From assembly GCF_003384935.1 (NCBI RefSeq), contig NZ_QTTQ01000012.1, positions 124,001-188,000 on the forward strand: DNA of 64,000 bases, in the 5' to 3' direction. The notes beneath the pieces were generated by a model. The model was not told the DNA's origin. It was given only the letters and a program-made list of their open reading frames with translations, and made no database searches. Positions 1 through 64,000 of the stretch are shown here, in pieces (positions within the stretch are counted from its first letter, which is position 1; the number at the start of each line of letters is the position of its first letter). This DNA comes from Lutibacter oceani. GTDB lineage: Bacteria > Bacteroidota > Bacteroidia > Flavobacteriales > Flavobacteriaceae. Position numbers and translations under genes: made by a program.

Positions 1-645
1 CAAATTGTTTTAGGGTATGGAGCCTATAAAAAAGTAAAAAAATCTTTTTTAAATAAACTCATCCGTTTTGAGACTCTTTTAACAGCTATTCAATATTTTT
101 CATTTGCCAAAATTGGCTTTCCATATATGGGTGTTGGAAGAAATTTAGCGTACACAAAAACTACTTTTTTTGAAGCAAATGGTTTTGTTAACCACATGCA
201 TCGCATCAAATCCGGTGATGATGATTTATTTATAAACCAAGTTGCAACAAAAAATAATACTGCTTATTCCATTTTAGAAGATAGTTTTACAGAATCTTTA
301 CCAAAAAAATCTTTTAAAGAATGGATACTTCAAAAAAGAAGACATGTTGCAACAGCTCATTATTACAAAAGAAAACATCAATTTTTACTTGGATTATTTT
401 ATAGTTCACAAATTCTATTTTGGTTAGTTGGAATTATTCTTTTAAGTTTTCAATTTAATTGGATAACTGTTGTTAGTTTAATAGTATTTAGACAATTAGT
501 GGTTTATCTTTCAATTGGATTAGCTGCGAAAAAATTTAACGAAATTGACTTAATATTTTTATTACCTTTTTATGAACTATTTTTGATATGCATACAAATG
601 CTTATCTTTATAAAAAATCTTAAGTCAAAACCCAACCATTGGTAA
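1..645 (+). CDS. Glycosyltransferase family 2, C-terminal part (cut by window edge)
   Basis: The reading frame is open from base 1, so the gene begins outside the window; a Met codon at 127 is internal. The visible 214 residues read like the end of a membrane-bound GT2 enzyme: a GVGRNLAY segment, the SGDDDLF acceptor-site motif, a QKRRH motif (the Q/RxxRW-like position) and then two or three hydrophobic stretches that would anchor the C-terminus in the inner membrane. This arrangement is typical of processive or lipid-linked GT2 enzymes of Flavobacteria. The sugar donor and product cannot be told from the sequence. The stop overlaps the next gene by 7 bases, so the two are probably translated together. 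Confidence 0.8.
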   Translation, partial: QIVLGYGAYKKVKKSFLNKLIRFETLLTAIQYFSFAKIGFPYMGVGRNLAYTKTTFFEANGFVNHMHRIKSGDDDLFINQVATKNNTAYSILEDSFTESLPKKSFKEWILQKRRHVATAHYYKRKHQFLLGLFYSSQILFWLVGIILLSFQFNWITVVSLIVFRQLVVYLSIGLAAKKFNEIDLIFLLPFYELFLICIQMLIFIKNLKSKPNHW

Positions 646-1205
646 AAAAAAATAATGATATTGCCGATTTAATTGAAAAAGCTCGTAACAAAGATCAAAA
701 AGCTTTTAATACCTTATTAAATACGTATTGGAGTGATGTTTTCAGATTTCAATTATCTAAAACTGATAATGAAGATGAAGCAGAAGATATTACAATTAAA
801 ACATTTTCAAAAGCATTTGATAAAATACACTTATACAACGAAAGGTATAATTTTAAAACTTGGTTAATTTCAATTTCTAAAAATATATTTTTAGATCATT
901 TACGCAAACAACGTACTGATACTGTTTCAATTAATAAAAAAGAATCTGAAGCATATAAAATTTTTGATGAAACTCCATCAGCAGAAGATCAATTAATAAT
1001 TGAACAGAATTTAGCACAATTATTAAACTATTTAAAACAATTAAAACCACATTATCAGGAAATTATAAACCTTCGCTATTTTAGAGAAATGAGTTATAAA
1101 GAAATGGCTGATAAGCTTAACGAACCTATAAGTAATATAAAAGTTAAATTGTTAAGAGCTAAAAAATTATTAGCCGAAATAATTGAAAAATCTTCAAAAA
1201 ATTGA
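639..1205 (+). CDS. RNA polymerase sigma factor, ECF (sigma-70 family)
   Basis: This 188-residue protein has the two-domain layout of extracytoplasmic-function sigma factors. Region 2 (about residues 15-90) includes DEAEDITIKTFSKAF and the aromatic stretch NFKTWLISISKNIF; region 4 (about 125-180) includes the helix-turn-helix ending in ISNIKVKLLRAKKLL. It would direct RNA polymerase to a small set of promoters. The start is a TTG inside the end of the preceding gene; no in-frame ATG lies nearby. The next gene overlaps by 4 bases (TTGA). No anti-sigma factor is visible next to it, which leaves its control unknown. Confidence 0.88.
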   Translation: MVKKNNDIADLIEKARNKDQKAFNTLLNTYWSDVFRFQLSKTDNEDEAEDITIKTFSKAFDKIHLYNERYNFKTWLISISKNIFLDHLRKQRTDTVSINKKESEAYKIFDETPSAEDQLIIEQNLAQLLNYLKQLKPHYQEIINLRYFREMSYKEMADKLNEPISNIKVKLLRAKKLLAEIIEKSSKN

Positions 1206-2431
1206 TTGTTAAAAGATTTATTTGGCTTAAAAAATTAGGACCTGGATTACTTTTTGCAGGTGCAGCAATTGGCGTTTCTCATTTAGTTCAGTCCACAAGA
1301 GCTGGAGCAGATTTTGGTTTTGGATTAATTTGGGCGTTGGTTTTAATTCACATAGTAAAATACCCTTTTTTTCAATTCGGACCACGATATGCAACTGCAA
1401 CTGGTGAAAGCCTGTTAGATGGATATAAAAAACTAGGTAAAGGAGTTCTTATTGCTTATTTTATATTAAACTTAGCAACAATGTTTACCATACAAGCGGC
1501 TGTAACAATTGTAACTGCTGGTTTGGCAGCAAATTTATTTGGCATTACCACTAATCCAGTTATTTGGAGTATCATAATTACTGTAATTTGCTTAATCCTT
1601 TTAATTATCGGGAAATATAAATTGCTGGATAATTTAATGAAATTTATAGTTTTAACACTTACAATAAGTACAATAATTGCTTTAGCAATTGCGTATTTAA
1701 ATACTGACACTTCACTTAATTTTGTTCAAATTTTACCAAAAGGAAGTATAGAAGTTGGTTTTTTAATAGCTTTTTTAGGTTGGATGCCAGCACCGCTTGA
1801 TGTCTCTATTTGGCAATCACTTTGGGCAATTGAAAAACAAAAAAATACAACTTTAGAATTCAACACAAAACAATCTATTTTCGACTTTAATATTGGTTTT
1901 GCTGGTACACTAATACTTGGAATTTGTTTTGTTTCATTAGGTGCTTTAATTATGTTTAATTCTGGTGAAACATTTAGCGGAAGTGCTGTACAGTTTTCAC
2001 AACAACTTATTAACCTTTACACCGAGAATCTTGGTAAAGAAATGTATATTTTTATTGCTGCTGCAGCATTTACAACAATGTTTAGCACAACAATTACAAC
2101 TTTAGATGCATCACCAAGAGCAATGACAAAAACATTTGATTTGTTAACCAATAAATCTTACAAAAACATGTATTGGTTTTGGATTGGTTTTTTGGCTATT
2201 GGTACTATTTCAATCTTGCTATTTTTTATGTCAGAAATGGGTATTCTTATAAAAATTGCAACAATTTTATCTTTTTTAACAGCACCCTTTTTTGCTATTA
2301 TAAATTACATTTTAGTTTCAGGTAAAAATATGCCAGAAGAATGGCGACCTTCATTACAAATGAAAATTTTAAGTTGGTTTGGAATGCTGTTTTTAATAGG
2401 CTTTAGTATTTGGTATCTTTTTAGTTTATAA
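1202..2431 (+). CDS. Divergent Nramp-family membrane transporter
   Basis: A 409-residue protein with about 11 hydrophobic segments and the Nramp opening [10 protein letters not shown]. The family normally carries DPGN in helix 1 and MPH in helix 6, the residues that bind Mn or Fe. Here the helix 1 position reads GVSH and helix 6 reads MPAP, so only Met-Pro of helix 6 is kept. The protein is therefore an Nramp homologue, but transport of Mn/Fe cannot be assumed; a different ion or a non-metal substrate is possible. It starts with TTG overlapping the sigma factor stop, so it is translationally coupled to it. Confidence 0.8.
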
Positions 2432-2439
2432 ATTCTTTG

Positions 2440-2447
2440 TATTTTTG
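2440..2447 (+). promoter_or_regulatory. Putative lipA promoter, -7 element
   Basis: TATTTTTG matches the Bacteroidota -7 consensus TAnnTTTG and lies 19 bases before the lipA ATG. A TTTG at 2409-2412 is too far upstream (27 bases) to be a convincing -33 partner. The match argues that the upstream in-frame TTG at 2445 is promoter, not start codon. Confidence 0.5.
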
Positions 2448-2465
2448 CAATCAATTTTGAATAAA

Positions 2466-3338
2466 ATGAGCGAAGAAACCAAAACACTAAGCGATAAAAT
2501 CCAAAAACCAAAATGGCTGAGAGTAAAACTTCCAGTTGGTAAAAAATATACTGAATTAAGAAATGTAGTTGATAAGTACAAATTAAACACTATTTGTACC
2601 AGCGGAAGTTGTCCAAATATGGGTGAATGCTGGACAGAAGGTACAGCAACATTTATGATTTTAGGAAATATTTGTACAAGATCTTGTGGTTTTTGTGGTG
2701 TAAAAACTGGAAGACCAGAAACTGTTGATTGGGAAGAACCTGAAAAAGTTGCACGTTCAATTAAATTAATGAATATTAAACATGCCGTAATTACTTCTGT
2801 TGACAGAGATGACATTAAAGATGGTGGTTCTATAATTTGGGCAGAAACTGTAAATGCCATTAGAAGAGCAAACCCAAATACTACTTTAGAAACTTTAATT
2901 CCAGATTTTCAAGGAAATAAAACAAATATAGATAGAGTTTTAGCAGTTGCTCCAGAAGTTATTTCACATAATTTAGAAACAGTTAGACGCTTAACTCGTG
3001 AAGTCCGTATACAAGCAAAATACGACAGAAGTTTAGAAGTTTTAAAATATATGAAAGACCAAGGTCAGCGCAGAACCAAATCTGGTATAATGCTTGGCTT
3101 AGGTGAAACTGAAGCCGAAGTTATTGAAACCATGCAAGATTTAGCAAATGCAAAAGTTGATATTTTAACTATTGGCCAATATTTACAACCTAGTAAAAAG
3201 CACTTACCTGTTAAGGAATTTATTACACCTGAGCAATTTGATAAGTACAAAGAAATTGGCTTAAAAATGGGCTTCAGACATGTTGAAAGTAGCGCTTTGG
3301 TAAGATCTTCATACAAAGCTCAAAAACATTTAGAATAA
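2466..3338 (+). CDS. lipA: Lipoyl synthase
   Basis: This radical-SAM enzyme inserts two sulfurs into octanoylated lipoyl domains of 2-oxoacid dehydrogenases and the glycine cleavage system. The 290-residue protein shows the auxiliary-cluster motif [13 protein letters not shown] near residue 46, the radical-SAM motif [10 protein letters not shown] near residue 71, and the C-terminal RSSY serine ligand. I chose ATG 2466 (MSEETK), because an alternative TTG at 2445 falls inside a promoter-like TAnnTTTG. No lipB is adjacent. Downstream lie a sigma-54 promoter and small RNA on the same strand. Confidence 0.96.
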
Positions 3339-3378
3339 TTTCTATTTAACTAATATTTAACAATATAGAGCTATTTTT

Positions 3379-3394
3379 TGGCACGAGAATTGCA
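3379..3394 (+). promoter_or_regulatory. Sigma-54 (RpoN) promoter, -24/-12
   Basis: TGGCAC-N5-TTGCA, a full match to the sigma-54 consensus. The GG (3380-3381) and GC (3392-3393) are at the required 11-base offset, which predicts a start near 3404-3406. It lies in the noncoding gap behind lipA and has no protein gene on its strand downstream; what follows is a hairpin, an AU-rich linker and an intrinsic terminator. Confidence 0.85.
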
Positions 3395-3402
3395 AATATT
3401 AA

Positions 3403-3488
3403 AATGAAGCAAAGAGTTTGTATGCTTTGTTTTCATTATATAAATTTGAGTTAGTTAATAAAAAAAGCGCTTTTAGCGCTTTTTTTTA
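3403..3488 (+). ncRNA. Probable sigma-54-dependent small RNA, about 85 nt
   Basis: Starting at the predicted sigma-54 start site, the sequence forms a 5' hairpin: arm 3403-3414 pairs with 3425-3437 (core CAAAG/CTTTG, one bulge, two G-U pairs, 10-base loop). An AU-rich single-stranded stretch (about 3438-3460) and a strong terminator hairpin with a T run follow. Promoter, hairpin, linker and terminator are the parts of a free-standing regulatory RNA. A 16-codon ORF starts at 3404, but it would begin at the 5' end of the RNA without a ribosome site. Targets are not predictable by eye. I do not recognise the RNA family. Confidence 0.7.
3461..3488. terminator. Bidirectional intrinsic terminator
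   Basis: A-run, then GCGC (3467-3470), TTTTA loop, GCGC (3476-3479), then T8. The flanking A and T runs extend the stem. It ends the small RNA on the plus strand and can stop the converging lipoprotein transcript on the minus strand. Confidence 0.85.
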
Positions 3489-4208
3489 TTTTATTAATTC
3501 ACCTTCTTCAAGTAGAATATCATAAACATAACCATATCCAAAATCTTTATCCAAGGTTATGTTACCTTTAAATGTAACAGTATCTCCAACTTTAATCAAT
3601 TCATTTGTAGTAACCGTTAAACTTTTTTTGGTTTCAAATTGAGTTCCATCAACAATATGAACCCAGTTTTTTTCTAAAATACCATTATTTACTTTTACCA
3701 CTTTTCCTTTAACGGTAACATTTTTACCGCTAAAAGATTTTTTATTTGAAAAAATAGATGCTAACGCTGTACCTCCTTTTGGTTGTTCAATTTTCACTTC
3801 TGTTATTGTTGAACCAACATTATTTGAATGTTCATGTGAATTTTTAATTTCTTTTTTAACAGGTTCTTCTGTTTGTCTAATTTCCTCGCTAAAAATTATT
3901 TTTTCAAAGGTTTTATTTAAGTGCTCACTTTCAAAATTCTTCATTAACAGTCCTCCATCATAATAATAAGTTTCACCAATTTTTACATCAGAATTAGGGA
4001 TTGCCATCCAATACTCCTTACCATCTTCGTTTACATTTATATAGGTGTAATTTCCACCATCACTCATTTCGTTAACAACTATTTTGTGTACTTGTTTTTT
4101 TGAAGTTGTTTGATGTGAATCAATTTTAGAATAGTTGTTTTTTTCTTTACAACTAAACAACACTAGTACACTAAAAATTACAGTAAAATATTTTATTCTA
4201 TTTTTCAT
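3486..4208 (-). CDS. Lipoprotein with two NrfJ/OB-fold-like domains
   Basis: The 240-residue product starts with a short lipoprotein signal (MKNRIKYF, hydrophobic core, LFSC with Cys near residue 20). Two similar domains follow. One at about 45-105 carries GGNYTYINV, the other at about 145-235 carries KVVKVNNGILEKNWVHIVDGT. They resemble the small OB-fold domains annotated NrfJ or DNA-binding in heme-protein neighbourhoods. The region between is charged and His-containing (NSHEHSNN). Function is unknown; a periplasmic or outer-membrane ligand-binding role is inference. ung lies 61 bases upstream on the same strand. Confidence 0.65.
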   Translation of the reverse strand: MKNRIKYFTVIFSVLVLFSCKEKNNYSKIDSHQTTSKKQVHKIVVNEMSDGGNYTYINVNEDGKEYWMAIPNSDVKIGETYYYDGGLLMKNFESEHLNKTFEKIIFSEEIRQTEEPVKKEIKNSHEHSNNVGSTITEVKIEQPKGGTALASIFSNKKSFSGKNVTVKGKVVKVNNGILEKNWVHIVDGTQFETKKSLTVTTNELIKVGDTVTFKGNITLDKDFGYGYVYDILLEEGELIK

Positions 4209-4269
4209 TTTATTAAGATTAATTTCAAGTAAATGTAACTATTATTACATGTATTAAATATGATATAAA

Positions 4270-4935
4270 TCACCAATTAATTTTTGACAAACCCTTGCTT
4301 TTTAAATAAGTATTTGTTTTACTAAAATGCTTATTACCAAACCAATACCCCCTATTAGCACTCAATGGAGAAGGATGACCAGTTGTTAAAACACAATGTT
4401 TATTTTTATCAATTTTTAAACCTTTCTTTTTTGCATAGCCTCCCCAAAGCAAAAACACAACATTTTTTTGTTTTTTAGAAATTTCTTCAATAACAGCATC
4501 AGTAAATTGTTCCCAACCTTTTTTTTGGTGCGAGCCTGCATTGTGAGCTCTAACGGTAAGTGTTGCATTTAACAACAGAACCCCTTGCTTTGCCCAACGC
4601 TCTAAATTTCCACTTTTTGGGTATGGAATATTTAAATCAGTTTCAATTTCTTTAAAAATATTTATTAAGGAAGGTGGATGTTTTATTTTATCATTTACAG
4701 AAAAACATAAACCGTGTGCTTGCCCAACATCATGATATGGATCCTGACCAATTATCACCACTTTTAAATCACTGAAAGCGCATAAATTAAAGGCTTCAAA
4801 AATTTTATTTCCAGGTGGAAAACAAGAATTACTACTATATTCTTCTTTTACAAAATTAGTAAGTTGCTCAAAATAAGGCTTTTCAAACTCAGGTTGCAAT
4901 ATGTTTTTCCAACTATCAGCAATTTTAACTTTCAT
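4270..4935 (-). CDS. ung: Uracil-DNA glycosylase
   Basis: Family 1 UDG removes uracil from DNA to start base-excision repair. All motifs are present: the water-activating loop GQDPYHDVGQAHGLCFSV, the NATLTV segment with the uracil-recognising Asn, and the HPSPLSANRGYWFG leucine-insertion loop near the C-terminus. Length (221 residues) is normal. I chose ATG 4935; a GTG twelve bases upstream (4947) is possible but less likely. It is divergent to mutS2, another DNA repair-type gene, and the two share a 26-base inverted repeat of promoter elements. Confidence 0.96.
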   Translation of the reverse strand: MKVKIADSWKNILQPEFEKPYFEQLTNFVKEEYSSNSCFPPGNKIFEAFNLCAFSDLKVVIIGQDPYHDVGQAHGLCFSVNDKIKHPPSLINIFKEIETDLNIPYPKSGNLERWAKQGVLLLNATLTVRAHNAGSHQKKGWEQFTDAVIEEISKKQKNVVFLLWGGYAKKKGLKIDKNKHCVLTTGHPSPLSANRGYWFGNKHFSKTNTYLKSKGLSKINW

Positions 4936-4957
4936 TACTTTATTCACGTTAAATTTA

Positions 4958-4983
4958 TACTTTTGTCTAACTTTTCAAAAGTA
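4958..4983. promoter_or_regulatory. Divergent ung/mutS2 promoters forming an inverted repeat
   Basis: TACTTTTG (4958-4965) and its exact reverse complement CAAAAGTA (4976-4983) are separated by 10 bases. Each copy is a perfect TAnnTTTG -7 element, one reading right toward mutS2, one reading left toward ung. Predicted start sites (about 4972 and 4969) overlap between the two arms. No TTTG -33 element is seen at proper spacing for either. The symmetry could also be an operator. Confidence 0.6.
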
Positions 4984-4992
4984 GCACTTTTT

Positions 4993-7197
4993 ATGAGTAA
5001 CATTTCAGAAAAAACGTTAATAGATTTAGAATTTTTTACCATTTTACAATCGGTAAGTCATCTTTGTATTTCTGAATTAGGCAAAAATAGCGCCTTACAA
5101 ATAAGACCTTTTAATTCAAAAAATAAGTTAATACCAGAGTTAAACTTAGTTAATGAATACCTGTCTTCATTTCAAAACGATAACCGGTTACCAAATCATT
5201 ATTTTGATGAAATTCAAAAAGAAATTCATTTATTAAATATTGAAAACAGTTATTTAGAACCTGCATCATTTTTAAAGATTTTAAACAATTCTAATACTGT
5301 TTTTGAATTATTGAAGTTTTTAAAAAAGTTTAAAGATATTTATCCTACACTATTTAATTTTTCAGAAGAAATTGAATATCAAAAATTAATAGTTTCAAAT
5401 ATTAATGAAATAATAACTCCTTTTGCCGAAGTTAATGAGAATGCTTCACCTTTATTAAAACAGATTAGAAGTGAAATTAATTCAGTGCGCGCTAAAATTG
5501 GTTCAAGTTTTACGAAGGCGTTAAGCCAATATAGCAGCTCAGGATATTTAGATGAAATTAGAGAATCTGTTATAGATAATCAGCGTGTATTAGCTGTACA
5601 GGCAATGCACAGAAGAAAAGTAAAAGGTAGTTTACTTGGCAGTTCTAAAACCGGCAGTATTGTTTATATTGCTCCGGAAGCAACACTACAATTCAGTAGA
5701 GAATTGCAAAATTTATCATACGAAGAACATCAGGAAATTGTTAGAATTTTAAAAGAATTAACAAATGTAATAAGGCAATTTGTTCCAAATTTAATTGAAT
5801 ATCAAAACTTTTTAATTAAACTGGATGTTATTGGTGCAAAGGCAAAATATTCGAGAAATATTAATGGGCGTTTACCTAAAATTACTTCTGAAAAAAAGGT
5901 TTATTTACGTGATGCTTTTCATCCAATTCTATTGTTAAAAAATAAAGAGAAAAATCTTAAAACCATACCGCAAACTTTAGAACTTAACAATAAACAGCAA
6001 ATTATAGTAATTTCTGGACCAAATGCAGGTGGTAAAAGTATTACACTAAAAACAATTGGTTTACTACAGATAATGTTACAAGCAGGTATATTAATTCCTG
6101 TTCACGAAAGATCTTCAACATATTTTTTTGATAAAATATTGACAGATATTGGAGATAACCAATCTATTGAAAACCAATTAAGTACTTATAGTTATCGTTT
6201 AAAAAATATGCGTAGTTTTTTAAGAAGATGTAATGAAAGTACGTTGTTTTTAATTGATGAATTTGGGACAGGAAGTGATCCTGAATTAGGAGGTGCATTG
6301 GCTGAAATTTTTTTAGAAGAGTTTTATACAAAAGGAGCTTACGGAATTATAACTACACATTATGCAAACTTAAAAGTATTAGCAAACGAATTAGAAAATG
6401 TAGCAAATGCCAATATGCAATTTGATGAAAAAACCTTAGAGCCTAAATTTAGGTTATTTATTGGTCAGGCAGGTAGTTCTTTTACTTTTGAAGTTGCTCA
6501 AAAAAACGGTATTCCTTTTAGCTTAATTAATAAAGCAAAAAAACGTGTTGAAGGAGAAAAAGTAAGGTTAGATAAAACAATTTCAAAACTTCAAAAAGAG
6601 CGAAACAAGCTTCAAAAAACTTCGGAGAACTTAGAAAAGGAAAAAAATATTGCTGCTGAGAAATCTTATTTCTTAACAGAAAAACAAGAAAAAATTCAAG
6701 AAAAATTGGAGAGTTTTCAAACGCTTTATGATAGCAATCAAAAAATGTTAGCTTATGGTAGAAAAATTAATGAATTAGTAAACAAATACTTACAAACCAA
6801 TAACAAAAAAGAACTTAATTTAGAATTTAACAATTGGGTTGCAACTGAAAAAACAAAATACCTTAAAAAAAATCCTCCTAAACCAAAAACCAAGGCTCAA
6901 AAAAAACAAGTAAAAGTTGAAAATAAAAAGGTTGAAGAAAAATTAATTACTACTGAAAAAGAAGTACTAGTTGAAGTAATAAAAGTAAGGGAACAAAAGA
7001 AAACTGAAGCTAAAAAAGTAGCAAAACAGAAAGCCGATTATGTTTTTAAAATTAATGACAAAGTAAGAATAATTGATAGTAACGCCTGTGGAACAATTGA
7101 TAAAATTGAAAAAAACAATGCATTTATTAATTATGGGGTTTTTACTACAAAAACTACTTTAAATAAACTAGAACTTGTTGAGTCTGCTAAAAAATAG
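4993..7197 (+). CDS. mutS2: MutS2-type MutS-family ATPase without Smr domain
   Basis: A 734-residue member of the MutS2 branch: no mismatch-recognition domain, core and clamp helices at about 1-320, and an ATPase domain with Walker A GPNAGGKSIT (about 342-351), Walker B LFLIDEFGTGSDPE (about 417-430) and TTHY. Then come a long charged coiled coil and a KOW-like end. The C-terminal Smr nuclease domain found in Bacillus-type MutS2 (LDLHG, GTG motifs) is absent, as is common in Bacteroidota. MutS2 proteins act on recombination intermediates or stalled ribosomes; which applies here is unknown. ATG 4993 (MSNISEK) follows the promoter; upstream in-frame starts fall inside ung. Confidence 0.9.
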   Translation: MSNISEKTLIDLEFFTILQSVSHLCISELGKNSALQIRPFNSKNKLIPELNLVNEYLSSFQNDNRLPNHYFDEIQKEIHLLNIENSYLEPASFLKILNNSNTVFELLKFLKKFKDIYPTLFNFSEEIEYQKLIVSNINEIITPFAEVNENASPLLKQIRSEINSVRAKIGSSFTKALSQYSSSGYLDEIRESVIDNQRVLAVQAMHRRKVKGSLLGSSKTGSIVYIAPEATLQFSRELQNLSYEEHQEIVRILKELTNVIRQFVPNLIEYQNFLIKLDVIGAKAKYSRNINGRLPKITSEKKVYLRDAFHPILLLKNKEKNLKTIPQTLELNNKQQIIVISGPNAGGKSITLKTIGLLQIMLQAGILIPVHERSSTYFFDKILTDIGDNQSIENQLSTYSYRLKNMRSFLRRCNESTLFLIDEFGTGSDPELGGALAEIFLEEFYTKGAYGIITTHYANLKVLANELENVANANMQFDEKTLEPKFRLFIGQAGSSFTFEVAQKNGIPFSLINKAKKRVEGEKVRLDKTISKLQKERNKLQKTSENLEKEKNIAAEKSYFLTEKQEKIQEKLESFQTLYDSNQKMLAYGRKINELVNKYLQTNNKKELNLEFNNWVATEKTKYLKKNPPKPKTKAQKKQVKVENKKVEEKLITTEKEVLVEVIKVREQKKTEAKKVAKQKADYVFKINDKVRIIDSNACGTIDKIEKNNAFINYGVFTTKTTLNKLELVESAKK

Positions 7198-7288
7198 CAA
7201 ACCACTATATTAATCAACTCTTATTTAGAGTTATACATTTGTAACACCCAAAAAAATATCTTAAATTTAGCCTGCAAAAAATAAATTC

Positions 7289-8170
7289 ATGCTAAATTAT
7301 TTAAAAGCGTTTTTCGTTTTTATGATATGGGTAGCTATCGCATTAACTTCCCATCATTACATTACACATCAATATTTTGGCAATTTCAACGCTACTTCTG
7401 CTGAAAATTCTTCAAATAAAATTGAAAAAGAAACTGTTTTAACACAACATATTTTAGAAATTAAAAATGGTAAAGAGGTTGTTTATAAATTTGCAAATGG
7501 AATTAAAATTACCAAAAATAAGGAAATTGTTTCAGCTATAAATAGTGTTCCATTTTTAATGGATTCACTCTCGCTTTTTTTAAAAAATAACTACAATAAA
7601 CAACTAGAAATTATTGGAAAGTACACTACTTTAGAAAACAATGCTAACTTAGGAAACCTACGTGCAAATTCTTTAAAAAATGAATTGATTAGTAGTGGTA
7701 TTAAGCCAACAAAAATAAAAACTTCTGGAAAAAATGAAACCTTTAATTTTAATGAAAATGATGTCTATTATAATGGAATTGAATTACATTTTACACCGTT
7801 AAATAAAAGAGTTTTAGATAGTTTAGAAAACAATATTACTAACAAAACGCTCTATTCAAACTACACAAATAACAAATTGATAATTAATAATGAGTTAGTT
7901 GATTACACCAATTTAGTAAAGCAATACTTAAAAAATAATCCAACAAAAATTATTGAAATTACAGGACATACAAATAACAAAGGTTATTATAAAAATAACC
8001 TAATAATTGGTCAAAATAAAGCTAATAGTATTAAAGCATATTTAATTAAAAACGGAATTTCTGAAAATGTTATAACCGCACTTTCACGAGGAGAAGCCGA
8101 GCCAATTGCAAATAAATATACCGATGAAGGTAAAGCACTAAACAATAGAATTGAAATAAGAATTAAATAA
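7289..8170 (+). CDS. Membrane-anchored OmpA-like peptidoglycan-binding protein
   Basis: The 293-residue protein has one N-terminal membrane helix (about 5-25) and then periplasmic sequence. The C-terminal 110 residues are an OmpA/MotB-like domain: IIEITGHTNNKG, QNKANSIKAYLIKNGI, and a final NNRIEIRI. An earlier stretch (about 95-165) looks like a second, degenerate copy with NLGNLRANSLKNELISSGI. It probably ties the inner membrane to peptidoglycan. A TACATTTG at 7234-7241 matches a -7 promoter element. The next gene follows after 10 bases. Confidence 0.8.
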   Translation: MLNYLKAFFVFMIWVAIALTSHHYITHQYFGNFNATSAENSSNKIEKETVLTQHILEIKNGKEVVYKFANGIKITKNKEIVSAINSVPFLMDSLSLFLKNNYNKQLEIIGKYTTLENNANLGNLRANSLKNELISSGIKPTKIKTSGKNETFNFNENDVYYNGIELHFTPLNKRVLDSLENNITNKTLYSNYTNNKLIINNELVDYTNLVKQYLKNNPTKIIEITGHTNNKGYYKNNLIIGQNKANSIKAYLIKNGISENVITALSRGEAEPIANKYTDEGKALNNRIEIRIK

Positions 8171-8180
8171 TTTTACTAAA

Positions 8181-8648
8181 ATGACATTATCTATTTTTTC
8201 AAATGAAACTTTTATACATTCATTAGAAATATTTTTTTGGATGTTGGGTGCTTTTATAATCGGACTCGTTTTTGGAAGAATAATTTTTAATAAGAAACCT
8301 CAAAACAACCTTGATTTTAAAAATAACGAATACGACGACTTAAGTTTACATGAAAATAATTCTCAAATTAGAGCTACCAAAACTTTTGAACGAGGCGGCA
8401 TAGAAATGATTAAAACAGTTCCAGAAATTAAGGAAATAAAAAAAGACGATTTAAAACAAATTAATGGAATTGGTGCAACATTAGAAAAAAAATTAAATGA
8501 GATTGGTATTTATAATTTTTCTCAAATAAGTAATCTTAATAAAGAAGACATTGAAGCCATTTCAGAAAAAATAAAAACTTTCCCAGGTAGAATTAAAAGA
8601 GACAATTGGGTTGAGCAAGCTCAAGATTTTTTAAAAGAAATCACTTAA
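8181..8648 (+). CDS. Membrane protein with helix-hairpin-helix domain
   Basis: 155 residues. One hydrophobic helix (about 13-33, FFWMLGAFIIGLVFG) is followed by a polar linker and a C-terminal domain at about 90-150. That domain has the pattern DDLKQINGIGATLEKKLNEIGIYNF then FPGRIKRDNWVEQA. The IxGIGxxLExKL pattern is a helix-hairpin-helix, often annotated as flap-endonuclease-like or as an L21-related extension. No catalytic residues are visible, so a nuclease role should not be assumed. It is paired with the OmpA-like gene and its stop codon abuts the stop of the opposite-strand gene. Confidence 0.7.
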   Translation: MTLSIFSNETFIHSLEIFFWMLGAFIIGLVFGRIIFNKKPQNNLDFKNNEYDDLSLHENNSQIRATKTFERGGIEMIKTVPEIKEIKKDDLKQINGIGATLEKKLNEIGIYNFSQISNLNKEDIEAISEKIKTFPGRIKRDNWVEQAQDFLKEIT

Positions 8649-8879
8649 TTATTCATTTCCATAACGTTCCATTTCTCTATCATAAAATTCACTTGCTTCT
8701 TCAATAAGCGTAGCAACTTGTGTTTCTAACTCTTGTTGGTCTTCACCTTGAAAATCTTCAAGCCATTCTATTTCATCGTCAAGTAAATTGATAATAAATC
8801 GTGGAAAGTCTGTATGAATTACAAAAATATCCTTTGCACAATCCGTATTATCTCCAAGTAAAAATTTAGGTAATTCCAT
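8649..8879 (-). CDS. Small acidic conserved hypothetical protein
   Basis: A 76-residue, strongly acidic protein (LDDEIEWLEDFQGEDQQELE, EREM near the end) with no signal peptide or membrane segment. Its start overlaps the end of the MATE gene by 14 bases, so it is translated in the same operon. Its stop directly abuts the stop of the convergent gene with no gap. I recognise it only as a conserved flavobacterial small protein; no function can be given. Confidence 0.75.
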   Translation of the reverse strand: MELPKFLLGDNTDCAKDIFVIHTDFPRFIINLLDDEIEWLEDFQGEDQQELETQVATLIEEASEFYDREMERYGNE

Positions 8880-10224
8880 TTTTTTCTTTTATTAATTTAT
8901 TAGTTAAAAAATTAAACCTTAAAAACAACATTAAAGCAGAAGATGTTAATGCTGTTAAAAGTCCTATCCATATACCAAATGTACCAAAACCAGCTGTTCT
9001 TCCCAAATAATAACAAACAGGAAAACCAATAATCCAATAAGCAATAAAAGTTAAACCTGAAGGCACATTTACATCCTGTAACCCTCTTAAACCACCTAAA
9101 ATAACAGCTTGTAATCCATCTGACAATTGGAATAAACCTGCAATAATAAGTAAACTGGATGCCATTTTTATTACTTCTAAATTATCCGTAAACATTAAAG
9201 GCAAAACATCTTTAAAAACCATAAATCCAATTGAAAATGTGAACATTATAATTAATATAAGTAAGAAATTTGAAAAAGCAATGCGCCTTAATTCAACATA
9301 ATTTTTTAATCCTTTTTGGTTACCTACCCTAATTGTAGCTGCTACTCCTACTCCAACAGCAACCATAAATGTTGTTGATGCCAATTTTAAAGCAACTTGA
9401 TTTGCAGCTTGTGGAAATGCTCCTAAAGTTCCTGCTAATAAAACTGACGCTGTAAAAAGTCCCACTTCAAAAAGCATTTGCAAAGATGTAGGAAAACCTA
9501 ATTTCATTATTTTTTTGAATATTTTATTTTTAAACTCAGAAAGTTTTAATCGTTTCAGGTAAATAGCAAATTTTTTCCTTTTCATTAAAACAAAATAAAT
9601 GAAAAATACCATTACAATTCTTGAAATTAAAGTACCTAAAGCAGCACCAACTAATTCTAAACGAGGAAATATCCAAAACCCGTAAATTAATACAAAGTTT
9701 AAAGTTATGTTAACAATATTAGTTAAAATAGTTGCCCACATAGCATATTTTGTTTCAGATAAACCATCGGTAAACTGTTTAAACCCTTGAAAAATCATTA
9801 AAGGAATCATTGAAATTGCTACAATTTCATAATAAGGAATTGCTAAAACTACCACTTCTTCAGGCTGATCCAGATGATATAGAATTGGCTTTAAAAACAA
9901 TAATAATACAAACATTGATATACCTATTATTGCCGTTAAAATTAAACCATGTTGAAAAATACTTCGTCCTTTTTCTGTATCCTTTTCTCCATCAGCTTCG
10001 GCAACTAAAGGTGTAATTGCAAATGAAAAACCAAGCCCAATTGATACTGCAATAAAAAACATACTATTTCCTAAAGAAGTAGCGGCTAACTCAATTGCTC
10101 CTAACCTGCCTACCATTATATCATCAATTAAACCAACCAATAAGTGTCCCAAAGAACCCATCATTATTGGAGTTGCTAATTTTAAATTATTCTTAAATTC
10201 TGATGTGTATTTACTAAGGTTCAA
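8866..10224 (-). CDS. MATE-family multidrug/Na+ antiporter
   Basis: 452 residues with 12 predicted membrane helices in two similar halves. It opens with the MATE signature (LKLATPIMMGSLGHLLVGLIDD, where Asp-Asp of helix 1 replaces a more usual polar pair) and has the conserved LGLGFS/GVGVA turns. MATE proteins export cationic drugs or metabolites using Na+ or H+ gradients; substrate here is unknown. The 76-residue acidic protein overlaps its 3' end and is probably co-translated. Confidence 0.92.
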   Translation of the reverse strand: MNLSKYTSEFKNNLKLATPIMMGSLGHLLVGLIDDIMVGRLGAIELAATSLGNSMFFIAVSIGLGFSFAITPLVAEADGEKDTEKGRSIFQHGLILTAIIGISMFVLLLFLKPILYHLDQPEEVVVLAIPYYEIVAISMIPLMIFQGFKQFTDGLSETKYAMWATILTNIVNITLNFVLIYGFWIFPRLELVGAALGTLISRIVMVFFIYFVLMKRKKFAIYLKRLKLSEFKNKIFKKIMKLGFPTSLQMLFEVGLFTASVLLAGTLGAFPQAANQVALKLASTTFMVAVGVGVAATIRVGNQKGLKNYVELRRIAFSNFLLILIIMFTFSIGFMVFKDVLPLMFTDNLEVIKMASSLLIIAGLFQLSDGLQAVILGGLRGLQDVNVPSGLTFIAYWIIGFPVCYYLGRTAGFGTFGIWIGLLTALTSSALMLFLRFNFLTNKLIKEKNGIT

Positions 10225-10326
10225 TTAAAAATATTTTGAAATGCGAAGATACAAGTTTTAATTTCAAAAAACTTTCAAAAATTTAACACCCAATAAATTT
10301 TAAAAAATTAAAAACTGATAAATTAG

Positions 10327-10370
10327 TTCGGATATTTTAGTTTTTAAACTAACTTTGATTTTTAAACTAA
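10327..10370 (+). promoter_or_regulatory. tpx promoter with overlapping palindromic operator
   Basis: A -7 element TAACTTTG (10350-10357) sits 19 bases after TTCG (10327-10330, one base from TTTG). Overlapping the -7 is the inverted repeat TTAGTTT-TT-AAACTAA (10337-10352). The 12-mer TTTTTAAACTAA recurs downstream at 10359-10370, giving a direct repeat with an 18-base period. This is the layout of a repressor or peroxide-sensor operator; the regulator is unknown. Confidence 0.6.
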
Positions 10371-10380
10371 AAATAACATT

Positions 10381-10878
10381 ATGGCAAAAATAACATTAAA
10401 AGGAAATCCAATTCACACCTCAGGTAAATTACCTAAAGTTGGTAAAAAAGCTCCTAAATTTTCATTAATTAAATCTGATTTATCAAAAGCAAAATTAAAA
10501 GATTTTAAAGGTTCTAAGTTAATCTTAAACATTTTTCCAAGTTTAGATACGGGTACTTGTGCTGCTTCAGTAAGAAAATTTAATGAAGAAGCCAGTAAAT
10601 TAGAAAACACAAAAGTATTATGTATTTCAAGAGATTTACCTTTTGCTCAAGCTCGTTTTTGTGGAGCTGAAGGATTAGAAAATGTAATTACTTTATCTGA
10701 TTTTGTAAGTGGGAAATTTGGGAAAAAATATGGTCTGCTTGTAAAAGATGGTCCATTGGCTAATTTACTTTCAAGAGTAATAATTATAATTGATGAAGAA
10801 GGAATAGTAACTTATACACAACAAGTTCAAGAAATTTCTGAAGAACCAAATTACGAAGATGCCTTAAAAGCACTATAA
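10381..10878 (+). CDS. tpx: Thiol peroxidase (atypical 2-Cys peroxiredoxin)
   Basis: Reduces hydrogen peroxide and organic peroxides in the cell using thioredoxin. The 165-residue protein has the peroxidatic Cys at residue 60 (SLDTGTCAASV) and the resolving Cys at residue 94 (QARFCGAEGL), the spacing of classical Tpx, and the N-terminal FKGNPIHTSG-like strand (LKGNPIHTSGKLP). The promoter carries a palindrome, which fits oxidative-stress control. dgkA follows after 3 bases and is probably co-transcribed. Confidence 0.96.
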   Translation: MAKITLKGNPIHTSGKLPKVGKKAPKFSLIKSDLSKAKLKDFKGSKLILNIFPSLDTGTCAASVRKFNEEASKLENTKVLCISRDLPFAQARFCGAEGLENVITLSDFVSGKFGKKYGLLVKDGPLANLLSRVIIIIDEEGIVTYTQQVQEISEEPNYEDALKAL

Positions 10879-10881
10879 TTA

Positions 10882-11250
10882 ATGAATACAGAAAGTAATT
10901 TTATTTTAAACAGAATTAAAGCTGTAAAATATGCAGCTAAAGGATTTTGGATTTTAATTACTTCTGAAAAAAGCATTATTGCACAAGTTATAATAGCATT
11001 AATAATGACCGTTATTGGCTTTGTAATGAAAATTTCTGCTACCGAATGGCTATTCCAAATTTTTGCAATTGGACTCGTTTTGGTAGCAGAATCTTTAAAT
11101 ACAGCTATTGAAAAAATGGCTGACTTTATTCATCCTGAATATCATAAAAAAATAGGTTTTATAAAAGATATTTCTGCTGGCGCAGCTTTTTTTGCTGCAA
11201 TATTTGCCGTTATTATCGGTTTAATCATCTACATACCTAAATTTATTTAG
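10882..11250 (+). CDS. dgkA: Diacylglycerol kinase family protein
   Basis: A 122-residue integral membrane protein with three hydrophobic helices and the DgkA signature ESLNTAIEKMADF followed by KDISAGAAFFAA. This small prokaryotic family phosphorylates diacylglycerol or undecaprenol; Gram-positive-type members act on undecaprenol, and the type cannot be decided here. It begins 3 bases after tpx. Confidence 0.92.
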   Translation: MNTESNFILNRIKAVKYAAKGFWILITSEKSIIAQVIIALIMTVIGFVMKISATEWLFQIFAIGLVLVAESLNTAIEKMADFIHPEYHKKIGFIKDISAGAAFFAAIFAVIIGLIIYIPKFI

Positions 11251-11278
11251 TAATTTAATGGCAATCACAATAATTTTA

Positions 11279-11286
11279 TATTTTTG
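11279..11286 (+). promoter_or_regulatory. Putative ftsK promoter, -7 element
   Basis: TATTTTTG matches TAnnTTTG and lies 16 bases before the ftsK ATG. No clear TTTG is seen at 19-20 bases upstream, so the call rests on the -7 element and position alone. Confidence 0.45.
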
Positions 11287-11302
11287 TGACATATTGATTT
11301 AA

Positions 11303-13681
11303 ATGGCAAAAAAGAAAAAAACAGTTACGAAAACAGAACGCAAGCCCCTTTTTAAAGGAGTAAAAGCCTTTTTTGGAAACAGGCAAACTCAAACTATAAT
11401 AGGTGCTTTTATTATACTTTTCGCTGTATTTTTAATAATTTCTTTTTTTTCATACTTTTTTAGCTGGCAAGAAGACCAAAGTCAACTCGCTGATTTTTCA
11501 AATAAAAATATTACCGTAAAAAATTTATTGGGAAAAATTGGAGCAAGTATTAGTCACTTTTTTATTTATAACGGTTTTGGAGTTGCCTCATTATACATAC
11601 CGGTTTTATCATTTTTCACAGGAGTTGCAATATTTTTAAAAGGGAGTTTAAAACACCTTAAAAAATATTGGGGATGGGGAATTTTAGGAATGATCTGGAT
11701 TTCTATTACACTTGGATTTTTTAGTGCTAAAAACTCATTATTAGCTGGAATTATTGGATACGAAATAAATAATTATTTACTTCAATTCTTAGGAAAAACA
11801 GGTCTTTTATTAGCGCTGCTTTTTCTACTGATTTCTTACTTAGTTATCCGGTTTAAATTTACTCCGGAAAAAATAAAAGGCATTTTTCCTGCCAAAAAAA
11901 TTGTTGAGAAAAGTGAAAATGTTGATGAAACAATTATTAATCATCAGGAAATAAATCCTTCGATAAAAACAGTTCCTACAGAAAAAGAAGTAGATGAATC
12001 AACTGATTTTGAATTATCTGTTAAAGATTTAAAACCAACAATAGAAAAACATTCAACAGTAGTTACTTCTGGTGAAGAAACAAACCATAAAGTAGAAATT
12101 GATGTTGAAAAAATTGTAGAAGAACAACATGTTGAAGAGAACTTATCAAGTAAATTAGTTAAAGATTTTGGTGAATTTGATCCCACTTTAGAGTTGGGCA
12201 ATTATAAATTCCCTACGCTTAATTTATTAAGAGATTACAATGAAAGTATCTCGGTAGATCAAGAAGAATTGGAAGCACATAAAAATAGAATTGTTGAAAC
12301 TTTAAATAATTATAACATAGGAATTGCACGTATAAAAGCAACAGTTGGACCAACTGTTACTTTATATGAAATTGTTCCAGATGCCGGTATTAGAATTTCA
12401 AAAATTAAAAATTTAGAAGACGATATTGCCTTATCTCTTTCTGCAATGGGAATTAGAATTATTGCTCCAATTCCAGGAAAAGGAACTATTGGTATTGAAG
12501 TGCCAAACAAAAAGGCAACCATGGTTTCAATGAAATCTGTTATTTCTTCAGCGAAATTTCAAAATTCAGAAATGGAATTGCCAATTGCATTAGGTAAAAC
12601 TATCTCAAACGAAACTTTTGTTGTTGATTTAGCTAAAATGCCACATTTACTTATGGCGGGTGCAACGGGACAAGGAAAATCGGTTGGTTTAAATGCCGTT
12701 TTAACATCTTTGTTATACAAAAAACATCCTGCTGAAGTTAAATTTGTATTGGTTGATCCTAAAAAAGTAGAGCTTACTTTATTTAACCATATTGAAAGGC
12801 ATTACTTAGCTAAATTACCAGATACAGAAGAAGCAATTATAACAGATACCACTAAGGTAATTAATACACTTAATTCCTTATGTATTGAAATGGATGCAAG
12901 ATACGATTTGCTTAAAACAGCAATGGTTAGAAACATAAAAGAATACAATGCTAAATTTAAAGCACGGAAATTAAATCCTGAAAATGGACATAAATATTTA
13001 CCATATATAGTTTTGGTTATAGATGAATTTGCAGACTTAATTATGACCGCTGGTAAAGAAGTTGAAACACCTATTGCACGTTTAGCGCAATTGGCACGTG
13101 CCATTGGAATTCATTTAATAGTAGCTACACAGCGACCTTCAGTAAATGTAATTACTGGTATTATTAAAGCAAACTTCCCTGCAAGGGCTGCTTTTAGGGT
13201 TACATCAAAAATAGATTCAAGAACAATTTTGGATGGTTCTGGTGCAGATCAATTAATTGGAAAAGGTGATATGTTATTTTCAAATGGAAATGATATTATT
13301 CGTTTACAATGTGCATTTGTTGACACTCCTGAAGTTGAAAAAATTACAGACTTTATTGGCTCGCAAAGAGCCTATCCAAATGCTTATTTATTACCTGAAT
13401 ATACAGGAGAAGAAGTTGGCACAAGTCTTGATATAGATATCAGCGAAAGAGATGTTTTGTTTAGAGATGCCGCCTTAGTTATTGTGCTTGCACAACAAGG
13501 CTCAGCTTCTTTATTACAACGTAAATTAAAGTTAGGTTATAATAGAGCTGGTAGGTTAATTGATCAGTTAGAAGCGGCTGGTATTGTTGGTCAGTTTGAA
13601 GGTAGCAAAGCAAGGCAGGTATTAATACCTGATGAAATGTCTCTAAATCAATTATTAGATGGAGAAAAAAATAATAGTTAA
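11303..13681 (+). CDS. ftsK: DNA translocase FtsK
   Basis: Pumps chromosome termini through the division septum and activates dimer resolution. The 792-residue protein has four N-terminal membrane helices (about 28-180), a short variable linker (about 195-290), the alpha/beta motor with Walker A MAGATGQGKSVGLN and Walker B VLVIDEFADLI, and a C-terminal winged-helix gamma domain (ASLLQRKLKLGYNRAGRL) for reading KOPS-like sites. The linker is much shorter than in E. coli, as is usual in Bacteroidota. The lolA-like gene follows with a 16-base gap and is likely co-transcribed. Confidence 0.97.
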   Translation: MAKKKKTVTKTERKPLFKGVKAFFGNRQTQTIIGAFIILFAVFLIISFFSYFFSWQEDQSQLADFSNKNITVKNLLGKIGASISHFFIYNGFGVASLYIPVLSFFTGVAIFLKGSLKHLKKYWGWGILGMIWISITLGFFSAKNSLLAGIIGYEINNYLLQFLGKTGLLLALLFLLISYLVIRFKFTPEKIKGIFPAKKIVEKSENVDETIINHQEINPSIKTVPTEKEVDESTDFELSVKDLKPTIEKHSTVVTSGEETNHKVEIDVEKIVEEQHVEENLSSKLVKDFGEFDPTLELGNYKFPTLNLLRDYNESISVDQEELEAHKNRIVETLNNYNIGIARIKATVGPTVTLYEIVPDAGIRISKIKNLEDDIALSLSAMGIRIIAPIPGKGTIGIEVPNKKATMVSMKSVISSAKFQNSEMELPIALGKTISNETFVVDLAKMPHLLMAGATGQGKSVGLNAVLTSLLYKKHPAEVKFVLVDPKKVELTLFNHIERHYLAKLPDTEEAIITDTTKVINTLNSLCIEMDARYDLLKTAMVRNIKEYNAKFKARKLNPENGHKYLPYIVLVIDEFADLIMTAGKEVETPIARLAQLARAIGIHLIVATQRPSVNVITGIIKANFPARAAFRVTSKIDSRTILDGSGADQLIGKGDMLFSNGNDIIRLQCAFVDTPEVEKITDFIGSQRAYPNAYLLPEYTGEEVGTSLDIDISERDVLFRDAALVIVLAQQGSASLLQRKLKLGYNRAGRLIDQLEAAGIVGQFEGSKARQVLIPDEMSLNQLLDGEKNNS

Positions 13682-13697
13682 ATTTTTTAAGTACAAC

Positions 13698-14351
13698 ATG
13701 AAAAAAATAATAATAGTATTAAGTATTTTCTTTTTTAACATTACGGCTTTTGGTCAAGGTTCAAATGAAGCCAAATCCTTATTGGATGAAGTTGCAAAAA
13801 AAGTTGAAGAATACAACAATATATATCTTGAATTTGACCATAAACTAGATAACAATGATGCAGATGTACACCAAGAAACAATGGGTAAAGTAACTTTAAA
13901 AGGAGATTTGTATCATCTAAATTATATGGGTACAGAGCAAATTTTTGATGGAAAAAAAACATACTTAATAATTCACGAAGATGAAGAAGTAATTATTCAG
14001 AATTCTGTTGATAATGAAGCTGAAACCTTAACACCATCTAAAATGTTTTCGTTTTATAAAACCGGTTTTACTTATGAAATGGACGCATTAAAATCCATTA
14101 AAGGAATAAAAATTCAGTATGTAAAGCTAATTCCAATTGATTCTAATTCTGAAATAACAAATATCCTTATTGGTATTGATATTAAAACAAAACATATTTA
14201 TAACATTATTGAAACTGGAGAAAACAACACAATAACTACTTTAGAAATAAGAACTTTTAAAACAAATCAACCTATTTCGGAAAAGCTTTTTATCTTTGAC
14301 AAAGCAAAATTCAGAGATCAAATGAATTACACTATCTCTGAGCCAAATTAA
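13698..14351 (+). CDS. LolA-like outer-membrane lipoprotein carrier
   Basis: 217 residues from ATG 13698, with a clear Sec signal peptide (MKKIIIVLSIFFFNITAFGQ). An upstream in-frame ATG at 13659 overlaps ftsK and would bury the signal, so I rejected it. The mature part has the half-barrel pattern of LolA-type proteins (YLEFDHKL, MGKVTLKGDLYHLNYMGTEQIFDGKKTYLI). Likely role: moving lipoproteins across the periplasm. It sits between ftsK and an LptF/G-like permease, a familiar flavobacterial gene order. Confidence 0.82.
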   Translation: MKKIIIVLSIFFFNITAFGQGSNEAKSLLDEVAKKVEEYNNIYLEFDHKLDNNDADVHQETMGKVTLKGDLYHLNYMGTEQIFDGKKTYLIIHEDEEVIIQNSVDNEAETLTPSKMFSFYKTGFTYEMDALKSIKGIKIQYVKLIPIDSNSEITNILIGIDIKTKHIYNIIETGENNTITTLEIRTFKTNQPISEKLFIFDKAKFRDQMNYTISEPN

Positions 14352-14356
14352 TAGCG

Positions 14357-15802
14357 TTGAAAATATTTGATAAATACATTTTAAAAAGCTTTCTACAGCC
14401 TTTATTAGCCACATTTTTTGTGGTTCTTTTTGTGTTGGTAATGCAAGCATTGTGGCTTGCTTTTGATGAAATTGCAGGTAAAGGAATTGATATTTTCTTT
14501 ATTTTAAAATTTTTAGGATATTTATCACTCATACTAACACCTACTGCGCTACCAATTGGAATTTTACTTTCATCCATAATGGCATTAGGTAATTTATCTG
14601 AAAATTATGAGTTTGCCGCAATCAAATCTGCAGGAATTTCTTTAAAAAGAGTTATTAGACCTTTAATAATTTTAACCTTATTTTTAAGTGCATTAAATTT
14701 TGTTTTTTTAAACAATGTATATCCTTGGGCTACTTTAAAACAAAAGAATTTGTATTTAAACATGAAAAAGAAAAAACCAGCTTTAGCATTGGTTCCTGGT
14801 GCTTTTAATACAGAAATTCCTGGTTTCAATATAAAATTTGATGAAAAATATGGCGAAGAAGAAAACTTATTGAAAAAAGTGCAAATTGCCGATTTAACTT
14901 TATCACAAGGCAAAGTTAAAATTATTACTGCTGAAAAGGGTAAGATTTCAACAGAAGAAGGGAGTAAATATATGACCTTAACCCTCGAAAATGGTAATTA
15001 TTACGAGGAACACTCAAAAAGATCTATGTCTTTAAACGACAGGAAAAAAATGCCTGCTTCTGCTGCTACCTTTGATACTTACACCATAAATATTGATATT
15101 TCTTCATTTAATGATGAAAGCGATTTAGATAAAGAAGATATTAAACAGCACCATGGTATGCTAAGTGTTAATCAATTAGATTCAATTTCAAAAGTTGAAA
15201 AAATTGCATATGATAAGTATATTGAAGAACGTTCAGATAATTTGTTTGATATAGTAAAGGCAAAAAACTTATATAAGCACCCCGATTCTTTAATTGATGC
15301 TAATTTAAATGCTGATATTTTAGAAAATTTTGATGTTGATAATAAAACAATTATTTTAAATGATGCTGTACAAAATGTTAGACGAGCCATTGATAGAGTT
15401 AAAAATCAAAAACTTCCATTTAAAAATAAGCGAAAACTATTAAATTTATACGATTTTGAATTTAGTTATCGTATTTCATTTGCATTGGCCTGTTTAGTGT
15501 TGTTTTTTATTGGAGCACCACTTGGGTCTATAATCAGAAAAGGTGGATTTGGATTACCAATGATTATGGCAATTACAATTTTTGTGATTTATTTTTTCAT
15601 TTCACAATTCGGTAAAAATTTATCTGAAGAAAGTGCAATTTCGGCACTGTTAGGTAGTTGGCTATCTACACTTATACTATTACCTTTTGGTATATTGTTA
15701 ACACGTAGGGCAACACAAGGAATGGGAATATTTAATATAGATAATGTATTAGATAATTTTAAAAAGTTTTTTAATAGATTTAATAAAAAATCAATTAGTT
15801 AA
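14357..15802 (+). CDS. LptF/LptG-family permease
   Basis: 481 residues, YjgP/YjgQ type: membrane helices near the N-terminus (about 12-35, 50-75, 95-115), a large periplasmic beta-jellyroll-like middle (about 120-370), and three C-terminal helices. These permeases form the inner-membrane part of the LPS export machine with LptB. The start is TTG 14357, which gives MKIFDKYILKSFLQP, the usual beginning of this family; no ATG fits. The gap to the lolA-like gene is 5 bases and to ribBA 2 bases, so it is one operon. Confidence 0.88.
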   Translation: MKIFDKYILKSFLQPLLATFFVVLFVLVMQALWLAFDEIAGKGIDIFFILKFLGYLSLILTPTALPIGILLSSIMALGNLSENYEFAAIKSAGISLKRVIRPLIILTLFLSALNFVFLNNVYPWATLKQKNLYLNMKKKKPALALVPGAFNTEIPGFNIKFDEKYGEEENLLKKVQIADLTLSQGKVKIITAEKGKISTEEGSKYMTLTLENGNYYEEHSKRSMSLNDRKKMPASAATFDTYTINIDISSFNDESDLDKEDIKQHHGMLSVNQLDSISKVEKIAYDKYIEERSDNLFDIVKAKNLYKHPDSLIDANLNADILENFDVDNKTIILNDAVQNVRRAIDRVKNQKLPFKNKRKLLNLYDFEFSYRISFALACLVLFFIGAPLGSIIRKGGFGLPMIMAITIFVIYFFISQFGKNLSEESAISALLGSWLSTLILLPFGILLTRRATQGMGIFNIDNVLDNFKKFFNRFNKKSIS

Positions 15803-15804
15803 AA

Positions 15805-16947
15805 ATGAAAATTTCAACAAGTAACATAAAATTAAACACAATTAAAGAAGCCATTAAAGACATAAAAGATGGTAAAGTTGTAATAGTTGTAGATGATGAA
15901 AACAGAGAAAATGAGGGCGATTTTGTTGCTGCTGCTGATAAAGTTACTCCTGAAATGATCAATTTTATGGCTACCAAAGGTCGTGGACTAATTTGTGCTC
16001 CTATTACCGAAAAAAGATGTAAAGAACTTAATTTAGATTTAATGGTTGGTTTAAATACCGATCCGTTAGGTACTGCTTTTACAGTTTCCATAGATTACCA
16101 TGGAAAAGGAGTTACTACTGGTATTTCGGCTAATGATAGAGCTATTACAGTAAAATCTTTAACAGACAATGCAACTAGACCACATGATTTAAGCAGACCT
16201 GGACATATTTTTCCATTAAAAGCACGTGAAGGTGGCGTATTAAGAAGAACTGGACATACGGAAGCAATTATAGATTTGGCACGTTTAGCAGGCTTAAATC
16301 CTGCTGGAGTTATTGTTGAAATTATGAATGAAGATGGTACTATGGCGCGTCTTCCACAATTAAGTGAAATTGCAAAAGAATATGATTTAAAGATTATTTC
16401 AATTGAAAAATTGGTGGAATACAGAATGCAACACGATTCTTTAATTGAATTAACTGAAGATTTTACAATAAATACCCGTTTTGGAGATTACAGATTAAGA
16501 GCCTATAAACAAACTACAAATAACCAAGTACATTTGGCCTTAACCAAAGGAAGTTGGGAATTAGGTGAAGAAATTTTGGTTAAAGTAAATTCAACGCTGG
16601 TAAATAACGATATTTTAGGCACTTTAACTAAAAATCCTGATGACAAACTTAAAGGTGTTTTTGATGCCATAAACCAAGCTGGCAAAGGTGCCATTGTTTT
16701 TATAAATCAGGAAAATCAATCATTCAATTTACTTGCACGATTGGCTATTTTAAAAGAAAGTCAGGAAAAAAACGAGCCTTATATTCCAAGCCTAAAAATG
16801 GATGAAAAAGATTTTGGGATAGGAGCTCAAATTTTACACGATCTTGGAATTACAAAATTAAGAGTACTTTCTAATGCAGAAACTTTTAGAAAAAGAGTTG
16901 GTATGACAGGTTATGGTATTGAAATTATTGAATATGTAAACTATTAA
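15805..16947 (+). CDS. ribB: DHBP synthase with degenerate GTP cyclohydrolase II domain (RibB/RibBA)
   Basis: Riboflavin synthesis: the N-terminal half (about 1-205) makes 3,4-dihydroxy-2-butanone 4-phosphate and is intact ([12 protein letters not shown], then [23 protein letters not shown]). The C-terminal half (about 206-380) has GTP cyclohydrolase II fold sequence ([27 protein letters not shown]). The three zinc-binding cysteines and the surrounding RCDCG-type motif are missing; the corresponding stretch reads [14 protein letters not shown]. It is therefore probably active only as RibB, with RibA supplied elsewhere. It follows the LptF/G-like gene by 2 bases. Confidence 0.92.
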
Positions 16948-16963
16948 ATTTAAACACAATGCA

Positions 16964-17674
16964 ATGAAAAAGTTAATTATTTTTTGCATTTGTACACTAT
17001 TTATATTCGGTTGTAAAAAAGAAATTTCACAAAAAAAAGAAACTTATTTAACTCAAGGCAAGAGTTTTACATTAACAGGAAATTTAGAAAATTTTTACCC
17101 ACAAAAAGTATATCTAAACAAAATTATTGAAAATTCAATTTTTGCTATAGACTCTGCTACCGTTTTAAATAACAAATTTAATTTTAATGGATTTGTAGAA
17201 TACCCAGAGCGTTTTGCCTTAAGTTTTGAAGAATACTCTGCAACGGTTATTTTAATTATTGAAAACAGTTCAATTGAAATTAAAATTGACGCGAATAATA
17301 TTGACACACCAGTAATTAAAGGTTCTGAATTAAATTCAAAGTGGAATGAATATCAACTAAAATCAAAAAAAATATTTAAAAAAATTGATTATTTATTTCC
17401 TCAATTTCAAAAATACAGGTTAGAAAATAATGCTGAAAAACTAAATGAAATTGGAAATCAGATGAAAAGTATTGAGCAAGAATATATAGAATACAGTTAT
17501 AATTTTATTAATAAAAACAACAATTCTTATTTAGCTGCTATGATTTTGAGAGATCAATTAAAAAACACAGAAATTGATACTTTAAAAATTATAAATACAT
17601 TTAAAGCATTATCAGAAAATGTAAAAAAATCTCCTGATGCAGAAATAATTGCGCTAATTTTAAACCTACATTAA
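16964..17674 (+). CDS. Lipoprotein with DUF4369-like domain
   Basis: 236 residues with a lipoprotein signal (LFIFGC, Cys about 18). Residues about 35-125 fit the DUF4369 beta-sandwich that usually precedes a thioredoxin fold in TlpA-type proteins (FTLTGNLENFYPQKVYLNKI, then DSATVLNNKFNFNGFVEYPERF). Here the thioredoxin domain is missing; instead there is a mostly helical, charged C-terminal region ending in LILNLH. It may be a chaperone-like or sensor derivative. Its end overlaps the convergent pepE by 9 bases. Confidence 0.7.
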   Translation: MKKLIIFCICTLFIFGCKKEISQKKETYLTQGKSFTLTGNLENFYPQKVYLNKIIENSIFAIDSATVLNNKFNFNGFVEYPERFALSFEEYSATVILIIENSSIEIKIDANNIDTPVIKGSELNSKWNEYQLKSKKIFKKIDYLFPQFQKYRLENNAEKLNEIGNQMKSIEQEYIEYSYNFINKNNNSYLAAMILRDQLKNTEIDTLKIINTFKALSENVKKSPDAEIIALILNLH

Positions 17675-18373
17675 AAAACTTAAATCAGATTCTGGAGCTA
17701 ATTCTACTGGTTGCTTTCCTTGCTGAAATAGTCTTGCAAATAAAGGACCTTTTAATGTTAACTTACTTCCTTTAACCTGCAACCAACTCCCCTCTCTTAA
17801 GCCTAAAACCGGAATTTTATTTAACGTATGAAATTCATTAATACGTGTTTCTCTAGTTTCACCCATATGTTTTGATGTTGGATCAGGATCTAAATAATGA
17901 GGGTTAATATTAAAATTAATAAATCCGAAAGAATTAAAACTTGGCGGATAAATAATTGGCATATCATTGGTATTTTGAATTGTTAAGCCCGTAATATTAC
18001 TACCAGCACTTGTTCCAAAATAAGGCACCCCGTTTTCAACAACATTTTTTATACTTGATATTACTTTATTATCGTACAATTGTTTTATCAATAAAAAAGT
18101 ATTTCCACCACCAGTAAAAATTCCCTTCGCATTATTAACTGCATCAATTGGATTTTTAAATTCGTGAATGCCTTTTACTCTAATATTAATTTTTTCAAAA
18201 GCATTTTTTACAATTTCAGTATATTCATCGTGAGATTTTCCACCAGGTCTTGCATAAGGGATAAACAATATTTCATGAACACCTTTAAATAATTCAGATA
18301 ATTCAGGTAAAATATATTCTAAATAACCTTTACCATGAACTGTTGATGTGCTTGCAATTAATAATTTCTTCAT
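17666..18373 (-). CDS. pepE: Dipeptidase E (alpha-aspartyl dipeptidase)
   Basis: Peptidase family S51, cleaving Asp-X dipeptides in the cytoplasm. The 235-residue protein has the nucleophile Ser in YFGTSAGSNITG (about residue 119), the GIFTGGGNTFLL motif before it and the FNINPHYLD segment. A CAAATGTA at 18391-18398 is a minus-strand TACATTTG -7 element upstream. The gene is convergent with the lipoprotein gene and overlaps it by 9 bases. Confidence 0.93.
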   Translation of the reverse strand: MKKLLIASTSTVHGKGYLEYILPELSELFKGVHEILFIPYARPGGKSHDEYTEIVKNAFEKINIRVKGIHEFKNPIDAVNNAKGIFTGGGNTFLLIKQLYDNKVISSIKNVVENGVPYFGTSAGSNITGLTIQNTNDMPIIYPPSFNSFGFINFNINPHYLDPDPTSKHMGETRETRINEFHTLNKIPVLGLREGSWLQVKGSKLTLKGPLFARLFQQGKQPVELAPESDLSFLM

Positions 18374-18475
18374 AAAAAATCAAGTTTTATCAAATGTACT
18401 ATTTTTCATTGTTTTAACATAAGTTTACAATAGCATTAATACTTTTTTAAGAACTCAATAACGTACTTTGTTTTA

Positions 18476-19258
18476 ATGAAATTAAAACTAACTAACTTAA
18501 CTCTTATTGTTTTTATAGCTGTGAAATCTTTTTCTCAGGAAAATTCAATTGCAATAACGGGTATTGTTAGTAGTGAAAACAAAACTATTGGAGATGTTCA
18601 TGTAATAAATTTAAATAATAGATATGGCACCATTAGTAATATAAATGGTGAGTTTGAAATTTTAGTAAAAGAAAATGATGTACTGTTTTTTTCTTCAATT
18701 CAATATCAAAATTTAAAAATTACAATCTCAAAAGACCATTTAAAAAATAAATTTTTAAATATAATTTTAGTTTTACTTGTTAATGATTTGGATGAAGTTT
18801 TTCTTCATGGTTTAACCGGAAGTCTAGATTTAGATAGTAAAAATACCCCAGAAGATACCATTCCAAAAGCTAATTTTGTTTTTAAATTAAGTGATTTAAA
18901 GAAAAAATTACCCGGAGATGAATTTGGGTATTTAAGTAATGTAAATGCCGAAACCTTTACAAACCCATTATACCTTAGAGGAGGCGGACAAGGTAGCGCA
19001 TATAATAAACAATTAGAAAAAGAAAGGGCTTTAAAAAAAGAGCTTAAAAAAAAGAAAAATTTCCCTTATCAACTGAAAAAAGAATTAGGATTAGATTTTT
19101 TTACAAACGATTTAAAAATTCTAGAAGAAAAAATTTATAACTTTATTAGTTACTGCGAATACAGAGATATTTTAGAAAAATATTACGCAAATAATGTACT
19201 AGAAGTAATTGAAATTTTAAAAGAAGAAAGTACAAAATATAATAAAATTGAAAAATAA
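18476..19258 (+). CDS. Secreted protein with CarboxypepD_reg-like domain (first of two tandem paralogues)
   Basis: 260 residues, signal peptide to FSQ (about 22), then an 80-residue carboxypeptidase-regulatory-like domain (SIAITGIVSSENKTIGDVHVINLNNRYGTISNINGEFEI, DVLFFSSIQYQ). The C-terminal half is basic and lysine-rich (KKELKKKKNF) and ends in a helical region (FISYCEYRDILEKYY). The domain alone is known from TonB receptors; here there is no receptor barrel. The next gene is a diverged duplicate that overlaps by 11 bases. The position before a DUF6702 gene and M1 peptidases recurs in Flavobacteria. Confidence 0.72.
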   Translation: MKLKLTNLTLIVFIAVKSFSQENSIAITGIVSSENKTIGDVHVINLNNRYGTISNINGEFEILVKENDVLFFSSIQYQNLKITISKDHLKNKFLNIILVLLVNDLDEVFLHGLTGSLDLDSKNTPEDTIPKANFVFKLSDLKKKLPGDEFGYLSNVNAETFTNPLYLRGGGQGSAYNKQLEKERALKKELKKKKNFPYQLKKELGLDFFTNDLKILEEKIYNFISYCEYRDILEKYYANNVLEVIEILKEESTKYNKIEK

Positions 19259-20015
19259 ATATCTAATACTGTCTTCATTTCTACTCCTTTTTTTAAGTAT
19301 AAATAATTATGCTCAAGAAACAACTATAAAGCTTAATGGAATTGTAAGAAACGATTCAATTTTTCTGGAAAATATAAATATTATTAATAAAACTCAAAAC
19401 TTAGGTGCTTCAAGTAATTCAAAAGGAGCATTTACTATTTATACAGCACTTGGAGATTCAATTCTCTTTTCTTCAATAAATTATAAAAACAGAATAATTA
19501 AAATTACAGATACACATATTATTAATAAAACGCTGATTGTTTATTTAGAGGAGCGTAATAATGAATTAGATGAAATAACTTTATCATCCAAAATAAGGTT
19601 AAATTTTGGCAAAATTGATATGCAAAAGGGAATTGTTTTAGATAACTCACAAAATACGTATAAAAAAGCGCCAAATAGCAGACGTTTAACAGATCCAACT
19701 TATGGGAATTCAGGTGTAAATTTCATTTCAATTTTTAAATTGATAACAAAAAACTTAAGAAAAAAAAGAAGAGATAAAAAAACACAAAAAGATAATACTA
19801 GAAGACTTATAAATGAATTTCCTGAAAAATTAATAACAAAATATAAATATGATTTTTTTATTGAAGATTTAAAAATTCCTCAAAATCAAGTTTATTTATT
19901 TTTAGATTATTGTCAGGATAATGGATTAAAAACATACATTTTAAGTGATGAAATTACTATCAAAAATTTTTTAGTTAAACAAAGCATTAATTATAATAAA
20001 CTAAAAAACAATTGA
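19248..20015 (+). CDS. Secreted protein with CarboxypepD_reg-like domain (second paralogue)
   Basis: 255 residues, with the same plan as its neighbour: signal peptide (SINNYAQ), regulatory-like domain (IKLNGIVRNDSIFLENINIINKTQNLGASSNSKGAFTIY, DSILFSSINYKNR), a basic middle (RKKRRDKKTQ) and a similar helical end (FLDYCQDNGLKTYI). Similarity is at the level of pattern, so the duplication is old. The TTG start at 19248 lies inside the end of the first paralogue, implying coupled translation. Function unknown. Confidence 0.72.
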   Translation: MKNKYLILSSFLLLFLSINNYAQETTIKLNGIVRNDSIFLENINIINKTQNLGASSNSKGAFTIYTALGDSILFSSINYKNRIIKITDTHIINKTLIVYLEERNNELDEITLSSKIRLNFGKIDMQKGIVLDNSQNTYKKAPNSRRLTDPTYGNSGVNFISIFKLITKNLRKKRRDKKTQKDNTRRLINEFPEKLITKYKYDFFIEDLKIPQNQVYLFLDYCQDNGLKTYILSDEITIKNFLVKQSINYNKLKNN

Positions 20016-20084
20016 GTTTTCTAAAATTTATTTATACTATTTTGGAATGCTTTTTGTTTCTTAGCCTTTTAATATTTTTAACCA

Positions 20085-20582
20085 ATGAAATCAAAAAAAT
20101 ACGTATTCTTATTCCTACTAATTCCCTTAGTAGCATTTACTATTCATAAATATTATATTAGTTTATGTGAAATAGATTTTATTGAAGAAAAAAAATCTAT
20201 TCAAATTACTTTGGGGATGTTTATTGATGATATAGAATTTACTCTAAATAAAGACAATAACACAACACTTAATATTGCTACAAAAAATGAAGCACAAAAA
20301 ATAGATGAATATTTTAAAACTTATTTAAATAACCATTTTAAGCTAACAATTAACAACAAACTTATACCATATAAGTATATTGGGAAAGAGTATGATGACG
20401 ATATTGTACGTTTTTATTTAGAAATTGTAGATATAGCTAAGCTTCATTCAATAGAAGTAATAAATACTTGTTTAATTAGAGATTTTGAAGACCAGCAAAA
20501 TATAATTAAGATAAGTGCAAACAAAAAAAACAAAACATTCTATTTAGACAAAAAAACTTATAAAGCTTTGTTAAAGTTTTAA
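20085..20582 (+). CDS. DUF6702-family protein
   Basis: 165 residues with an N-terminal hydrophobic segment (YVFLFLLIPLVAFTIHKYYIS) and one compact domain with SIQITLGMFIDDIEFTL, ATKNEAQKIDEYFKTYLNNHFKLTINNKLIPYKYIGKEYDDD and RDFEDQQNIIKI. This matches the DUF6702 pattern that usually precedes M1 peptidases in Flavobacteria, as here. It is probably periplasmic or membrane-attached. Biochemical role unknown. Confidence 0.75.
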   Translation: MKSKKYVFLFLLIPLVAFTIHKYYISLCEIDFIEEKKSIQITLGMFIDDIEFTLNKDNNTTLNIATKNEAQKIDEYFKTYLNNHFKLTINNKLIPYKYIGKEYDDDIVRFYLEIVDIAKLHSIEVINTCLIRDFEDQQNIIKISANKKNKTFYLDKKTYKALLKF

Positions 20583-20645
20583 TAAAATTAAAACTTTAAT
20601 GTTAAATTTATTTATTTTCGTTACCTAAATTCAATCCTAACTTAT

Positions 20646-22913
20646 ATGAAAAAAATATTTCTAACATTACTAACTTTAGTAATGATTTCCTCTACATTTT
20701 TTGCACAGGAAGTTGAGCAAGAAAAAGAAAGCCAAAAGGCACATTACAACATAAGTAAATTTAAACAACTACAAGAAGAATTACCAACTCCAAATAAACA
20801 ACATACAGCTTCTGGTGCTCCGGGATATGAATATACGCAGCAGAAAGTTGACTATAAAATGAACATTGTTTTAGATGATGAGAATCATAGAATAAGCGGT
20901 GATGAAATAATAACATATCATAACAATTCTAAAGATCATTTAGAATATTTATGGATACAATTAGACCAAAATATGCGCGCTGCGGACGCTCAAACAAAAG
21001 ACATAAATGGCGGTGGTCCAAGGGCACTTTATTCCCCTTCTTTATTTACAAAAAATTTCATGGGAAAACCTTTTGATGGCGGTTTTAAAATTGAGCATTT
21101 AAAAGATGTGAATGGAAAAGATATTGATTATATGATAAATAACACAATGATGCGTGTTGATTTACCAAAAGCAATAGCACCTGGAGAAACATTTGTTTTT
21201 AACATAAAATGGTGGTATAACATAAATAATTACATTGAAGACAGGGGAAGATCAGGTTTTGAAATATTTGAAGATGGAAACACAGCATATGCAATTGCAC
21301 AGTTTTACCCTCGTTTAGCAGTTTATAACAATGTTGAAGGTTGGCAAAATATGCAATTTTGGGGTTCTAGTGAGTTTGCTTTAGAATTTGGAGATTTTGA
21401 AGTCTCAATAACCACCCCAAAAGATTTTATTCTTAACGGTACAGGTGTTATACAAAATCCGAAAGATGTACTTACAAAAAACCAATATAAAAGATATCAG
21501 GAAGCACAAAGTTCTTATGAAAATCCTATTTTTATAGTTACACCTGAAGAAGCAGCAGAAGCAGGTAAAGGAAAAGAAAAAGGAACAAAAACCTGGAAAT
21601 TACATGCAGAAAACGTACGTGATTTTGCCTTTGCTACTTCACGCAGATATATGTGGGATGCTATGGCTGTAAAACTTAATAACAAAACTGTAATGGCTTA
21701 CTCTTTATATCCAGAAGAAGGTAAAGAGCTTTGGGAAGAACATTCTACAAGAGTTGTAGCCAACACTTTAAAAGTATACTCTAAACATACATTTGATTAT
21801 CCATACCCTCAAGCTTCATCAATTAATGTACAAATGGGAATGGAATATCCTATGATCTGTTTTAACTTTGGTAGAGCCGATAGAAATGGGAAATTTAGTG
21901 AAAGAACTAAAAAAGGAATGATTGGTGTTATTACGCATGAAGTAGGACACAACTTTTTCCCGATGATTGTGAATTCTGATGAAAGGCAATGGACTTGGAT
22001 GGATGAAGGAATTAATTCATTTGTTGAAATTTTAGCTGAATATGAATATGATCCCGAACTTTTTCCTACCTCTAAATACCCAAAAAACATGGTTGGTTAC
22101 ATGAAAGGAGATCAAAACAGATTAGCTCCTATTATGTCTCAAGGAGACAATGTGTTTAATTTTGGATCAAATGCCTACGGAAAACCTGCTGCAGGATTAT
22201 TTATTTTGAGACAAACTATTATGGGTCCTGAATTATTTGACCATGCTTTTAGAACTTATTCTAAACGCTGGGCATTTAAACACCCTACTCCTGCTGATTT
22301 TTTCCGCTCTATGGAAGATGCATCTGCAATGGATTTAGACTGGTTTTGGAGAGGTTGGTTTTACACAACTGGAAATAATGATATTGGCATAAAAGAAGTT
22401 AAAAAATATCATATAACTGATAAACCAACAGAACAAGCAATAAAGGTTTATAAACGTTATGGAATTGAAAAAGATCAAATTCCTCCATCATTATTTTTAG
22501 TATCAGAAGATAGTGAAGAATTTACTGAAGATTTAAAAGGAAAAAAAGCTGAAGATTACAGCCTGTTAACAGAGTATATTGATCAAAATTTTTCACCAGA
22601 AGAAAAATCTGGAATGGAAGCTCCTAAATATTTTTACGAGTTAAAATTTGAAAAGCCTGGAGATCTAGTAATGCCTATAATTGTAGAGTTTGAATATGAA
22701 GACGGTACTAAAGAACGCAAACAATATCCAGCTCAAATTTGGAGAAAAAATGATGCAGAAGTAACCAAAGTTTTCCCTTCAACAAAAGCCATTAATAAAA
22801 TTACAATTGATCCTGATCAAGAAACAGCTGATGTTGATTTAAGTAATAACAGCTGGCCTAAAACTACTGAAACTAAATTCGATAATTTTAAGAAAAACCA
22901 AATTAAAGGTTAA
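20646..22913 (+). CDS. M1-family zinc aminopeptidase (copy 1)
   Basis: 755 residues with a Sec signal peptide (to FFAQ, about 20). N-terminal beta-saddle domain, then the catalytic domain: substrate-binding GMEYP (GAMEN-like), zinc site HEVGHNFFP with the second Glu in WTWMDEG 19 residues on. The C-terminal domain is near-identical to copy 2 downstream. It is probably an exported peptidase feeding on oligopeptides. A terminator at 22918-22947 separates the two copies. The gene follows the DUF6702 gene by about 60 bases. Confidence 0.93.
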   Translation: MKKIFLTLLTLVMISSTFFAQEVEQEKESQKAHYNISKFKQLQEELPTPNKQHTASGAPGYEYTQQKVDYKMNIVLDDENHRISGDEIITYHNNSKDHLEYLWIQLDQNMRAADAQTKDINGGGPRALYSPSLFTKNFMGKPFDGGFKIEHLKDVNGKDIDYMINNTMMRVDLPKAIAPGETFVFNIKWWYNINNYIEDRGRSGFEIFEDGNTAYAIAQFYPRLAVYNNVEGWQNMQFWGSSEFALEFGDFEVSITTPKDFILNGTGVIQNPKDVLTKNQYKRYQEAQSSYENPIFIVTPEEAAEAGKGKEKGTKTWKLHAENVRDFAFATSRRYMWDAMAVKLNNKTVMAYSLYPEEGKELWEEHSTRVVANTLKVYSKHTFDYPYPQASSINVQMGMEYPMICFNFGRADRNGKFSERTKKGMIGVITHEVGHNFFPMIVNSDERQWTWMDEGINSFVEILAEYEYDPELFPTSKYPKNMVGYMKGDQNRLAPIMSQGDNVFNFGSNAYGKPAAGLFILRQTIMGPELFDHAFRTYSKRWAFKHPTPADFFRSMEDASAMDLDWFWRGWFYTTGNNDIGIKEVKKYHITDKPTEQAIKVYKRYGIEKDQIPPSLFLVSEDSEEFTEDLKGKKAEDYSLLTEYIDQNFSPEEKSGMEAPKYFYELKFEKPGDLVMPIIVEFEYEDGTKERKQYPAQIWRKNDAEVTKVFPSTKAINKITIDPDQETADVDLSNNSWPKTTETKFDNFKKNQIKG
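22218..22913 (+). repeat. Near-identical 696-bp tract, copy 1
   Basis: The 3' third of peptidase copy 1 repeats almost base for base in copy 2 at an offset of 2,325 bases. From about 22310 to the stop codon I count only about half a dozen differences, all silent. Identity starts at ATTATGGGTCC and stops right after the stop codon, while the upstream two thirds have diverged widely. Confidence 0.9.
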
Positions 22914-22917
22914 TATA

Positions 22918-22947
22918 TTAGCCACTCTTAATGAGTGGCTTTTTTTA
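22918..22947 (+). terminator. Intrinsic terminator between the M1 peptidase genes
   Basis: GCCACTC (22921-22927), TTAAT loop, GAGTGGC (22933-22939), T7. Perfect 7-bp stem with a good T run, so each peptidase gene is likely its own transcription unit. Confidence 0.9.
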
Positions 22948-22967
22948 TAATATTATACATCTCAATA

Positions 22968-25238
22968 ATGAAAAAAATATTTTTACTAATTCTATCATCA
23001 GTAATAGTATCCACTTCCTTTTTTGCTCAAGAAGTTGAACAAAAAACAGTAAAACAAAAAGGGCATTATAATGTAAGTAAATTCAAACAACTTCATGAAG
23101 AATTACCTACACCTGACAGTCAGCATACAGCATCCGGAGCACCAGGTTACGAGTATACGCAGCAGAAAGTTGACTATAAAATGGATATTATTTTAGATGA
23201 TGAAAATGAACGAATCTATGGTGAAGAAACAATTACATATCACAATAATTCTACAGATAAATTAGAATATTTATGGCTTCAATTAGATCAAAATAAAAGA
23301 GCTGCAAATTCTAAATCTCCAGAAGTTGAATCAAGCGGTTTAAATACATTGTATTCTCCTTCACAATTTTCAAAAACATTTATTGAAGATAAATTTGATG
23401 GAGGATTTAAAATTGAATATGTAAAAAATATGGATGGAAGTGACGCCTCATATCTAATCAATCAAACAATGATGCGTTTAAATTTAGATAAACCATTAGC
23501 TACTGGAGAGTCACATTCATTTAAAATAAAATGGTGGTACAATATTAATAATCATATAACACAAGGAGGAAGATCTGGTTTTGAGCATTTTCCTGCAGAT
23601 GATAATAACAGCTATGTAATTGCTCAGTTTTTTCCAAGGTTATGTGTATACGATAATGTTGAAGGTTGGCAAAATGACCAATTTTGGGGACGAAGTGAAT
23701 TTGCTTTAGAATTTGGTGATTATGAAGTTAATATAACAACACCTGATGATCATATTTTAGGAGCTACAGGAGTTCTTAAAAATGAACAAGAAGTATTAAC
23801 CAAAATGCAACAAAAAAGATTAGCAGAAGCTAGAAAAACTTTTGACAATCCGGTACTAATTGTTACTCAAGATGAAGCTATAAACGCTGAACAAGACAAG
23901 TCTAAAAAAACAAAAACTTGGAAGTTTTTTGCTGAAAATGTTAGAGATTATGCGTTTGCAACTTCAAGAAAATTTATTTGGGATGCAATGGCTGTTGATA
24001 TAAATGGTAGAACTGTAATGGCCTATTCTTATTATTCAAAAGAAGCAAATCCTTTATATGGAGACCATTCTACAAGGGCAGTTGCACAAACTTTAATAAC
24101 TTATTCCAGGCATACAATTGACTACCCTTACCATAAAGCAATTTCGGTTGATGGACAAATGGGTATGGAATATCCACAAATTTGTTTTAATCCTGGAAGA
24201 CCAAATCCTGATGGCACCTATAATGACCGCACAAAATACCGTATGATTGGTGTTACAATTCATGAAGTTGGACACAACTTTTTTCCAATGATTATAAATT
24301 CAGATGAGCGCCAGTGGACTTGGATGGATGAAGGATTAAATTCTTTTGTACAAATGTTGGCAATGATGGATTATGAAGAAGGCTATCCATTAAATAGAGG
24401 TTTACCAAAAAATATTGTTGGTTATATGAAAGGAGATCAATCAAAATTAGCTCCAATTATGGCTAAAGGCGATGATTTGTATGAATTTGGAAATAACGCA
24501 TACGCTAAACCAGCTACCGGTCTATGGATATTGCGAAATACAATTATGGGTCCTGAATTATTTGACCATGCTTTTAGAACTTACTCTAAACGATGGGCAT
24601 TTAAACACCCTACTCCTGCCGACTTTTTTAGAACTATGGAAGATGCATCTGCAATGGATTTAGACTGGTTTTGGAGAGGTTGGTTTTACACAACTGGAAA
24701 TAATGATATTGGCATAAAAGAAGTTAAAAAATATCATATAACTGATAAACCAACAGAACAAGCAATAAAGGTTTATAAACGCTATGGAATTGAAAAAGAT
24801 CAAATTCCTCCATCATTATTTTTAGTGTCAGAAGATAGTGAAGAATTTACTGAAGATTTAAAAGGAAAAAAAGCTGAAGATTACAGCCTATTAACAGAGT
24901 ATATTGATCAAAATTTTTCACCAGAAGAAAAATCTGGAATGGAAGCTCCTAAATATTTTTACGAGTTAAAATTTGAAAAGCCCGGAGATTTAGTAATGCC
25001 TATAATTGTAGAGTTTGAATATGAAGACGGTACTAAAGAACGCAAACAATATCCAGCTCAAATTTGGAGAAAAAATGATGCAGAAGTAACCAAAGTTTTC
25101 CCTTCAACAAAAGCCATTAATAAAATTACAATTGATCCTGATCAAGAAACGGCTGATGTTGATTTAAGTAATAACAGCTGGCCTAAAACTACTGAAACTA
25201 AATTCGATAATTTTAAGAAAAACCAAATTAAAGGTTAA
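22968..25238 (+). CDS. M1-family zinc aminopeptidase (copy 2)
   Basis: 756 residues from ATG 22968 (MKKIFLLILSSV, signal peptide to FFAQ); an earlier in-frame ATG at 22935 lies in the terminator T run and is rejected. Same domains as copy 1, with GMEYP, HEVGHNFFP and WTWMDEG intact, so both copies should be active. The N-terminal and catalytic parts differ at many residues from copy 1, but the last 230 or so residues are identical. The two enzymes may therefore differ in substrate range. A terminator follows directly. Confidence 0.93.
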   Translation: MKKIFLLILSSVIVSTSFFAQEVEQKTVKQKGHYNVSKFKQLHEELPTPDSQHTASGAPGYEYTQQKVDYKMDIILDDENERIYGEETITYHNNSTDKLEYLWLQLDQNKRAANSKSPEVESSGLNTLYSPSQFSKTFIEDKFDGGFKIEYVKNMDGSDASYLINQTMMRLNLDKPLATGESHSFKIKWWYNINNHITQGGRSGFEHFPADDNNSYVIAQFFPRLCVYDNVEGWQNDQFWGRSEFALEFGDYEVNITTPDDHILGATGVLKNEQEVLTKMQQKRLAEARKTFDNPVLIVTQDEAINAEQDKSKKTKTWKFFAENVRDYAFATSRKFIWDAMAVDINGRTVMAYSYYSKEANPLYGDHSTRAVAQTLITYSRHTIDYPYHKAISVDGQMGMEYPQICFNPGRPNPDGTYNDRTKYRMIGVTIHEVGHNFFPMIINSDERQWTWMDEGLNSFVQMLAMMDYEEGYPLNRGLPKNIVGYMKGDQSKLAPIMAKGDDLYEFGNNAYAKPATGLWILRNTIMGPELFDHAFRTYSKRWAFKHPTPADFFRTMEDASAMDLDWFWRGWFYTTGNNDIGIKEVKKYHITDKPTEQAIKVYKRYGIEKDQIPPSLFLVSEDSEEFTEDLKGKKAEDYSLLTEYIDQNFSPEEKSGMEAPKYFYELKFEKPGDLVMPIIVEFEYEDGTKERKQYPAQIWRKNDAEVTKVFPSTKAINKITIDPDQETADVDLSNNSWPKTTETKFDNFKKNQIKG
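24543..25238 (+). repeat. Near-identical 696-bp tract, copy 2
   Basis: Partner of 22218-22913. The sharp upstream edge, the end at the stop codon and the almost exclusively silent differences point to recent gene conversion (or recent partial duplication) rather than uniform divergence. Confidence 0.9.
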
Positions 25239-25274
25239 TAAAAAAATCCCATTATTAATAATGGGATTTTTTTA
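25239..25274. terminator. Bidirectional intrinsic terminator
   Basis: A-run, TCCCATTATT, short loop, AATAATGGGA, T7. The near-perfect hairpin serves both M1 peptidase copy 2 (plus) and the GlmU-like gene (minus), whose stop is at 25275. Confidence 0.92.
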
Positions 25275-26450
25275 TTAAAAATTTCTATACTTTTCAGTCA
25301 TTTCAAATACATGCTGTAAAATTCTTTTTTCTTGCTCATTAAACTCTAAACCCTTACGTTCTAACACTAAAGAAGCGGTTTCAATAGCCTTATTTATTTG
25401 ATAAATAGAAAATCCTGCTGCACCTCCCCAGCTAAATGAAGGAATAAAATTTCGTGGAAAATTACTTCCATAAATATTAGCGCTCACTCCAACAACGGTA
25501 CCTGTATTAAACATTGTATTTATTGCACACTTAGAATGATCTCCCATTATTAAACCACAAAATTGTAATCCTGTTTTAGCAAAACCTTCAGTTTCATAAC
25601 TCCATAACCTTACTTGTGCATAATTATTTTTAAGGTTTGAATTGTTTGAATCTGCTCCAATATTACACCATTCACCTAGAACTGAATTTCCTAAATAACC
25701 TTCATGACCTTTATTAGAAAAGCTCATTAAAATACTATTTTTAACCTCACCTCCTACTGTGCAATTTGGGCCAATAGTTGTTGCTCCATATATTTTTGAC
25801 CCCATTTTTACTGCGGAATCACTTCCCAAACTAAATGGACCTCTTATTAAACTACCTTCCATAATTATGGCATCTTTTCCAACATAAATAGGCCCTGTAC
25901 TTGCATTTAATGTTGAAAAAAGGATTTCGGCTCCTTCTTCAATAAAAATATCATCTTTATTTAAATAGTTAACTCCTTTTGGTATTGGTTGCGATTTTCT
26001 TCCTTCTGTTATAAAATCGAAATCAGCTTTTATAGCTTTTTCGTTTAATGAAAATAAATCCCAAGTATTTTTTATTTGTAGCAATTCAGTATCAAATTCA
26101 ATTTGATCATATTCTTCAAAATTAACTTCATCTTGAGCTTCTGTTGTAAAAAAAGCAATTACTTCATCATTTTTAAAAACTGCCTGATTTTCTTTTAAAT
26201 TTGTTATAATTTCAATCAATTTAGGAGTTGGTAAAAAAGAAGCATTTATCATTATATTTCGCTCCATTTCAACCATAGGATATTTTTCTTCTAAATATTC
26301 TTCGGTAAGGGTAGTTGTTGTAAAACCAAGATGTTTTTCCCATTTTTCACGAATTGTAAGAATTCCAACTCGTAAATCTGCCACGGGTTTTGTGTAGGTA
26401 AAAGGCAATAATGCATTACGTACTGAACCGTCAAATAAAATATAATTCAT
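25275..26450 (-). CDS. GlmU-like putative sugar nucleotidyltransferase/acyltransferase
   Basis: 391 residues. The N-terminal part (about 1-150) is a diverged nucleotidyltransferase-like region opening with MNYILFDGSVRNALLPFTYTKP. The C-terminal part (about 170-370) is a left-handed beta-helix with hexapeptide repeats (IYVGKDAIIMEGSLIRGPFSLG, IYGATTIGPNCTVGGEVKNS, LGEWCNIGADSNNSNL). Flavobacterial annotation usually calls this GlmU family. The canonical pyrophosphorylase motif LAAGxGTRM is missing, so the sugar-nucleotide activity is doubtful. A full promoter (TTTG-N20-TACATTTG) precedes it. Confidence 0.78.
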   Translation of the reverse strand: MNYILFDGSVRNALLPFTYTKPVADLRVGILTIREKWEKHLGFTTTTLTEEYLEEKYPMVEMERNIMINASFLPTPKLIEIITNLKENQAVFKNDEVIAFFTTEAQDEVNFEEYDQIEFDTELLQIKNTWDLFSLNEKAIKADFDFITEGRKSQPIPKGVNYLNKDDIFIEEGAEILFSTLNASTGPIYVGKDAIIMEGSLIRGPFSLGSDSAVKMGSKIYGATTIGPNCTVGGEVKNSILMSFSNKGHEGYLGNSVLGEWCNIGADSNNSNLKNNYAQVRLWSYETEGFAKTGLQFCGLIMGDHSKCAINTMFNTGTVVGVSANIYGSNFPRNFIPSFSWGGAAGFSIYQINKAIETASLVLERKGLEFNEQEKRILQHVFEMTEKYRNF

Positions 26451-26466
26451 TTTTATATAGTTTAGA

Positions 26467-26498
26467 CAAATGTACAGTAAGTTTTATTTTTTCTCAAA
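26467..26498 (-). promoter_or_regulatory. Promoter of the GlmU-like gene
   Basis: On the minus strand, TTTG (26498-26495), 20 bases, then TACATTTG (26474-26467). Both elements match the Bacteroidota housekeeping consensus and lie 17 bases before the ATG. Confidence 0.7.
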
Positions 26499-26513
26499 TG
26501 AAAAAAAATAATT

Positions 26514-26888
26514 CTATAAAACCTTAATTTTTCTTAAGTATGTATCAACATTATCAGCTGTATCAAAACAGGCACTAACTGAATTAATTTCAGAACAGTA
26601 ACGTGAATCTATGGCGTGATTTTTACAGCCAATAGCATTCATTTCAATGTTTTTAAAATTTTCATCAATAGCTAAACATTTGTTATATAATGTTGAAATT
26701 GTTTCATTTTTTTCTATTATCGCTCCATTTTTAGTTAAAAACCCTTTAAGAAAGTTTTCAATTGCAAATTGTGAATTTTTACAAATTGAATACGTTACAA
26801 TATCTTCAGAAGGCTTAAACAATTCTTTTTTTGCTAATTGTAAATTTTTTGTAGCTTCCATAAAAAAAGCTTCTGATCTTGATTTCAT
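26514..26888 (-). CDS. HEPN-like small helical protein
   Basis: 124 residues, all helical, with the layout of HEPN domains: EAFFMEATKNLQLAKKELF, then SICKNSQFAIENFLKGFL and a C-terminal helix YLRKIKVL. The R-x4-6-H ribonuclease motif of toxic HEPN proteins is not evident, and no nucleotidyltransferase antitoxin partner lies next to it. A substrate-binding or scaffolding role is more likely than a toxin. It stands between the oxidoreductase terminator and the GlmU-like gene. Confidence 0.6.
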   Translation of the reverse strand: MKSRSEAFFMEATKNLQLAKKELFKPSEDIVTYSICKNSQFAIENFLKGFLTKNGAIIEKNETISTLYNKCLAIDENFKNIEMNAIGCKNHAIDSRYCSEINSVSACFDTADNVDTYLRKIKVL

Positions 26889-26910
26889 TTTAATAATTTT
26901 TAAAAGATTT

Positions 26911-26949
26911 ATAAAAAAAGTGCCAGGTATTCTAAATACCCAGCACTTT
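26911..26949 (-). terminator. Terminator of the pyruvate:ferredoxin oxidoreductase gene
   Basis: Outer stem AAAGTGC/GCACTTT (26917-26923 with 26943-26949), a 2-base internal loop, inner stem GGTATT/AATACC, and a T7 run on the minus strand. Confidence 0.9.
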
Positions 26950-26963
26950 AAAATTAGTTTGGT

Positions 26964-29900
26964 TTATAAATTTTTATAAAGCTCTAATCGTTCCCATTGA
27001 ATATCTACTTGTTCTTGGGCTCTATCTAGCAAGTCTTTTGCCATCTCTGCATTTTCTTTAACAACTCTTGTAAAACGTGTTTCTGAATACATGAACTCTT
27101 CTAAAGGCGCAGAAGGAGCTTTTGAATCTAATTTAAATCTTTTTCCTTTAGGTGCTAAAGGATTAAATCTAAATAATGGCCAGTAGCCTGTTTCAATTGC
27201 TTTTTCTTGATGAGCAGCACCGTCTTTTAAATTATAACCGTGATCTCCACAATGTGAGTATGCAATAATTATAGATGGTCCTGGATATGCAGCAGCTTCT
27301 TCAATTGCTTTTAAAGTTTGCATATCTTTTGCACCAATTGCAATTTGAGCTACATAAACATTTCCATAAGATACAGCTTGTAATGCTAAGCTTTTCTTGT
27401 TACTTTGTTTACCATTCATTGCAAATTTAGCACTTGCTCCAAGTGGTGTTGCTTTTGACGCCTGACCTCCGGTATTTGAATAAATTTCAGTATCCATTAC
27501 TAAAATATTAATATTTTCACCAGAAGCTAAAACGTGATCTACACCACCATAACCTATATCATAAGCCCAACCATCTCCACCAAAAATCCAAACGTCTTTT
27601 TTACGTAAGTATTCAGAAAGGTTTCTAAGTTTTTTAGCATCATAGGTATCTATAGTATCTAAAATTCCATTTAATTCGGCAATATCATTTAACTTTTGTT
27701 CTTTTAAAGTTTCTGTATTTTCAGCATTGTCTAAAATTTGATTAACTAAAATACTACCTATTTTATCCTCTAACCCTTTTAATAAGTTAACTGATATTTC
27801 TTGTTTTTTAGTTAATGCTAATTTCATACCTAAACCAAATTCAGCATTGTCTTCAAATAATGAATTTGCCCAAGCTGGTCCTCTACCATCCTTATTAGTT
27901 GTATAAGGAGTTGTTGGTAAATTACCACCATAAATTGATGAACAACCTGTTGCATTGGCAATCATTATACTATCTCCATACAATTGAGTTACTAATTTAA
28001 TATAAGGTGTTTCACCACAACCAGAACAAGCTCCTGAGAACTCAAATAATGGTTCTAAGAATTGAGATCCTTTTACTGTTGAAGTAGCTAGTTGCTTTCT
28101 GTCATAATCAGGTAAATTAATAAAGAAGTCCCAGTTTTCATCTTCAACTTTTTCTACTTCTAATTTTTTAGCTAAATTAATTGCAAATACACCTTCAACT
28201 TCTTTGCTCTCTGCTGGACAAACGGCAACACAAAGATCACATCCTGTACAATCTTGTGGAGAAACTTGTAACACATAGCTTTCAGTTTCTTTATTGAAAG
28301 GTCTACCTTTTGCAGGAACATGTTTCATACCTGCAGGAGCATTTTCTAATAGTTCATTAGAAACTACTTTTGCTCTAATTGCAGCGTGAGGACAAATATT
28401 AACACACTTATTACATTGTGTACAAAGATCTGCATCATCCCAAGTTGGAACAGCATCTGCAATTCCACGTTTTTCATACTGGGTAGTTCCTGTTGGGAAC
28501 GTACCATCTGCTGTAAATGCACTTACAGGAAGTGAATCTCCTTTACCAGCTAATATTGTTCCTAAAATTTCTTTTACAAATTCATCTGCATCTTCAGTCA
28601 TCATTGGCATTAAGCCTTTATCATTTGTTGTATGACGAGGATATTCAACTTTTTCTAAATTTTCTAAAGATTTATCAACAGCATTAAAGTTCATTTGTAC
28701 AACTTTATCACCTTTTTTAGAGTAAGATTTTACAATTGCTTCTTTAATTTTCTTAATGGCTTCATCTTTTGGAAGTACACCAGAAATTGCAAAGAAACAC
28801 GTTTGTAAAACGGTATTTGTACGCTTACCTAAATTAGCTTCTTGAGCAACTTTAGTAGCATCAATCACATAAAAATCAATATTGTTATCAATAATCTTTT
28901 TTTGCATTACACTTGGTAACTCTGTCCAAACTTTATATTTAGAATAAGGTGAGTTTAATAAAAATGTTCCTCCTTCTTTAATATGACCTAAAACATCGTA
29001 TTTATGAATAAAATTAAATTGATGACACGCAATAAAGTTTGCGGTATTAATTAGATATGTAGAATATATTGGGTCTGGTCCAAAACGTAAATGTGAAACC
29101 GTTTGTGCTCCAGCTTTTTTAGAATCATACACGAAATAACCTTGAACATGATTATCTGTTGTTTCACCAATAATTTTAATAGAGTTTTTATTAGCACCAA
29201 CTGTACCATCTGAACCTAATCCGTAGAACATACAATTAAATGTAGATTTTCTAGTTTGGAATGTTGGTTTATAAGGTATGCTTGTATGTGTAACATCATC
29301 ATTAATACCTATTGTAAAATGATTTTTAGGTGAATTATTTTCTAACTCATCAAAAATACCTTTAACCATTGCAGGTGTAAATTCTTTAGAAGAAAGTCCA
29401 TAACGACCTCCAGTAATAGTTGGCATTGTTTCTCCCATTTCAACATAAGAAGTAACTACATCTAAATACAATGGTTCACCAACACTTCCTGATTCTTTTG
29501 TTCTATCTAAAACAGCTACTTTTTTAACTGATTTTGGCATTTGCTCAATAAAGTCAGATACTGAGAATGGACGATATAAACGTACAAATAATGCTCCAAC
29601 TTTTTCACCTTGATCTACTAATGTATCAATAGTTTCCATTACTGGACCTTGACCAGAACCCATAACAACCACTACTTTTTCAGCTTCAGGATGACCTACA
29701 TAGTAAAATAAACTATATTTTCTTCCTGTATGCTCATAAAATTCATCCATTGTATCTTGAACAATTTCAGGAACTTTTTCATAATATGAATTCGCCGCTT
29801 CACGTGCTTGGAAAAACACATCAGGATTTTGAGCAGTACCTCTAATTACCGGATTATCAGGATCTAATGAATTTTTCTTATGCTTCATTATTGCCTCTTC

Positions 29901-30494
29901 AGGCATCATTGCTTTAATTACATCATCAGAAATAGCATCAATTTTAGAAATTTCATGAGAAGTTCTAAAACCATCAAAAATATTCATCATTGGAACTTTA
30001 CTTTTTAAAGCTGCAACTTGAGATATTAAAGCAAAATCGTGTGCTTCTTGTACAGAACCTCCAAACAACATTGAAAAACCAGTTTGACGCGCTGCCATAA
30101 CATCTGAATGATCACCAAAAATTGATAATGCGTGTGTTGCAATTGTTCTTGCAGCAACATGTATTACTGTTGGTAATAATTCCCCTGCCATTTTGTACAT
30201 ATTAGGAAGCATCAACAGTAACCCTTGTGATGCCGTAAATGTTGTAGTAAGTGCTCCACCTTGAAGAGATCCGTGAACTGTACCTGCTGCACCACCTTCA
30301 CTTTGCATCTCAATAATTCTTGGAACGTCTCCCCAAATATTTTTTTGCCCTTTAGCACTATATACATCTACATGTTCTCCCATAGGAGAAGCTGGCGTAA
30401 TTGGATAGATTGCACATACTTCATTTGTTTTGTGAGCTATTTTAGCTACCGCTTCGTTAGCATCACAAATTAATTTCTTGTTTTCTAGTTTCAT
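26964..30494 (-). CDS. nifJ: Pyruvate:ferredoxin (flavodoxin) oxidoreductase
   Basis: The single-chain enzyme converts pyruvate and CoA to acetyl-CoA, CO2 and reduced ferredoxin or flavodoxin. At 1,176 residues it is full length. Domains in order: N-terminal pyrimidine-binding domain (IYPITPASPMGEH), CoA-binding and linker domains, two 4Fe-4S clusters (CTQCNKCVNICPHA and CTGCDLCVAVCPAE), the isolated cysteines CSGCGET, and the TPP-binding domain (GCSSIYGG, GGDGWAYDIGYGG). The enzyme is oxygen-sensitive in many species, which is notable in an apparently aerobic lineage. It has its own terminator. Confidence 0.96.
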   Translation of the reverse strand: MKLENKKLICDANEAVAKIAHKTNEVCAIYPITPASPMGEHVDVYSAKGQKNIWGDVPRIIEMQSEGGAAGTVHGSLQGGALTTTFTASQGLLLMLPNMYKMAGELLPTVIHVAARTIATHALSIFGDHSDVMAARQTGFSMLFGGSVQEAHDFALISQVAALKSKVPMMNIFDGFRTSHEISKIDAISDDVIKAMMPEEAIMKHKKNSLDPDNPVIRGTAQNPDVFFQAREAANSYYEKVPEIVQDTMDEFYEHTGRKYSLFYYVGHPEAEKVVVVMGSGQGPVMETIDTLVDQGEKVGALFVRLYRPFSVSDFIEQMPKSVKKVAVLDRTKESGSVGEPLYLDVVTSYVEMGETMPTITGGRYGLSSKEFTPAMVKGIFDELENNSPKNHFTIGINDDVTHTSIPYKPTFQTRKSTFNCMFYGLGSDGTVGANKNSIKIIGETTDNHVQGYFVYDSKKAGAQTVSHLRFGPDPIYSTYLINTANFIACHQFNFIHKYDVLGHIKEGGTFLLNSPYSKYKVWTELPSVMQKKIIDNNIDFYVIDATKVAQEANLGKRTNTVLQTCFFAISGVLPKDEAIKKIKEAIVKSYSKKGDKVVQMNFNAVDKSLENLEKVEYPRHTTNDKGLMPMMTEDADEFVKEILGTILAGKGDSLPVSAFTADGTFPTGTTQYEKRGIADAVPTWDDADLCTQCNKCVNICPHAAIRAKVVSNELLENAPAGMKHVPAKGRPFNKETESYVLQVSPQDCTGCDLCVAVCPAESKEVEGVFAINLAKKLEVEKVEDENWDFFINLPDYDRKQLATSTVKGSQFLEPLFEFSGACSGCGETPYIKLVTQLYGDSIMIANATGCSSIYGGNLPTTPYTTNKDGRGPAWANSLFEDNAEFGLGMKLALTKKQEISVNLLKGLEDKIGSILVNQILDNAENTETLKEQKLNDIAELNGILDTIDTYDAKKLRNLSEYLRKKDVWIFGGDGWAYDIGYGGVDHVLASGENINILVMDTEIYSNTGGQASKATPLGASAKFAMNGKQSNKKSLALQAVSYGNVYVAQIAIGAKDMQTLKAIEEAAAYPGPSIIIAYSHCGDHGYNLKDGAAHQEKAIETGYWPLFRFNPLAPKGKRFKLDSKAPSAPLEEFMYSETRFTRVVKENAEMAKDLLDRAQEQVDIQWERLELYKNL

Positions 30495-30855
30495 TTTACT
30501 TTATATTTACACTTAATAATTTGCGAAACCCATATCTAAAATGGGAATAAATTGCAAACTATATAATTCTACAATTCATTTTTACATTGTAAAATTAGAA
30601 TTATAAAGTAAGAGTTATAATGATATATATCAGCAAATTAGCCTCGAAAATTATTTAGAATCACTTAAAATAAAAAATACAAAATTCTCATTTTAAGATA
30701 GTTAAAATTAACAAAAAGCATTTTTAATAATCTTTTGTAACATTATTAACAGTGTATTAACACCTTAATTTCTTCTAATTTAAAAGACTAAATTGTATTA
30801 AATGATAAATTATAAGGTATTATACAATTGTAAATAAAAATTAAATTCTATTATA
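30495..30855. other. Noncoding gap of 361 bases upstream of nifJ
   Basis: Very AT-rich with no plausible ORF. Close to nifJ there is a symmetrical stretch (about 30520-30560) with TTTGC, CCCAT, ATGGG and GCAAA in mirrored order, which could be an operator. I see no full TTTG/TAnnTTTG promoter and no RNA gene. Confidence 0.5.
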
Positions 30856-31347
30856 CTAAACTAAAACTATTGAATCAATTTTAAGTTTGAAGTCTTCATT
30901 TTTATTATTACCCAATAAAACACCTATTTCATCTAATTCTTTACAAGGAAAATAAGGTAGATTTAATTTTTTACCTCTATAATAAGGTATTAAATCTGCA
31001 AGTTCAATGGTAACTGTTTGCCAGTTTGTTGTGGTATTAAAAAAACTTATATATGAGTGTTGATTATTTTGATTTGATTTGACCCTAAATTGATATCTTT
31101 TTCCATCTCCTTTTATCCGAAGCTTTATTTGTTTGTAGTTTAAAACAGCTATTTTTTTAAATTGATACTTCAATAATGAAAAACCGCCATTATTTTCTAA
31201 TGAAATATTTCCTTCAAAAACTCCATTACCATCAATATCTAATTTAAATGTACCATTTGATTTACCACCCATAACCACATCATCTACAATCACCCATTTT
31301 GATATATTGCTTAGTGTATTAAAATCAAAAATAATAATAGGATTCAT
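30856..31347 (-). CDS. CIA30-family protein
   Basis: 163 residues forming one beta-sandwich domain of the complex-I-intermediate-associated protein 30 type: WVIVDDVVMGGKSNGTFKLD, VFEGNISLENNGGFSLLKYQF, RIKGDGKRYQFRVKS and the closing DEIGVLLGNN. In bacteria the family is carbohydrate-binding-like and of unknown function. It is the last gene of the minus-strand queD-folE operon, 38 bases after the SRPBCC gene, and so is probably part of the light/redox regulon. Confidence 0.82.
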   Translation of the reverse strand: MNPIIIFDFNTLSNISKWVIVDDVVMGGKSNGTFKLDIDGNGVFEGNISLENNGGFSLLKYQFKKIAVLNYKQIKLRIKGDGKRYQFRVKSNQNNQHSYISFFNTTTNWQTVTIELADLIPYYRGKKLNLPYFPCKELDEIGVLLGNNKNEDFKLKIDSIVLV

Positions 31348-31385
31348 TATAAATAAAGTACTAAAATATTGTTTACCAGAAATTT

Positions 31386-31868
31386 TTATTTGAATGATCC
31401 AAACAATTCTTCTAGTTTTTTTGTTCTATAATTAAAAATTTCGGTCAATTTTGGCTTCACTATAATTGGATGAAATAATCTTCCTAAAAAGCCAAAAGGA
31501 ATTTTATAGTCAATTACATCTTCCATTTCTACACCACCTGGTATTTCTTTAATAAAATGCTTATGATGCCAAAGTGCATAAGGACCAAACCGCTGCTCGT
31601 CTACAAAATACTGTTTATCAAGCACATGTGTAATTTCCGTAACCCAATTGGTTTTTATCCCTAAAATGGGTGTTACAATATATTGTATTATTTGTCCGGC
31701 AAACATAGGTTTGTTTGCACCAGATAATATATCAAAACTCATATAATCTGGTGTAATTATTTTTAAATTTTTAGGACTCGACAAAAATTCCCAAGCCTCA
31801 TCCACAGATATTGGTAATTTTTGTTTTGATGATAATGTGTATACAGTTCCCTTTGTACTAAACTTCAT
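31386..31868 (-). CDS. SRPBCC-family protein
   Basis: 160 residues with the START/Bet v1-like helix-grip fold: SVDEAWEFLSSPKNLKIITPDYMSFDIL at the start, PILGIKTNWVTEITHV, and the C-terminal helix EIFNYRTKKLEELF. Members bind hydrophobic ligands; some are annotated as cell division inhibitors without good evidence. The TspO gene ends 3 bases upstream, so the two are in one operon. A ligand such as a porphyrin or carotenoid would fit the context but is inference. Confidence 0.8.
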   Translation of the reverse strand: MKFSTKGTVYTLSSKQKLPISVDEAWEFLSSPKNLKIITPDYMSFDILSGANKPMFAGQIIQYIVTPILGIKTNWVTEITHVLDKQYFVDEQRFGPYALWHHKHFIKEIPGGVEMEDVIDYKIPFGFLGRLFHPIIVKPKLTEIFNYRTKKLEELFGSFK

Positions 31869-31871
31869 TTT

Positions 31872-32336
31872 TTAATTTTTAAAATAAACATAGGCATTTA
31901 AACTTATTGCAATTAACAACCAAGTAAAATAAGGTACAATTAACCAAGATTTTAAACCCAAACCACTTCCAAATTGAAATAAATAATAGCCAACTACTGC
32001 TGTTAACAACATAATTTCAATTAAGCCAAAACCAAACTGCTGTTGATTAAAAAAAATGTAATTCCAGGCTATATTCAATATAAATTGAATAAAAAATACC
32101 ATCCAAAAAGTACTTCCCGGTTTTAGAGCCAATAAATGCGCTAAATAAATTGAAAAACAAATCATAATGGTAGTCCAGGCAACTCCAAAAAACCAACCTG
32201 GAGGTGTCCAAGGTGCCCTGTTTAAATTTAAATACCAATTAGCTTGCGGACCGTTATTCATTAAATAACTTCCAATTGCCAAAGCACCAAAATTTAGTAT
32301 TAAAAATAATAATATGTATTGTATGTGTGTACTCAA
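31872..32336 (-). CDS. tspO: TspO/MBR-family membrane protein
   Basis: 154 residues, five membrane helices and the tryptophan-rich family signature APWTPPGWFFGVAWT plus WNYIFF. TspO binds and may break down porphyrins; in Rhodobacter it tunes pigment genes to light and oxygen. Its place in an operon with pterin and peroxidase genes facing a carotenoid cluster fits a role in photo-oxidative stress. The glutathione peroxidase gene ends one base upstream. Confidence 0.94.
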   Translation of the reverse strand: MSTHIQYILLFLILNFGALAIGSYLMNNGPQANWYLNLNRAPWTPPGWFFGVAWTTIMICFSIYLAHLLALKPGSTFWMVFFIQFILNIAWNYIFFNQQQFGFGLIEIMLLTAVVGYYLFQFGSGLGLKSWLIVPYFTWLLIAISLNAYVYFKN

Positions 32337-32337
32337 A

Positions 32338-32898
32338 TTATTTTAAATGATTTATTATTTTTGAACTCATTGGTTTTGTTATTGAGTAATAAAAATCGAT
32401 ATAATTTCCGTTTTCATCAATCAAATACTTTTGAAAATTCCATTTTACTGAAGAGCTTTTCACACCGTTTAAATCCTTATTTGTTAACCAAGCATATAAT
32501 GGATGTTGGTTTTCACCTTTTACATCAACCTTTTCTGTCATTAAAAATGTAACTCCATAATTAACTTCACAAAAAGTCTTAATCTCACTTAAAGTTCCCG
32601 GCTCTTGACCTCCAAATTGATTACACGGAACTCCAATTACAACCAATTTATCTTTGTATGTTTTGTACAATTTTTCTAAATCTTCATATTGACCAGTAAA
32701 ACCACATTCTGATGCAGTATTCACAAATAATATTTTTTTTCCTTTAAAATTTTTTAAATTAATGGGCTCTCCTGTGATACTATTAATTGAAATATCATAT
32801 AAAGATGATTGCTGTATTTTATCCATTTTTTTTGAATTTGTTTCTTTTATAAAAAATACTGAAAGTATTATACTTGTTATTAAACCTGCTATTTTCAT
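32338..32898 (-). CDS. Glutathione peroxidase-family peroxidase
   Basis: 186 residues with an N-terminal hydrophobic segment that may export or anchor it. Catalytic residues of the family are visible: Cys in NTASECGFTGQYEDL, Gln in CNQFGGQEPG, Trp and Asn in VKWNFQKYL. Bacterial members usually take electrons from thioredoxin, not glutathione. Within this operon it would remove peroxides made under light. Confidence 0.92.
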   Translation of the reverse strand: MKIAGLITSIILSVFFIKETNSKKMDKIQQSSLYDISINSITGEPINLKNFKGKKILFVNTASECGFTGQYEDLEKLYKTYKDKLVVIGVPCNQFGGQEPGTLSEIKTFCEVNYGVTFLMTEKVDVKGENQHPLYAWLTNKDLNGVKSSSVKWNFQKYLIDENGNYIDFYYSITKPMSSKIINHLK

Positions 32899-32915
32899 TT
32901 ATTTTATTTTTAAAA

Positions 32916-33599
32916 TTAATTTTTAAATGTAGTGATTCCACAATCCATTTCAAATATTTGACCTGACATTGATGCTGATTTTTCTGAAATTAAAAACTCA
33001 GCCATAGCAGCTACCTCATTTGGACTTAAATATTTTTTTAACGGATGCCTTTCAATCATTTGCTCTTTTTGCCTATCATTTCTCAATAATTTTGCAGCCA
33101 AAGTTGTATCTGTTACTGTGGGTGCAATTGCATTTACTCTAACTTTTGGAGCATACTCTGCTGCCAAAGATTTTACAAGACCTTCAATTGCAGATTTTAC
33201 ACTAGCAACACTTGTGTGAAAAGGCATACCTAATTTAGAAGCAACTGTACTAAATAAGAGGATACTTGAGTTTTCAGCTTCTTTTAAATTTGGCATATAT
33301 TTTTGAATAGCTTTTACCGCACCAATAAAATTAATTTCGTAATCACTTTTAAAATCTTCAATCTTTAAACGCTCAAAAGGTTTTAAATTTATGCTACCTG
33401 GACAATAAATTAATGTGTCAACCTTCTCTAAATTTGGCAATTCATCCGTCAAAATATTACAATTATAATGTGTTAAATTTTGATGTGTAAATTCTGGCTG
33501 AGACCGGCTAATATTAATTATATTACAAGTATCCAACAATAAATTAGAAATTGCTTTCCCTATTCCTTTACTTCCTCCAATTATTAAAACTGTTTTCAT
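32916..33599 (-). CDS. Short-chain dehydrogenase/reductase
   Basis: 227 residues, classical SDR: GGSKGIGKAI nucleotide loop, then catalytic Ser in LLFSTVASK. The usual YxxxK Tyr position reads HTSVASVKSAIEGL, so the Tyr appears replaced while Lys is kept. RVNAIAPTVTDT and a C-terminal GQIFEMDCGIT follow. Together with folE and a PTPS-like gene in the same operon it could act as a pterin (sepiapterin-type) reductase, but this is inference from context. It lies 10 bases after the frameshifted small gene. Confidence 0.82.
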   Translation of the reverse strand: MKTVLIIGGSKGIGKAISNLLLDTCNIINISRSQPEFTHQNLTHYNCNILTDELPNLEKVDTLIYCPGSINLKPFERLKIEDFKSDYEINFIGAVKAIQKYMPNLKEAENSSILLFSTVASKLGMPFHTSVASVKSAIEGLVKSLAAEYAPKVRVNAIAPTVTDTTLAAKLLRNDRQKEQMIERHPLKKYLSPNEVAAMAEFLISEKSASMSGQIFEMDCGITTFKN

Positions 33600-33608
33600 A
33601 TTAATAAA

Positions 33609-33819
33609 CTAATATTTTAATCGTTTTTCAACTCTTTGCTTTATTAATGTTAAACGCTTCATAATAGCCATTAATTCAGGATTTTTTGTTTTTTTTATAA
33701 ATTTCATTTACACCTAAAATTAGTGACTTAACTTCTCTTGATGCCAAAATTCTTTCGTTTGTGCTTCTTAATATAAGTTTGCGTTGTTCAAATTTAAATG
33801 CTTTTTCAACCCATTCCAT
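33609..33819 (-). pseudogene. Frameshifted small conserved gene (about 69 codons)
   Basis: Two bases after folE an ATG (33819) opens a frame (MEWVEKAFKFEQRKLILRST...) that stops after 47 codons at 33676. Dropping one base in the A-rich run complementary to T8 (33689-33696) or T6 (33682-33687) restores a frame through KNPELMAIMKRLTLIKQRVEKRL to a stop at 33609-33611, just before the SDR gene. The restored protein looks like a small helical conserved protein of Flavobacteria. A true mutation, slippage-tolerant expression and a sequencing error in a homopolymer are all possible. Confidence 0.6.
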
Positions 33820-33821
33820 AA

Positions 33822-34523
33822 TTACAATTTCAAATAGTTTTGAAGTTCAACAATTTTTTCAGGTGTATTGAATACGCCACCATAATAACTTGTTACTGTT
33901 GCCGAAGAATCGTCTTTAATACCTCTCGAAGCTACACATAAATGCTTCGCATCTACAATAACAGCAATATCTTTGGTGTCTAAAATTTCAGCTAGTTCTA
34001 ATGCAATTTGATTAGTTAATCGCTCTTGTACTTGTGGTCTGTTTGCAAAGTATTGTACAATTCTATTAATTTTTGAAAGCCCAATTACTTTTCCTGAAGA
34101 AACATAAGCAACGTGAACTTTACCAAAAATTGGCACAAAATGATGTTCACAATTAGAATAAAACTGAATATTTTTTTCAACCAACATTTGGTTATACTTA
34201 TATTTATTTTCGAACAATGCTATTTTAGGTTTGTTTGCTGGATTTAATCCAGAAAATATTTCTTCAATATACATTTTAGCAACCCTTTTTGGAGTTCCTT
34301 TTAAAGAATCGTCGGTTAAATCCAATCCCATTACCTCCATTATTTGTGAAAATAAATTAGCAATTTTATCTTTCTTTTCTTCATCAGAAATGTCAAAAGC
34401 ATCAGCTGTTAAAGGAGTTTCAATACCGGTATATAAATGGTCGTCTCCAATTTCATCAAAAGTAAAACCGTTTAGTTTTGTTCCATTAATAGGGAACTTC
34501 AACAAAGTTTCTTGGTGTTTCAT
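33822..34523 (-). CDS. folE: GTP cyclohydrolase I
   Basis: Converts GTP to dihydroneopterin triphosphate, the first step toward folates and other pterins. The 233-residue protein has an N-terminal extension and the conserved core: TPKRVAKMY, YSNCEHHFVPIFGKVHVAY with zinc Cys and His, GLSKINRIVQYFANRPQVQERLT, and the second zinc Cys in KHLCVASRG. It overlaps queD by 38 bases. Pterins could feed a photolyase antenna chromophore, which fits the neighbouring genes. Confidence 0.96.
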   Translation of the reverse strand: MKHQETLLKFPINGTKLNGFTFDEIGDDHLYTGIETPLTADAFDISDEEKKDKIANLFSQIMEVMGLDLTDDSLKGTPKRVAKMYIEEIFSGLNPANKPKIALFENKYKYNQMLVEKNIQFYSNCEHHFVPIFGKVHVAYVSSGKVIGLSKINRIVQYFANRPQVQERLTNQIALELAEILDTKDIAVIVDAKHLCVASRGIKDDSSATVTSYYGGVFNTPEKIVELQNYLKL

Positions 34524-34899
34524 AAAGCTTAATTTTTAGTTCGTAGTTTTCCTCGATAAAAGGCCTTAAAATTTTAAAAATAACAATAGCAATATTTTCT
34601 GCTGTCGGGTTTAAGTTTTTAAATTCCTCAACATCCAAATTCAAATTTTTATGATCAAATTTATCTAATACATGCTTTTTTATTAAACCTGATAACTGCT
34701 TCGTATCTATAACATAACCTGTGTCTTTATTTACAAAACCTATTACTTTTACTTCTAATTCGTAATTATGTCCGTGATAATTTGGATTGTTACATTTACC
34801 AAATACATCCAAATTCTTTGCTTCAGACCAATTTTTATTATGCAATCTGTGAGCAGAATTAAAATGCTCTGATCTAGATACTGCTACTTTAAAATTCAT
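34486..34899 (-). CDS. queD: 6-pyruvoyl-tetrahydropterin synthase / QueD family
   Basis: A 137-residue T-fold enzyme that acts on dihydroneopterin triphosphate, the FolE product. Zinc histidines in EHFNSAHRL and YHGHNY, catalytic Cys in KCNNPNYHG, and the DHKNLN, PTAENIA and ETPRN motifs are all visible. The product could be 6-pyruvoyl- or 6-carboxy-tetrahydropterin. I chose ATG 34899 (MNFKVAVSRSEHF), since a longer frame from 34932 would place the -7 promoter element inside the gene. First gene of the long minus-strand operon. Confidence 0.92.
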   Translation of the reverse strand: MNFKVAVSRSEHFNSAHRLHNKNWSEAKNLDVFGKCNNPNYHGHNYELEVKVIGFVNKDTGYVIDTKQLSGLIKKHVLDKFDHKNLNLDVEEFKNLNPTAENIAIVIFKILRPFIEENYELKIKLYETPRNFVEVPY

Positions 34900-34919
34900 T
34901 TTGTTTATTATTATTTGTA

Positions 34920-34927
34920 CAAACTTA
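34920..34927 (-). promoter_or_regulatory. queD operon promoter, -7 element
   Basis: CAAACTTA on the plus strand is TAAGTTTG on the minus strand, a TAnnTTTG match 20 bases before the queD ATG. No -33 TTTG stands at the expected distance. A second minus-strand candidate, TAGTTTTG (35059-35052), overlaps the TTGTTTAAY operator. Confidence 0.45.
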
Positions 34928-35020
34928 AACATTTTATTTTTAGATTATAAGAATTACTATCAATATAATTTATCATTTAATAAAGATTTAACATTGTTAA
35001 AATTTAAATTATACATAATT

Positions 35021-35056
35021 TTTTGTTTAATTTGTATATATTTACATTAAACAAAA
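35021..35056. promoter_or_regulatory. Inverted-repeat operator A (queD / TetR divergent region)
   Basis: TTTTGTTTAAT (35021-35031) and its exact complement ATTAAACAAAA (35046-35056) are separated by 14 bases. The same half-sites and the same 14-base spacing occur at the crtI promoter and, more weakly, at the MerR gene promoter. The spacer holds a -7-like TATATTTA for the TetR-like gene. A second small palindrome, TTTAACA-T-TGTTAAA, lies at 34987-35001. Confidence 0.7.
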
Positions 35057-35071
35057 CTAAAATTCAGTAAC

Positions 35072-35728
35072 ATGTCAAAAAATAAGAAAATAAATGCCTT
35101 AGAAATTATAACATTATATATGAGTTATATTTTAGACCACAACGCTAAACCTAGCTCTGTTTATGCCTTTGCAAAAGAAAATAAATTTGAAGAAGCTGTT
35201 TTCTACCAGTATTTTGGATCATTTGAAGCTGTTGAGAAATCAATTTTTAATGCTTTTTATGAAAACACAATTAGTGTCTTAGAAAAAAGTAATGACTATA
35301 AAACATTTGATGCTCGCAATAAATTATTGAGTTTTTATTATACCTTTTTTGAAAATTTAACTGCAAACAGAAGTTATATTGTTGCAACATTAGACTCCAA
35401 AAAGTTAGATTTAAAAAAATTGAATGCATTATCTAGTCTCAAAACCAGTTTTGCAGATTACATTAATACACTTGAAATTGAAACTATTGATTTAAAACAA
35501 AAGAACTTGGCTCAAATTCAACAAAAAAGTATTAAAGAAACTGCTTGGCTTCAACTACTGATAACTATAAAATTTTGGTTAGAAGATAGTTCTGTATCCT
35601 TCGAAAAGACTGATATTTTTATTGAAAAATCAGTAAACACAAGCTTTGATTTAATAAACTCAACTCCTTTAAAAAGCATTATTGATTTGGGGAAGTTTTT
35701 ATACAAAGAAAAAATGAACATAAACTAA
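35072..35728 (+). CDS. TetR-like transcriptional regulator
   Basis: 218 residues, all helical. The N-terminal 55 residues fit a TetR-type HTH: NALEIITLYMSYIL, SSVYAFAKENKFEEAVFYQYFGSFEAVEKSIF. The C-terminal domain (about 60-215) would bind a ligand and dimerise. The gene leads a plus-strand series with an ABC1 kinase (7-base gap) and flavin reductase, and faces the queD operon. It may act as a second input on the same operators. Confidence 0.75.
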   Translation: MSKNKKINALEIITLYMSYILDHNAKPSSVYAFAKENKFEEAVFYQYFGSFEAVEKSIFNAFYENTISVLEKSNDYKTFDARNKLLSFYYTFFENLTANRSYIVATLDSKKLDLKKLNALSSLKTSFADYINTLEIETIDLKQKNLAQIQQKSIKETAWLQLLITIKFWLEDSSVSFEKTDIFIEKSVNTSFDLINSTPLKSIIDLGKFLYKEKMNIN

Positions 35729-35735
35729 TAAAACA

Positions 35736-37049
35736 ATGCTAAAAACTATTGATACAATTCCTGTTTCAAAAATACATAGAGCTTCTAAACTAGTACAAAC
35801 TGGCGCAAAAGTTGGTATGAATTACTTAAAATACTACGGTGATAAATTAGTAAGTACTGAAGATGAGGCTAAAGAAAAACTTAACAAAAATAATGCTGAA
35901 GATATTTATGATGGACTAAAAAAATTAAAAGGAAGTGCCTTAAAAGTTGCACAAATGTTGAGTATGGAAAAAAGCGTTTTGCCGCAAGCGTATGTAGAAA
36001 AATTTTCTTTAGCTCAATTTTCTGTTCCACCACTCTCTGCTCCTTTGGTTCTAAAAACATTCAAAAAATATTTTGGAAAAACTCCTTATGAAATTTTTGA
36101 CACTTTTAACGCTAATTCAGTAAATGCTGCAAGTATTGGACAAGTGCATAAAGCTGAAAAAAATGGAAAAAGTTTAGCAGTAAAAATTCAATATCCAGGT
36201 ATTGCAAATAGTATTTCAAGTGATCTTACATTGGTAAAACCTATAGCCATTAGTATGTTTAATATTAAAGGAAAAGATTCTGATAAATATTTTAAAGAAG
36301 TTGAAGATAAATTAATTGAAGAAACCAACTACTTAATTGAAATTAAGCAAAGTAAAGAAATTTCTGAAGCTTGTAAGCATATTCCTAACTTAAAATTCCC
36401 TGCATATTATACAGAATTTTCTTCGGAAAGAATTATTACTATGGATTGGATGCACGGCGAACATTTATCTGAATTCACCGCTCACAATACCGATGTACAT
36501 AAATCTAACAAACTAGGACAAGCATTATGGGATTTTTATATGTATCAAATTCATTCACTAAAAAAAGTTCATGCTGATCCACATCCAGGTAATTTTTTAA
36601 TCTCTAAAGAAGCAGATTTAATTGCGTTGGATTTTGGCTGTATGAAAACAATTCCTGATGATTTTTACATTCCGTATTTTGAACTTGCAAAAAAGAAAAA
36701 CATACAGAATCCAGAAATATTTCAACAAAAATTGTTTGAATTAGAAATTTTAAGAGATGATGATTCAGAAGAAGAATTAGCATTTTTCACTGCAATGTTT
36801 CACGATATGTTAAGCTTATTTACACAACCTTTTCATCAAGAAATATTTGATTTTTCTAATCCAAATTTCTTTAAACAAATAGCAGAATTAGGTGAACGCT
36901 ATTCAAAAAACACAGAACTTAAAAAAATGAATGGCAATAGAGGCTCTAAACATTTTATTTACATTAACAGAACGTTTTTTGGGCTCTATAATTTAATGTT
37001 CGATTTAAAGGCTACGAAAGTGCACATCAATAATTTTAAAAATTTATAA
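35736..37049 (+). CDS. ABC1/AarF (UbiB-COQ8) family atypical kinase
   Basis: 437 residues. The family motifs are present: KGSALKVAQMLSM (the KxGQ position, here KVAQ), the Ala-rich loop NAASIGQVHKA, VKIQYPGI with the ATP-site Lys, HADPHPGNFLI catalytic loop and ALDFGCM (DFG). COQ8-type proteins support quinone or other lipid synthesis by an ATPase action. The last residue codons overlap the flavin reductase start by 1 base. The role in this cluster is unknown. Confidence 0.9.
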   Translation: MLKTIDTIPVSKIHRASKLVQTGAKVGMNYLKYYGDKLVSTEDEAKEKLNKNNAEDIYDGLKKLKGSALKVAQMLSMEKSVLPQAYVEKFSLAQFSVPPLSAPLVLKTFKKYFGKTPYEIFDTFNANSVNAASIGQVHKAEKNGKSLAVKIQYPGIANSISSDLTLVKPIAISMFNIKGKDSDKYFKEVEDKLIEETNYLIEIKQSKEISEACKHIPNLKFPAYYTEFSSERIITMDWMHGEHLSEFTAHNTDVHKSNKLGQALWDFYMYQIHSLKKVHADPHPGNFLISKEADLIALDFGCMKTIPDDFYIPYFELAKKKNIQNPEIFQQKLFELEILRDDDSEEELAFFTAMFHDMLSLFTQPFHQEIFDFSNPNFFKQIAELGERYSKNTELKKMNGNRGSKHFIYINRTFFGLYNLMFDLKATKVHINNFKNL

Positions 37050-37666
37050 TGGCTCATTTTAATATTGATGAAATCCATCAATTAGAACATTTATATAAAA
37101 TAAACCTTATTAATAGTTGCGCCGGTTATAAATCAGCCAACTTAATTGCAACTAAATCTACTGAAAACAACACAAATGTTGCCATATTTAGTTCTGTGAT
37201 ACACTTGGGTTCTACACCTCCGTTATTAGGTTTTATTTTAAGACCAACATCAGTACCTAGAAACACTTATGAAAATATTATAAAAACTGGTTTTTACACC
37301 ATAAATCATATCCACAAAAATATTCTAAAAGATGCACATCATACATCGGCTAAATATAAAAGCACTATTTCAGAATTTGATGTTACCAATTTAGAAACCG
37401 ATTATAAAAAAAACTTTTTTGCGCCATTTGTTAAAGATTGTCCTATTCAAATTGGTATGAAATATATTGAAGAATATGATATAAAATTGAATAATACAAA
37501 ACTTGTAATTGGTGAAATTCAAGAATTGCATATTAAAGATGAATTGATACAAAAAGATGGATTTATTAATTTATCAGAAGGAAATATTGCAACAATTAAT
37601 GGTCTAAATGGTTATGCAATTCCAAAATTAAAAGAACGGTTTGAATACCAAAGACCCATAAAATAG
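37049..37666 (+). CDS. Flavin reductase-like (FMN-binding split barrel) protein
   Basis: 205 residues of the flavin-reductase-like split-barrel family: NLINSCAGYKSANLIATKS, IFSSVIHLGSTPPLLGFILRP, NTYENIIKTGFYTINHI, and CPIQIGMKYIEEYDI. Such proteins bind FMN and reduce flavins or act as oxygenase partners. It overlaps the ABC1 kinase gene by one base (TAATG), so it is in the same operon. Reduced flavin for the photolyase or carotenoid enzymes is a possible use. Confidence 0.85.
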   Translation: MAHFNIDEIHQLEHLYKINLINSCAGYKSANLIATKSTENNTNVAIFSSVIHLGSTPPLLGFILRPTSVPRNTYENIIKTGFYTINHIHKNILKDAHHTSAKYKSTISEFDVTNLETDYKKNFFAPFVKDCPIQIGMKYIEEYDIKLNNTKLVIGEIQELHIKDELIQKDGFINLSEGNIATINGLNGYAIPKLKERFEYQRPIK

Positions 37667-37819
37667 CTATCTTTATATAGTTAAATAAGTGATAGGCACT
37701 CAATAGTTGGCATTTTTTATAAACAATAGCCCATTTAACTGTTATTCCTCCCTGCGCAGAAATAACAAAAATGATTAAGAGGAACTATAATAAGATTTTA
37801 ATCTTTAACTTAATAATAC

Positions 37820-39244
37820 ATGAAAATTCTAGTTACAGGAGCAACTGGCTATATTGGAAAACGTTTAATACCGCTGTTATTAAACGATGGGCATAGCATT
37901 GTTTGTACTGTACGAGATAAAAACAGAGTTCCAAAAAATTTTATAAACGACAAAAAAATAAGTATTGTAGAAATCGATTTTTTAAAGCCAGAAACTTTTA
38001 AAAATATCCCAAAAGATATTGATACCGCTTATTATTTAATTCACTCTATGTCAAATTCTACAACTGAATTTCATACGCTGGAAGAAAAATGTGCTCAAAA
38101 TTTCAAAAAATATGTAGAAACAACTACTGTTGAACAAGTAATTTATTTAAGCGGAATTACAAACGACACTAAACTATCTAAACATTTATTATCACGTAAA
38201 AATGTTGAAAAAAGATTAACATCTGATAATTACGCATTAACCACTTTTAAAGCAGGAATTATTGTTGGTTCTGGAAGCTCTTCTTTTGAAATAATTAGAG
38301 ATTTAGTTGAAAAATTACCATTTATGGTAACACCAAAATGGCTTGATACCAAAACACAACCAATTGCTATTAGAGATGTATTAACATTCTTGCAAAGAGC
38401 AATTGGTAAAAAACAACTTTACAATAAATCGTTTGATATTTTTGGCCCAGAAATACTTACTTACAAGCAAATGTTATTGGAATTTGCCGAGATTAGAGGT
38501 TTAAAAAGGTATATTATAACCATTCCATTAATGACTCCAAAACTATCATCATATTGGTTGTATTTTGTTACTTCAACATCTTATAAACTTGCAGCCTCAT
38601 TGGTTAATAGTATGGGCATAGAAATTATTGGGAAACCGAGCAATATTTATAAACAACTAAAAGTACAACCTATTTCTTATAGAGAGGCTGTAGAAAATGC
38701 ATTTGTAAAAATTAAACAAAATAGTATAGTTTCAAGTTGGAAAGATTCATTTATTAGCAGTGCTTTGGAAAGTGATTTGCACAAACATATTAATGTACCA
38801 ACTTATGGGTGTTATACCGATAAAGAACAACGTACTATAAAAGATATAAATTATAGCTTAGAAAAAATATGGTCGATAGGAGGAGAAAATGGCTGGTATT
38901 ACGCTACTTTTTTATGGAAATTACGTGGTTATTTAGATAAATTTTTTGGCGGAATTGGTTTAAGGCGCGGACGTACGCATCCTACAGAATTAAACAATGG
39001 AGATTCTTTAGATTTTTGGCGTGTTATTTATGTAAATAAAGAAGCTAAAAAACTATTATTATATGCTGAAATGAAACTTCCCGGTGAAGCTTGGTTAGAA
39101 TTTAAAATTGAAAATAATATTTTGTATCAAACTGCTACATTTAGACCCCAGGGTATTGCTGGAAGATTGTATTGGTATACTGTTACACCTTTTCATTGGT
39201 TTGTTTTTAATGGTATGATTTCAAAATTAGCAAAATCACCTTAA
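37820..39244 (+). CDS. NAD(P)-binding SDR fused to DUF2867 domain
   Basis: 474 residues. The N-terminal half (about 1-295) is an extended or atypical SDR with GATGYIGKRLIPLL and DTAYYLIHSM. The C-terminal part (about 315-470) is the DUF2867 domain (IWSIGGENGWYYATFLWKLRGYLDKFFGG, GDSLDFWRV, FRPQGIAGRLYWYTVTPFHWFVF). The substrate is unknown. It ends 2 bases before the end of the convergent photolyase gene. The 153-base gap upstream contains a 7-bp inverted repeat (37740-37746/37761-37767), also with 14-base spacing. Confidence 0.86.
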   Translation: MKILVTGATGYIGKRLIPLLLNDGHSIVCTVRDKNRVPKNFINDKKISIVEIDFLKPETFKNIPKDIDTAYYLIHSMSNSTTEFHTLEEKCAQNFKKYVETTTVEQVIYLSGITNDTKLSKHLLSRKNVEKRLTSDNYALTTFKAGIIVGSGSSSFEIIRDLVEKLPFMVTPKWLDTKTQPIAIRDVLTFLQRAIGKKQLYNKSFDIFGPEILTYKQMLLEFAEIRGLKRYIITIPLMTPKLSSYWLYFVTSTSYKLAASLVNSMGIEIIGKPSNIYKQLKVQPISYREAVENAFVKIKQNSIVSSWKDSFISSALESDLHKHINVPTYGCYTDKEQRTIKDINYSLEKIWSIGGENGWYYATFLWKLRGYLDKFFGGIGLRRGRTHPTELNNGDSLDFWRVIYVNKEAKKLLLYAEMKLPGEAWLEFKIENNILYQTATFRPQGIAGRLYWYTVTPFHWFVFNGMISKLAKSP

Positions 39245-39246
39245 AA

Positions 39247-40533
39247 TTATTGTACTAAAGATTTTTTCACAACCTCTAAATAGCGTAAACGTGCAAATTT
39301 GTGCTCAACAATTTCTGGAATATTTTTATAATTAGGATTCCATTTTTTAATGTATTTAAAATCTGAGTCAAATTTTTGTTGCTGTGTTGTTGGATTAAAA
39401 ACTCTAAAATAAGGAGCAGAATCGCAACCTGTACCAGCAACCCATTGCCAGTTCCCGTTATTTGCTGCTAAATCGTAATCCAATAATTTTTCTGCAAAAT
39501 AAGCTTCGCCCCAGCGCCAATCTATTAATAAATGTTTGTTTAAAAAACTTGCAACTATCATTCTAACTCGGTTGTGCATATATCCAGTTTCATTTAACTC
39601 ACGCATACCAGCATCAACAATCGGATAGCCTGTATTACCTTCACACCACAATTTAAATTCTTCTTCATTATTTCTCCAAGGAATAAAATTGTATTTCGAT
39701 TTAAAATTTTCATTAACAACTTTAGGAAAATGATACAATATCTGCATAAAAAATTCCCTCCAGATAAGCTCATTACAATACGTTATATTTTTAGTTTGTG
39801 CATATTTAAAAAGTTTACGTGTACTTATTAACCCAAACCTTAAATACACAGAATTATTAGAAGTATTTATAATTGGTAGATCTCTAAAATTTTGATAATC
39901 TAAAATTGCATTTTTATTTATTTGTCTAACTTTTATAGCACTTTCCGTAAAACCAATATTTTTTAACGAAGGAAAATTATGAATTAATTTTATAAAATTT
40001 TCTTTATAATTTTCCGAAAGAAAAAATTCTTGTTTTTGGCTATTAAATAAATTCCACCATTTATTTTTATATGGCGTATAAACTGTGTATGGTTTTCCAT
40101 CATCTTTTAAAACTTCACCTGCTTCAAAAATAACCTGATCTTTGTATGAATTTACTTCTATATTATTTTCAACACATAATTGAGTAATTTCAGCATCTCT
40201 TTTAATTGCGTAAGGCTCGTAATCTTTATTAAAAAAAACTTTTTTAATATTGCATGTATTTAAAAGTGTTTTCCAAACAGTGATTACATTCCCCTTTTTT
40301 ACATATAACGAAGAATTACTTTCAACCAAATCCGTATTTAGTTTGCTTAAAGTTTCATAAATAAAATTTACCCTGGCATCATCTTTAGGTAATTCATCTA
40401 AAATGGATTCGTCAAAAATAAAAATTGGAAGTACAGGATATTTAGAATTTAAAGCATAATACAGGGCGGTATTATCATGCAATCTTAAATCTCTTCGAAA
40501 CCAAAAAATTGAAATTTCTTTTTTATTTGTCAT
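39247..40533 (-). CDS. phr: Cryptochrome/photolyase family, probable class I CPD photolyase
   Basis: 428 residues. It uses light to split pyrimidine dimers. N-terminal antenna domain (ISIFWFRRDLRLHDNTAL), then the FAD domain: WREFFMQILYHFP, WCEGNTGYPIVDAGMRELNETGYMHNR, DLAANNGNWQWVAGTGCDSAPYFRVFNP. This last motif, with Asn near the FAD N5, is typical of CPD photolyases. The pterin genes across the cluster could supply its antenna chromophore. The start overlaps the lycopene cyclase gene by 11 bases, so it belongs to the carotenoid operon. Confidence 0.93.
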   Translation of the reverse strand: MTNKKEISIFWFRRDLRLHDNTALYYALNSKYPVLPIFIFDESILDELPKDDARVNFIYETLSKLNTDLVESNSSLYVKKGNVITVWKTLLNTCNIKKVFFNKDYEPYAIKRDAEITQLCVENNIEVNSYKDQVIFEAGEVLKDDGKPYTVYTPYKNKWWNLFNSQKQEFFLSENYKENFIKLIHNFPSLKNIGFTESAIKVRQINKNAILDYQNFRDLPIINTSNNSVYLRFGLISTRKLFKYAQTKNITYCNELIWREFFMQILYHFPKVVNENFKSKYNFIPWRNNEEEFKLWCEGNTGYPIVDAGMRELNETGYMHNRVRMIVASFLNKHLLIDWRWGEAYFAEKLLDYDLAANNGNWQWVAGTGCDSAPYFRVFNPTTQQQKFDSDFKYIKKWNPNYKNIPEIVEHKFARLRYLEVVKKSLVQ

Positions 40534-41221
40534 GCTGTTTAGAAAACTTTAGTTTAAATTCCTTAATCAAAATAATTGCTGCATACAACATATTAAATGC
40601 ATAAAAAATATCTTCTAATGGAATAGTTCCTATACGTATTCTTAAATTTTCTGCATTATTATACCAAACAACTTGCTCTTCAATAAAACTTCCTGTTAAT
40701 AAACCATTTACTATAAAAAATGGAATGAGTATAACCAAAAAAGTTATAAAGAAAGCGTTTAAAATACTGCTTTTACATAATAAAGAATAAATTAAAAGCA
40801 TCGCAAAAAATGAAAAATTTATTAAAGTGTACAACCTATTATAATTAAAAAATAAAACTATAATTGATCCTGAAATTAACAAAATAGTCAACCGTTTTAC
40901 TACCTTTTTTGGCAATCCTAAATTTGGAAAAAAATGCAGCAACGCAAAGTGAGTAAAAATGCTTGCGTACGGAATACAAAAAAAGAAAAGTACCTCTTCA
41001 AAAGGTAAATTAAAAACAGTAAAGCCAAGTAAATATTTTTCATTAAACCCCCAAACACCAATACTTGTAAACCATACGTCCCAAATTAAAAAAGGAATTG
41101 CAACAATTAAAATAGCTAGAAATACTGATTTCCAATATTGTATAAAATTCATTTTTTTTTGAAAACTATACAAAAACGGTACTGAAAAAGATGCAATATT
41201 TATTAAGAAATATAAATACAT
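40523..41221 (-). CDS. crtY: Lycopene beta-cyclase, fused CrtYc/CrtYd type
   Basis: 232 residues, about seven membrane helices, with two lycopene cyclase domains in tandem. Each has the carboxylate motif: FNLPFEEVLFFFCIPYA in the first and GTIPLEDIFYAFNML in the second. This is the membrane type found in Bacteroidota and Actinobacteria, unrelated to the flavoprotein CrtY. It turns lycopene into beta-carotene. The start touches the stop of crtZ (TAATG) and the end overlaps phr. Confidence 0.9.
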   Translation of the reverse strand: MYLYFLINIASFSVPFLYSFQKKMNFIQYWKSVFLAILIVAIPFLIWDVWFTSIGVWGFNEKYLLGFTVFNLPFEEVLFFFCIPYASIFTHFALLHFFPNLGLPKKVVKRLTILLISGSIIVLFFNYNRLYTLINFSFFAMLLIYSLLCKSSILNAFFITFLVILIPFFIVNGLLTGSFIEEQVVWYNNAENLRIRIGTIPLEDIFYAFNMLYAAIILIKEFKLKFSKQHDK

Positions 41222-41661
41222 TAAATTCTAAAATATTTTTTAGGCACATTTAACATTCCAAAGCATTCACCTTCTTCCTTACCCAAGTGCTTATGATGTA
41301 CTTTATGGGCTTTACGTAAACCAATTAAATATTTATTTTTTGTATTTTTAAACCACTTAAAACGCTGGTGAATTAACACATCATGAATTAAAAAATATGC
41401 TATACCATAAAATAAGATCCCTAATCCTATAAAAAATTTATAATTTAAACCACCTTGTAAACCAAAATAAAATAATAAAATACTTGGTACTGCAAAAATA
41501 ATAAAGAATACATCATTTCGCTCAAAATCGTTTTGATACCTTGGCTGATGATGGTCTTCGTGAAAATACCACATAAAACCATGCATTACATATTTATGTG
41601 TTAACCAGGTAACGCATTCCATTAAAATAAATGTTATTAGTGTTATTAATACAAACATCAT
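41221..41661 (-). CDS. crtZ: Beta-carotene hydroxylase
   Basis: 146 residues, membrane di-iron hydroxylase with the conserved His clusters: HKYVMH, HEDHHQPRY, HDVLIHQRF and HKVHHKH. It makes zeaxanthin from beta-carotene. The start ATG overlaps the stop of the preceding gene (ATGA), and a second ATG directly follows. Together with crtB, crtI and the cyclase it gives a full lycopene-to-zeaxanthin set; a GGPP synthase must be elsewhere. Confidence 0.94.
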   Translation of the reverse strand: MMFVLITLITFILMECVTWLTHKYVMHGFMWYFHEDHHQPRYQNDFERNDVFFIIFAVPSILLFYFGLQGGLNYKFFIGLGILFYGIAYFLIHDVLIHQRFKWFKNTKNKYLIGLRKAHKVHHKHLGKEEGECFGMLNVPKKYFRI

Positions 41662-42155
41662 ATCTCGTTTAATAATTGTTTAAGTTTTAGTTCTTTTTGA
41701 TACGTGATTTTTTTTGATATTAACATATTCTGTAACATTTTAACTTTAAAAGAGCCTTTTAAGGCACTCAACTTAACTTGTTTTGTTATCAACAAAAAAT
41801 CTTCTTCAATGTTATTATTGTAACTTAAAAAATCGGGCATTTCACTTTGAAGCAAAAAACGTATATATCTAATTTCAATATTGTTTTGGTTATTACTTAT
41901 CAGCTCATCCAATAATAATTTACCTTTTTTAAAGTATTTTAATTTTGTTAAAGGAAACTTTACATATTTCGATTTCATAAAAAACATTGCTGCAAAATAG
42001 CCTTGCAATGTTTCGTCTTCTTCATTTTTAAGTTCCTCTAAATATTTTTCAGTTTGTTCTAAAGATTGAATTTCGGGAAATTGTTTTCTTAAATCTTCAA
42101 GTTTGGAATTTGAAAACAATAAACTAAATATCAAAATAAAACCGAATACTTTCAT
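41658..42155 (-). CDS. Exported protein of unknown function in the carotenoid operon
   Basis: 165 residues with a short signal peptide (MKVFGFILIFSLLFS). The rest is helical and charged (EQTEKYLEELKNEEDETLQGYFAAMFFMKSKY, NQNNIEIRYIRFLLQSEMPDFL). I do not recognise a named domain. It is tightly placed between crtB (9-base gap) and crtZ (4-base overlap), so it is co-expressed with pigment genes and probably acts at the membrane or periplasm with them. Confidence 0.7.
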   Translation of the reverse strand: MKVFGFILIFSLLFSNSKLEDLRKQFPEIQSLEQTEKYLEELKNEEDETLQGYFAAMFFMKSKYVKFPLTKLKYFKKGKLLLDELISNNQNNIEIRYIRFLLQSEMPDFLSYNNNIEEDFLLITKQVKLSALKGSFKVKMLQNMLISKKITYQKELKLKQLLNEI

Positions 42156-42164
42156 TTAATTATT

Positions 42165-43004
42165 TTACATTAAATTTAATTTAAAGACTAGAAAAGACCT
42201 CGCTAACAAACTTATCTTCATTGGGTTAGAAACTCTAATTCTTGTGTGCATTATTTTTTCTGATGGAGTTTTTTTCAATTTTTTAAGCAATCTTCTATAA
42301 TAAATAAATGCTGTATACACACCAAATTTAGCTTCAATTGGTAACAATTTTATTCCTTTATAAGCCTCGTGAAAGTCGTACTCAATTTCTTCTATTATTT
42401 TATATTTTGAATCATAATTTAACGTTTTAAAATCCACACCTGGAAAATAAGAACGATTTAGCACTTCATAATCATCTTTTAAATCACGTAAAAAATTCAC
42501 TTTTTGAAATGCGGACCCCAAACTCATTGCATAATTTTTAAGGCTTTCGTATTTTTCGTCATCTCCATTTACAAAAACTTTTAAACACATTAATCCAACC
42601 ACATCAGCTGACCCATAAATATAATTATTAAATTCTTCAACCGTATTATAATCCGTTTTATTTAAATCTAACTTCATACTCTTTAAAAAAGCCTGAACTA
42701 AATCATCTGTAATTTTATATTTTTTTACTGTAAGTTGAAAACAGTTTAAAATTGGGTTTAAACTAATTCCGGAATTATAGGCCTTATAATAATCAGCTTC
42801 AAATTCATTTATTAATTGGTTTTTATCAAATCCATGAAAAGAATCAACAATTTCATCAGCAAATCTAACAAAAGCATAAATACTAAATATATCTTCCCTA
42901 ATTTTTGGGGATAACATTTTTACTGCCAAAGAAAATGATGTGCTGTATTTTTTTGTAACTATTTTGCTACATAAAAAAGAGGTATCATCAAAAAGTTGTT
43001 TCAT
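42165..43004 (-). CDS. crtB: Phytoene synthase
   Basis: 279 residues of the squalene/phytoene synthase family. It condenses two GGPP to phytoene. The two Asp-rich motifs are DEIVD (in YAFVRFADEIVDSF) and DLKDD (in QKVNFLRDLKDDYE), and the YGSADVVGLMCL helix is present. Length is typical. It follows crtI by 35 bases in the same operon. Confidence 0.95.
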   Translation of the reverse strand: MKQLFDDTSFLCSKIVTKKYSTSFSLAVKMLSPKIREDIFSIYAFVRFADEIVDSFHGFDKNQLINEFEADYYKAYNSGISLNPILNCFQLTVKKYKITDDLVQAFLKSMKLDLNKTDYNTVEEFNNYIYGSADVVGLMCLKVFVNGDDEKYESLKNYAMSLGSAFQKVNFLRDLKDDYEVLNRSYFPGVDFKTLNYDSKYKIIEEIEYDFHEAYKGIKLLPIEAKFGVYTAFIYYRRLLKKLKKTPSEKIMHTRIRVSNPMKISLLARSFLVFKLNLM

Positions 43005-43039
43005 AAAATTAAATTTTAATTAGTAGTAATTTCTTTTAC

Positions 43040-44503
43040 TTAAACTGATTTTTTCATAACTAATTCCGAAACAATTTTTCCAGAAATAATAGCTGGAGGA
43101 ACACCTGGTCCCGGAACTGTTAACTGACCTGTAAAAAATAAATTTTTCACTTTTTTACTTCTAATTTTAGGTCTTAAAACCGCTGTTTGCATTAAAGTAT
43201 TTGCTAAACCATAAGCATTCCCTTTGTACGAATTATAATCTTTCTTAAAGTCATTTACACAAAATGATTCTTTAAAAATTACAGCATCACTCAATTTTTG
43301 GTTGGTTAATTTTTCCAATCTTGAAATTATTTTTAAAAAATACTCTTCTCTAACTTCAGGAATATCAACCAATCCCGGAGCTAGTGGAATTAAAAAAGTA
43401 GCAGCTTCCGCTTCAATTGGGGCAAAACTATTATCTGTTACACTAGGGAAACTTGCGTAAAAAAGTGGTTCTTTTGGCCATTTTGGCGTATCATATATAT
43501 CTATAGCATGTTTATCAAAATCGGTGTCAAAAAATAAGGTATGATGACAAACATTTTTAATTTTTTTATTAAATCCAACATAGAAAAGCAACGATGAAGG
43601 AGCAAATGTTTTCTTGCTCCAATAGTTTTCAGAATACATTCTAAACTTTTTATCTAATAAGGATTCAGTATGATGATAATCTGCTCCGCTTATAACAATA
43701 TCTGCTTCTAAAATTTCATTATTAACTTTTACACCCGTAACTTTTCCATTTTCAACAATTATTTTTTCAACATTTTGATTTGCCCTAATTTTAACATTTA
43801 AAGAATGAGCCAACTCAACAAATCCTTTAACAACCTCAAACATCCCACCTTTTGGATGCCAAGTTCCTAAACCAAAATCGGCATAGTTCATGAAATTATA
43901 AAAACTTGGAGTATTAGATGGTTTAGCACCCAAAAACAATACAGGAAATTCTAAAATTTGAATTAGCTTTTTACTTTTTATATTTTTACGGATATCGCTA
44001 CTTATACTTTTAAAAAACTGATTGACTTTTGCTAATGTTGAAAAAGTAATAAGTTCTGTAATGGATTCACCAGGCTTGTAAACCAAGTCGTTTATGGCTA
44101 CTTCATAATTAAATTTAGCAGCTTTTAAAAACTTTTTTAAGAAAACAGAGCTCCCTTTTTCTTCTTCTTCAAATATTTTGTAGATATCATCTAAGTTATC
44201 AGGTATAGTAATTGAGTTTAGTCTATCAAAATAAACTTGGTATGCAGGAGCTAATTTTTCTAATTGATAAAAATCTGAAGGTTTCTTTTCAAAATCCGAG
44301 AAAAATTTCTCAAAAACATCTGGCATCCAGTACCAAGTAGGCCCCATATCAAATTTAAAACCATCCTTAGACAAGACCCGTGCTCTACCTCCCAAGTCTT
44401 TGTTTTTTTCAAGTACTGTTACATCATTACCGTGTTTTGCTAGATAGCTAGCAGCAGATAAAGATGAAAACCCTGAACCTATTATTATAATATTTTTTTT
44501 CAT
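43040..44503 (-). CDS. crtI: Phytoene desaturase
   Basis: 487 residues, FAD-dependent. It makes lycopene from phytoene. The N-terminal FAD-binding motif IIGSGFSSLSAASYLAKHG is followed by LEKNKDLGGRARV, and the C-terminus carries the carotenoid-desaturase motif LFFTGQLTVPGPGVPPAIISG. I chose ATG 44503; the TTG at 44515 would put part of the promoter -7 element into the gene. First gene of the pigment-photolyase operon, with a full promoter and operator B. Confidence 0.95.
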   Translation of the reverse strand: MKKNIIIIGSGFSSLSAASYLAKHGNDVTVLEKNKDLGGRARVLSKDGFKFDMGPTWYWMPDVFEKFFSDFEKKPSDFYQLEKLAPAYQVYFDRLNSITIPDNLDDIYKIFEEEEKGSSVFLKKFLKAAKFNYEVAINDLVYKPGESITELITFSTLAKVNQFFKSISSDIRKNIKSKKLIQILEFPVLFLGAKPSNTPSFYNFMNYADFGLGTWHPKGGMFEVVKGFVELAHSLNVKIRANQNVEKIIVENGKVTGVKVNNEILEADIVISGADYHHTESLLDKKFRMYSENYWSKKTFAPSSLLFYVGFNKKIKNVCHHTLFFDTDFDKHAIDIYDTPKWPKEPLFYASFPSVTDNSFAPIEAEAATFLIPLAPGLVDIPEVREEYFLKIISRLEKLTNQKLSDAVIFKESFCVNDFKKDYNSYKGNAYGLANTLMQTAVLRPKIRSKKVKNLFFTGQLTVPGPGVPPAIISGKIVSELVMKKSV

Positions 44504-44504
44504 A

Positions 44505-44544
44505 TTGTTTAACAAATGTAGTTATAAGTTAAACAAAAAACAAA
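44505..44544 (-). promoter_or_regulatory. crtI promoter and inverted-repeat operator B
   Basis: On the minus strand: TTTG (44544-44541), 20 bases, TACATTTG (44520-44513), a full housekeeping promoter. Lying over it is TTGTTTAAC (44505-44513), 14 bases, GTTAAACAA (44528-44536), a perfect 9-bp inverted repeat with the same spacing as operator A. A bound protein would cover the -7 element, so repression is the likely mode. Confidence 0.75.
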
Positions 44545-44558
44545 TTTATTTTTAAGAT

Positions 44559-45458
44559 TTATAAATTGTCAATCAATTCTATTATAGATTCATATGTTTT
44601 TATATTGGAAAATTCTAAACACTCTGTTGATTCTTTAATTTTTGCTCCCAACAACCACAACTCATTATTTGAACTTGACAAAACCTCTTCTCTTACCTTT
44701 TCAATATATTCCTTAACAGTTAATTGAGTTGGCTCTACAGTTAAATAACTAATAAAACAAATAGAATTAAATACTTTTTGAACGTCGTTTAAATTGCTTA
44801 CCGGAACACTCTGTCCCAAATAAATAGACTGATAGCCGTGTAATAGAATTTCGAAATGCAAATACAGTAAACCTAAATCATGTATTTCATTCATTGGAAG
44901 GTATAATACAAAAACCTTCTCTAAATTAGTTGGTTTAGACAACTGTAATCTTTCAATATTAATCTGTATTTTTTGCTGAATAAGATTTGAAATAAAATGT
45001 TCATGTGCAGGTGTTATGGAATTAACTTGCCAAAGAATCCCTATTTCATTTAAAAAAGGGATGAAAACATTTTTAAAAATTTCTCTGAAAGAAGAATTAA
45101 CAACTAAATTATTATATGTTTCATTAAACATATTTTCATCAAAATTTAACATTGCTAATTTTAAAGAATTAGATGCCTGTTCATTAACACCGGTTTTAGC
45201 TACCAATTCTCTAACTTTTATAGCAATATTTGACTCAGACAATTCTGCTATCTTAGAAATTTTTAAACCATTATTATTTAATAATGCAACGTTTAACAAC
45301 TTTTGAAGATTTTGAAGATTGTAATATCTAATATTAGATTCCGTTCTATTTGGTTCTAATAAGTTATACCGTTTTTCCCATATTCTAATTGTATGAGCTT
45401 TAATTCCAGAAAAATTCTCTAGATCTTTAATTGTGAATTCGGACTTAATATTGTTCAA
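44559..45458 (-). CDS. MerR-family regulator with CarH/LitR-type B12-binding light-sensor domain
   Basis: 299 residues. MerR DNA-binding domain at about 8-75 (FTIKDLENFSGIKAHTIRIWEKRYNLLEPNRTESNIRYYN). The C-terminal domain has the adenosylcobalamin signature of CarH photoreceptors: Trp143, then nine residues, Glu153-His154, and E-I-H-D-L-G (191-196) with the lower-ligand His193. In CarH proteins AdoCbl holds a DNA-bound tetramer in the dark and light releases it, turning on carotenoid genes. The start is TTG 45458; no nearer ATG fits. It lies upstream of crtI on the same strand and has an operator over its own promoter. Confidence 0.9.
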   Translation of the reverse strand: MNNIKSEFTIKDLENFSGIKAHTIRIWEKRYNLLEPNRTESNIRYYNLQNLQKLLNVALLNNNGLKISKIAELSESNIAIKVRELVAKTGVNEQASNSLKLAMLNFDENMFNETYNNLVVNSSFREIFKNVFIPFLNEIGILWQVNSITPAHEHFISNLIQQKIQINIERLQLSKPTNLEKVFVLYLPMNEIHDLGLLYLHFEILLHGYQSIYLGQSVPVSNLNDVQKVFNSICFISYLTVEPTQLTVKEYIEKVREEVLSSSNNELWLLGAKIKESTECLEFSNIKTYESIIELIDNL

Positions 45459-45511
45459 AATTATTTGTATTTAATTAAACAAATATATAAACAAAATCCT
45501 TATAAACAAAA
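45451..45511 (-). promoter_or_regulatory. MerR gene promoter and inverted-repeat operator C
   Basis: Minus strand: TTTG (45511-45508), 20 bases, TATATTTG (45487-45480). Overlapping it is TTGTTCAAA (45451-45459), 14 bases, ATTAAACAA (45474-45482). The right half is exact, the left half has two mismatches to operators A and B. This points to autoregulation. The TTG start codon lies inside the left half-site. Confidence 0.6.
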
Positions 45512-45534
45512 AGAGCTCCAAAAAAGGAGCTCTT
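45506..45534 (-). terminator. carB terminator
   Basis: Perfect 9-bp stem AAGAGCTCC (45511-45519) / GGAGCTCTT (45526-45534). On the minus strand the stem end is followed by a short TTTTTG run, so the U tract is modest. Confidence 0.75.
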
Positions 45535-45554
45535 AACTTATTATGTAAAAATTT

Positions 45555-48407
45555 CTATTTACTTAAATACATTTTTCTACGAGAGTACAATTCATAAAAC
45601 TGGTCATCTTTTAAACTATCAATAAATAAAATACTCTCCCCTGTTGATTTCATTTCTGGTCCTAATTTTTTATCAACATTAGGAAATTTATTAAATGAAA
45701 AAACTGGTTGTTTTATAGCAAAACCTTCAAGTTTAGGATTAAAATTAAAGTCTTTTACCTTATTTTCACCTAACATAACTTTAGTAGCATAATTTACGTA
45801 AGGCTCTTGATAGGCTTTTGCTATAAACGGCACTGTACGTGATGCTCTTGGATTGGCTTCAATAATGTAAACAATATCGTCTTTAATTGCAAATTGAATA
45901 TTAATTAAACCAACTGTTTTTAAGGCTAATGCAATTTTTTTAGTATGATCTTTAATTTGTTGCATTACAAATTCACCTAAATTAAAAGGTGGTAATGTTG
46001 CATTTGAATCTCCAGAATGCACTCCACAAGGCTCAATATGCTCCATAATACCAATTATATATACATCCTCACCATCACAAATTGCATCTGCCTCTGCCTC
46101 AATGGCTCCATCCAAATAATGATCTAGTAATAACATATTATTTGGAATTTTGCGCAGCAAATCTACTACGTGTTTTTCCAGCTCTTCTTTATTTATTACA
46201 ATTTTCATTCCTTGACCACCTAAAACATAAGATGGACGTACTAAAATTGGAAAATCTAAATTATCGGCAATTTCAGAAGCTTCATCTGCTGTTGTTGCTG
46301 TACCATATTTAGGGAATGGAATATCTAATTCAACCAATAGTTCAGAAAAACGCTTTCTATCTTCAGCTAAATCTAACGCTTCAAAACTAGTTCCAATAAT
46401 TTTTACACCCCATTTATCTAACTTTTCTGCAAGCTTTAAAGCTGTTTGCCCCCCTAATTGAACAATAACACCTTCAGGTTTTTCGTGCTCAATAATATCA
46501 TAAATATGTTCCCAAAAAACAGGTTCAAAATATAATTTATCAGCTGTATCAAAATCTGTAGAAACTGTTTCAGGATTACAGTTAATCATAATAGTTTCAT
46601 AACCTGCTTCTCGAGCAGCCAAAACACCATGAACACAACAGTAATCAAACTCAATTCCTTGACCAATTCTATTTGGCCCAGAACCAAGAACAACTATTTT
46701 CTTTCTGTCAGTTACAACACTTTCATTATCAGCTGAACTTTTACCATCAGCAGTAATCATTTTATTTTCAAACGTAGAGTAGTAATATGGAGTTTGTGCA
46801 CTAAATTCTGCAGCACAAGTATCCACCAACTTATAAACTCTATTTATGTTTAATTCAGTTCTTTTAGTTTTCACTTCACTTTCTAAACAACCTAACATAT
46901 GTGCTATTTGCCTGTCAGCAAAACCTTTTTGTTTTGCTTCTAACAATAACTCATATGATAAATTTAAAAGATTTTTTGATGAAATTTCATTTTCTAAAGC
47001 TAATAACTCTTCGTATTGCTTTAAATACCACATATCAATTTTAGTAATTTCATGTATTCTACTTAATGGTATTCCCATTTGAATAGCATCATAAATTACA
47101 AAAACTCGATCCCAACTTGCATAGGTTAACTTATGAATAATTTTGTCATAATCTTTTTCACCTTTTCCATCCGCACCTAAACCATTTCTTTTAATTTCTA
47201 AAGATTGTGTTGCTTTATGTAACGCTTCTTGAAACGAACGCCCAATTCCCATAACTTCACCTACAGATTTCATTTGCAATCCAAGTGTACGATCGCTACC
47301 TTCAAATTTATCAAAATTCCAACGAGGAATTTTAACAATAACATAATCTAACGTTGGTTCAAATAATGCTGAAGTAGTTTTAGTAATTTGATTATTTAAT
47401 TCATCTAAATGATAACCTATTGCTAATTTTGCAGCAATTTTGGCGATTGGGTAACCTGTAGCTTTTGATGCTAATGCTGATGAACGTGATACACGTGGAT
47501 TAATTTCAATTGCAATAATATCTTCTTTTTCATCTGGACTTACAGCAAACTGAACATTACAACCTCCTGCAAAATCGCCAATAGAACGCATCATATGGAT
47601 TGCCATATCACGCATTTTTTGAAAAGTTGTATCGCTTAAAGTCATTGCAGGAGCTACTGTAATAGAATCTCCTGTATGAATTCCCATTGGATCCATATTT
47701 TCAATGGTACAAATAATAACTACATTATCATTACTATCACGCAACAACTCTAATTCATATTCTTTCCATCCTAATAAAGCTTTATCAATAATAACTTCGT
47801 GAATTGGAGACGCTTCTAATCCTCTACTTAATAATTCATCAAAATCTTTTTTATCATAAACAATAGATGCTCCATAACCTCCTAAAGTAAATGAAGGACG
47901 AATTACCAATGGAAATCCATATTCCTGTGCAATTTCTTTCCCTTTTAAAAATGACGTTGCAGTTGTTGAAGGCGCTTGACCAACACCAATTTCAATCATT
48001 AATTTTCTAAACTGCTCTCTATCTTCAGTAATATTAATTGCATCAATATCAACACCTATTAATTCTACATTAAAATCTTTCCAAATACCTTTATCATCAG
48101 CTTCAATACATAAATTTAAGGCTGTTTGACCTCCCATTGTAGGTAACACCGCATCAATATTTGGGTGCATTTGTAAAATTTCAATAATTGATTTTGTGGT
48201 TAATGGTTTTAAATATACATTATTAGCCAATGACGGATCCGTCATAATTGTTGCAGGATTTGAATTAATAAGGGTTACCTCAATTCCTTCTTCTTTTAAA
48301 GATCTAATTGCTTGAGATCCTGAGTAATCAAATTCACATGCTTGGCCAATAATAATTGGTCCAGACCCAATTATTAAAATCGATTTAATGTTAGTGTTTT
48401 TTGGCAT
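45555..48407 (-). CDS. carB: Carbamoyl-phosphate synthase large subunit, lacking the allosteric domain
   Basis: Makes carbamoyl phosphate for arginine and pyrimidines with CarA. Two ATP-grasp halves are visible, each opening with the same motif (IIGSGPIIIGQACEFDYSG and VLGSGPNRIGQGIEFDYCC), with NPATIMTDP and NPETVSTD repeats. The 950-residue chain ends shortly after LGPEMKSTGESILFI, where the E. coli protein continues with about 135 residues of MGS-type allosteric domain. That absence seems usual for Flavobacteria. carA is not in the window. Its own terminator follows. Confidence 0.95.
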   Translation of the reverse strand: MPKNTNIKSILIIGSGPIIIGQACEFDYSGSQAIRSLKEEGIEVTLINSNPATIMTDPSLANNVYLKPLTTKSIIEILQMHPNIDAVLPTMGGQTALNLCIEADDKGIWKDFNVELIGVDIDAINITEDREQFRKLMIEIGVGQAPSTTATSFLKGKEIAQEYGFPLVIRPSFTLGGYGASIVYDKKDFDELLSRGLEASPIHEVIIDKALLGWKEYELELLRDSNDNVVIICTIENMDPMGIHTGDSITVAPAMTLSDTTFQKMRDMAIHMMRSIGDFAGGCNVQFAVSPDEKEDIIAIEINPRVSRSSALASKATGYPIAKIAAKLAIGYHLDELNNQITKTTSALFEPTLDYVIVKIPRWNFDKFEGSDRTLGLQMKSVGEVMGIGRSFQEALHKATQSLEIKRNGLGADGKGEKDYDKIIHKLTYASWDRVFVIYDAIQMGIPLSRIHEITKIDMWYLKQYEELLALENEISSKNLLNLSYELLLEAKQKGFADRQIAHMLGCLESEVKTKRTELNINRVYKLVDTCAAEFSAQTPYYYSTFENKMITADGKSSADNESVVTDRKKIVVLGSGPNRIGQGIEFDYCCVHGVLAAREAGYETIMINCNPETVSTDFDTADKLYFEPVFWEHIYDIIEHEKPEGVIVQLGGQTALKLAEKLDKWGVKIIGTSFEALDLAEDRKRFSELLVELDIPFPKYGTATTADEASEIADNLDFPILVRPSYVLGGQGMKIVINKEELEKHVVDLLRKIPNNMLLLDHYLDGAIEAEADAICDGEDVYIIGIMEHIEPCGVHSGDSNATLPPFNLGEFVMQQIKDHTKKIALALKTVGLINIQFAIKDDIVYIIEANPRASRTVPFIAKAYQEPYVNYATKVMLGENKVKDFNFNPKLEGFAIKQPVFSFNKFPNVDKKLGPEMKSTGESILFIDSLKDDQFYELYSRRKMYLSK

Positions 48408-48493
48408 TTTTTTAAAATAAAATTTTAATTTTCAAATATCTATAAAAATTGAATATGTTATTTAAATAGTTTTCAATACTTATCAAAAGGTCA

Positions 48494-48528
48494 TAAAAAA
48501 AGGTGTTACTAAAAAAAAGTAACACCTT
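48494..48528 (-). terminator. rpmH terminator
   Basis: AGGTGTTAC (48501-48509) pairs with GTAACACCT (48519-48527), with a T7 run on the minus strand. It separates rpmH from carB. Confidence 0.88.
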
Positions 48529-48549
48529 ATGTATAAAACTATTGTTTCA

Positions 48550-48711
48550 TTATTTCTTTGGTCTTGCGTCTGAAGAAACACTTAATCTCTTTCTTCCTTT
48601 AGCCCTTCTTCTTGCTAAAACTTTTCTTCCTGTTGCACTAGCCATACGCTCTCTAAATCCATGTTTATTTCTTCTCTTTCTTTTTGACGGCTGATAAGTT
48701 CTTTTACTCAT
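48550..48711 (-). CDS. rpmH: Ribosomal protein L34
   Basis: A 53-residue, strongly basic protein beginning [20 protein letters not shown], continuing with [20 protein letters not shown] and ending in DARPKK. This is L34 of the large ribosomal subunit and is easily missed because of its length. It has its own terminator before carB and a strong promoter upstream. Confidence 0.98.
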
Positions 48712-48785
48712 TACAAATATCTTTAAAAATCGTGTTTCTTTAGTTGTTGCTTTTTAGGTAAAATTCATCTCCTTAAAAGCGTTGG

Positions 48786-48816
48786 CAAATATACAATTAC
48801 TTTTGTGTTTGACAAA
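48786..48816 (-). promoter_or_regulatory. rpmH promoter
   Basis: Minus strand: TTTG (48816-48813), 19 bases, TATATTTG (48793-48786). Full match in both elements and spacing, 75 bases before the rpmH ATG, so a leader of about 65 nt is predicted. Confidence 0.75.
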
Positions 48817-48902
48817 TAGATTTTAAAAAAAAATAAAAAATTTATTTTAAAGTCTAAAACAGGAAAAAATCCTATTTTTATAAAAATCAAATTTAGTGAA
48901 TT

Positions 48903-49781
48903 ATGTATCAAAAACCAATGCTTAAAGAAGGAAGTTTAAAGAATCAAGTTATTGTAGTTACTGGTGGCGGTAGTGGTTTAGGAAAAGCAATGTCAACTTA
49001 TTTTTTAGAACTTGGTGCACATATAGTTATTACTTCAAGAAATATTGAAAAACTAAACAATGCTAAAATTGAATTAGAAGAAAAAACTGGAGGAAAAGTT
49101 TTAGCTGTACAATGTGATGTTAGAAATTATAATGAAGTTGAGGTTGTTTTAGCTGAAACGCTTAAAGAATTTGGAAAAGTTGACGGACTTTTAAACAACG
49201 CTGCTGGTAATTTTATAAGTCCAACCGAACGTTTATCGGCAAATGCATTTGACACTATAATTGATATTGTTTTAAAAGGAAGTAAAAATTTCACCTTGGC
49301 TTTTGGTAAACATTGGATTAACACAAAACAAGAAAAAGCAACTATTTTAAATATTGTAACAACTTATGCCTGGACTGGCTCTGCTTATGTAGTTCCTTCT
49401 GCAACGGCAAAAGCTGGCGTATTAGCAATGACACGCTCCTTAGCTGTTGAATGGGCTAAATATGGAATTAGATCAAACGCAATTGCACCTGGTCCATTCC
49501 CAACTAAAGGTGCTTGGGATAGATTATTACCCGGAGATTTAAAAGATAAGTTTGATATGAAAAAGAAAGTTCCAGTTGGCAGAGTTGGTGTACATCAGGA
49601 ATTAGCTAATTTAGCTGCTTATTTAATGAGTGATTTTTCGGCATATGTTAATGGTGAAGTAATTACCATAGATGGCGGTGAATGGCTAAAAGGTGCAGGT
49701 GAATTTAATATGCTTGAAGAAATCCCTCAACAAATGTGGGATATGTTGGAAGCTATGATACGGAACAAGAAAAAAAAGTAA
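48903..49781 (+). CDS. SDR-family 2,4-dienoyl-CoA or enoyl-CoA reductase-like protein
   Basis: 292 residues. Classical SDR with TGGGSGLGKAMS, NNAAGNFI, and RSNAIAPGPFPTKGAWDRL, the last being typical of 2,4-dienoyl-CoA reductases. The catalytic Tyr position of YxxxK reads VVPSATAKAG, so the Tyr is not visible; the dienoyl-CoA reductases also lack the standard Tyr. Likely role in unsaturated fatty-acid oxidation. It stands alone on the plus strand behind the rpmH promoter region. Confidence 0.85.
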   Translation: MYQKPMLKEGSLKNQVIVVTGGGSGLGKAMSTYFLELGAHIVITSRNIEKLNNAKIELEEKTGGKVLAVQCDVRNYNEVEVVLAETLKEFGKVDGLLNNAAGNFISPTERLSANAFDTIIDIVLKGSKNFTLAFGKHWINTKQEKATILNIVTTYAWTGSAYVVPSATAKAGVLAMTRSLAVEWAKYGIRSNAIAPGPFPTKGAWDRLLPGDLKDKFDMKKKVPVGRVGVHQELANLAAYLMSDFSAYVNGEVITIDGGEWLKGAGEFNMLEEIPQQMWDMLEAMIRNKKKK

Positions 49782-49911
49782 TAGCACTATTAATAAAAAG
49801 CTAACTTTAGTATAGTTTGATTAATAATAATTAAAACTAATTAGTTACTTTAATAAACAGCAAGCAAAGAGAAACTTGCTTTTAAAATACAATCGCAACA
49901 CAATGAAATAA

Positions 49912-50493
49912 ATGAATATAACACCCGTTAAATCCTATTTTTCAAAATATATACCCTTGAATGAAGATGAAATTACATTTTTAGAAACAGTACTTATACA
50001 AAAAAATGTAAAAAGAAGACAATTTATACTTCAGCAAGGAGATATCTGCAAATACAATTCATTTGTTGTTAAAGGTTGCTTTAGAATGTATATGATTGAT
50101 GATTCTGGAAAAGAACATAACCTACAATTTGCAATTGAAAATTGGTGGATTTTGGAAATGGATAGCTTTTATTCTGAAGAGCCAAGTCGATTGAATATAG
50201 AAGCGCTTGAAAACTCAATAATTTACCAAATTAAAAAGGAAGACCAACTTAAACTATTTTTAAAATTCCCTAAGTTTAATCACATTTTCAGGGTTTTATG
50301 TGAAAATGCTTTAATAACAAGTCAAAGAAGGGTTTTACAAAATATAAGTTCAACCACAGAGGAACGATATTTAGATTTCATAAATCGCTATCCCTTACTT
50401 TCCAATCGCATTTCAAATGTACAAATTGCTTCTTACCTTGGTGTAACACCTGAATTTCTTAGTGTTATTCGAAAAAGATTAGCAAAATCTTAA
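49912..50493 (+). CDS. Crp/Fnr-family transcriptional regulator
   Basis: 193 residues with a cyclic-nucleotide-binding-like beta barrel (about 20-125, including RRQFILQQGDICKYNSFVVKGCFRMY) and a compact C-terminal HTH (ISNVQIASYLGVTPEFLSVIRKRL). No FNR-type Cys cluster is seen. The ligand and regulon are unknown. A hairpin AGCAAG/CTTGCT (about 49860-49880) in the leader may be a terminator of the upstream gene or a 5' UTR structure. Confidence 0.88.
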   Translation: MNITPVKSYFSKYIPLNEDEITFLETVLIQKNVKRRQFILQQGDICKYNSFVVKGCFRMYMIDDSGKEHNLQFAIENWWILEMDSFYSEEPSRLNIEALENSIIYQIKKEDQLKLFLKFPKFNHIFRVLCENALITSQRRVLQNISSTTEERYLDFINRYPLLSNRISNVQIASYLGVTPEFLSVIRKRLAKS

Positions 50494-50654
50494 ACTACAT
50501 TAATATTTTTTCTTAATCTACCTTATAGGTTTCACCCTTAAAAGTACGCTAAATTTGCGCTGAAATTAATTTTGATTTCAATATTAAACAATTTACAATG
50601 AAACAATTATCTTTTACTTCCTCAATCCTATTAAAACCCCTAAATATTTTTGTA

Positions 50655-51398
50655 ATGAAAAAAATTCAATTAATATTCATATTGTTTTTTTGTTTTCATT
50701 ACGGATACAGTCAAAACCTTGTGCTTAAGAAGCAAGCTTTTGAACTTCATAACGTTACAGGTGAAATAATTAAATTTAAGGGTAAAAAAGTATTAAAAAT
50801 TGAAAGAGATTTAAATGCCATTCCTTTTGATGTTAATAATCTGGAAGCAACTGTTGATGAACCACATTATGCAAGACTTGTTGATTTAAATGACTTTGAA
50901 AATGGTACTATTGAAGTAAAAATGTACAGCCAAATTCAGAATCCACCTCCTTATTCTGGAGTAGCCGGATTTATTGGAGTTTTTTTTAGAGTTAATGAAG
51001 ACGATACTGCTTTTGAGTCTATTTATCTTAGACCAAAAGTGGGACGAGTTGGTGACCAAAGACTTAGAAATCATACTGTTCAATATTTTTCCTATCCAAA
51101 TGCTAAATTTGCAACCTTACGAAAATCAAACCCTGGCAAGTACGAAGGTTCAGCTCCGGTATCACTTAATGAGTGGATTACAATGCGGATTGAAGTAAAT
51201 GGTGAAACCGCTGAAATGTTTATTAATAACTTAAAGTATTCTACTTTTATTGTAGATAAAATGTTAGGTAAAATTAAAAAGGGAGCTATTGGGCTTTATG
51301 TAGATATTGGTACAATAGGTTATTTTAGAGATTTAAAAGTTACCAAAAAACCATTAAAAGTTATTCAGGAAAATAGCGAAAAGGTAAATGACATTTAA
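50655..51398 (+). CDS. Secreted concanavalin-like (DUF1080-like) protein
   Basis: 247 residues from ATG 50655 with a clear signal peptide (MKKIQLIFILFFCFHYGYSQ); an upstream in-frame ATG at 50598 would place 19 extra residues before it. The mature part is one beta-sandwich: FENGTIEVKMYS, GFIGVFFRVNEDD, LNEWITMRIEVNGETAEMFIN, KKGAIGLYVDIGTIGYFRDLKV. This fits the DUF1080/laminin-G-like fold that binds sugars in Bacteroidota. A TAAATTTG at 50550-50557 matches a -7 element. A terminator follows at 51456. Confidence 0.75.
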   Translation: MKKIQLIFILFFCFHYGYSQNLVLKKQAFELHNVTGEIIKFKGKKVLKIERDLNAIPFDVNNLEATVDEPHYARLVDLNDFENGTIEVKMYSQIQNPPPYSGVAGFIGVFFRVNEDDTAFESIYLRPKVGRVGDQRLRNHTVQYFSYPNAKFATLRKSNPGKYEGSAPVSLNEWITMRIEVNGETAEMFINNLKYSTFIVDKMLGKIKKGAIGLYVDIGTIGYFRDLKVTKKPLKVIQENSEKVNDI

Positions 51399-51455
51399 TC
51401 ACGTTTAGAATAGAACACATTTATAAGTAGATTTCTTTATTTTTCAAGCATATTT

Positions 51456-51493
51456 AATCCTTCAAAATATAAAAATTTTGGAGGATTTTTTTT
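51456..51493 (+). terminator. Intrinsic terminator after the DUF1080-like gene
   Basis: AATCCTTCAAAAT pairs with ATTTTGGAGGATT (one G-U pair), followed by a run of Ts. Confidence 0.85.
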
Positions 51494-51708
51494 AAACTTC
51501 AAAAAAAGCAAACATTTAGTTTACCAAACTCTATAAAATAATATTTTAATAAAATTATTAAAACAAGTATTCAATTTAAAGCAATAATATATTCAAAATT
51601 AACCTCCCTATTCAAATTAAAGAAAAAAGGGTAAAAAAGCATATTTTTACACATAAATAGGTTAAATAATTACATATTTTAAAATTACTAATTTCTTAAA
51701 TTAGCCGC

Positions 51709-51716
51709 TAATTTTG
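51709..51716 (+). promoter_or_regulatory. Putative promoter -7 element of the phosphorylase-like gene
   Basis: TAATTTTG matches TAnnTTTG, 15 bases before ATG 51732. It overlaps the TTG at 51714, which is therefore an unlikely start. No -33 TTTG at proper spacing is seen. Confidence 0.45.
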
Positions 51717-51731
51717 AAAACAAACAAAACT

Positions 51732-53372
51732 ATGGTAAATGAATATAGCAAATGGCATCATCCATACAAGCCTGCCAAAAAATATGACAAAAAAGTAGCT
51801 TATTTTAGCATGGAGTTTGGTATTCACCAAGCTTTAAAAATTTATTCTGGTGGACTAGGATTTTTAGCTGGATCTCATATGCGATCTGCACATGAATTAA
51901 AGCAAAATATGATTGGTGTTGGGATGTTATGGAAATATGGATACTATGATCAGGCAAGAAATGAAGACCAAACACTAAGAACCGATTTCATAGAAAAAAC
52001 TTATAACTTTTTAGAAGATACAGGAATTGAAGTTGAAGTACCTCTACACGATAATCCCGGAGTAAAAGTAAGAGCCTATATTTTAAAACCTGAAATTTTT
52101 GGTTGTGTACCAATGTATCTTTTAAGCACAGATGTTGAAGGTAACGATCATATATCAAGAACTATTACAAATCATTTATACGATGCAAACGAGCTTACAA
52201 GAGTGTCGCAAAGTATTATATTGGGTATTGGTGGTGCAAAAGTAGTTGAAGCATTAGGTGGTGCTGATGTATACCATTTAAATGAAGGTCATGGGCTTCC
52301 TGCTTTTTACTATTTAAGAGATCAAGGTGTAACAAAAGAGCAATTTGCTTTTACAACTCATACTCCTGAAAAAGCTGGAAATGAAGAACGTGACGCCAGA
52401 CATTTAAACAGATGTGGCTTTTTTGGAAGAACACTTTCTGAAAATGAATTACGACAAGAAATGGTAAATGATGGTATGATTAATTATACTGTTTCCGCTT
52501 TAAGAATGGCTAAAAAATCGAATGCAGTATCAAAATTACATGCAGTAGTTTCAAATGATATGTGGAAAGGTTTTGAAGGAATTAGTGAAATTATTCCAAT
52601 AACAAATGCACAAAATCAAAATTTCTGGCAAGATGATGAAATAAAGAAAGCCTGGAAAACTAAAAGTGCCAAGAAATTTAAAGACCGAAAAAAAGAGCTT
52701 AAAAATGACTTGTTTGATGTTGTACTGAATCAAACTCAAAAAAGATTTGATCCTAATGTAATAACAATTGTTTGGGCAAGACGCTTTGCTGGGTACAAAA
52801 GAGCCGATATGTTTTTATATGATCTTGAACGATTTGAAAAGTTGCTTTCTAATGAAAAATACCCAGTACAAATTATTTGGGCAGGAAAACCTTACCCTTA
52901 CGATTTCTATGCAATTGATATTTTTAATCATTTAGTGAATTTTTCTAAAAACAGAAAAAACTTGGCGGTATTAACTGGTTATGAAATTGATTTATCTAAG
53001 AAGCTTAAATGTGGTTCAGATATTTGGTTAAACACACCAAGAATTACACGTGAAGCTTCAGGTACAAGTGGTATGACAGCTGCATTTAACGGCTCTGTAA
53101 ACGTTTCAATTAATGATGGCTGGATTCCAGAATTTGAAAAAAATGGTAAAAACTGCTTCGTACTTCCTGAACTGGATTATAAACGACCTGTTTGGGAACA
53201 AGACGAAGAAGATTGTGCAAATCTTTTTGATATTCTTGAAAATAAAGTATTGCCAACTTATTACGAGAAACAAAAAAAATGGCAAGAAATTGTTTTCGAT
53301 AGTATTACAGATGTAATTCCTGAATTTACTAGTCATAGAATGGCTGAACAATACTACAAAGAACTTTATTAA
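51732..53372 (+). CDS. Alpha-glucan phosphorylase-like protein (GT35, short type)
   Basis: 546 residues from ATG 51732 (MVNEYSKWHHPYKPAK). It belongs to the short GT35 branch: VAYFSMEFGIHQALKIYSGGLGFLAGSHMRSA, YHLNEGHGLPAFYYL, FTTHTPEKAGNE, WARRFAGYKRADMF, TREASGTSGMTAAFNGSVNVS. In active phosphorylases the residue after GTSGM is the Lys that holds pyridoxal phosphate; here it is Thr (residue 449). So glycogen phosphorylase activity is in doubt despite the name usually given. No other glycogen gene is adjacent. Confidence 0.85.
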   Translation: MVNEYSKWHHPYKPAKKYDKKVAYFSMEFGIHQALKIYSGGLGFLAGSHMRSAHELKQNMIGVGMLWKYGYYDQARNEDQTLRTDFIEKTYNFLEDTGIEVEVPLHDNPGVKVRAYILKPEIFGCVPMYLLSTDVEGNDHISRTITNHLYDANELTRVSQSIILGIGGAKVVEALGGADVYHLNEGHGLPAFYYLRDQGVTKEQFAFTTHTPEKAGNEERDARHLNRCGFFGRTLSENELRQEMVNDGMINYTVSALRMAKKSNAVSKLHAVVSNDMWKGFEGISEIIPITNAQNQNFWQDDEIKKAWKTKSAKKFKDRKKELKNDLFDVVLNQTQKRFDPNVITIVWARRFAGYKRADMFLYDLERFEKLLSNEKYPVQIIWAGKPYPYDFYAIDIFNHLVNFSKNRKNLAVLTGYEIDLSKKLKCGSDIWLNTPRITREASGTSGMTAAFNGSVNVSINDGWIPEFEKNGKNCFVLPELDYKRPVWEQDEEDCANLFDILENKVLPTYYEKQKKWQEIVFDSITDVIPEFTSHRMAEQYYKELY

Positions 53373-53408
53373 ATGTAATACTATTTAATAAATTAGTAAA
53401 CTAATATT

Positions 53409-53450
53409 AAAAAAGAGGCTGTTTTACAATTGTAAAATAGCCTCTTTTTT
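53409..53450. terminator. Bidirectional intrinsic terminator
   Basis: AAAAAAGAGGCT (53409-53420) pairs with AGCCTCTTTTTT (53439-53450) around the palindrome TTTTACAATTGTAAAA. It serves the converging phosphorylase-like and BNR-repeat genes. Confidence 0.9.
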
Positions 53451-53470
53451 AATAAACACTTCTTAAAAAA

Positions 53471-56400
53471 TTATTCTTCGTAATAGCGTCTTCTTGTAGG
53501 TGGGTTGTTAAATAAAACACCTCCTGCAGCTTCAAACTCTTTTTCAAGTTTTGGAATTTCAACTTCATATAAATTAGTTAATTCTGATATTTGACTATCA
53601 AAATCTTTAGTTGCAATATCAAATTGTTCTTTTTGAGCTCCTGTAATATCAACCTGTGCTGAATATGTAGTATATAAAGCGTATCTTAATCTACTCGCTA
53701 CTGAATTTTTAGCTCCAAATCCACCAATAATTACTTTAGCAACAGCATCAACTTCATCTTGCAAACCATTAATTTTATTTACAAGTATATTTCCTTCAAC
53801 AGGTGTATTTTCAAGTATTGTTTTCATACTTTTTAAACCCGTATTCATTGCATCTATTTTTCCTCTTACAGAAGTTACCTGGGCGTTTAAATCGTATACA
53901 CCTTTTAAAAAATTAAAATTTGCTTCATAATTTGGTGTTCCAAGTGCATTTGGTAATGATTTAACAGTGAATTCCTGTGGATCAACCAACCTTGTAAAAA
54001 CGCCATTCATATTTTTATCAATTGCTACTTTATAAGTTCCTGGCGGTACTTTTGTTCCTCGATTTGTTAAATAACTTAAATCCCAAGTTGTACTACCGTA
54101 ACCTTTTTTTAGTGGAACTGAAATTTTTCTCATAATAGCACCATCGACGTTATAAATTGTAAAAATTAAATTTGGTTTTACTTCATTACCCTCAGCTAAT
54201 AATTCTTCTTCAGTAGGATAAATAAATTTAGCACCTGCTTTTTCAGCAGCATCCATTCTTTTGATGCGTTTTTGTTTTAAACTTTCAAATCCGTTTTTAA
54301 TAAAATATTCAAATTTTACAGCAGGGGTTGGATTTGGTGTTCTAAAGTAAACATCTCCCTGATAATTTAAATTGCTTGAAGGGAAGTATAACAAAGCTTC
54401 ATTAACATCAAATAAATGTGCTTCTTTTTTTGAAATATCTTCACTTAAAGATCTTAATGAAGAATAATTATCTAACACATAAAAACCTCTACCAAAAGTT
54501 GCTACTACTAAATCATTTTCACGTTTTTGAATTGTTAATTCTTTAACCTGAATTGTTGGAATTCCTTTTTTAATCTGAACCCATTTTTTACCACCATCAA
54601 TACTTGTCCAAACTCCCCATTCTGTTCCGATAAACAATATATTTGGATTTATATGATCTTCTTGAATACAATAAACTGTTCCTGAAGGAAGGTTTGAAGC
54701 AATAGAAGTCCACGTTTTTCCTTTATCAGTACTTTTTAATAAATAAGGTGTAAAATCACTGCTATTTTTTCTTCCATCGAAACAAGCATAAACAACATTT
54801 TCATTGTGTTGTGAAGGTGTAATATAATTTACAAATGTCATATTTGGCACAGTAGGAAAAGTATCAAAACGATCCCACTTTTCACCATCATTTTCAGAAA
54901 CCCAAATTAATCCGTCATCAGTTCCAACATAAATTAAGCCTTGTTTTAATGGAGATTCTGTTAAAGCAAAAATATTTCCAAATTTTGAAGTTGACATGTT
55001 TTTAGCAACTGCTTCAGGTGGCCACATTTTACCCATCATAGGTAATGTATTTTGATCAATACCACGAGTCATATTTCCACTTACTTTTTTCCAAGTTCCA
55101 CCCATATCAGTACTTTTTAATACATACTGACCACCAACATATAGTGTTTTTGAGTTGAATGGACTAATAAAATATGGTGTATTCCAGTTCCAGTTATATT
55201 CTTCATCTGTAGTAGGTTGTGGTTGAATAGAAATACTATTTCCAGTAGTTCTATCATAACGTCTTAAACCACAATACTGAGATTCACAATAATGAATATC
55301 TGGATTACTAGGATCTGGAATAGATAAATAACCATCACCACCAATTGTATATGTCCAATCTGAATTTACAAGTGATCGCCTATGCGTTTGAGAAGGTCCA
55401 AACCAAGAACCATTATCCTGAGCTCCTCCATAAACATTGTAAAAAGGATATTCATTATCAGTTCTTACGTGGTAGTATTGAGTTATTGGTAAATTACTTT
55501 TAAATTGCCACGTTTTAGCACTATCAAAAGTTTCATAAATTCCACCATCGCAACCTGCTATATAATGGTTTGTATCCGATGGATCTATCCATAAAGCGTG
55601 GTTATCAACGTGTTTATTACTTCCCTCAATATTTTCCCATGTTTTTCCTCCATCATTTGAACGTCCGTTATAGGTATCCATTAGAATTACCCTATCTTGG
55701 TTTATTGGGTCTGCATATACTTCATTATAATATTGTGGACTACTCGAAACCTTATCGCTTCTTTTTTCCCAACTCTCTCCCATATCAGTGGATCTATAAA
55801 ACCCACCTTTATTACCTGGTAATTCAATAACTGCATAAATAATATTTGGATTAGCAGGAGAAAGCGCCAAACCTATTCTACCAACATCCCCTTTTGGCAA
55901 TCCTTTTGTTTGCTTTTTCCAAGTTTTTCCGGCATCTTCAGATTTATAAATAGCCGATTCTGGCCCTCCATCAATTTTTGAATAAACTCTTCTTTCACGT
56001 TGATGTGAAGTAGCATATAAAATATCTGGATTTCTAGGATCCATTTCCATATCTGAAACACCTGTGTACTCACCAATTTCAAGAATTCTATTCCAAGTTT
56101 TCCCTCCATTAACTGTTTTATACAATCCACGTTCTCCTCCTGGCCCCCATGCTTGCCCTTGCGCAGCAATATAAACCACATTGCTATTTCTAGGGTCAAT
56201 CATTATTTTGCCAATTTGAGAACTTGTTTTTAAGCCCATATTTGTAAAGGACTTACCACCATCAGTAGTTTTATAAACACCATCACCATAAGCTAAATTT
56301 CGCTGAGAATTATTTTCACCTGTACCCACCCAAACAACATTGGAATTATTTGGATCCATAGCTAAACAACCAATTGAATAAACTTTTTGGTCATCAAAAA

Positions 56401-56701
56401 TTGGTTCAAATGTAGTACCGTGATTTATAGTTTTCCATAAACCACCTGAAGCCACTCCAACATAATATTCTGAAGTATTATCTGGGTTTACTGCTAAATC
56501 AGCAATACGTCCTGAATAAGCTGCTGGCCCAATACTTCTAAAGCTAAACATATTTAACATTTGATCATTCAACTCAAACTGTTTAGCATTTTTAGTTGAT
56601 TTCTTTTTTTTACTTTGAGCAATTGTGTTTTGAGAAATAACCATAAAAAGTATGGTTAGGAAGGATACTAGAATCCGTCCATTTTTTTTTATTTTATACA
56701 T
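53471..56701 (-). CDS. Large secreted BNR/sortilin-like beta-propeller protein
   Basis: 1,076 residues with a signal peptide (to TIAQ, about 28). Residues about 55-730 form two consecutive beta-propellers of Asp-box/BNR repeats (for example KTTDGGKSF, KTVNGGKTWNRI, KSEDAGKTWKK, RSTDMGESWEK, KSTDKGKTW). A beta-sandwich domain (about 840-930, YKVAIDKNMNG) and a helical end follow. This is the widespread Bacteroidota family called glycosyl hydrolase or VPS10-like; no catalytic residues can be assigned. Probably exported to the periplasm or surface. Confidence 0.88.
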   Translation of the reverse strand: MYKIKKNGRILVSFLTILFMVISQNTIAQSKKKKSTKNAKQFELNDQMLNMFSFRSIGPAAYSGRIADLAVNPDNTSEYYVGVASGGLWKTINHGTTFEPIFDDQKVYSIGCLAMDPNNSNVVWVGTGENNSQRNLAYGDGVYKTTDGGKSFTNMGLKTSSQIGKIMIDPRNSNVVYIAAQGQAWGPGGERGLYKTVNGGKTWNRILEIGEYTGVSDMEMDPRNPDILYATSHQRERRVYSKIDGGPESAIYKSEDAGKTWKKQTKGLPKGDVGRIGLALSPANPNIIYAVIELPGNKGGFYRSTDMGESWEKRSDKVSSSPQYYNEVYADPINQDRVILMDTYNGRSNDGGKTWENIEGSNKHVDNHALWIDPSDTNHYIAGCDGGIYETFDSAKTWQFKSNLPITQYYHVRTDNEYPFYNVYGGAQDNGSWFGPSQTHRRSLVNSDWTYTIGGDGYLSIPDPSNPDIHYCESQYCGLRRYDRTTGNSISIQPQPTTDEEYNWNWNTPYFISPFNSKTLYVGGQYVLKSTDMGGTWKKVSGNMTRGIDQNTLPMMGKMWPPEAVAKNMSTSKFGNIFALTESPLKQGLIYVGTDDGLIWVSENDGEKWDRFDTFPTVPNMTFVNYITPSQHNENVVYACFDGRKNSSDFTPYLLKSTDKGKTWTSIASNLPSGTVYCIQEDHINPNILFIGTEWGVWTSIDGGKKWVQIKKGIPTIQVKELTIQKRENDLVVATFGRGFYVLDNYSSLRSLSEDISKKEAHLFDVNEALLYFPSSNLNYQGDVYFRTPNPTPAVKFEYFIKNGFESLKQKRIKRMDAAEKAGAKFIYPTEEELLAEGNEVKPNLIFTIYNVDGAIMRKISVPLKKGYGSTTWDLSYLTNRGTKVPPGTYKVAIDKNMNGVFTRLVDPQEFTVKSLPNALGTPNYEANFNFLKGVYDLNAQVTSVRGKIDAMNTGLKSMKTILENTPVEGNILVNKINGLQDEVDAVAKVIIGGFGAKNSVASRLRYALYTTYSAQVDITGAQKEQFDIATKDFDSQISELTNLYEVEIPKLEKEFEAAGGVLFNNPPTRRRYYEE

Positions 56702-56948
56702 GAAATTATATTTAAATTATTGAATTTGATAAGATTGTTAAAAATAAACATTTTTTTTAAAGATTTTCCATACTCAGTTAATATAGAATAATACTAAATT
56801 AATATAAACCTATAGAATATATACAAATTGAAAATAAAACTATATGGAACGGATCTTAACTATAAAAACGGACTCAAAATTTTGCTTATTAGAACAAAAA
56901 TCATAGTATATTTACAGAAGCCTTGTATAAAAAGAATATTTAATTATT

Positions 56949-57785
56949 GTGAAAAAATCGATTGTTACTGCCAAATGGCTTCATAGAAATTTAAAAACCC
57001 CACATTTAATTATTCTTGATGCCAGTCAAACTGAAAATAAATCCAATCTTAAAACCAAACTTGAAGGTTTACAAATTAAAAATGCTCGTTTTTTTGATTT
57101 AAAAAATACTTTTAGTGATAAACATTCTAATTTACCAAATATGCTTCCACTTCCAAAAGAATTTGAAAAGGAATGCAGAAAACTTGGAATAAATAAATCA
57201 AGTAAAATAGTTGTTTATGATAATTTAGGAATATACACCAGCCCAAGAGTTTGGTGGATGTTTAAAATTATGGGACATAATAATATAGCTGTTTTAAATG
57301 GAGGACTTCCAGCTTGGAAAAATGAAGGTTTTGAATTAGAGCATATTCAAAATAAGGTATATAAATCTGGAGATTTTGAAGCCATTTTTAATCCAAATTT
57401 GGTTAGAAATATAGACGAAATAAAATCTAATTTAACAAAAAAAAATGAGCTAGTTGTTGATGCAAGATCCGAGGGAAGATTTAACGGTACAACTCCTGAG
57501 CCTAGAGAAAGTTTAAAAAGTGGGCATATTCCTAACTCTATAAATTTACCGTATACTACTGTTTTAAATAATGGTAAATTCAAATCAAAAGAAAAATTAA
57601 CCGAAATTTTCAAAATTCCTGAAATTGCAAATAAACCTTTAATATTTACATGTGGTTCGGGCATTACAGCTTGTATATTAATGCTCGCAAGTGAAATGGT
57701 TATTGAAAATAAAAAATCTGTTTATGATGGTTTCTGGACTGAATGGGCAGCTACAAAAAACTTACCAATACATACAAAAATTTAA
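56949..57785 (+). CDS. sseA: Thiosulfate/3-mercaptopyruvate sulfurtransferase
   Basis: 278 residues with two rhodanese domains: an inactive N-terminal one (about 1-140, VVYDNLGIYTSPRVWWMFKIMGHNNIAVLNGGLPAW) and a catalytic one (about 150-275) with the active-site loop TCGSGITACIL. CGSG[IV]T is typical of 3-mercaptopyruvate sulfurtransferases rather than thiosulfate enzymes. It moves sulfur in the cytoplasm. GTG start. The esterase gene follows after 11 bases and may be co-transcribed. Confidence 0.9.
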   Translation: MKKSIVTAKWLHRNLKTPHLIILDASQTENKSNLKTKLEGLQIKNARFFDLKNTFSDKHSNLPNMLPLPKEFEKECRKLGINKSSKIVVYDNLGIYTSPRVWWMFKIMGHNNIAVLNGGLPAWKNEGFELEHIQNKVYKSGDFEAIFNPNLVRNIDEIKSNLTKKNELVVDARSEGRFNGTTPEPRESLKSGHIPNSINLPYTTVLNNGKFKSKEKLTEIFKIPEIANKPLIFTCGSGITACILMLASEMVIENKKSVYDGFWTEWAATKNLPIHTKI

Positions 57786-57796
57786 ATATTAATATC

Positions 57797-58660
57797 ATGA
57801 AAAAACTTAGCGCTATTTTAATTTTAATGCTTTTAACTTCTTCAATTTCTTTTTCGCAAAAAGGGAAAGTTTTTGACAATTTAACTTTAAAAAGTACAAT
57901 TTTAAAATCTGAACGCAAATTTGCAATTTATTTACCACCAGATTATGAAACATCTGAAAGAAGTTACCCTGTTTTATATTTACTACACGGTATGGGAGAT
58001 GACCAAACTGGCTGGGTTCAATTTGGAGAAGTTTTAAGAATTACAGATGAAGCAATTAAAAACGGAACTGCTACACCAATGATAATTGTAATGCCTGATG
58101 CAAATACTGAAAAAATAGGATATTTTAATACAATAGATGGTAATTGGAATTATGAAGATTTCTTTTTTAAAGAATTATTACCTTATGTTGAAAAAACATA
58201 TCGTATAAAAAGTGAAAAAAGGTTTAGAGGAATTGCAGGTCTTTCTATGGGAGGTGGCGGATCTTTTATGTATGCTTTGCATCACCCTGAACTTTTCTCA
58301 TCAGCCTGCCCTTTAAGCGCTTATGTTGGAGAACTTTCTATTGATAAATTTAAACAACGTTTTTTAAAAGGTACTAAAACTTACAAAGAAGAAACAATTC
58401 AGGAATATTTTGAAAATCACAATGCCATTTCATTAATTAATAAATTAGACAGTGAAAAAGCAAAAAGCGTAAGATGGTATATAGATTGTGGAGACGATGA
58501 TTTTTTATTTGAAGGAAATAGCCTTGTTCATATAGCAATGACTAAGAAAGGTATTCCACACGAATATAGAGTTAGAGATGGAAGACATAGCTGGACTTAT
58601 TGGCGAGCATCATTGCCAAAAGTATTGGCATTTGTTTCCGATGCATTTCATCAATATTAA
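57797..58660 (+). CDS. Secreted esterase (esterase D / CE1-like alpha-beta hydrolase)
   Basis: 287 residues from ATG 57797 with a signal peptide (MKKLSAILILMLLTSSISFSQ); an in-frame upstream ATG overlaps the sulfurtransferase gene. Serine esterase motifs: YPVLYLLHGMGDDQTGW, nucleophile Ser in GLSMGGGGS, Asp in DCGDDDFL and His in DGRHSWTYWR. This family includes acyl and feruloyl esterases; substrate unknown. It would act in the periplasm on acylated sugars or similar. Confidence 0.88.
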   Translation: MKKLSAILILMLLTSSISFSQKGKVFDNLTLKSTILKSERKFAIYLPPDYETSERSYPVLYLLHGMGDDQTGWVQFGEVLRITDEAIKNGTATPMIIVMPDANTEKIGYFNTIDGNWNYEDFFFKELLPYVEKTYRIKSEKRFRGIAGLSMGGGGSFMYALHHPELFSSACPLSAYVGELSIDKFKQRFLKGTKTYKEETIQEYFENHNAISLINKLDSEKAKSVRWYIDCGDDDFLFEGNSLVHIAMTKKGIPHEYRVRDGRHSWTYWRASLPKVLAFVSDAFHQY

Positions 58661-58672
58661 AAGGCTAACCTG

Positions 58673-59392
58673 TTGAAAAATGCCTTATTAAAAAGTTGTT
58701 ATTTCTTACTATTTATTAACTCCGTTTTTTGTTTTTCACAAGAGTGGAAAAATTTGAAAATTTACAAGAAAGAAACTGGAAATTTAATATTAAAAGAAGG
58801 TTGCTGGTTAAAAAAAGATAGAACTAAAAATACGACAACTTGGGAAAGTGCAAACAAATTTAATTTAAAAAATAACGCTTTCTCAAAATATAAAACTATT
58901 CATCAAATCCGTGATTTTTATCATTTTATGCAAATTGAACTTGATAAAAAGGGACATGAAATTAAATGGACTCATGCAGCCTTTTTAGTTGCAAATCAAC
59001 TTTCAAAATTAGAAATTGATTTTATTCGTTTAGTTATTGTTAGAAATAAAGAAGTCGTTCAATTTGCACATGAAGGATCTAAAAAAGTATTTGAATATTC
59101 ATTTCCAAAATTAAAAGAACTTTATTTTTCAAAAGAACTTTTAAAAGAATCTGAAGCTGAAAATTGGGATAAGAATCAAACGGTTATAGAGCAATGTGAA
59201 ATATTGGATCCTTTGTATAATAATCTTTCAAAAAAGGCATTGAAAAAACTAAATAGAATGGCTAAGGGAAAAGGAATTTATAGTTTAGGTGTTGTTAAAG
59301 GAATAAGATATGAAGGTGAAATTATTAATTGTAATACGCGATATTATTATAGTATTAACAAATTAATTCCTTATTGTAATTCTACTAAATAG
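58673..59392 (+). CDS. Exported protein of unknown function
   Basis: 239 residues, TTG start, signal peptide (YFLLFINSVFCFSQ). Features include EWKNLKIYKKETGNLILKEGCWLKKDR, AFLVANQLSKL and the repeated basic KALKKLNRMAKGKG. No named domain is recognised. It begins 12 bases after the esterase and so may share its operon, but no functional link is clear. Confidence 0.65.
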   Translation: MKNALLKSCYFLLFINSVFCFSQEWKNLKIYKKETGNLILKEGCWLKKDRTKNTTTWESANKFNLKNNAFSKYKTIHQIRDFYHFMQIELDKKGHEIKWTHAAFLVANQLSKLEIDFIRLVIVRNKEVVQFAHEGSKKVFEYSFPKLKELYFSKELLKESEAENWDKNQTVIEQCEILDPLYNNLSKKALKKLNRMAKGKGIYSLGVVKGIRYEGEIINCNTRYYYSINKLIPYCNSTK

Positions 59393-59479
59393 TTGGTTAA
59401 TTATAAATATTTTCAATTAGTTTTATAGCCAAATTAACCTAAAACCGCTTTTTTAAGCTTCTTATTAGATTTATAAGTA

Positions 59480-60067
59480 ATGAAATTAAATTTAAACTGT
59501 AATGTTGAATATTTAAAATCTTTTATTTCTGAAAAGGAAGCTAACAATTTGTATACGTATTTAGTCAATTTAAAAAAACTTAACACATTAGCAGAAATTG
59601 AAACTTTTTCTGGAGAAAAATTCTATCAAGATTATGGCAAATTAATGTTTATTACAAAAAACTTATTCGACAAAAATAAATTTGATGAACGTATTTGGGG
59701 AAATACAATGGTTTGGCCTAATGATTTATTATTTTTAAAAGAAAAAATAGAACATTTAACAAATATTAAATTTGATGTTGGTGTTTGTATTTTCTATCCA
59801 AATGGAAATTCTGGGGTAGATTACCACTCTGATTATATTGCCTTTGGAGATACAACCATTATTCCTTCAATTAGTTTAGGAGAAATTAGGCAATTTAATT
59901 TAAGAGAAAAACAAACCTTAAAAGAACATAAAATTAACTTAAATAACGGTAGTTTAATAATTATGGGAGAAAATTGTCAAGAGCTATATGAACATAGTTT
60001 ACCTGTAAATGAAAACTACAAAAATGGACGTATAAATATTACTTTTAGAAAATATGGGTTTAATTAA
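59480..60067 (+). CDS. AlkB-family 2-oxoglutarate/Fe(II) dioxygenase
   Basis: 195 residues. The AlkB core is visible: NGNSGVDYHSDYIAFGD with iron ligands His-x-Asp, IPSISLGEIRQFNLREK, ELYEHSLPVNE with the distal His, and RINITFRK with the 2-oxoglutarate Arg. Members repair alkylated bases in DNA or RNA or modify proteins. It stands alone on the plus strand. Confidence 0.92.
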   Translation: MKLNLNCNVEYLKSFISEKEANNLYTYLVNLKKLNTLAEIETFSGEKFYQDYGKLMFITKNLFDKNKFDERIWGNTMVWPNDLLFLKEKIEHLTNIKFDVGVCIFYPNGNSGVDYHSDYIAFGDTTIIPSISLGEIRQFNLREKQTLKEHKINLNNGSLIIMGENCQELYEHSLPVNENYKNGRINITFRKYGFN

Positions 60068-60177
60068 TTTTTTACAAGAAGCTAATAGTAACATTTATTT
60101 ATAAAACTGAGTAAGTTTTAAATAAATTTTAATAAAACTTACTCAATTTTAAATTTAAACAACCTTTAAGTTTTAAA

Positions 60178-60546
60178 TTAAACTTCAGCTTTTTCTTTAC
60201 TTCTTTCTGTAACAATTTTTTCAACTAAGTCAGGTACTTTTTCAAATAATGCAGCTAGCCCGTGAGTTTTTCCTGCTTCAAGGAAAGAAATATGATCTCC
60301 TTTTGTTACTAAAAAACCAATTGGTTCTATACCAACTCCTGCTCCAGCACCTATACCTTCACCTTTTGCTTCTTTTTTAGTGCGAGTATCTCCACCACCA
60401 GATCCAAATCCCATACCTACTTTAATAACTGGTACACACTTAAATTCACCTAAATCAAATTGTTTACCAACAACAGTATCGGTATTCGCTTCAGTTTTCA
60501 TAAAGTCTGTAATTTGTTTTAATAATTCTTCAAAATGTAATTCCAT
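60178..60546 (-). CDS. GerW (YtfJ)-family protein
   Basis: 122 residues: HFEELLKQITDFMKTEANTDTVVGKQ, then the Gly-rich core VGMGFGSGGGD, GEGIGAGAGVGIEPIGFLV, and a short helical tail. This matches the GerW/YtfJ family, first named from spore germination in Bacillus. A flavobacterium does not form spores, so the role must be different. It sits 11 bases downstream of a small membrane protein that resembles YtfI (DUF2953), the same pair as in Bacillus. Confidence 0.88.
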   Translation of the reverse strand: MELHFEELLKQITDFMKTEANTDTVVGKQFDLGEFKCVPVIKVGMGFGSGGGDTRTKKEAKGEGIGAGAGVGIEPIGFLVTKGDHISFLEAGKTHGLAALFEKVPDLVEKIVTERSKEKAEV

Positions 60547-60557
60547 AATCTTGATTT

Positions 60558-61058
60558 TTAAATGTTAATAAATGATTTAATTATATTAAATGGCCTGTTC
60601 TGCATATACAATACCATTTGATTTCTACCTTCAAAATTGATACGAAAGTTTCCGAAATTATAATTTAATAATGCAAATACTGGGTATAATTTTGCGTTCA
60701 TTATACAATCTCCGGTGTCAATTTCTACTACTATTTTTTTTACCTTAAATGATTTTAAAATCCGTATCCCCTTTTTTAAATTTCCTATCTTATTAGTTTT
60801 TGTATTTTTTTTTGTTTTAACGGTGCCTTTTTGCTTTATACTCTTTAATTTTAATGGGTAGAAATAAAAATTAAAAAAAAGCACATTCAATTTTAATTTT
60901 AAAATTTCCTTTTTATCACCTTCTATACTTGCCTTTGCCAAACCCAAAAACTGTATAAAATACTTATTTGTATTTGTGTTAATACAAAGCACTATTGGCA
61001 TCCATAATAGATAAACAATAAAGAGTAAAAGCAATACAAAAAAAATAGTTAAACCCAT
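60558..61058 (-). CDS. Membrane-anchored DUF2953-like protein
   Basis: 166 residues with an N-terminal membrane helix (about 3-25). The rest has beta-rich stretches: YFIQFLGLAKASIEG, KLNVLFFNFYFYPLKL, KKIVVEIDTGDCIMNAKLYPVFALLNY, and FRINFEGRNQMVLYMQNRPFNIIKSFI. The layout and the pairing with gerW suggest the DUF2953 (YtfI) family; the sequence match is only by pattern. A palindrome AATGATG-TG-CATCATT (61102-61117) lies upstream and may be an operator. Confidence 0.65.
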   Translation of the reverse strand: MGLTIFFVLLLLFIVYLLWMPIVLCINTNTNKYFIQFLGLAKASIEGDKKEILKLKLNVLFFNFYFYPLKLKSIKQKGTVKTKKNTKTNKIGNLKKGIRILKSFKVKKIVVEIDTGDCIMNAKLYPVFALLNYNFGNFRINFEGRNQMVLYMQNRPFNIIKSFINI

Positions 61059-61310
61059 TTTTTAATTTTATTTAAAGGAAAAAATAATTGGGTATTTATG
61101 CAATGATGTGCATCATTTAAAAGGATGTAACCTTCCAAAAAAATAATGATTTTAATCAGTTAAAAAATAATTTGTAGTCTATGATTTTTAGATTTTAACT
61201 TTTAAACATTATATAATTGTGAATTTTATAATTACACTGAAAAGGATAAACTAAAAAAAGTAGTAAAAATTTTAAAAATAAACCTCACTTATTTAGGCTA
61301 TCTCAGTTAT

Positions 61311-61326
61311 TGGCATCATCTTTGCA
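61311..61326 (+). promoter_or_regulatory. Sigma-54 (RpoN) promoter upstream of the cold-shock gene
   Basis: TGGCAT-N5-TTGCA. GG (61312-61313) and GC (61324-61325) have the required 11-base offset. The predicted start near 61337 gives a 22-nt leader to the cold-shock ATG at 61359. No enhancer-binding protein gene is in the window. Confidence 0.8.
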
Positions 61327-61358
61327 ATTCAAAAGATAATTAATATAAAATTTTTAAC

Positions 61359-61550
61359 ATGAGTAAAGGAACAGTAAAATTCTTCAATGAAACTAAAGGT
61401 TTCGGATTTATAACAGAAGAAGGTTCAAACAAAGAACATTTTGTTCACATTTCTGGATTAATTGACGAAATTCGTGAAGGCGATGAAGTTGAATTTGATT
61501 TACAGGAAGGTAAAAAAGGATTAAACGCAGTAAATGTAAAAGTAATTTAA
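61359..61550 (+). CDS. Cold-shock-domain protein
   Basis: 63 residues, one cold-shock domain with both RNA-binding motifs: KGFGFI (RNP1) and HFVHIS (RNP2-like). CspA-type proteins bind single-stranded RNA and act as RNA chaperones. A short leader and the sigma-54 promoter upstream suggest control by nutrient or envelope signals through RpoN rather than by a long cold-sensing leader. A terminator follows. Confidence 0.96.
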   Translation: MSKGTVKFFNETKGFGFITEEGSNKEHFVHISGLIDEIREGDEVEFDLQEGKKGLNAVNVKVI

Positions 61551-61572
61551 TATATACTTCTTAATTTTTTAC

Positions 61573-61604
61573 AAAAGCCTATCAATATTGATAGGCTTTT
61601 TTTA
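61573..61604 (+). terminator. Terminator of the cold-shock gene
   Basis: AAAGCCTATC, AATATT loop, GATAGGCTTT and a T run: a perfect 10-bp stem. Confidence 0.92.
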
Positions 61605-61621
61605 TTTGAAAATTTAAAACA

Positions 61622-61910
61622 TTATTTTACAACAAAATCAAAATATTGATTTTTAAAAGGCTCGTTAAAAAGTGTAAAATGCCACCATTCCTTCGGGTAA
61701 CTTACAAAGCCAAAATTGTTCATCACAGTTTTTAACAGCATCCTATTTTCCTTTTGTTGCTTTGTAATTATGTTATGTGTTACCCAGGATTCCTATCCAA
61801 AATAATCATAGGAAGCATCTATAATAGTTGGGGTTTCATCAGTAATATAAACAAACTTTTCTACTAATGAAGCCTGAATATTTATTGTATTAAATAGAAC
61901 AGGAGTAGTA
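61622..61910 (-). pseudogene. Remnant of a D-alanyl-D-alanine dipeptidase (VanX/DdpX) gene
   Basis: On the minus strand a frame reads FVYITDETPTIIDASYDYFG, a TAG stop (61795-61793), then [42 protein letters not shown] and a stop at 61624-61622. NRMLL and the SYxxEWWHF zinc/catalytic motif are those of VanX-type dipeptidases. About half the normal 200 residues are missing at the N-terminus and one stop is internal, so the gene is dead. The rest of the 543-base gap (61910-62093) is AT-rich and empty. Confidence 0.75.
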
Positions 61911-62093
61911 ATTCAATATTAAATTTAATGCTTTTTAATAATTGTTAATTAAAACAATAAAATACATTTTCAAAATCATTTTAGCTAAGATATTTCATTA
62001 TAAATTGATATATATCATATTAATATCTTAATTTTATAAAGCATTAGCCATTAATTGTATACCCCTTTTTTTTATCCTTAACTAATTTTTTAA

Positions 62094-62582
62094 ATGAAAA
62101 CATTAATTAATAATTTTATAAAGCAACTTAAAGAAATTCAAGACGGACAAATTTGGTTAAATGTTAGTTTTAAAAAAAAACTGGATTTATTAGACGAGAA
62201 AGAAGTTTTTAAAAGGCCAATACCCAAATTACATAGTGTTGCAGAATTAATTTCACATTTAACTTTTTGGAGAAAAGAAGCAATTTTAAAAATTAAAACT
62301 AAAAAAGGTTTACTAACTGATGAAAGTGAAGAAAATTGGTTAACTATTGAACAATTAAAAAAAATTGGCTGGAAAAAAATTCAAGCTGATTATAATAATA
62401 GTTTAAGCGAAATAATTCTGCTACTTGAACAAAAAGATGACAGTTTTTTATATGAAACTTATTATGATAACGATTATAAAGATGATTATAAATATCTCTT
62501 TTTAATTGAAGGAATGTTACATCATGACATTTATCATTTAGGACAAATTGGAATGTTAACAAAATTGTTATCAGTTAGATAG
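62094..62582 (+). CDS. DinB-family (DfsB-like) protein
   Basis: 162 residues, a four-helix bundle. The metal-binding His triad is visible: HLTFWRKE (about residue 50) and HHDIYHLGQIGML (about 140). DinB/YfiT proteins are metal-dependent thiol-transferase-like enzymes with mostly unknown substrates. It is followed after 31 bases by a paraoxonase-like gene on the same strand. Confidence 0.88.
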   Translation: MKTLINNFIKQLKEIQDGQIWLNVSFKKKLDLLDEKEVFKRPIPKLHSVAELISHLTFWRKEAILKIKTKKGLLTDESEENWLTIEQLKKIGWKKIQADYNNSLSEIILLLEQKDDSFLYETYYDNDYKDDYKYLFLIEGMLHHDIYHLGQIGMLTKLLSVR

Positions 62583-62613
62583 TAATACCAACTAAAAACA
62601 TCAAAATTGATTT

Positions 62614-63660
62614 ATGAAACCATTTAAAAGAATTGTTTTAATTCTTATTACGCTTATTTTAGTATTTGTTATAAATATTTTTGTTTCAACAGGATTTTTT
62701 AAAACCATTGAAAATAAATTTGAAGGTGAAATTGTAAAAAAAATAAAGCTGCCAGGAGCTGAAGATATAACAGTTAGCACGCAAAATAATTTTGCATTAA
62801 TTTCATCAACCAAACGAAGTAATTTTGGTTTAAATAAAGAAGATTCTGGTGGATTATTTTATATGGAATTAGAAAGTGGAGATTATAATATAACACCATT
62901 AACTACTAATTTTTCAAAACCTTTTGCACCACATGGTATTTCAATGTTTAAAGTTGACAATACATATAAGGTAATGGCTGTTAATCATACAGCAAAAGGA
63001 CATTCATTTGAAGTTTTTAATTTAAACGATAAAATTTTAACCTTTCAAAAAACGATAGAAAATCCATTAATTATAAGTCCGAATGATGTTGTTTTAATAA
63101 ATGAAAACCAATTTTATTTCACCAATGATCACAAATACACAAAAGGCTTAGGAAGATTGTTTGAAGATTATATTGGTCTATCATTATCAAATATAATTTA
63201 CTTTGATGGTGAAAATTTTAAAGAAGTAGCTAGTGGAATAGCCTATGCAAATGGTATAAACTTTGATGCAAAACGCAACTTAATTTTTGTAGCGTCACCT
63301 AGAAAATTTTTGGTAAAAGTATATAAAAAGGCTAAAGATGGTTCATTAACTTTTATTGAAGATATTCCTTGTGGAACAGGCGTAGATAATATTGAATTAG
63401 ATACAGAAGGAAATCTTTGGATTGGAGCACATCCAAATTTATTAAGATTTGCATCCTATGCAAAAGGCAAAAAAGAAACTTCACCTTCGGAAATTATAAA
63501 AATTAACTATCGTGGTAAAAATAATTATACAATCAAACAACTGTTTTTAGATGATGGTAAATTAATGTCCGCATCAACAGTAGCAGCTCCTTTTAAAAAC
63601 TTAATTATAACTGGTAACGTAATGGATGCTAATTTTTTGATTCTAAAAAAAGAAAAATAA
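62614..63660 (+). CDS. Paraoxonase/SMP-30-like six-bladed beta-propeller
   Basis: 348 residues with an N-terminal membrane anchor or uncleaved signal (about 6-26). Propeller motifs of the paraoxonase group: FAPHGISMF, SPNDVVLINENQFYFTNDHKYT, GIAYANGINFDAKRNLIFVASP, VDNIELDTEGNLWIGAHPN. The calcium-ligand positions (Asn, Asp) are kept. Possible lactonase or arylesterase; substrate unknown. It stands at the end of the DinB operon, followed by about 100 bases of noncoding sequence. Confidence 0.82.
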   Translation: MKPFKRIVLILITLILVFVINIFVSTGFFKTIENKFEGEIVKKIKLPGAEDITVSTQNNFALISSTKRSNFGLNKEDSGGLFYMELESGDYNITPLTTNFSKPFAPHGISMFKVDNTYKVMAVNHTAKGHSFEVFNLNDKILTFQKTIENPLIISPNDVVLINENQFYFTNDHKYTKGLGRLFEDYIGLSLSNIIYFDGENFKEVASGIAYANGINFDAKRNLIFVASPRKFLVKVYKKAKDGSLTFIEDIPCGTGVDNIELDTEGNLWIGAHPNLLRFASYAKGKKETSPSEIIKINYRGKNNYTIKQLFLDDGKLMSASTVAAPFKNLIITGNVMDANFLILKKEK

Positions 63661-63766
63661 CTGTACTAACCTTATTTAGAAAAATAACAGAATACCCCCT
63701 TTTTGGATGGTAAACCAATAAACCAAATTTATCCGCAGTTAGGTGTTTTAGTAAGCTATTGTTAAA

Positions 63767-64000
63767 TTAACTTCTTTTATTGGGCTTTAAAGAATAAAGT
63801 TTAAGTAATTGAGCCTCTTTTTTTACTCTTATTTTTAATGAAATAGCTGCTAAAACAAAATAAATTAGGGTTAAAATCCATAAATGATTCCATTCATTTA
63901 GTACTTCCAAAAAAGAAGCTTCCATTTGTGTTAACCTAACAAATCCGTTAATTCCAGGTGTTGAAGGAATTAGTTTTGAAATTAATTGGTAAAATTCTGA
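63767..64000 (-). CDS. ABC-type permease C-terminus (cut by window edge)
   Basis: The minus-strand frame is open to the window end and stops at 63769-63767. The visible 77 residues read SEFYQLISKLIPSTPGINGF, then VRLTQMEASFLEVLNEWNHL, then a membrane helix (WILTLIYFVLAAISL) and a basic tail. The TPGINGFVRLTQM stretch followed by one last helix is typical of ABC-2-type permeases of Bacteroidota. The substrate is unknown and most of the gene lies outside. Confidence 0.6.
   Translation of the reverse strand, partial: SEFYQLISKLIPSTPGINGFVRLTQMEASFLEVLNEWNHLWILTLIYFVLAAISLKIRVKKEAQLLKLYSLKPNKRS

Follow-up and report, generated by a model that had tools for sequence, protein, structure and literature searches.

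An inverted-repeat candidate operator of fixed spacing accompanies a CarH-like MerR regulator in Lutibacter oceani and other Bacteroidia

Proteins of the CarH type, described in Thermus thermophilus, Bacillus megaterium and Myxococcales, sit on DNA as tetramers in the dark and are released by light (PMC8156234, PMC4557120), and the operators reported for them are built as arrays in which an 11-bp direct repeat or pseudo-repeat recurs (PMC9304148, PMC8156234). The class II LitR proteins of Pseudomonas (PplR1, PmlR2) recognise an inverted-repeat operator, T(G/A)TACA-N12-TGTA(C/T)A, with half-sites 18 bp apart, and govern a light regulon containing photolyase and folE; of the B12 domain they keep the four-helix part alone, and they work with a LOV partner, no carotenoid operon being named in the available part of that source (PMC9758184). 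CarA of Myxococcus is a CarH relative at whose operator inverted repeats have been noted (PMC9304148), although it is B12-independent, lacks the Trp of the Wx9EH motif and is released by CarS and not directly by light (PMC9304148, PMC8156234). It was already known that LitR/CarH proteins control light regulons in which photolyase, folE and carotenoid genes are found. As regards Bacteroidetes, carotenoids are induced by light in Chryseobacterium lacus, a species to which the accessible text assigns no LitR/CarH gene, offering a hypothetical gene beside crtB as a guess (PMC7064467). A MerR paper on Bizionia was discarded as a prior report, since it concerns the iron regulator MliR and, in the portion available, LitR appears only in the reference list (PMC9478572); a further study deals with a MarR-type regulator and, as far as its accessible text goes, holds no operator of use for comparison (PMC6739363).

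The locus analysed here belongs to the 3.38-Mb genome of Lutibacter oceani and lies in a window of 64,000 nucleotides (the whole stretch of DNA that was analysed), to which all coordinates refer. Its centre is merR (44559..45458, minus strand, TTG start at 45458), encoding a LitR/CarH-like regulator with a MerR-type HTH and a B12-binding domain, whose nearest named relative is found in Lutibacter flavus (90% identity). On the same strand follow a crtI-type phytoene desaturase gene (43040..44503, ATG at 44501-44503), a crtB-like phytoene synthase gene (42165..43004; profile matches below the curated cut-offs), a gene for a 165-aa protein without assigned function (41658..42155), which has a homologue at the same place in genome G022, a crtZ-like carotene hydroxylase gene (41221..41661), named from its sequence and matching no Pfam or NCBIfam profile, a gene for a lycopene cyclase domain protein of the CarR type (40523..41221, profile match), and a DNA photolyase gene (39247..40533; Pfam match, NCBIfam matches below cut-offs). 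A plus-strand run, assigned by profile matches, comprises genes for a TetR_C_23 regulator (tetR, 35072..35728), an ABC1 atypical kinase (35736..37049), a flavin-reductase-like protein (37049..37666) and an SDR-DUF2867 protein (37820..39244). Divergently from tetR, on the minus strand, lie a queD/PTPS-family gene (34486..34899, likely ATG at 34897-34899), which is one of three PTPS genes in the genome, and folE for GTP cyclohydrolase I (33822..34523, profile match), followed by genes for an SDR oxidoreductase (32916..33599, below curated cut-offs), a glutathione-peroxidase family protein (32338..32898) and a TspO/MBR family protein (31872..32336), the last two by profile match, and by SRPBCC-like (31386..31868) and CIA30-like (30856..31347) genes, both named from sequence. 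Homologues of the SRPBCC-like gene come after exact operator sites in other genera, and the CIA30-like gene is the last of the queD-side run.

A sequence-only reading of this DNA had proposed that three places share one operator with an identical spacer, and all three do contain the inverted repeat TTGTTTAA-N16-TTAAACAA. The strict pattern TTGTTTAAY-N14-RTTAAACAA occurs exactly at 35023..35054 beside tetR (plus strand) and at 44505..44536 before crtI (minus strand), and it was never found in 100 dinucleotide shuffles of the window; the copy at merR (45451..45482, minus strand) differs from it by two mismatches, and by one from the version with 8-bp arms. The arm lengths also read as had been described, being 11 bp at the tetR-side site when extended (35021-35056) and 9 bp at crtI. 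The total of three was too low, taking into account a fourth, weaker copy over the queD promoter (34901..34932, minus strand; three mismatches to the strict pattern, two to the 8-bp arms), located 122 bp from the tetR-side site. Considered alone this copy is within chance, but it gains support from a recurring partner in the genus: a site with 0-1 mismatches lies beside tetR at 18 of 20 genus tetR loci, and a partner with at most three mismatches is present 117-124 bp away at 13 of the 20, our own locus being included in both counts. Several relatives have an additional operator some 40 bp upstream of the one at crtI; it is absent from the window (best match six mismatches, 44540-44549).

A genome-wide search, which had been suggested as a check, returned the strict pattern twice, both times inside the window, and seven sites with 8-bp arms and at most one mismatch, against none for the reversed pattern. 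Both one-mismatch sites of the genome are upstream of TonB-receptor genes. Eleven sites carry two mismatches, one being the merR site and the other ten having no homologues of the window's regulon nearby. At three mismatches there is no clear excess, either in the window (six matches against 2.55 expected, a number reached by 6 of 100 shuffles) or in the genome (104 matches against 122 for the reversed pattern), and thus only near-exact copies are informative. The spacing of 16 is the preferred one (34 of 56 sites), the remaining 22 sites being scattered over other spacings; locus L087, for instance, has a 17-bp spacer. For the comparison of promoters and offsets, one merR row (L032), two crtI rows (L022, L040) and two tetR rows (L089, L096) were set aside on account of cut contigs or wrong offsets; the sites of L032, L022, L040 and L096 were located separately, and the contig of L089 ends at tetR.

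This arrangement resembles the CarH systems in that a carotenoid operon adjoins the regulator gene and the operator lies over a promoter, and the TAAACA of the repeat fits the CarH half-site core TnnACA given in the accessible text (PMC9304148). It differs from them in having two inverted half-sites at fixed spacing instead of tandem 11-bp repeats. Two copies of TAAACA face outward here, 24 bp apart from centre to centre, a distance close to the 22 bp that separate the outer repeats of the Thermus operator. Tandem 11-bp repeats hidden inside the operator were looked for and not found: in a scan of the inward side, a single one of 146 oriented exact sites, representing 73 distinct ones, has a TnnACA at -11. 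The class II LitR operator is an inverted repeat as well, but its half-sites seem to have the opposite orientation, and in a pattern-to-pattern comparison the motif conserved here differs from it in both arms and spacing. The sequence-only reading had supposed the operator to be undescribed, and our search of the open full-text literature, a scope outside which most subscription journals lie, found no such operator in Bacteroidia.

The predicted fold and the key ligand residues of the MerR protein are CarH-like. It matches the Pfam families MerR_1 and B12-binding_2, and its predicted model aligns to CarH over 269 residues, with both halves of the B12 domain (four-helix and Rossmann) confidently modelled and aligned; the presence of the Rossmann half in the model separates it from class II LitR. 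For the other matches of the structure search (methionine synthase, AppA, AerR and others) the alignment is confined chiefly to the B12 domain. In alignments of 18 (A1) and 38 (A2) sequences, W143, E153 and H154 of the Wx9EH motif are invariant, as are E191 and H193, the latter being the lower ligand His, in the first part of the B12 motif (D/ExHx2G/P), to which CarH also conforms with its ExH; G196 is found in 38 of 38 sequences of A2 and 16 of 18 of A1. Unlike in CarH, the second part (SxT/V at x41, followed by GG) is altered: the SxT/V stretch reads YLT in the protein of the window, position 238 being Y in 37 of 38 sequences and T240 being found in all 38, while for the GG pair G271 occurs in 38 of 38 and the second Gly in none (0/38 in A2, 0/16 aligned in A1). 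The score against the NCBIfam CarH equivalog NF052513 is 73.1 bits, below its cut-off of 400. The term CarH-like is used because the protein lacks a portion of the classic B12 motif, so that the earlier identification as a B12-type photoreceptor holds for the modelled fold and the ligand residues and not for the last part of the motif. A cobalamin adenosyltransferase gene is present in the genome, which is compatible with a B12 model without singling it out, since such genes were found in 37 of the 38 genomes searched, MerR-less ones included.

The altered motif leaves room for a protein that reads the operator without being a B12 light sensor, responding to another ligand or acting through a partner as class II LitR does with LOV. 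Precedent comes from the class II regulators, which bind inverted repeats and are freed by the LOV partner, those of P. putida acting on phrB and folE (PMC9758184, as far as its available text goes). Against this stand the invariance of Wx9EH and of the ligand His over wide divergence and the two B12-domain halves that align to CarH, and we regard such a protein as unlikely. It is much more probable, and indeed our clear preference, that the MerR-B12 protein would be a light-sensing repressor of the LitR/CarH type in Bacteroidia using this operator.

Repression is also what the position of the sites suggests. Bacteroidetes promoters have the consensus TTTG at -33 and TAnnTTTG at -7. On the gene strand, the region before crtI reads TTTG-N20-TACATTTG-TTAAACAA-T-ATG, the putative -33 box (44541..44544, minus strand) being 20 bp from a putative -7 box (44513..44520, minus strand) that falls within the operator, with a single base between operator and start codon. 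In all 26 close MerR loci a crtI-side site with at most two mismatches is present, and TATATTTG mostly precedes its right arm. At merR the putative -7 box TATATTTG (45480..45487, minus strand), assigned from the consensus of the genus loci and the promoter consensus, overlaps the left arm of the operator, as does the putative box TAAGTTTG at queD (34920..34927, minus strand), where the ATG of a longer open reading frame would fall inside the operator. No clear promoter box was seen in the tetR upstream region of the window. The contrary proposal, that MerR activates transcription as classical MerR proteins do, can draw on its MerR-type DNA-binding domain and on the TonB-receptor genes, where the likely -7 box is downstream of the motif. 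However, a protein bound to the motif at crtI, merR and queD would stand in the way of the polymerase, since the -7 box or the start codon is there either covered by the motif or in contact with it, and activation appears distinctly improbable.

The merR operator, whose arms read TTGTTTAAT...TTGAACAA on the gene strand, extends into the gene itself, its right arm corresponding to codons 1 to 3 (the first two bases of codon 3); the arm had been called degenerate, which is explained by the start codon sitting there. Among 55 merR loci, the best matches of searches for MerR relatives (L016-L041, L133-L161), there are 54 in which an operator with at most three mismatches has its start 24 nt ahead of codon 1, the exception being L133, and thus the right arm is formed by the first codons of the gene. 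The overlap takes three forms, TTG AAC AA (29 loci), ATG AAC AA (17) and ATG ATA AAC AA (9). In 55 of 55 genes AAC stands at the position that follows the first codon, or follows ATA where this is present, while elsewhere in the same genes AAC accounts for 295 of 1229 Asn codons; a binomial p for this difference would be overstated, taking into account that the merR sequences are related. A constraint acting at the DNA level on the merR coding sequence would be the simplest reading.

The adjacent TetR protein is another candidate reader of the motif, at least for the region from queD to tetR. Between the end of the exact site and tetR there are 17 bp, a usual position for a TetR auto-operator, and the frequent sites beside tetR in the genus would agree with this. 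Nevertheless, five genomes (G003, G018, G026, G038, G049) with MerR and exact motifs have no TetR relative at 1e-3, and no site accompanies the TetR relatives of the MerR-less G040 and G053, nor those of the MerR-bearing G039 and G042, so that we consider this role of TetR very improbable.

The MerR protein is the partner indicated by the comparative distribution, in agreement with what the sequence-only reading had proposed for its three sites. In the order sample, 116 exact sites were found in 80 of 395 genomes, and MerR relatives, defined by a match at E <=1e-20, in 174; all 80 motif genomes are among these 174, no exact motif appearing in the 221 others (Fisher 6e-35, kinship ignored). Neither motif nor MerR is present in the 75 genomes of family f5. 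Within the genus, exact sites with 8-bp arms and spacing 16 were detected in 19 of the 25 genomes that have a full-length MerR against 1 of 12 without it (G431 being outside both groups); this one, G031, has the exact motif at queD-folE, but it is an assembly of 280 contigs in which the contig concerned breaks off within the photolyase gene, and its lack of MerR is perhaps an assembly gap. In a class-wide sample of 295 genomes, 11 of them shared with the order sample, MerR occurs in 84 of 86 motif genomes compared with 184 genomes overall, the other two (G584, G711) having the exact motif beside SRPBCC/queD-folE genes and no MerR match at 1e-20. A simple one-to-one link is counted against by the lack of an exact site in 94 of the 174 MerR-bearing genomes of the order; the same lack was recorded in 100 of the 184 of the class. 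Around L045, a MerR homologue of 40% identity, no site with at most two mismatches was found in its 3.8 kb. At the level of sequence, the operator is widely conserved and co-occurs with the regulator. That the motif is only a general AT-rich promoter or terminator element, as its composition, its overlap with promoter boxes and the lack of excess at three mismatches might suggest, is already contradicted by this distribution, with the reversed control found in 3 of 395 genomes, and has a negligible probability.

The kinds of genes next to the sites also recur across genomes. In other genera the motif reappears at scattered loci by crtI, folE/queD, photolyase, SDR, flavin reductase, SRPBCC and merR genes. 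In a survey restricted to the best-listed locus of each genome, homologues of the window's regulon lie within 1.5 kb of exact sites at 17 of the 29 loci from the order and at 13 of the 20 from the class; among relatives' loci with 0-1 mismatches they are nearby in 15 of 29, and in none of the seven from MerR-less genomes (G007, G012, G017, G025, G027, G028, G059). Many order loci lie outside a shared cluster, among them those of folE (L109, L129), SRPBCC before photolyase (L116), flavin reductase (L119, L120, L123) and an SDR pair (L117). This comparative evidence backs the proposal of a photo-oxidative regulon formed by the flanking operons; the system had also been described as compact, which is correct for the window, where it is clustered, and not for some genera, where it is scattered. 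Genes for MsrA (L132) and an ECF sigma factor (L048) were also seen downstream of sites.

An unexpected recurrent neighbour of the motif is a gene for a fasciclin (FAS1) protein. Among the other 12 of the 29 order loci, seven precede FAS1 genes (L106, L107, L111, L115, L124, L126, L128), and the last five (L118, L112, L113, L105, L110) have genes for a heme oxygenase, a fatty-acid-desaturase-family protein, a response regulator or family-less proteins. The motif precedes FAS1 genes at three genus loci too (L050, L051, L054), and in G022 a FAS1 gene lies between merR and crtI. The lead rests on other genomes, since the single FAS1 gene of L. oceani has no copy with at most three mismatches in the 3.4 kb examined. 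FAS1 proteins as members of a light regulon were not found in the open full-text literature searched. According to the accessible part of one report, a green-algal FAS1 protein binds carotenoids and a cyanobacterial homologue did not (PMC10147662), and pigment binding is therefore a mere suggestion.

Taking these data together, a mechanism can be proposed in which MerR binding, repression, B12 as the ligand and light as the signal are what we infer by analogy. In the dark, an adenosylcobalamin-bound oligomer would occupy the inverted half-sites TGTTTA...TAAACA, 24 bp apart from centre to centre, overlapping the promoter boxes and, in the case of merR, also the start codon. On illumination the cobalamin bond would break and the protein would release the DNA, switching on the carotenoid, photolyase, pterin and antioxidant genes and the regulator itself, whose autorepression would proceed through its weaker site. 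The wider proposal is more tentative, quite conceivable and short of probable: a light regulon widespread in Bacteroidia, in which a LitR/CarH-type sensor would act on inverted half-sites at a fixed 24-bp spacing, a geometry undescribed for CarH, one half-site being formed by the first codons of the regulator, and in which the targets would include FAS1 proteins, maybe bacterial carotenoid carriers or light shields.

If so, the DNA target would differ from the operators described for the LitR/CarH sensor family, which raises the structural question of how a CarH-like oligomer would sit on inverted instead of direct repeats. An operator that can be searched for would allow light regulons to be read straight from the genomes of a large bacterial class, and would supply candidate parts for light control in Bacteroidetes, together with additional candidates for photoprotection, the FAS1 proteins foremost among them.

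The inverted-repeat operator of the proposed light regulon (TTGTTTAAY-N14-RTTAAACAA in its exact window copies) is followed by a fasciclin (FAS1) gene at ten loci from several genera (L050, L051, L054, L106, L107, L111, L115, L124, L126 and L128), lying around locus positions 1501-1532. In genome G022, a FAS1 gene separates crtI from merR, which encodes the LitR/CarH-like regulator. The single FAS1 gene of Lutibacter oceani itself has no operator copy at up to 3 mismatches in the 3.4 kb searched. Around the same positions, the motif is also located upstream of two different TonB-dependent receptor genes (L003 and L052 for one, L004 and L055 for the other), each found in two species with 71-72% protein identity, and a likely -7 box lies downstream of the motif.

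A second operator copy, with at most 2 mismatches, appears 39-42 bp from the first at ten loci (L019, L020, L021, L023, L025, L027, L030, L034, L040 and L180, the last with copies at 1501 and 1543), a distance close to four helical turns.

In G002, a merR remnant (L166, 4381-4800) adjoins a photolyase fragment at the end of a contig, in what looks like decay of the cluster; the merR operator is retained there with 1 mismatch. A second MerR-B12 paralogue, of 37-38% identity, is present in four genus members, G013, G020, G033 and G035. In G049, from a distant family, the operator precedes an ECF sigma factor gene and then crtI (L048, L168), and this locus adjoins a MerR of 40% identity.

Between crtB and crtZ, the window encodes a 165-aa protein without known function (41658-42155). 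In Chryseobacterium, one study guessed that a comparably placed hypothetical gene is a light regulator (PMC7064467).

Three PTPS/QueD-family genes exist in the Lutibacter oceani genome (window 34486-34899; L162 and L164), and a search of the DNA around each revealed the operator only at the window's gene. Since just one of the three carries it, and is accompanied by folE and an SDR gene, this arrangement suggests a dedicated light-linked pterin pathway.
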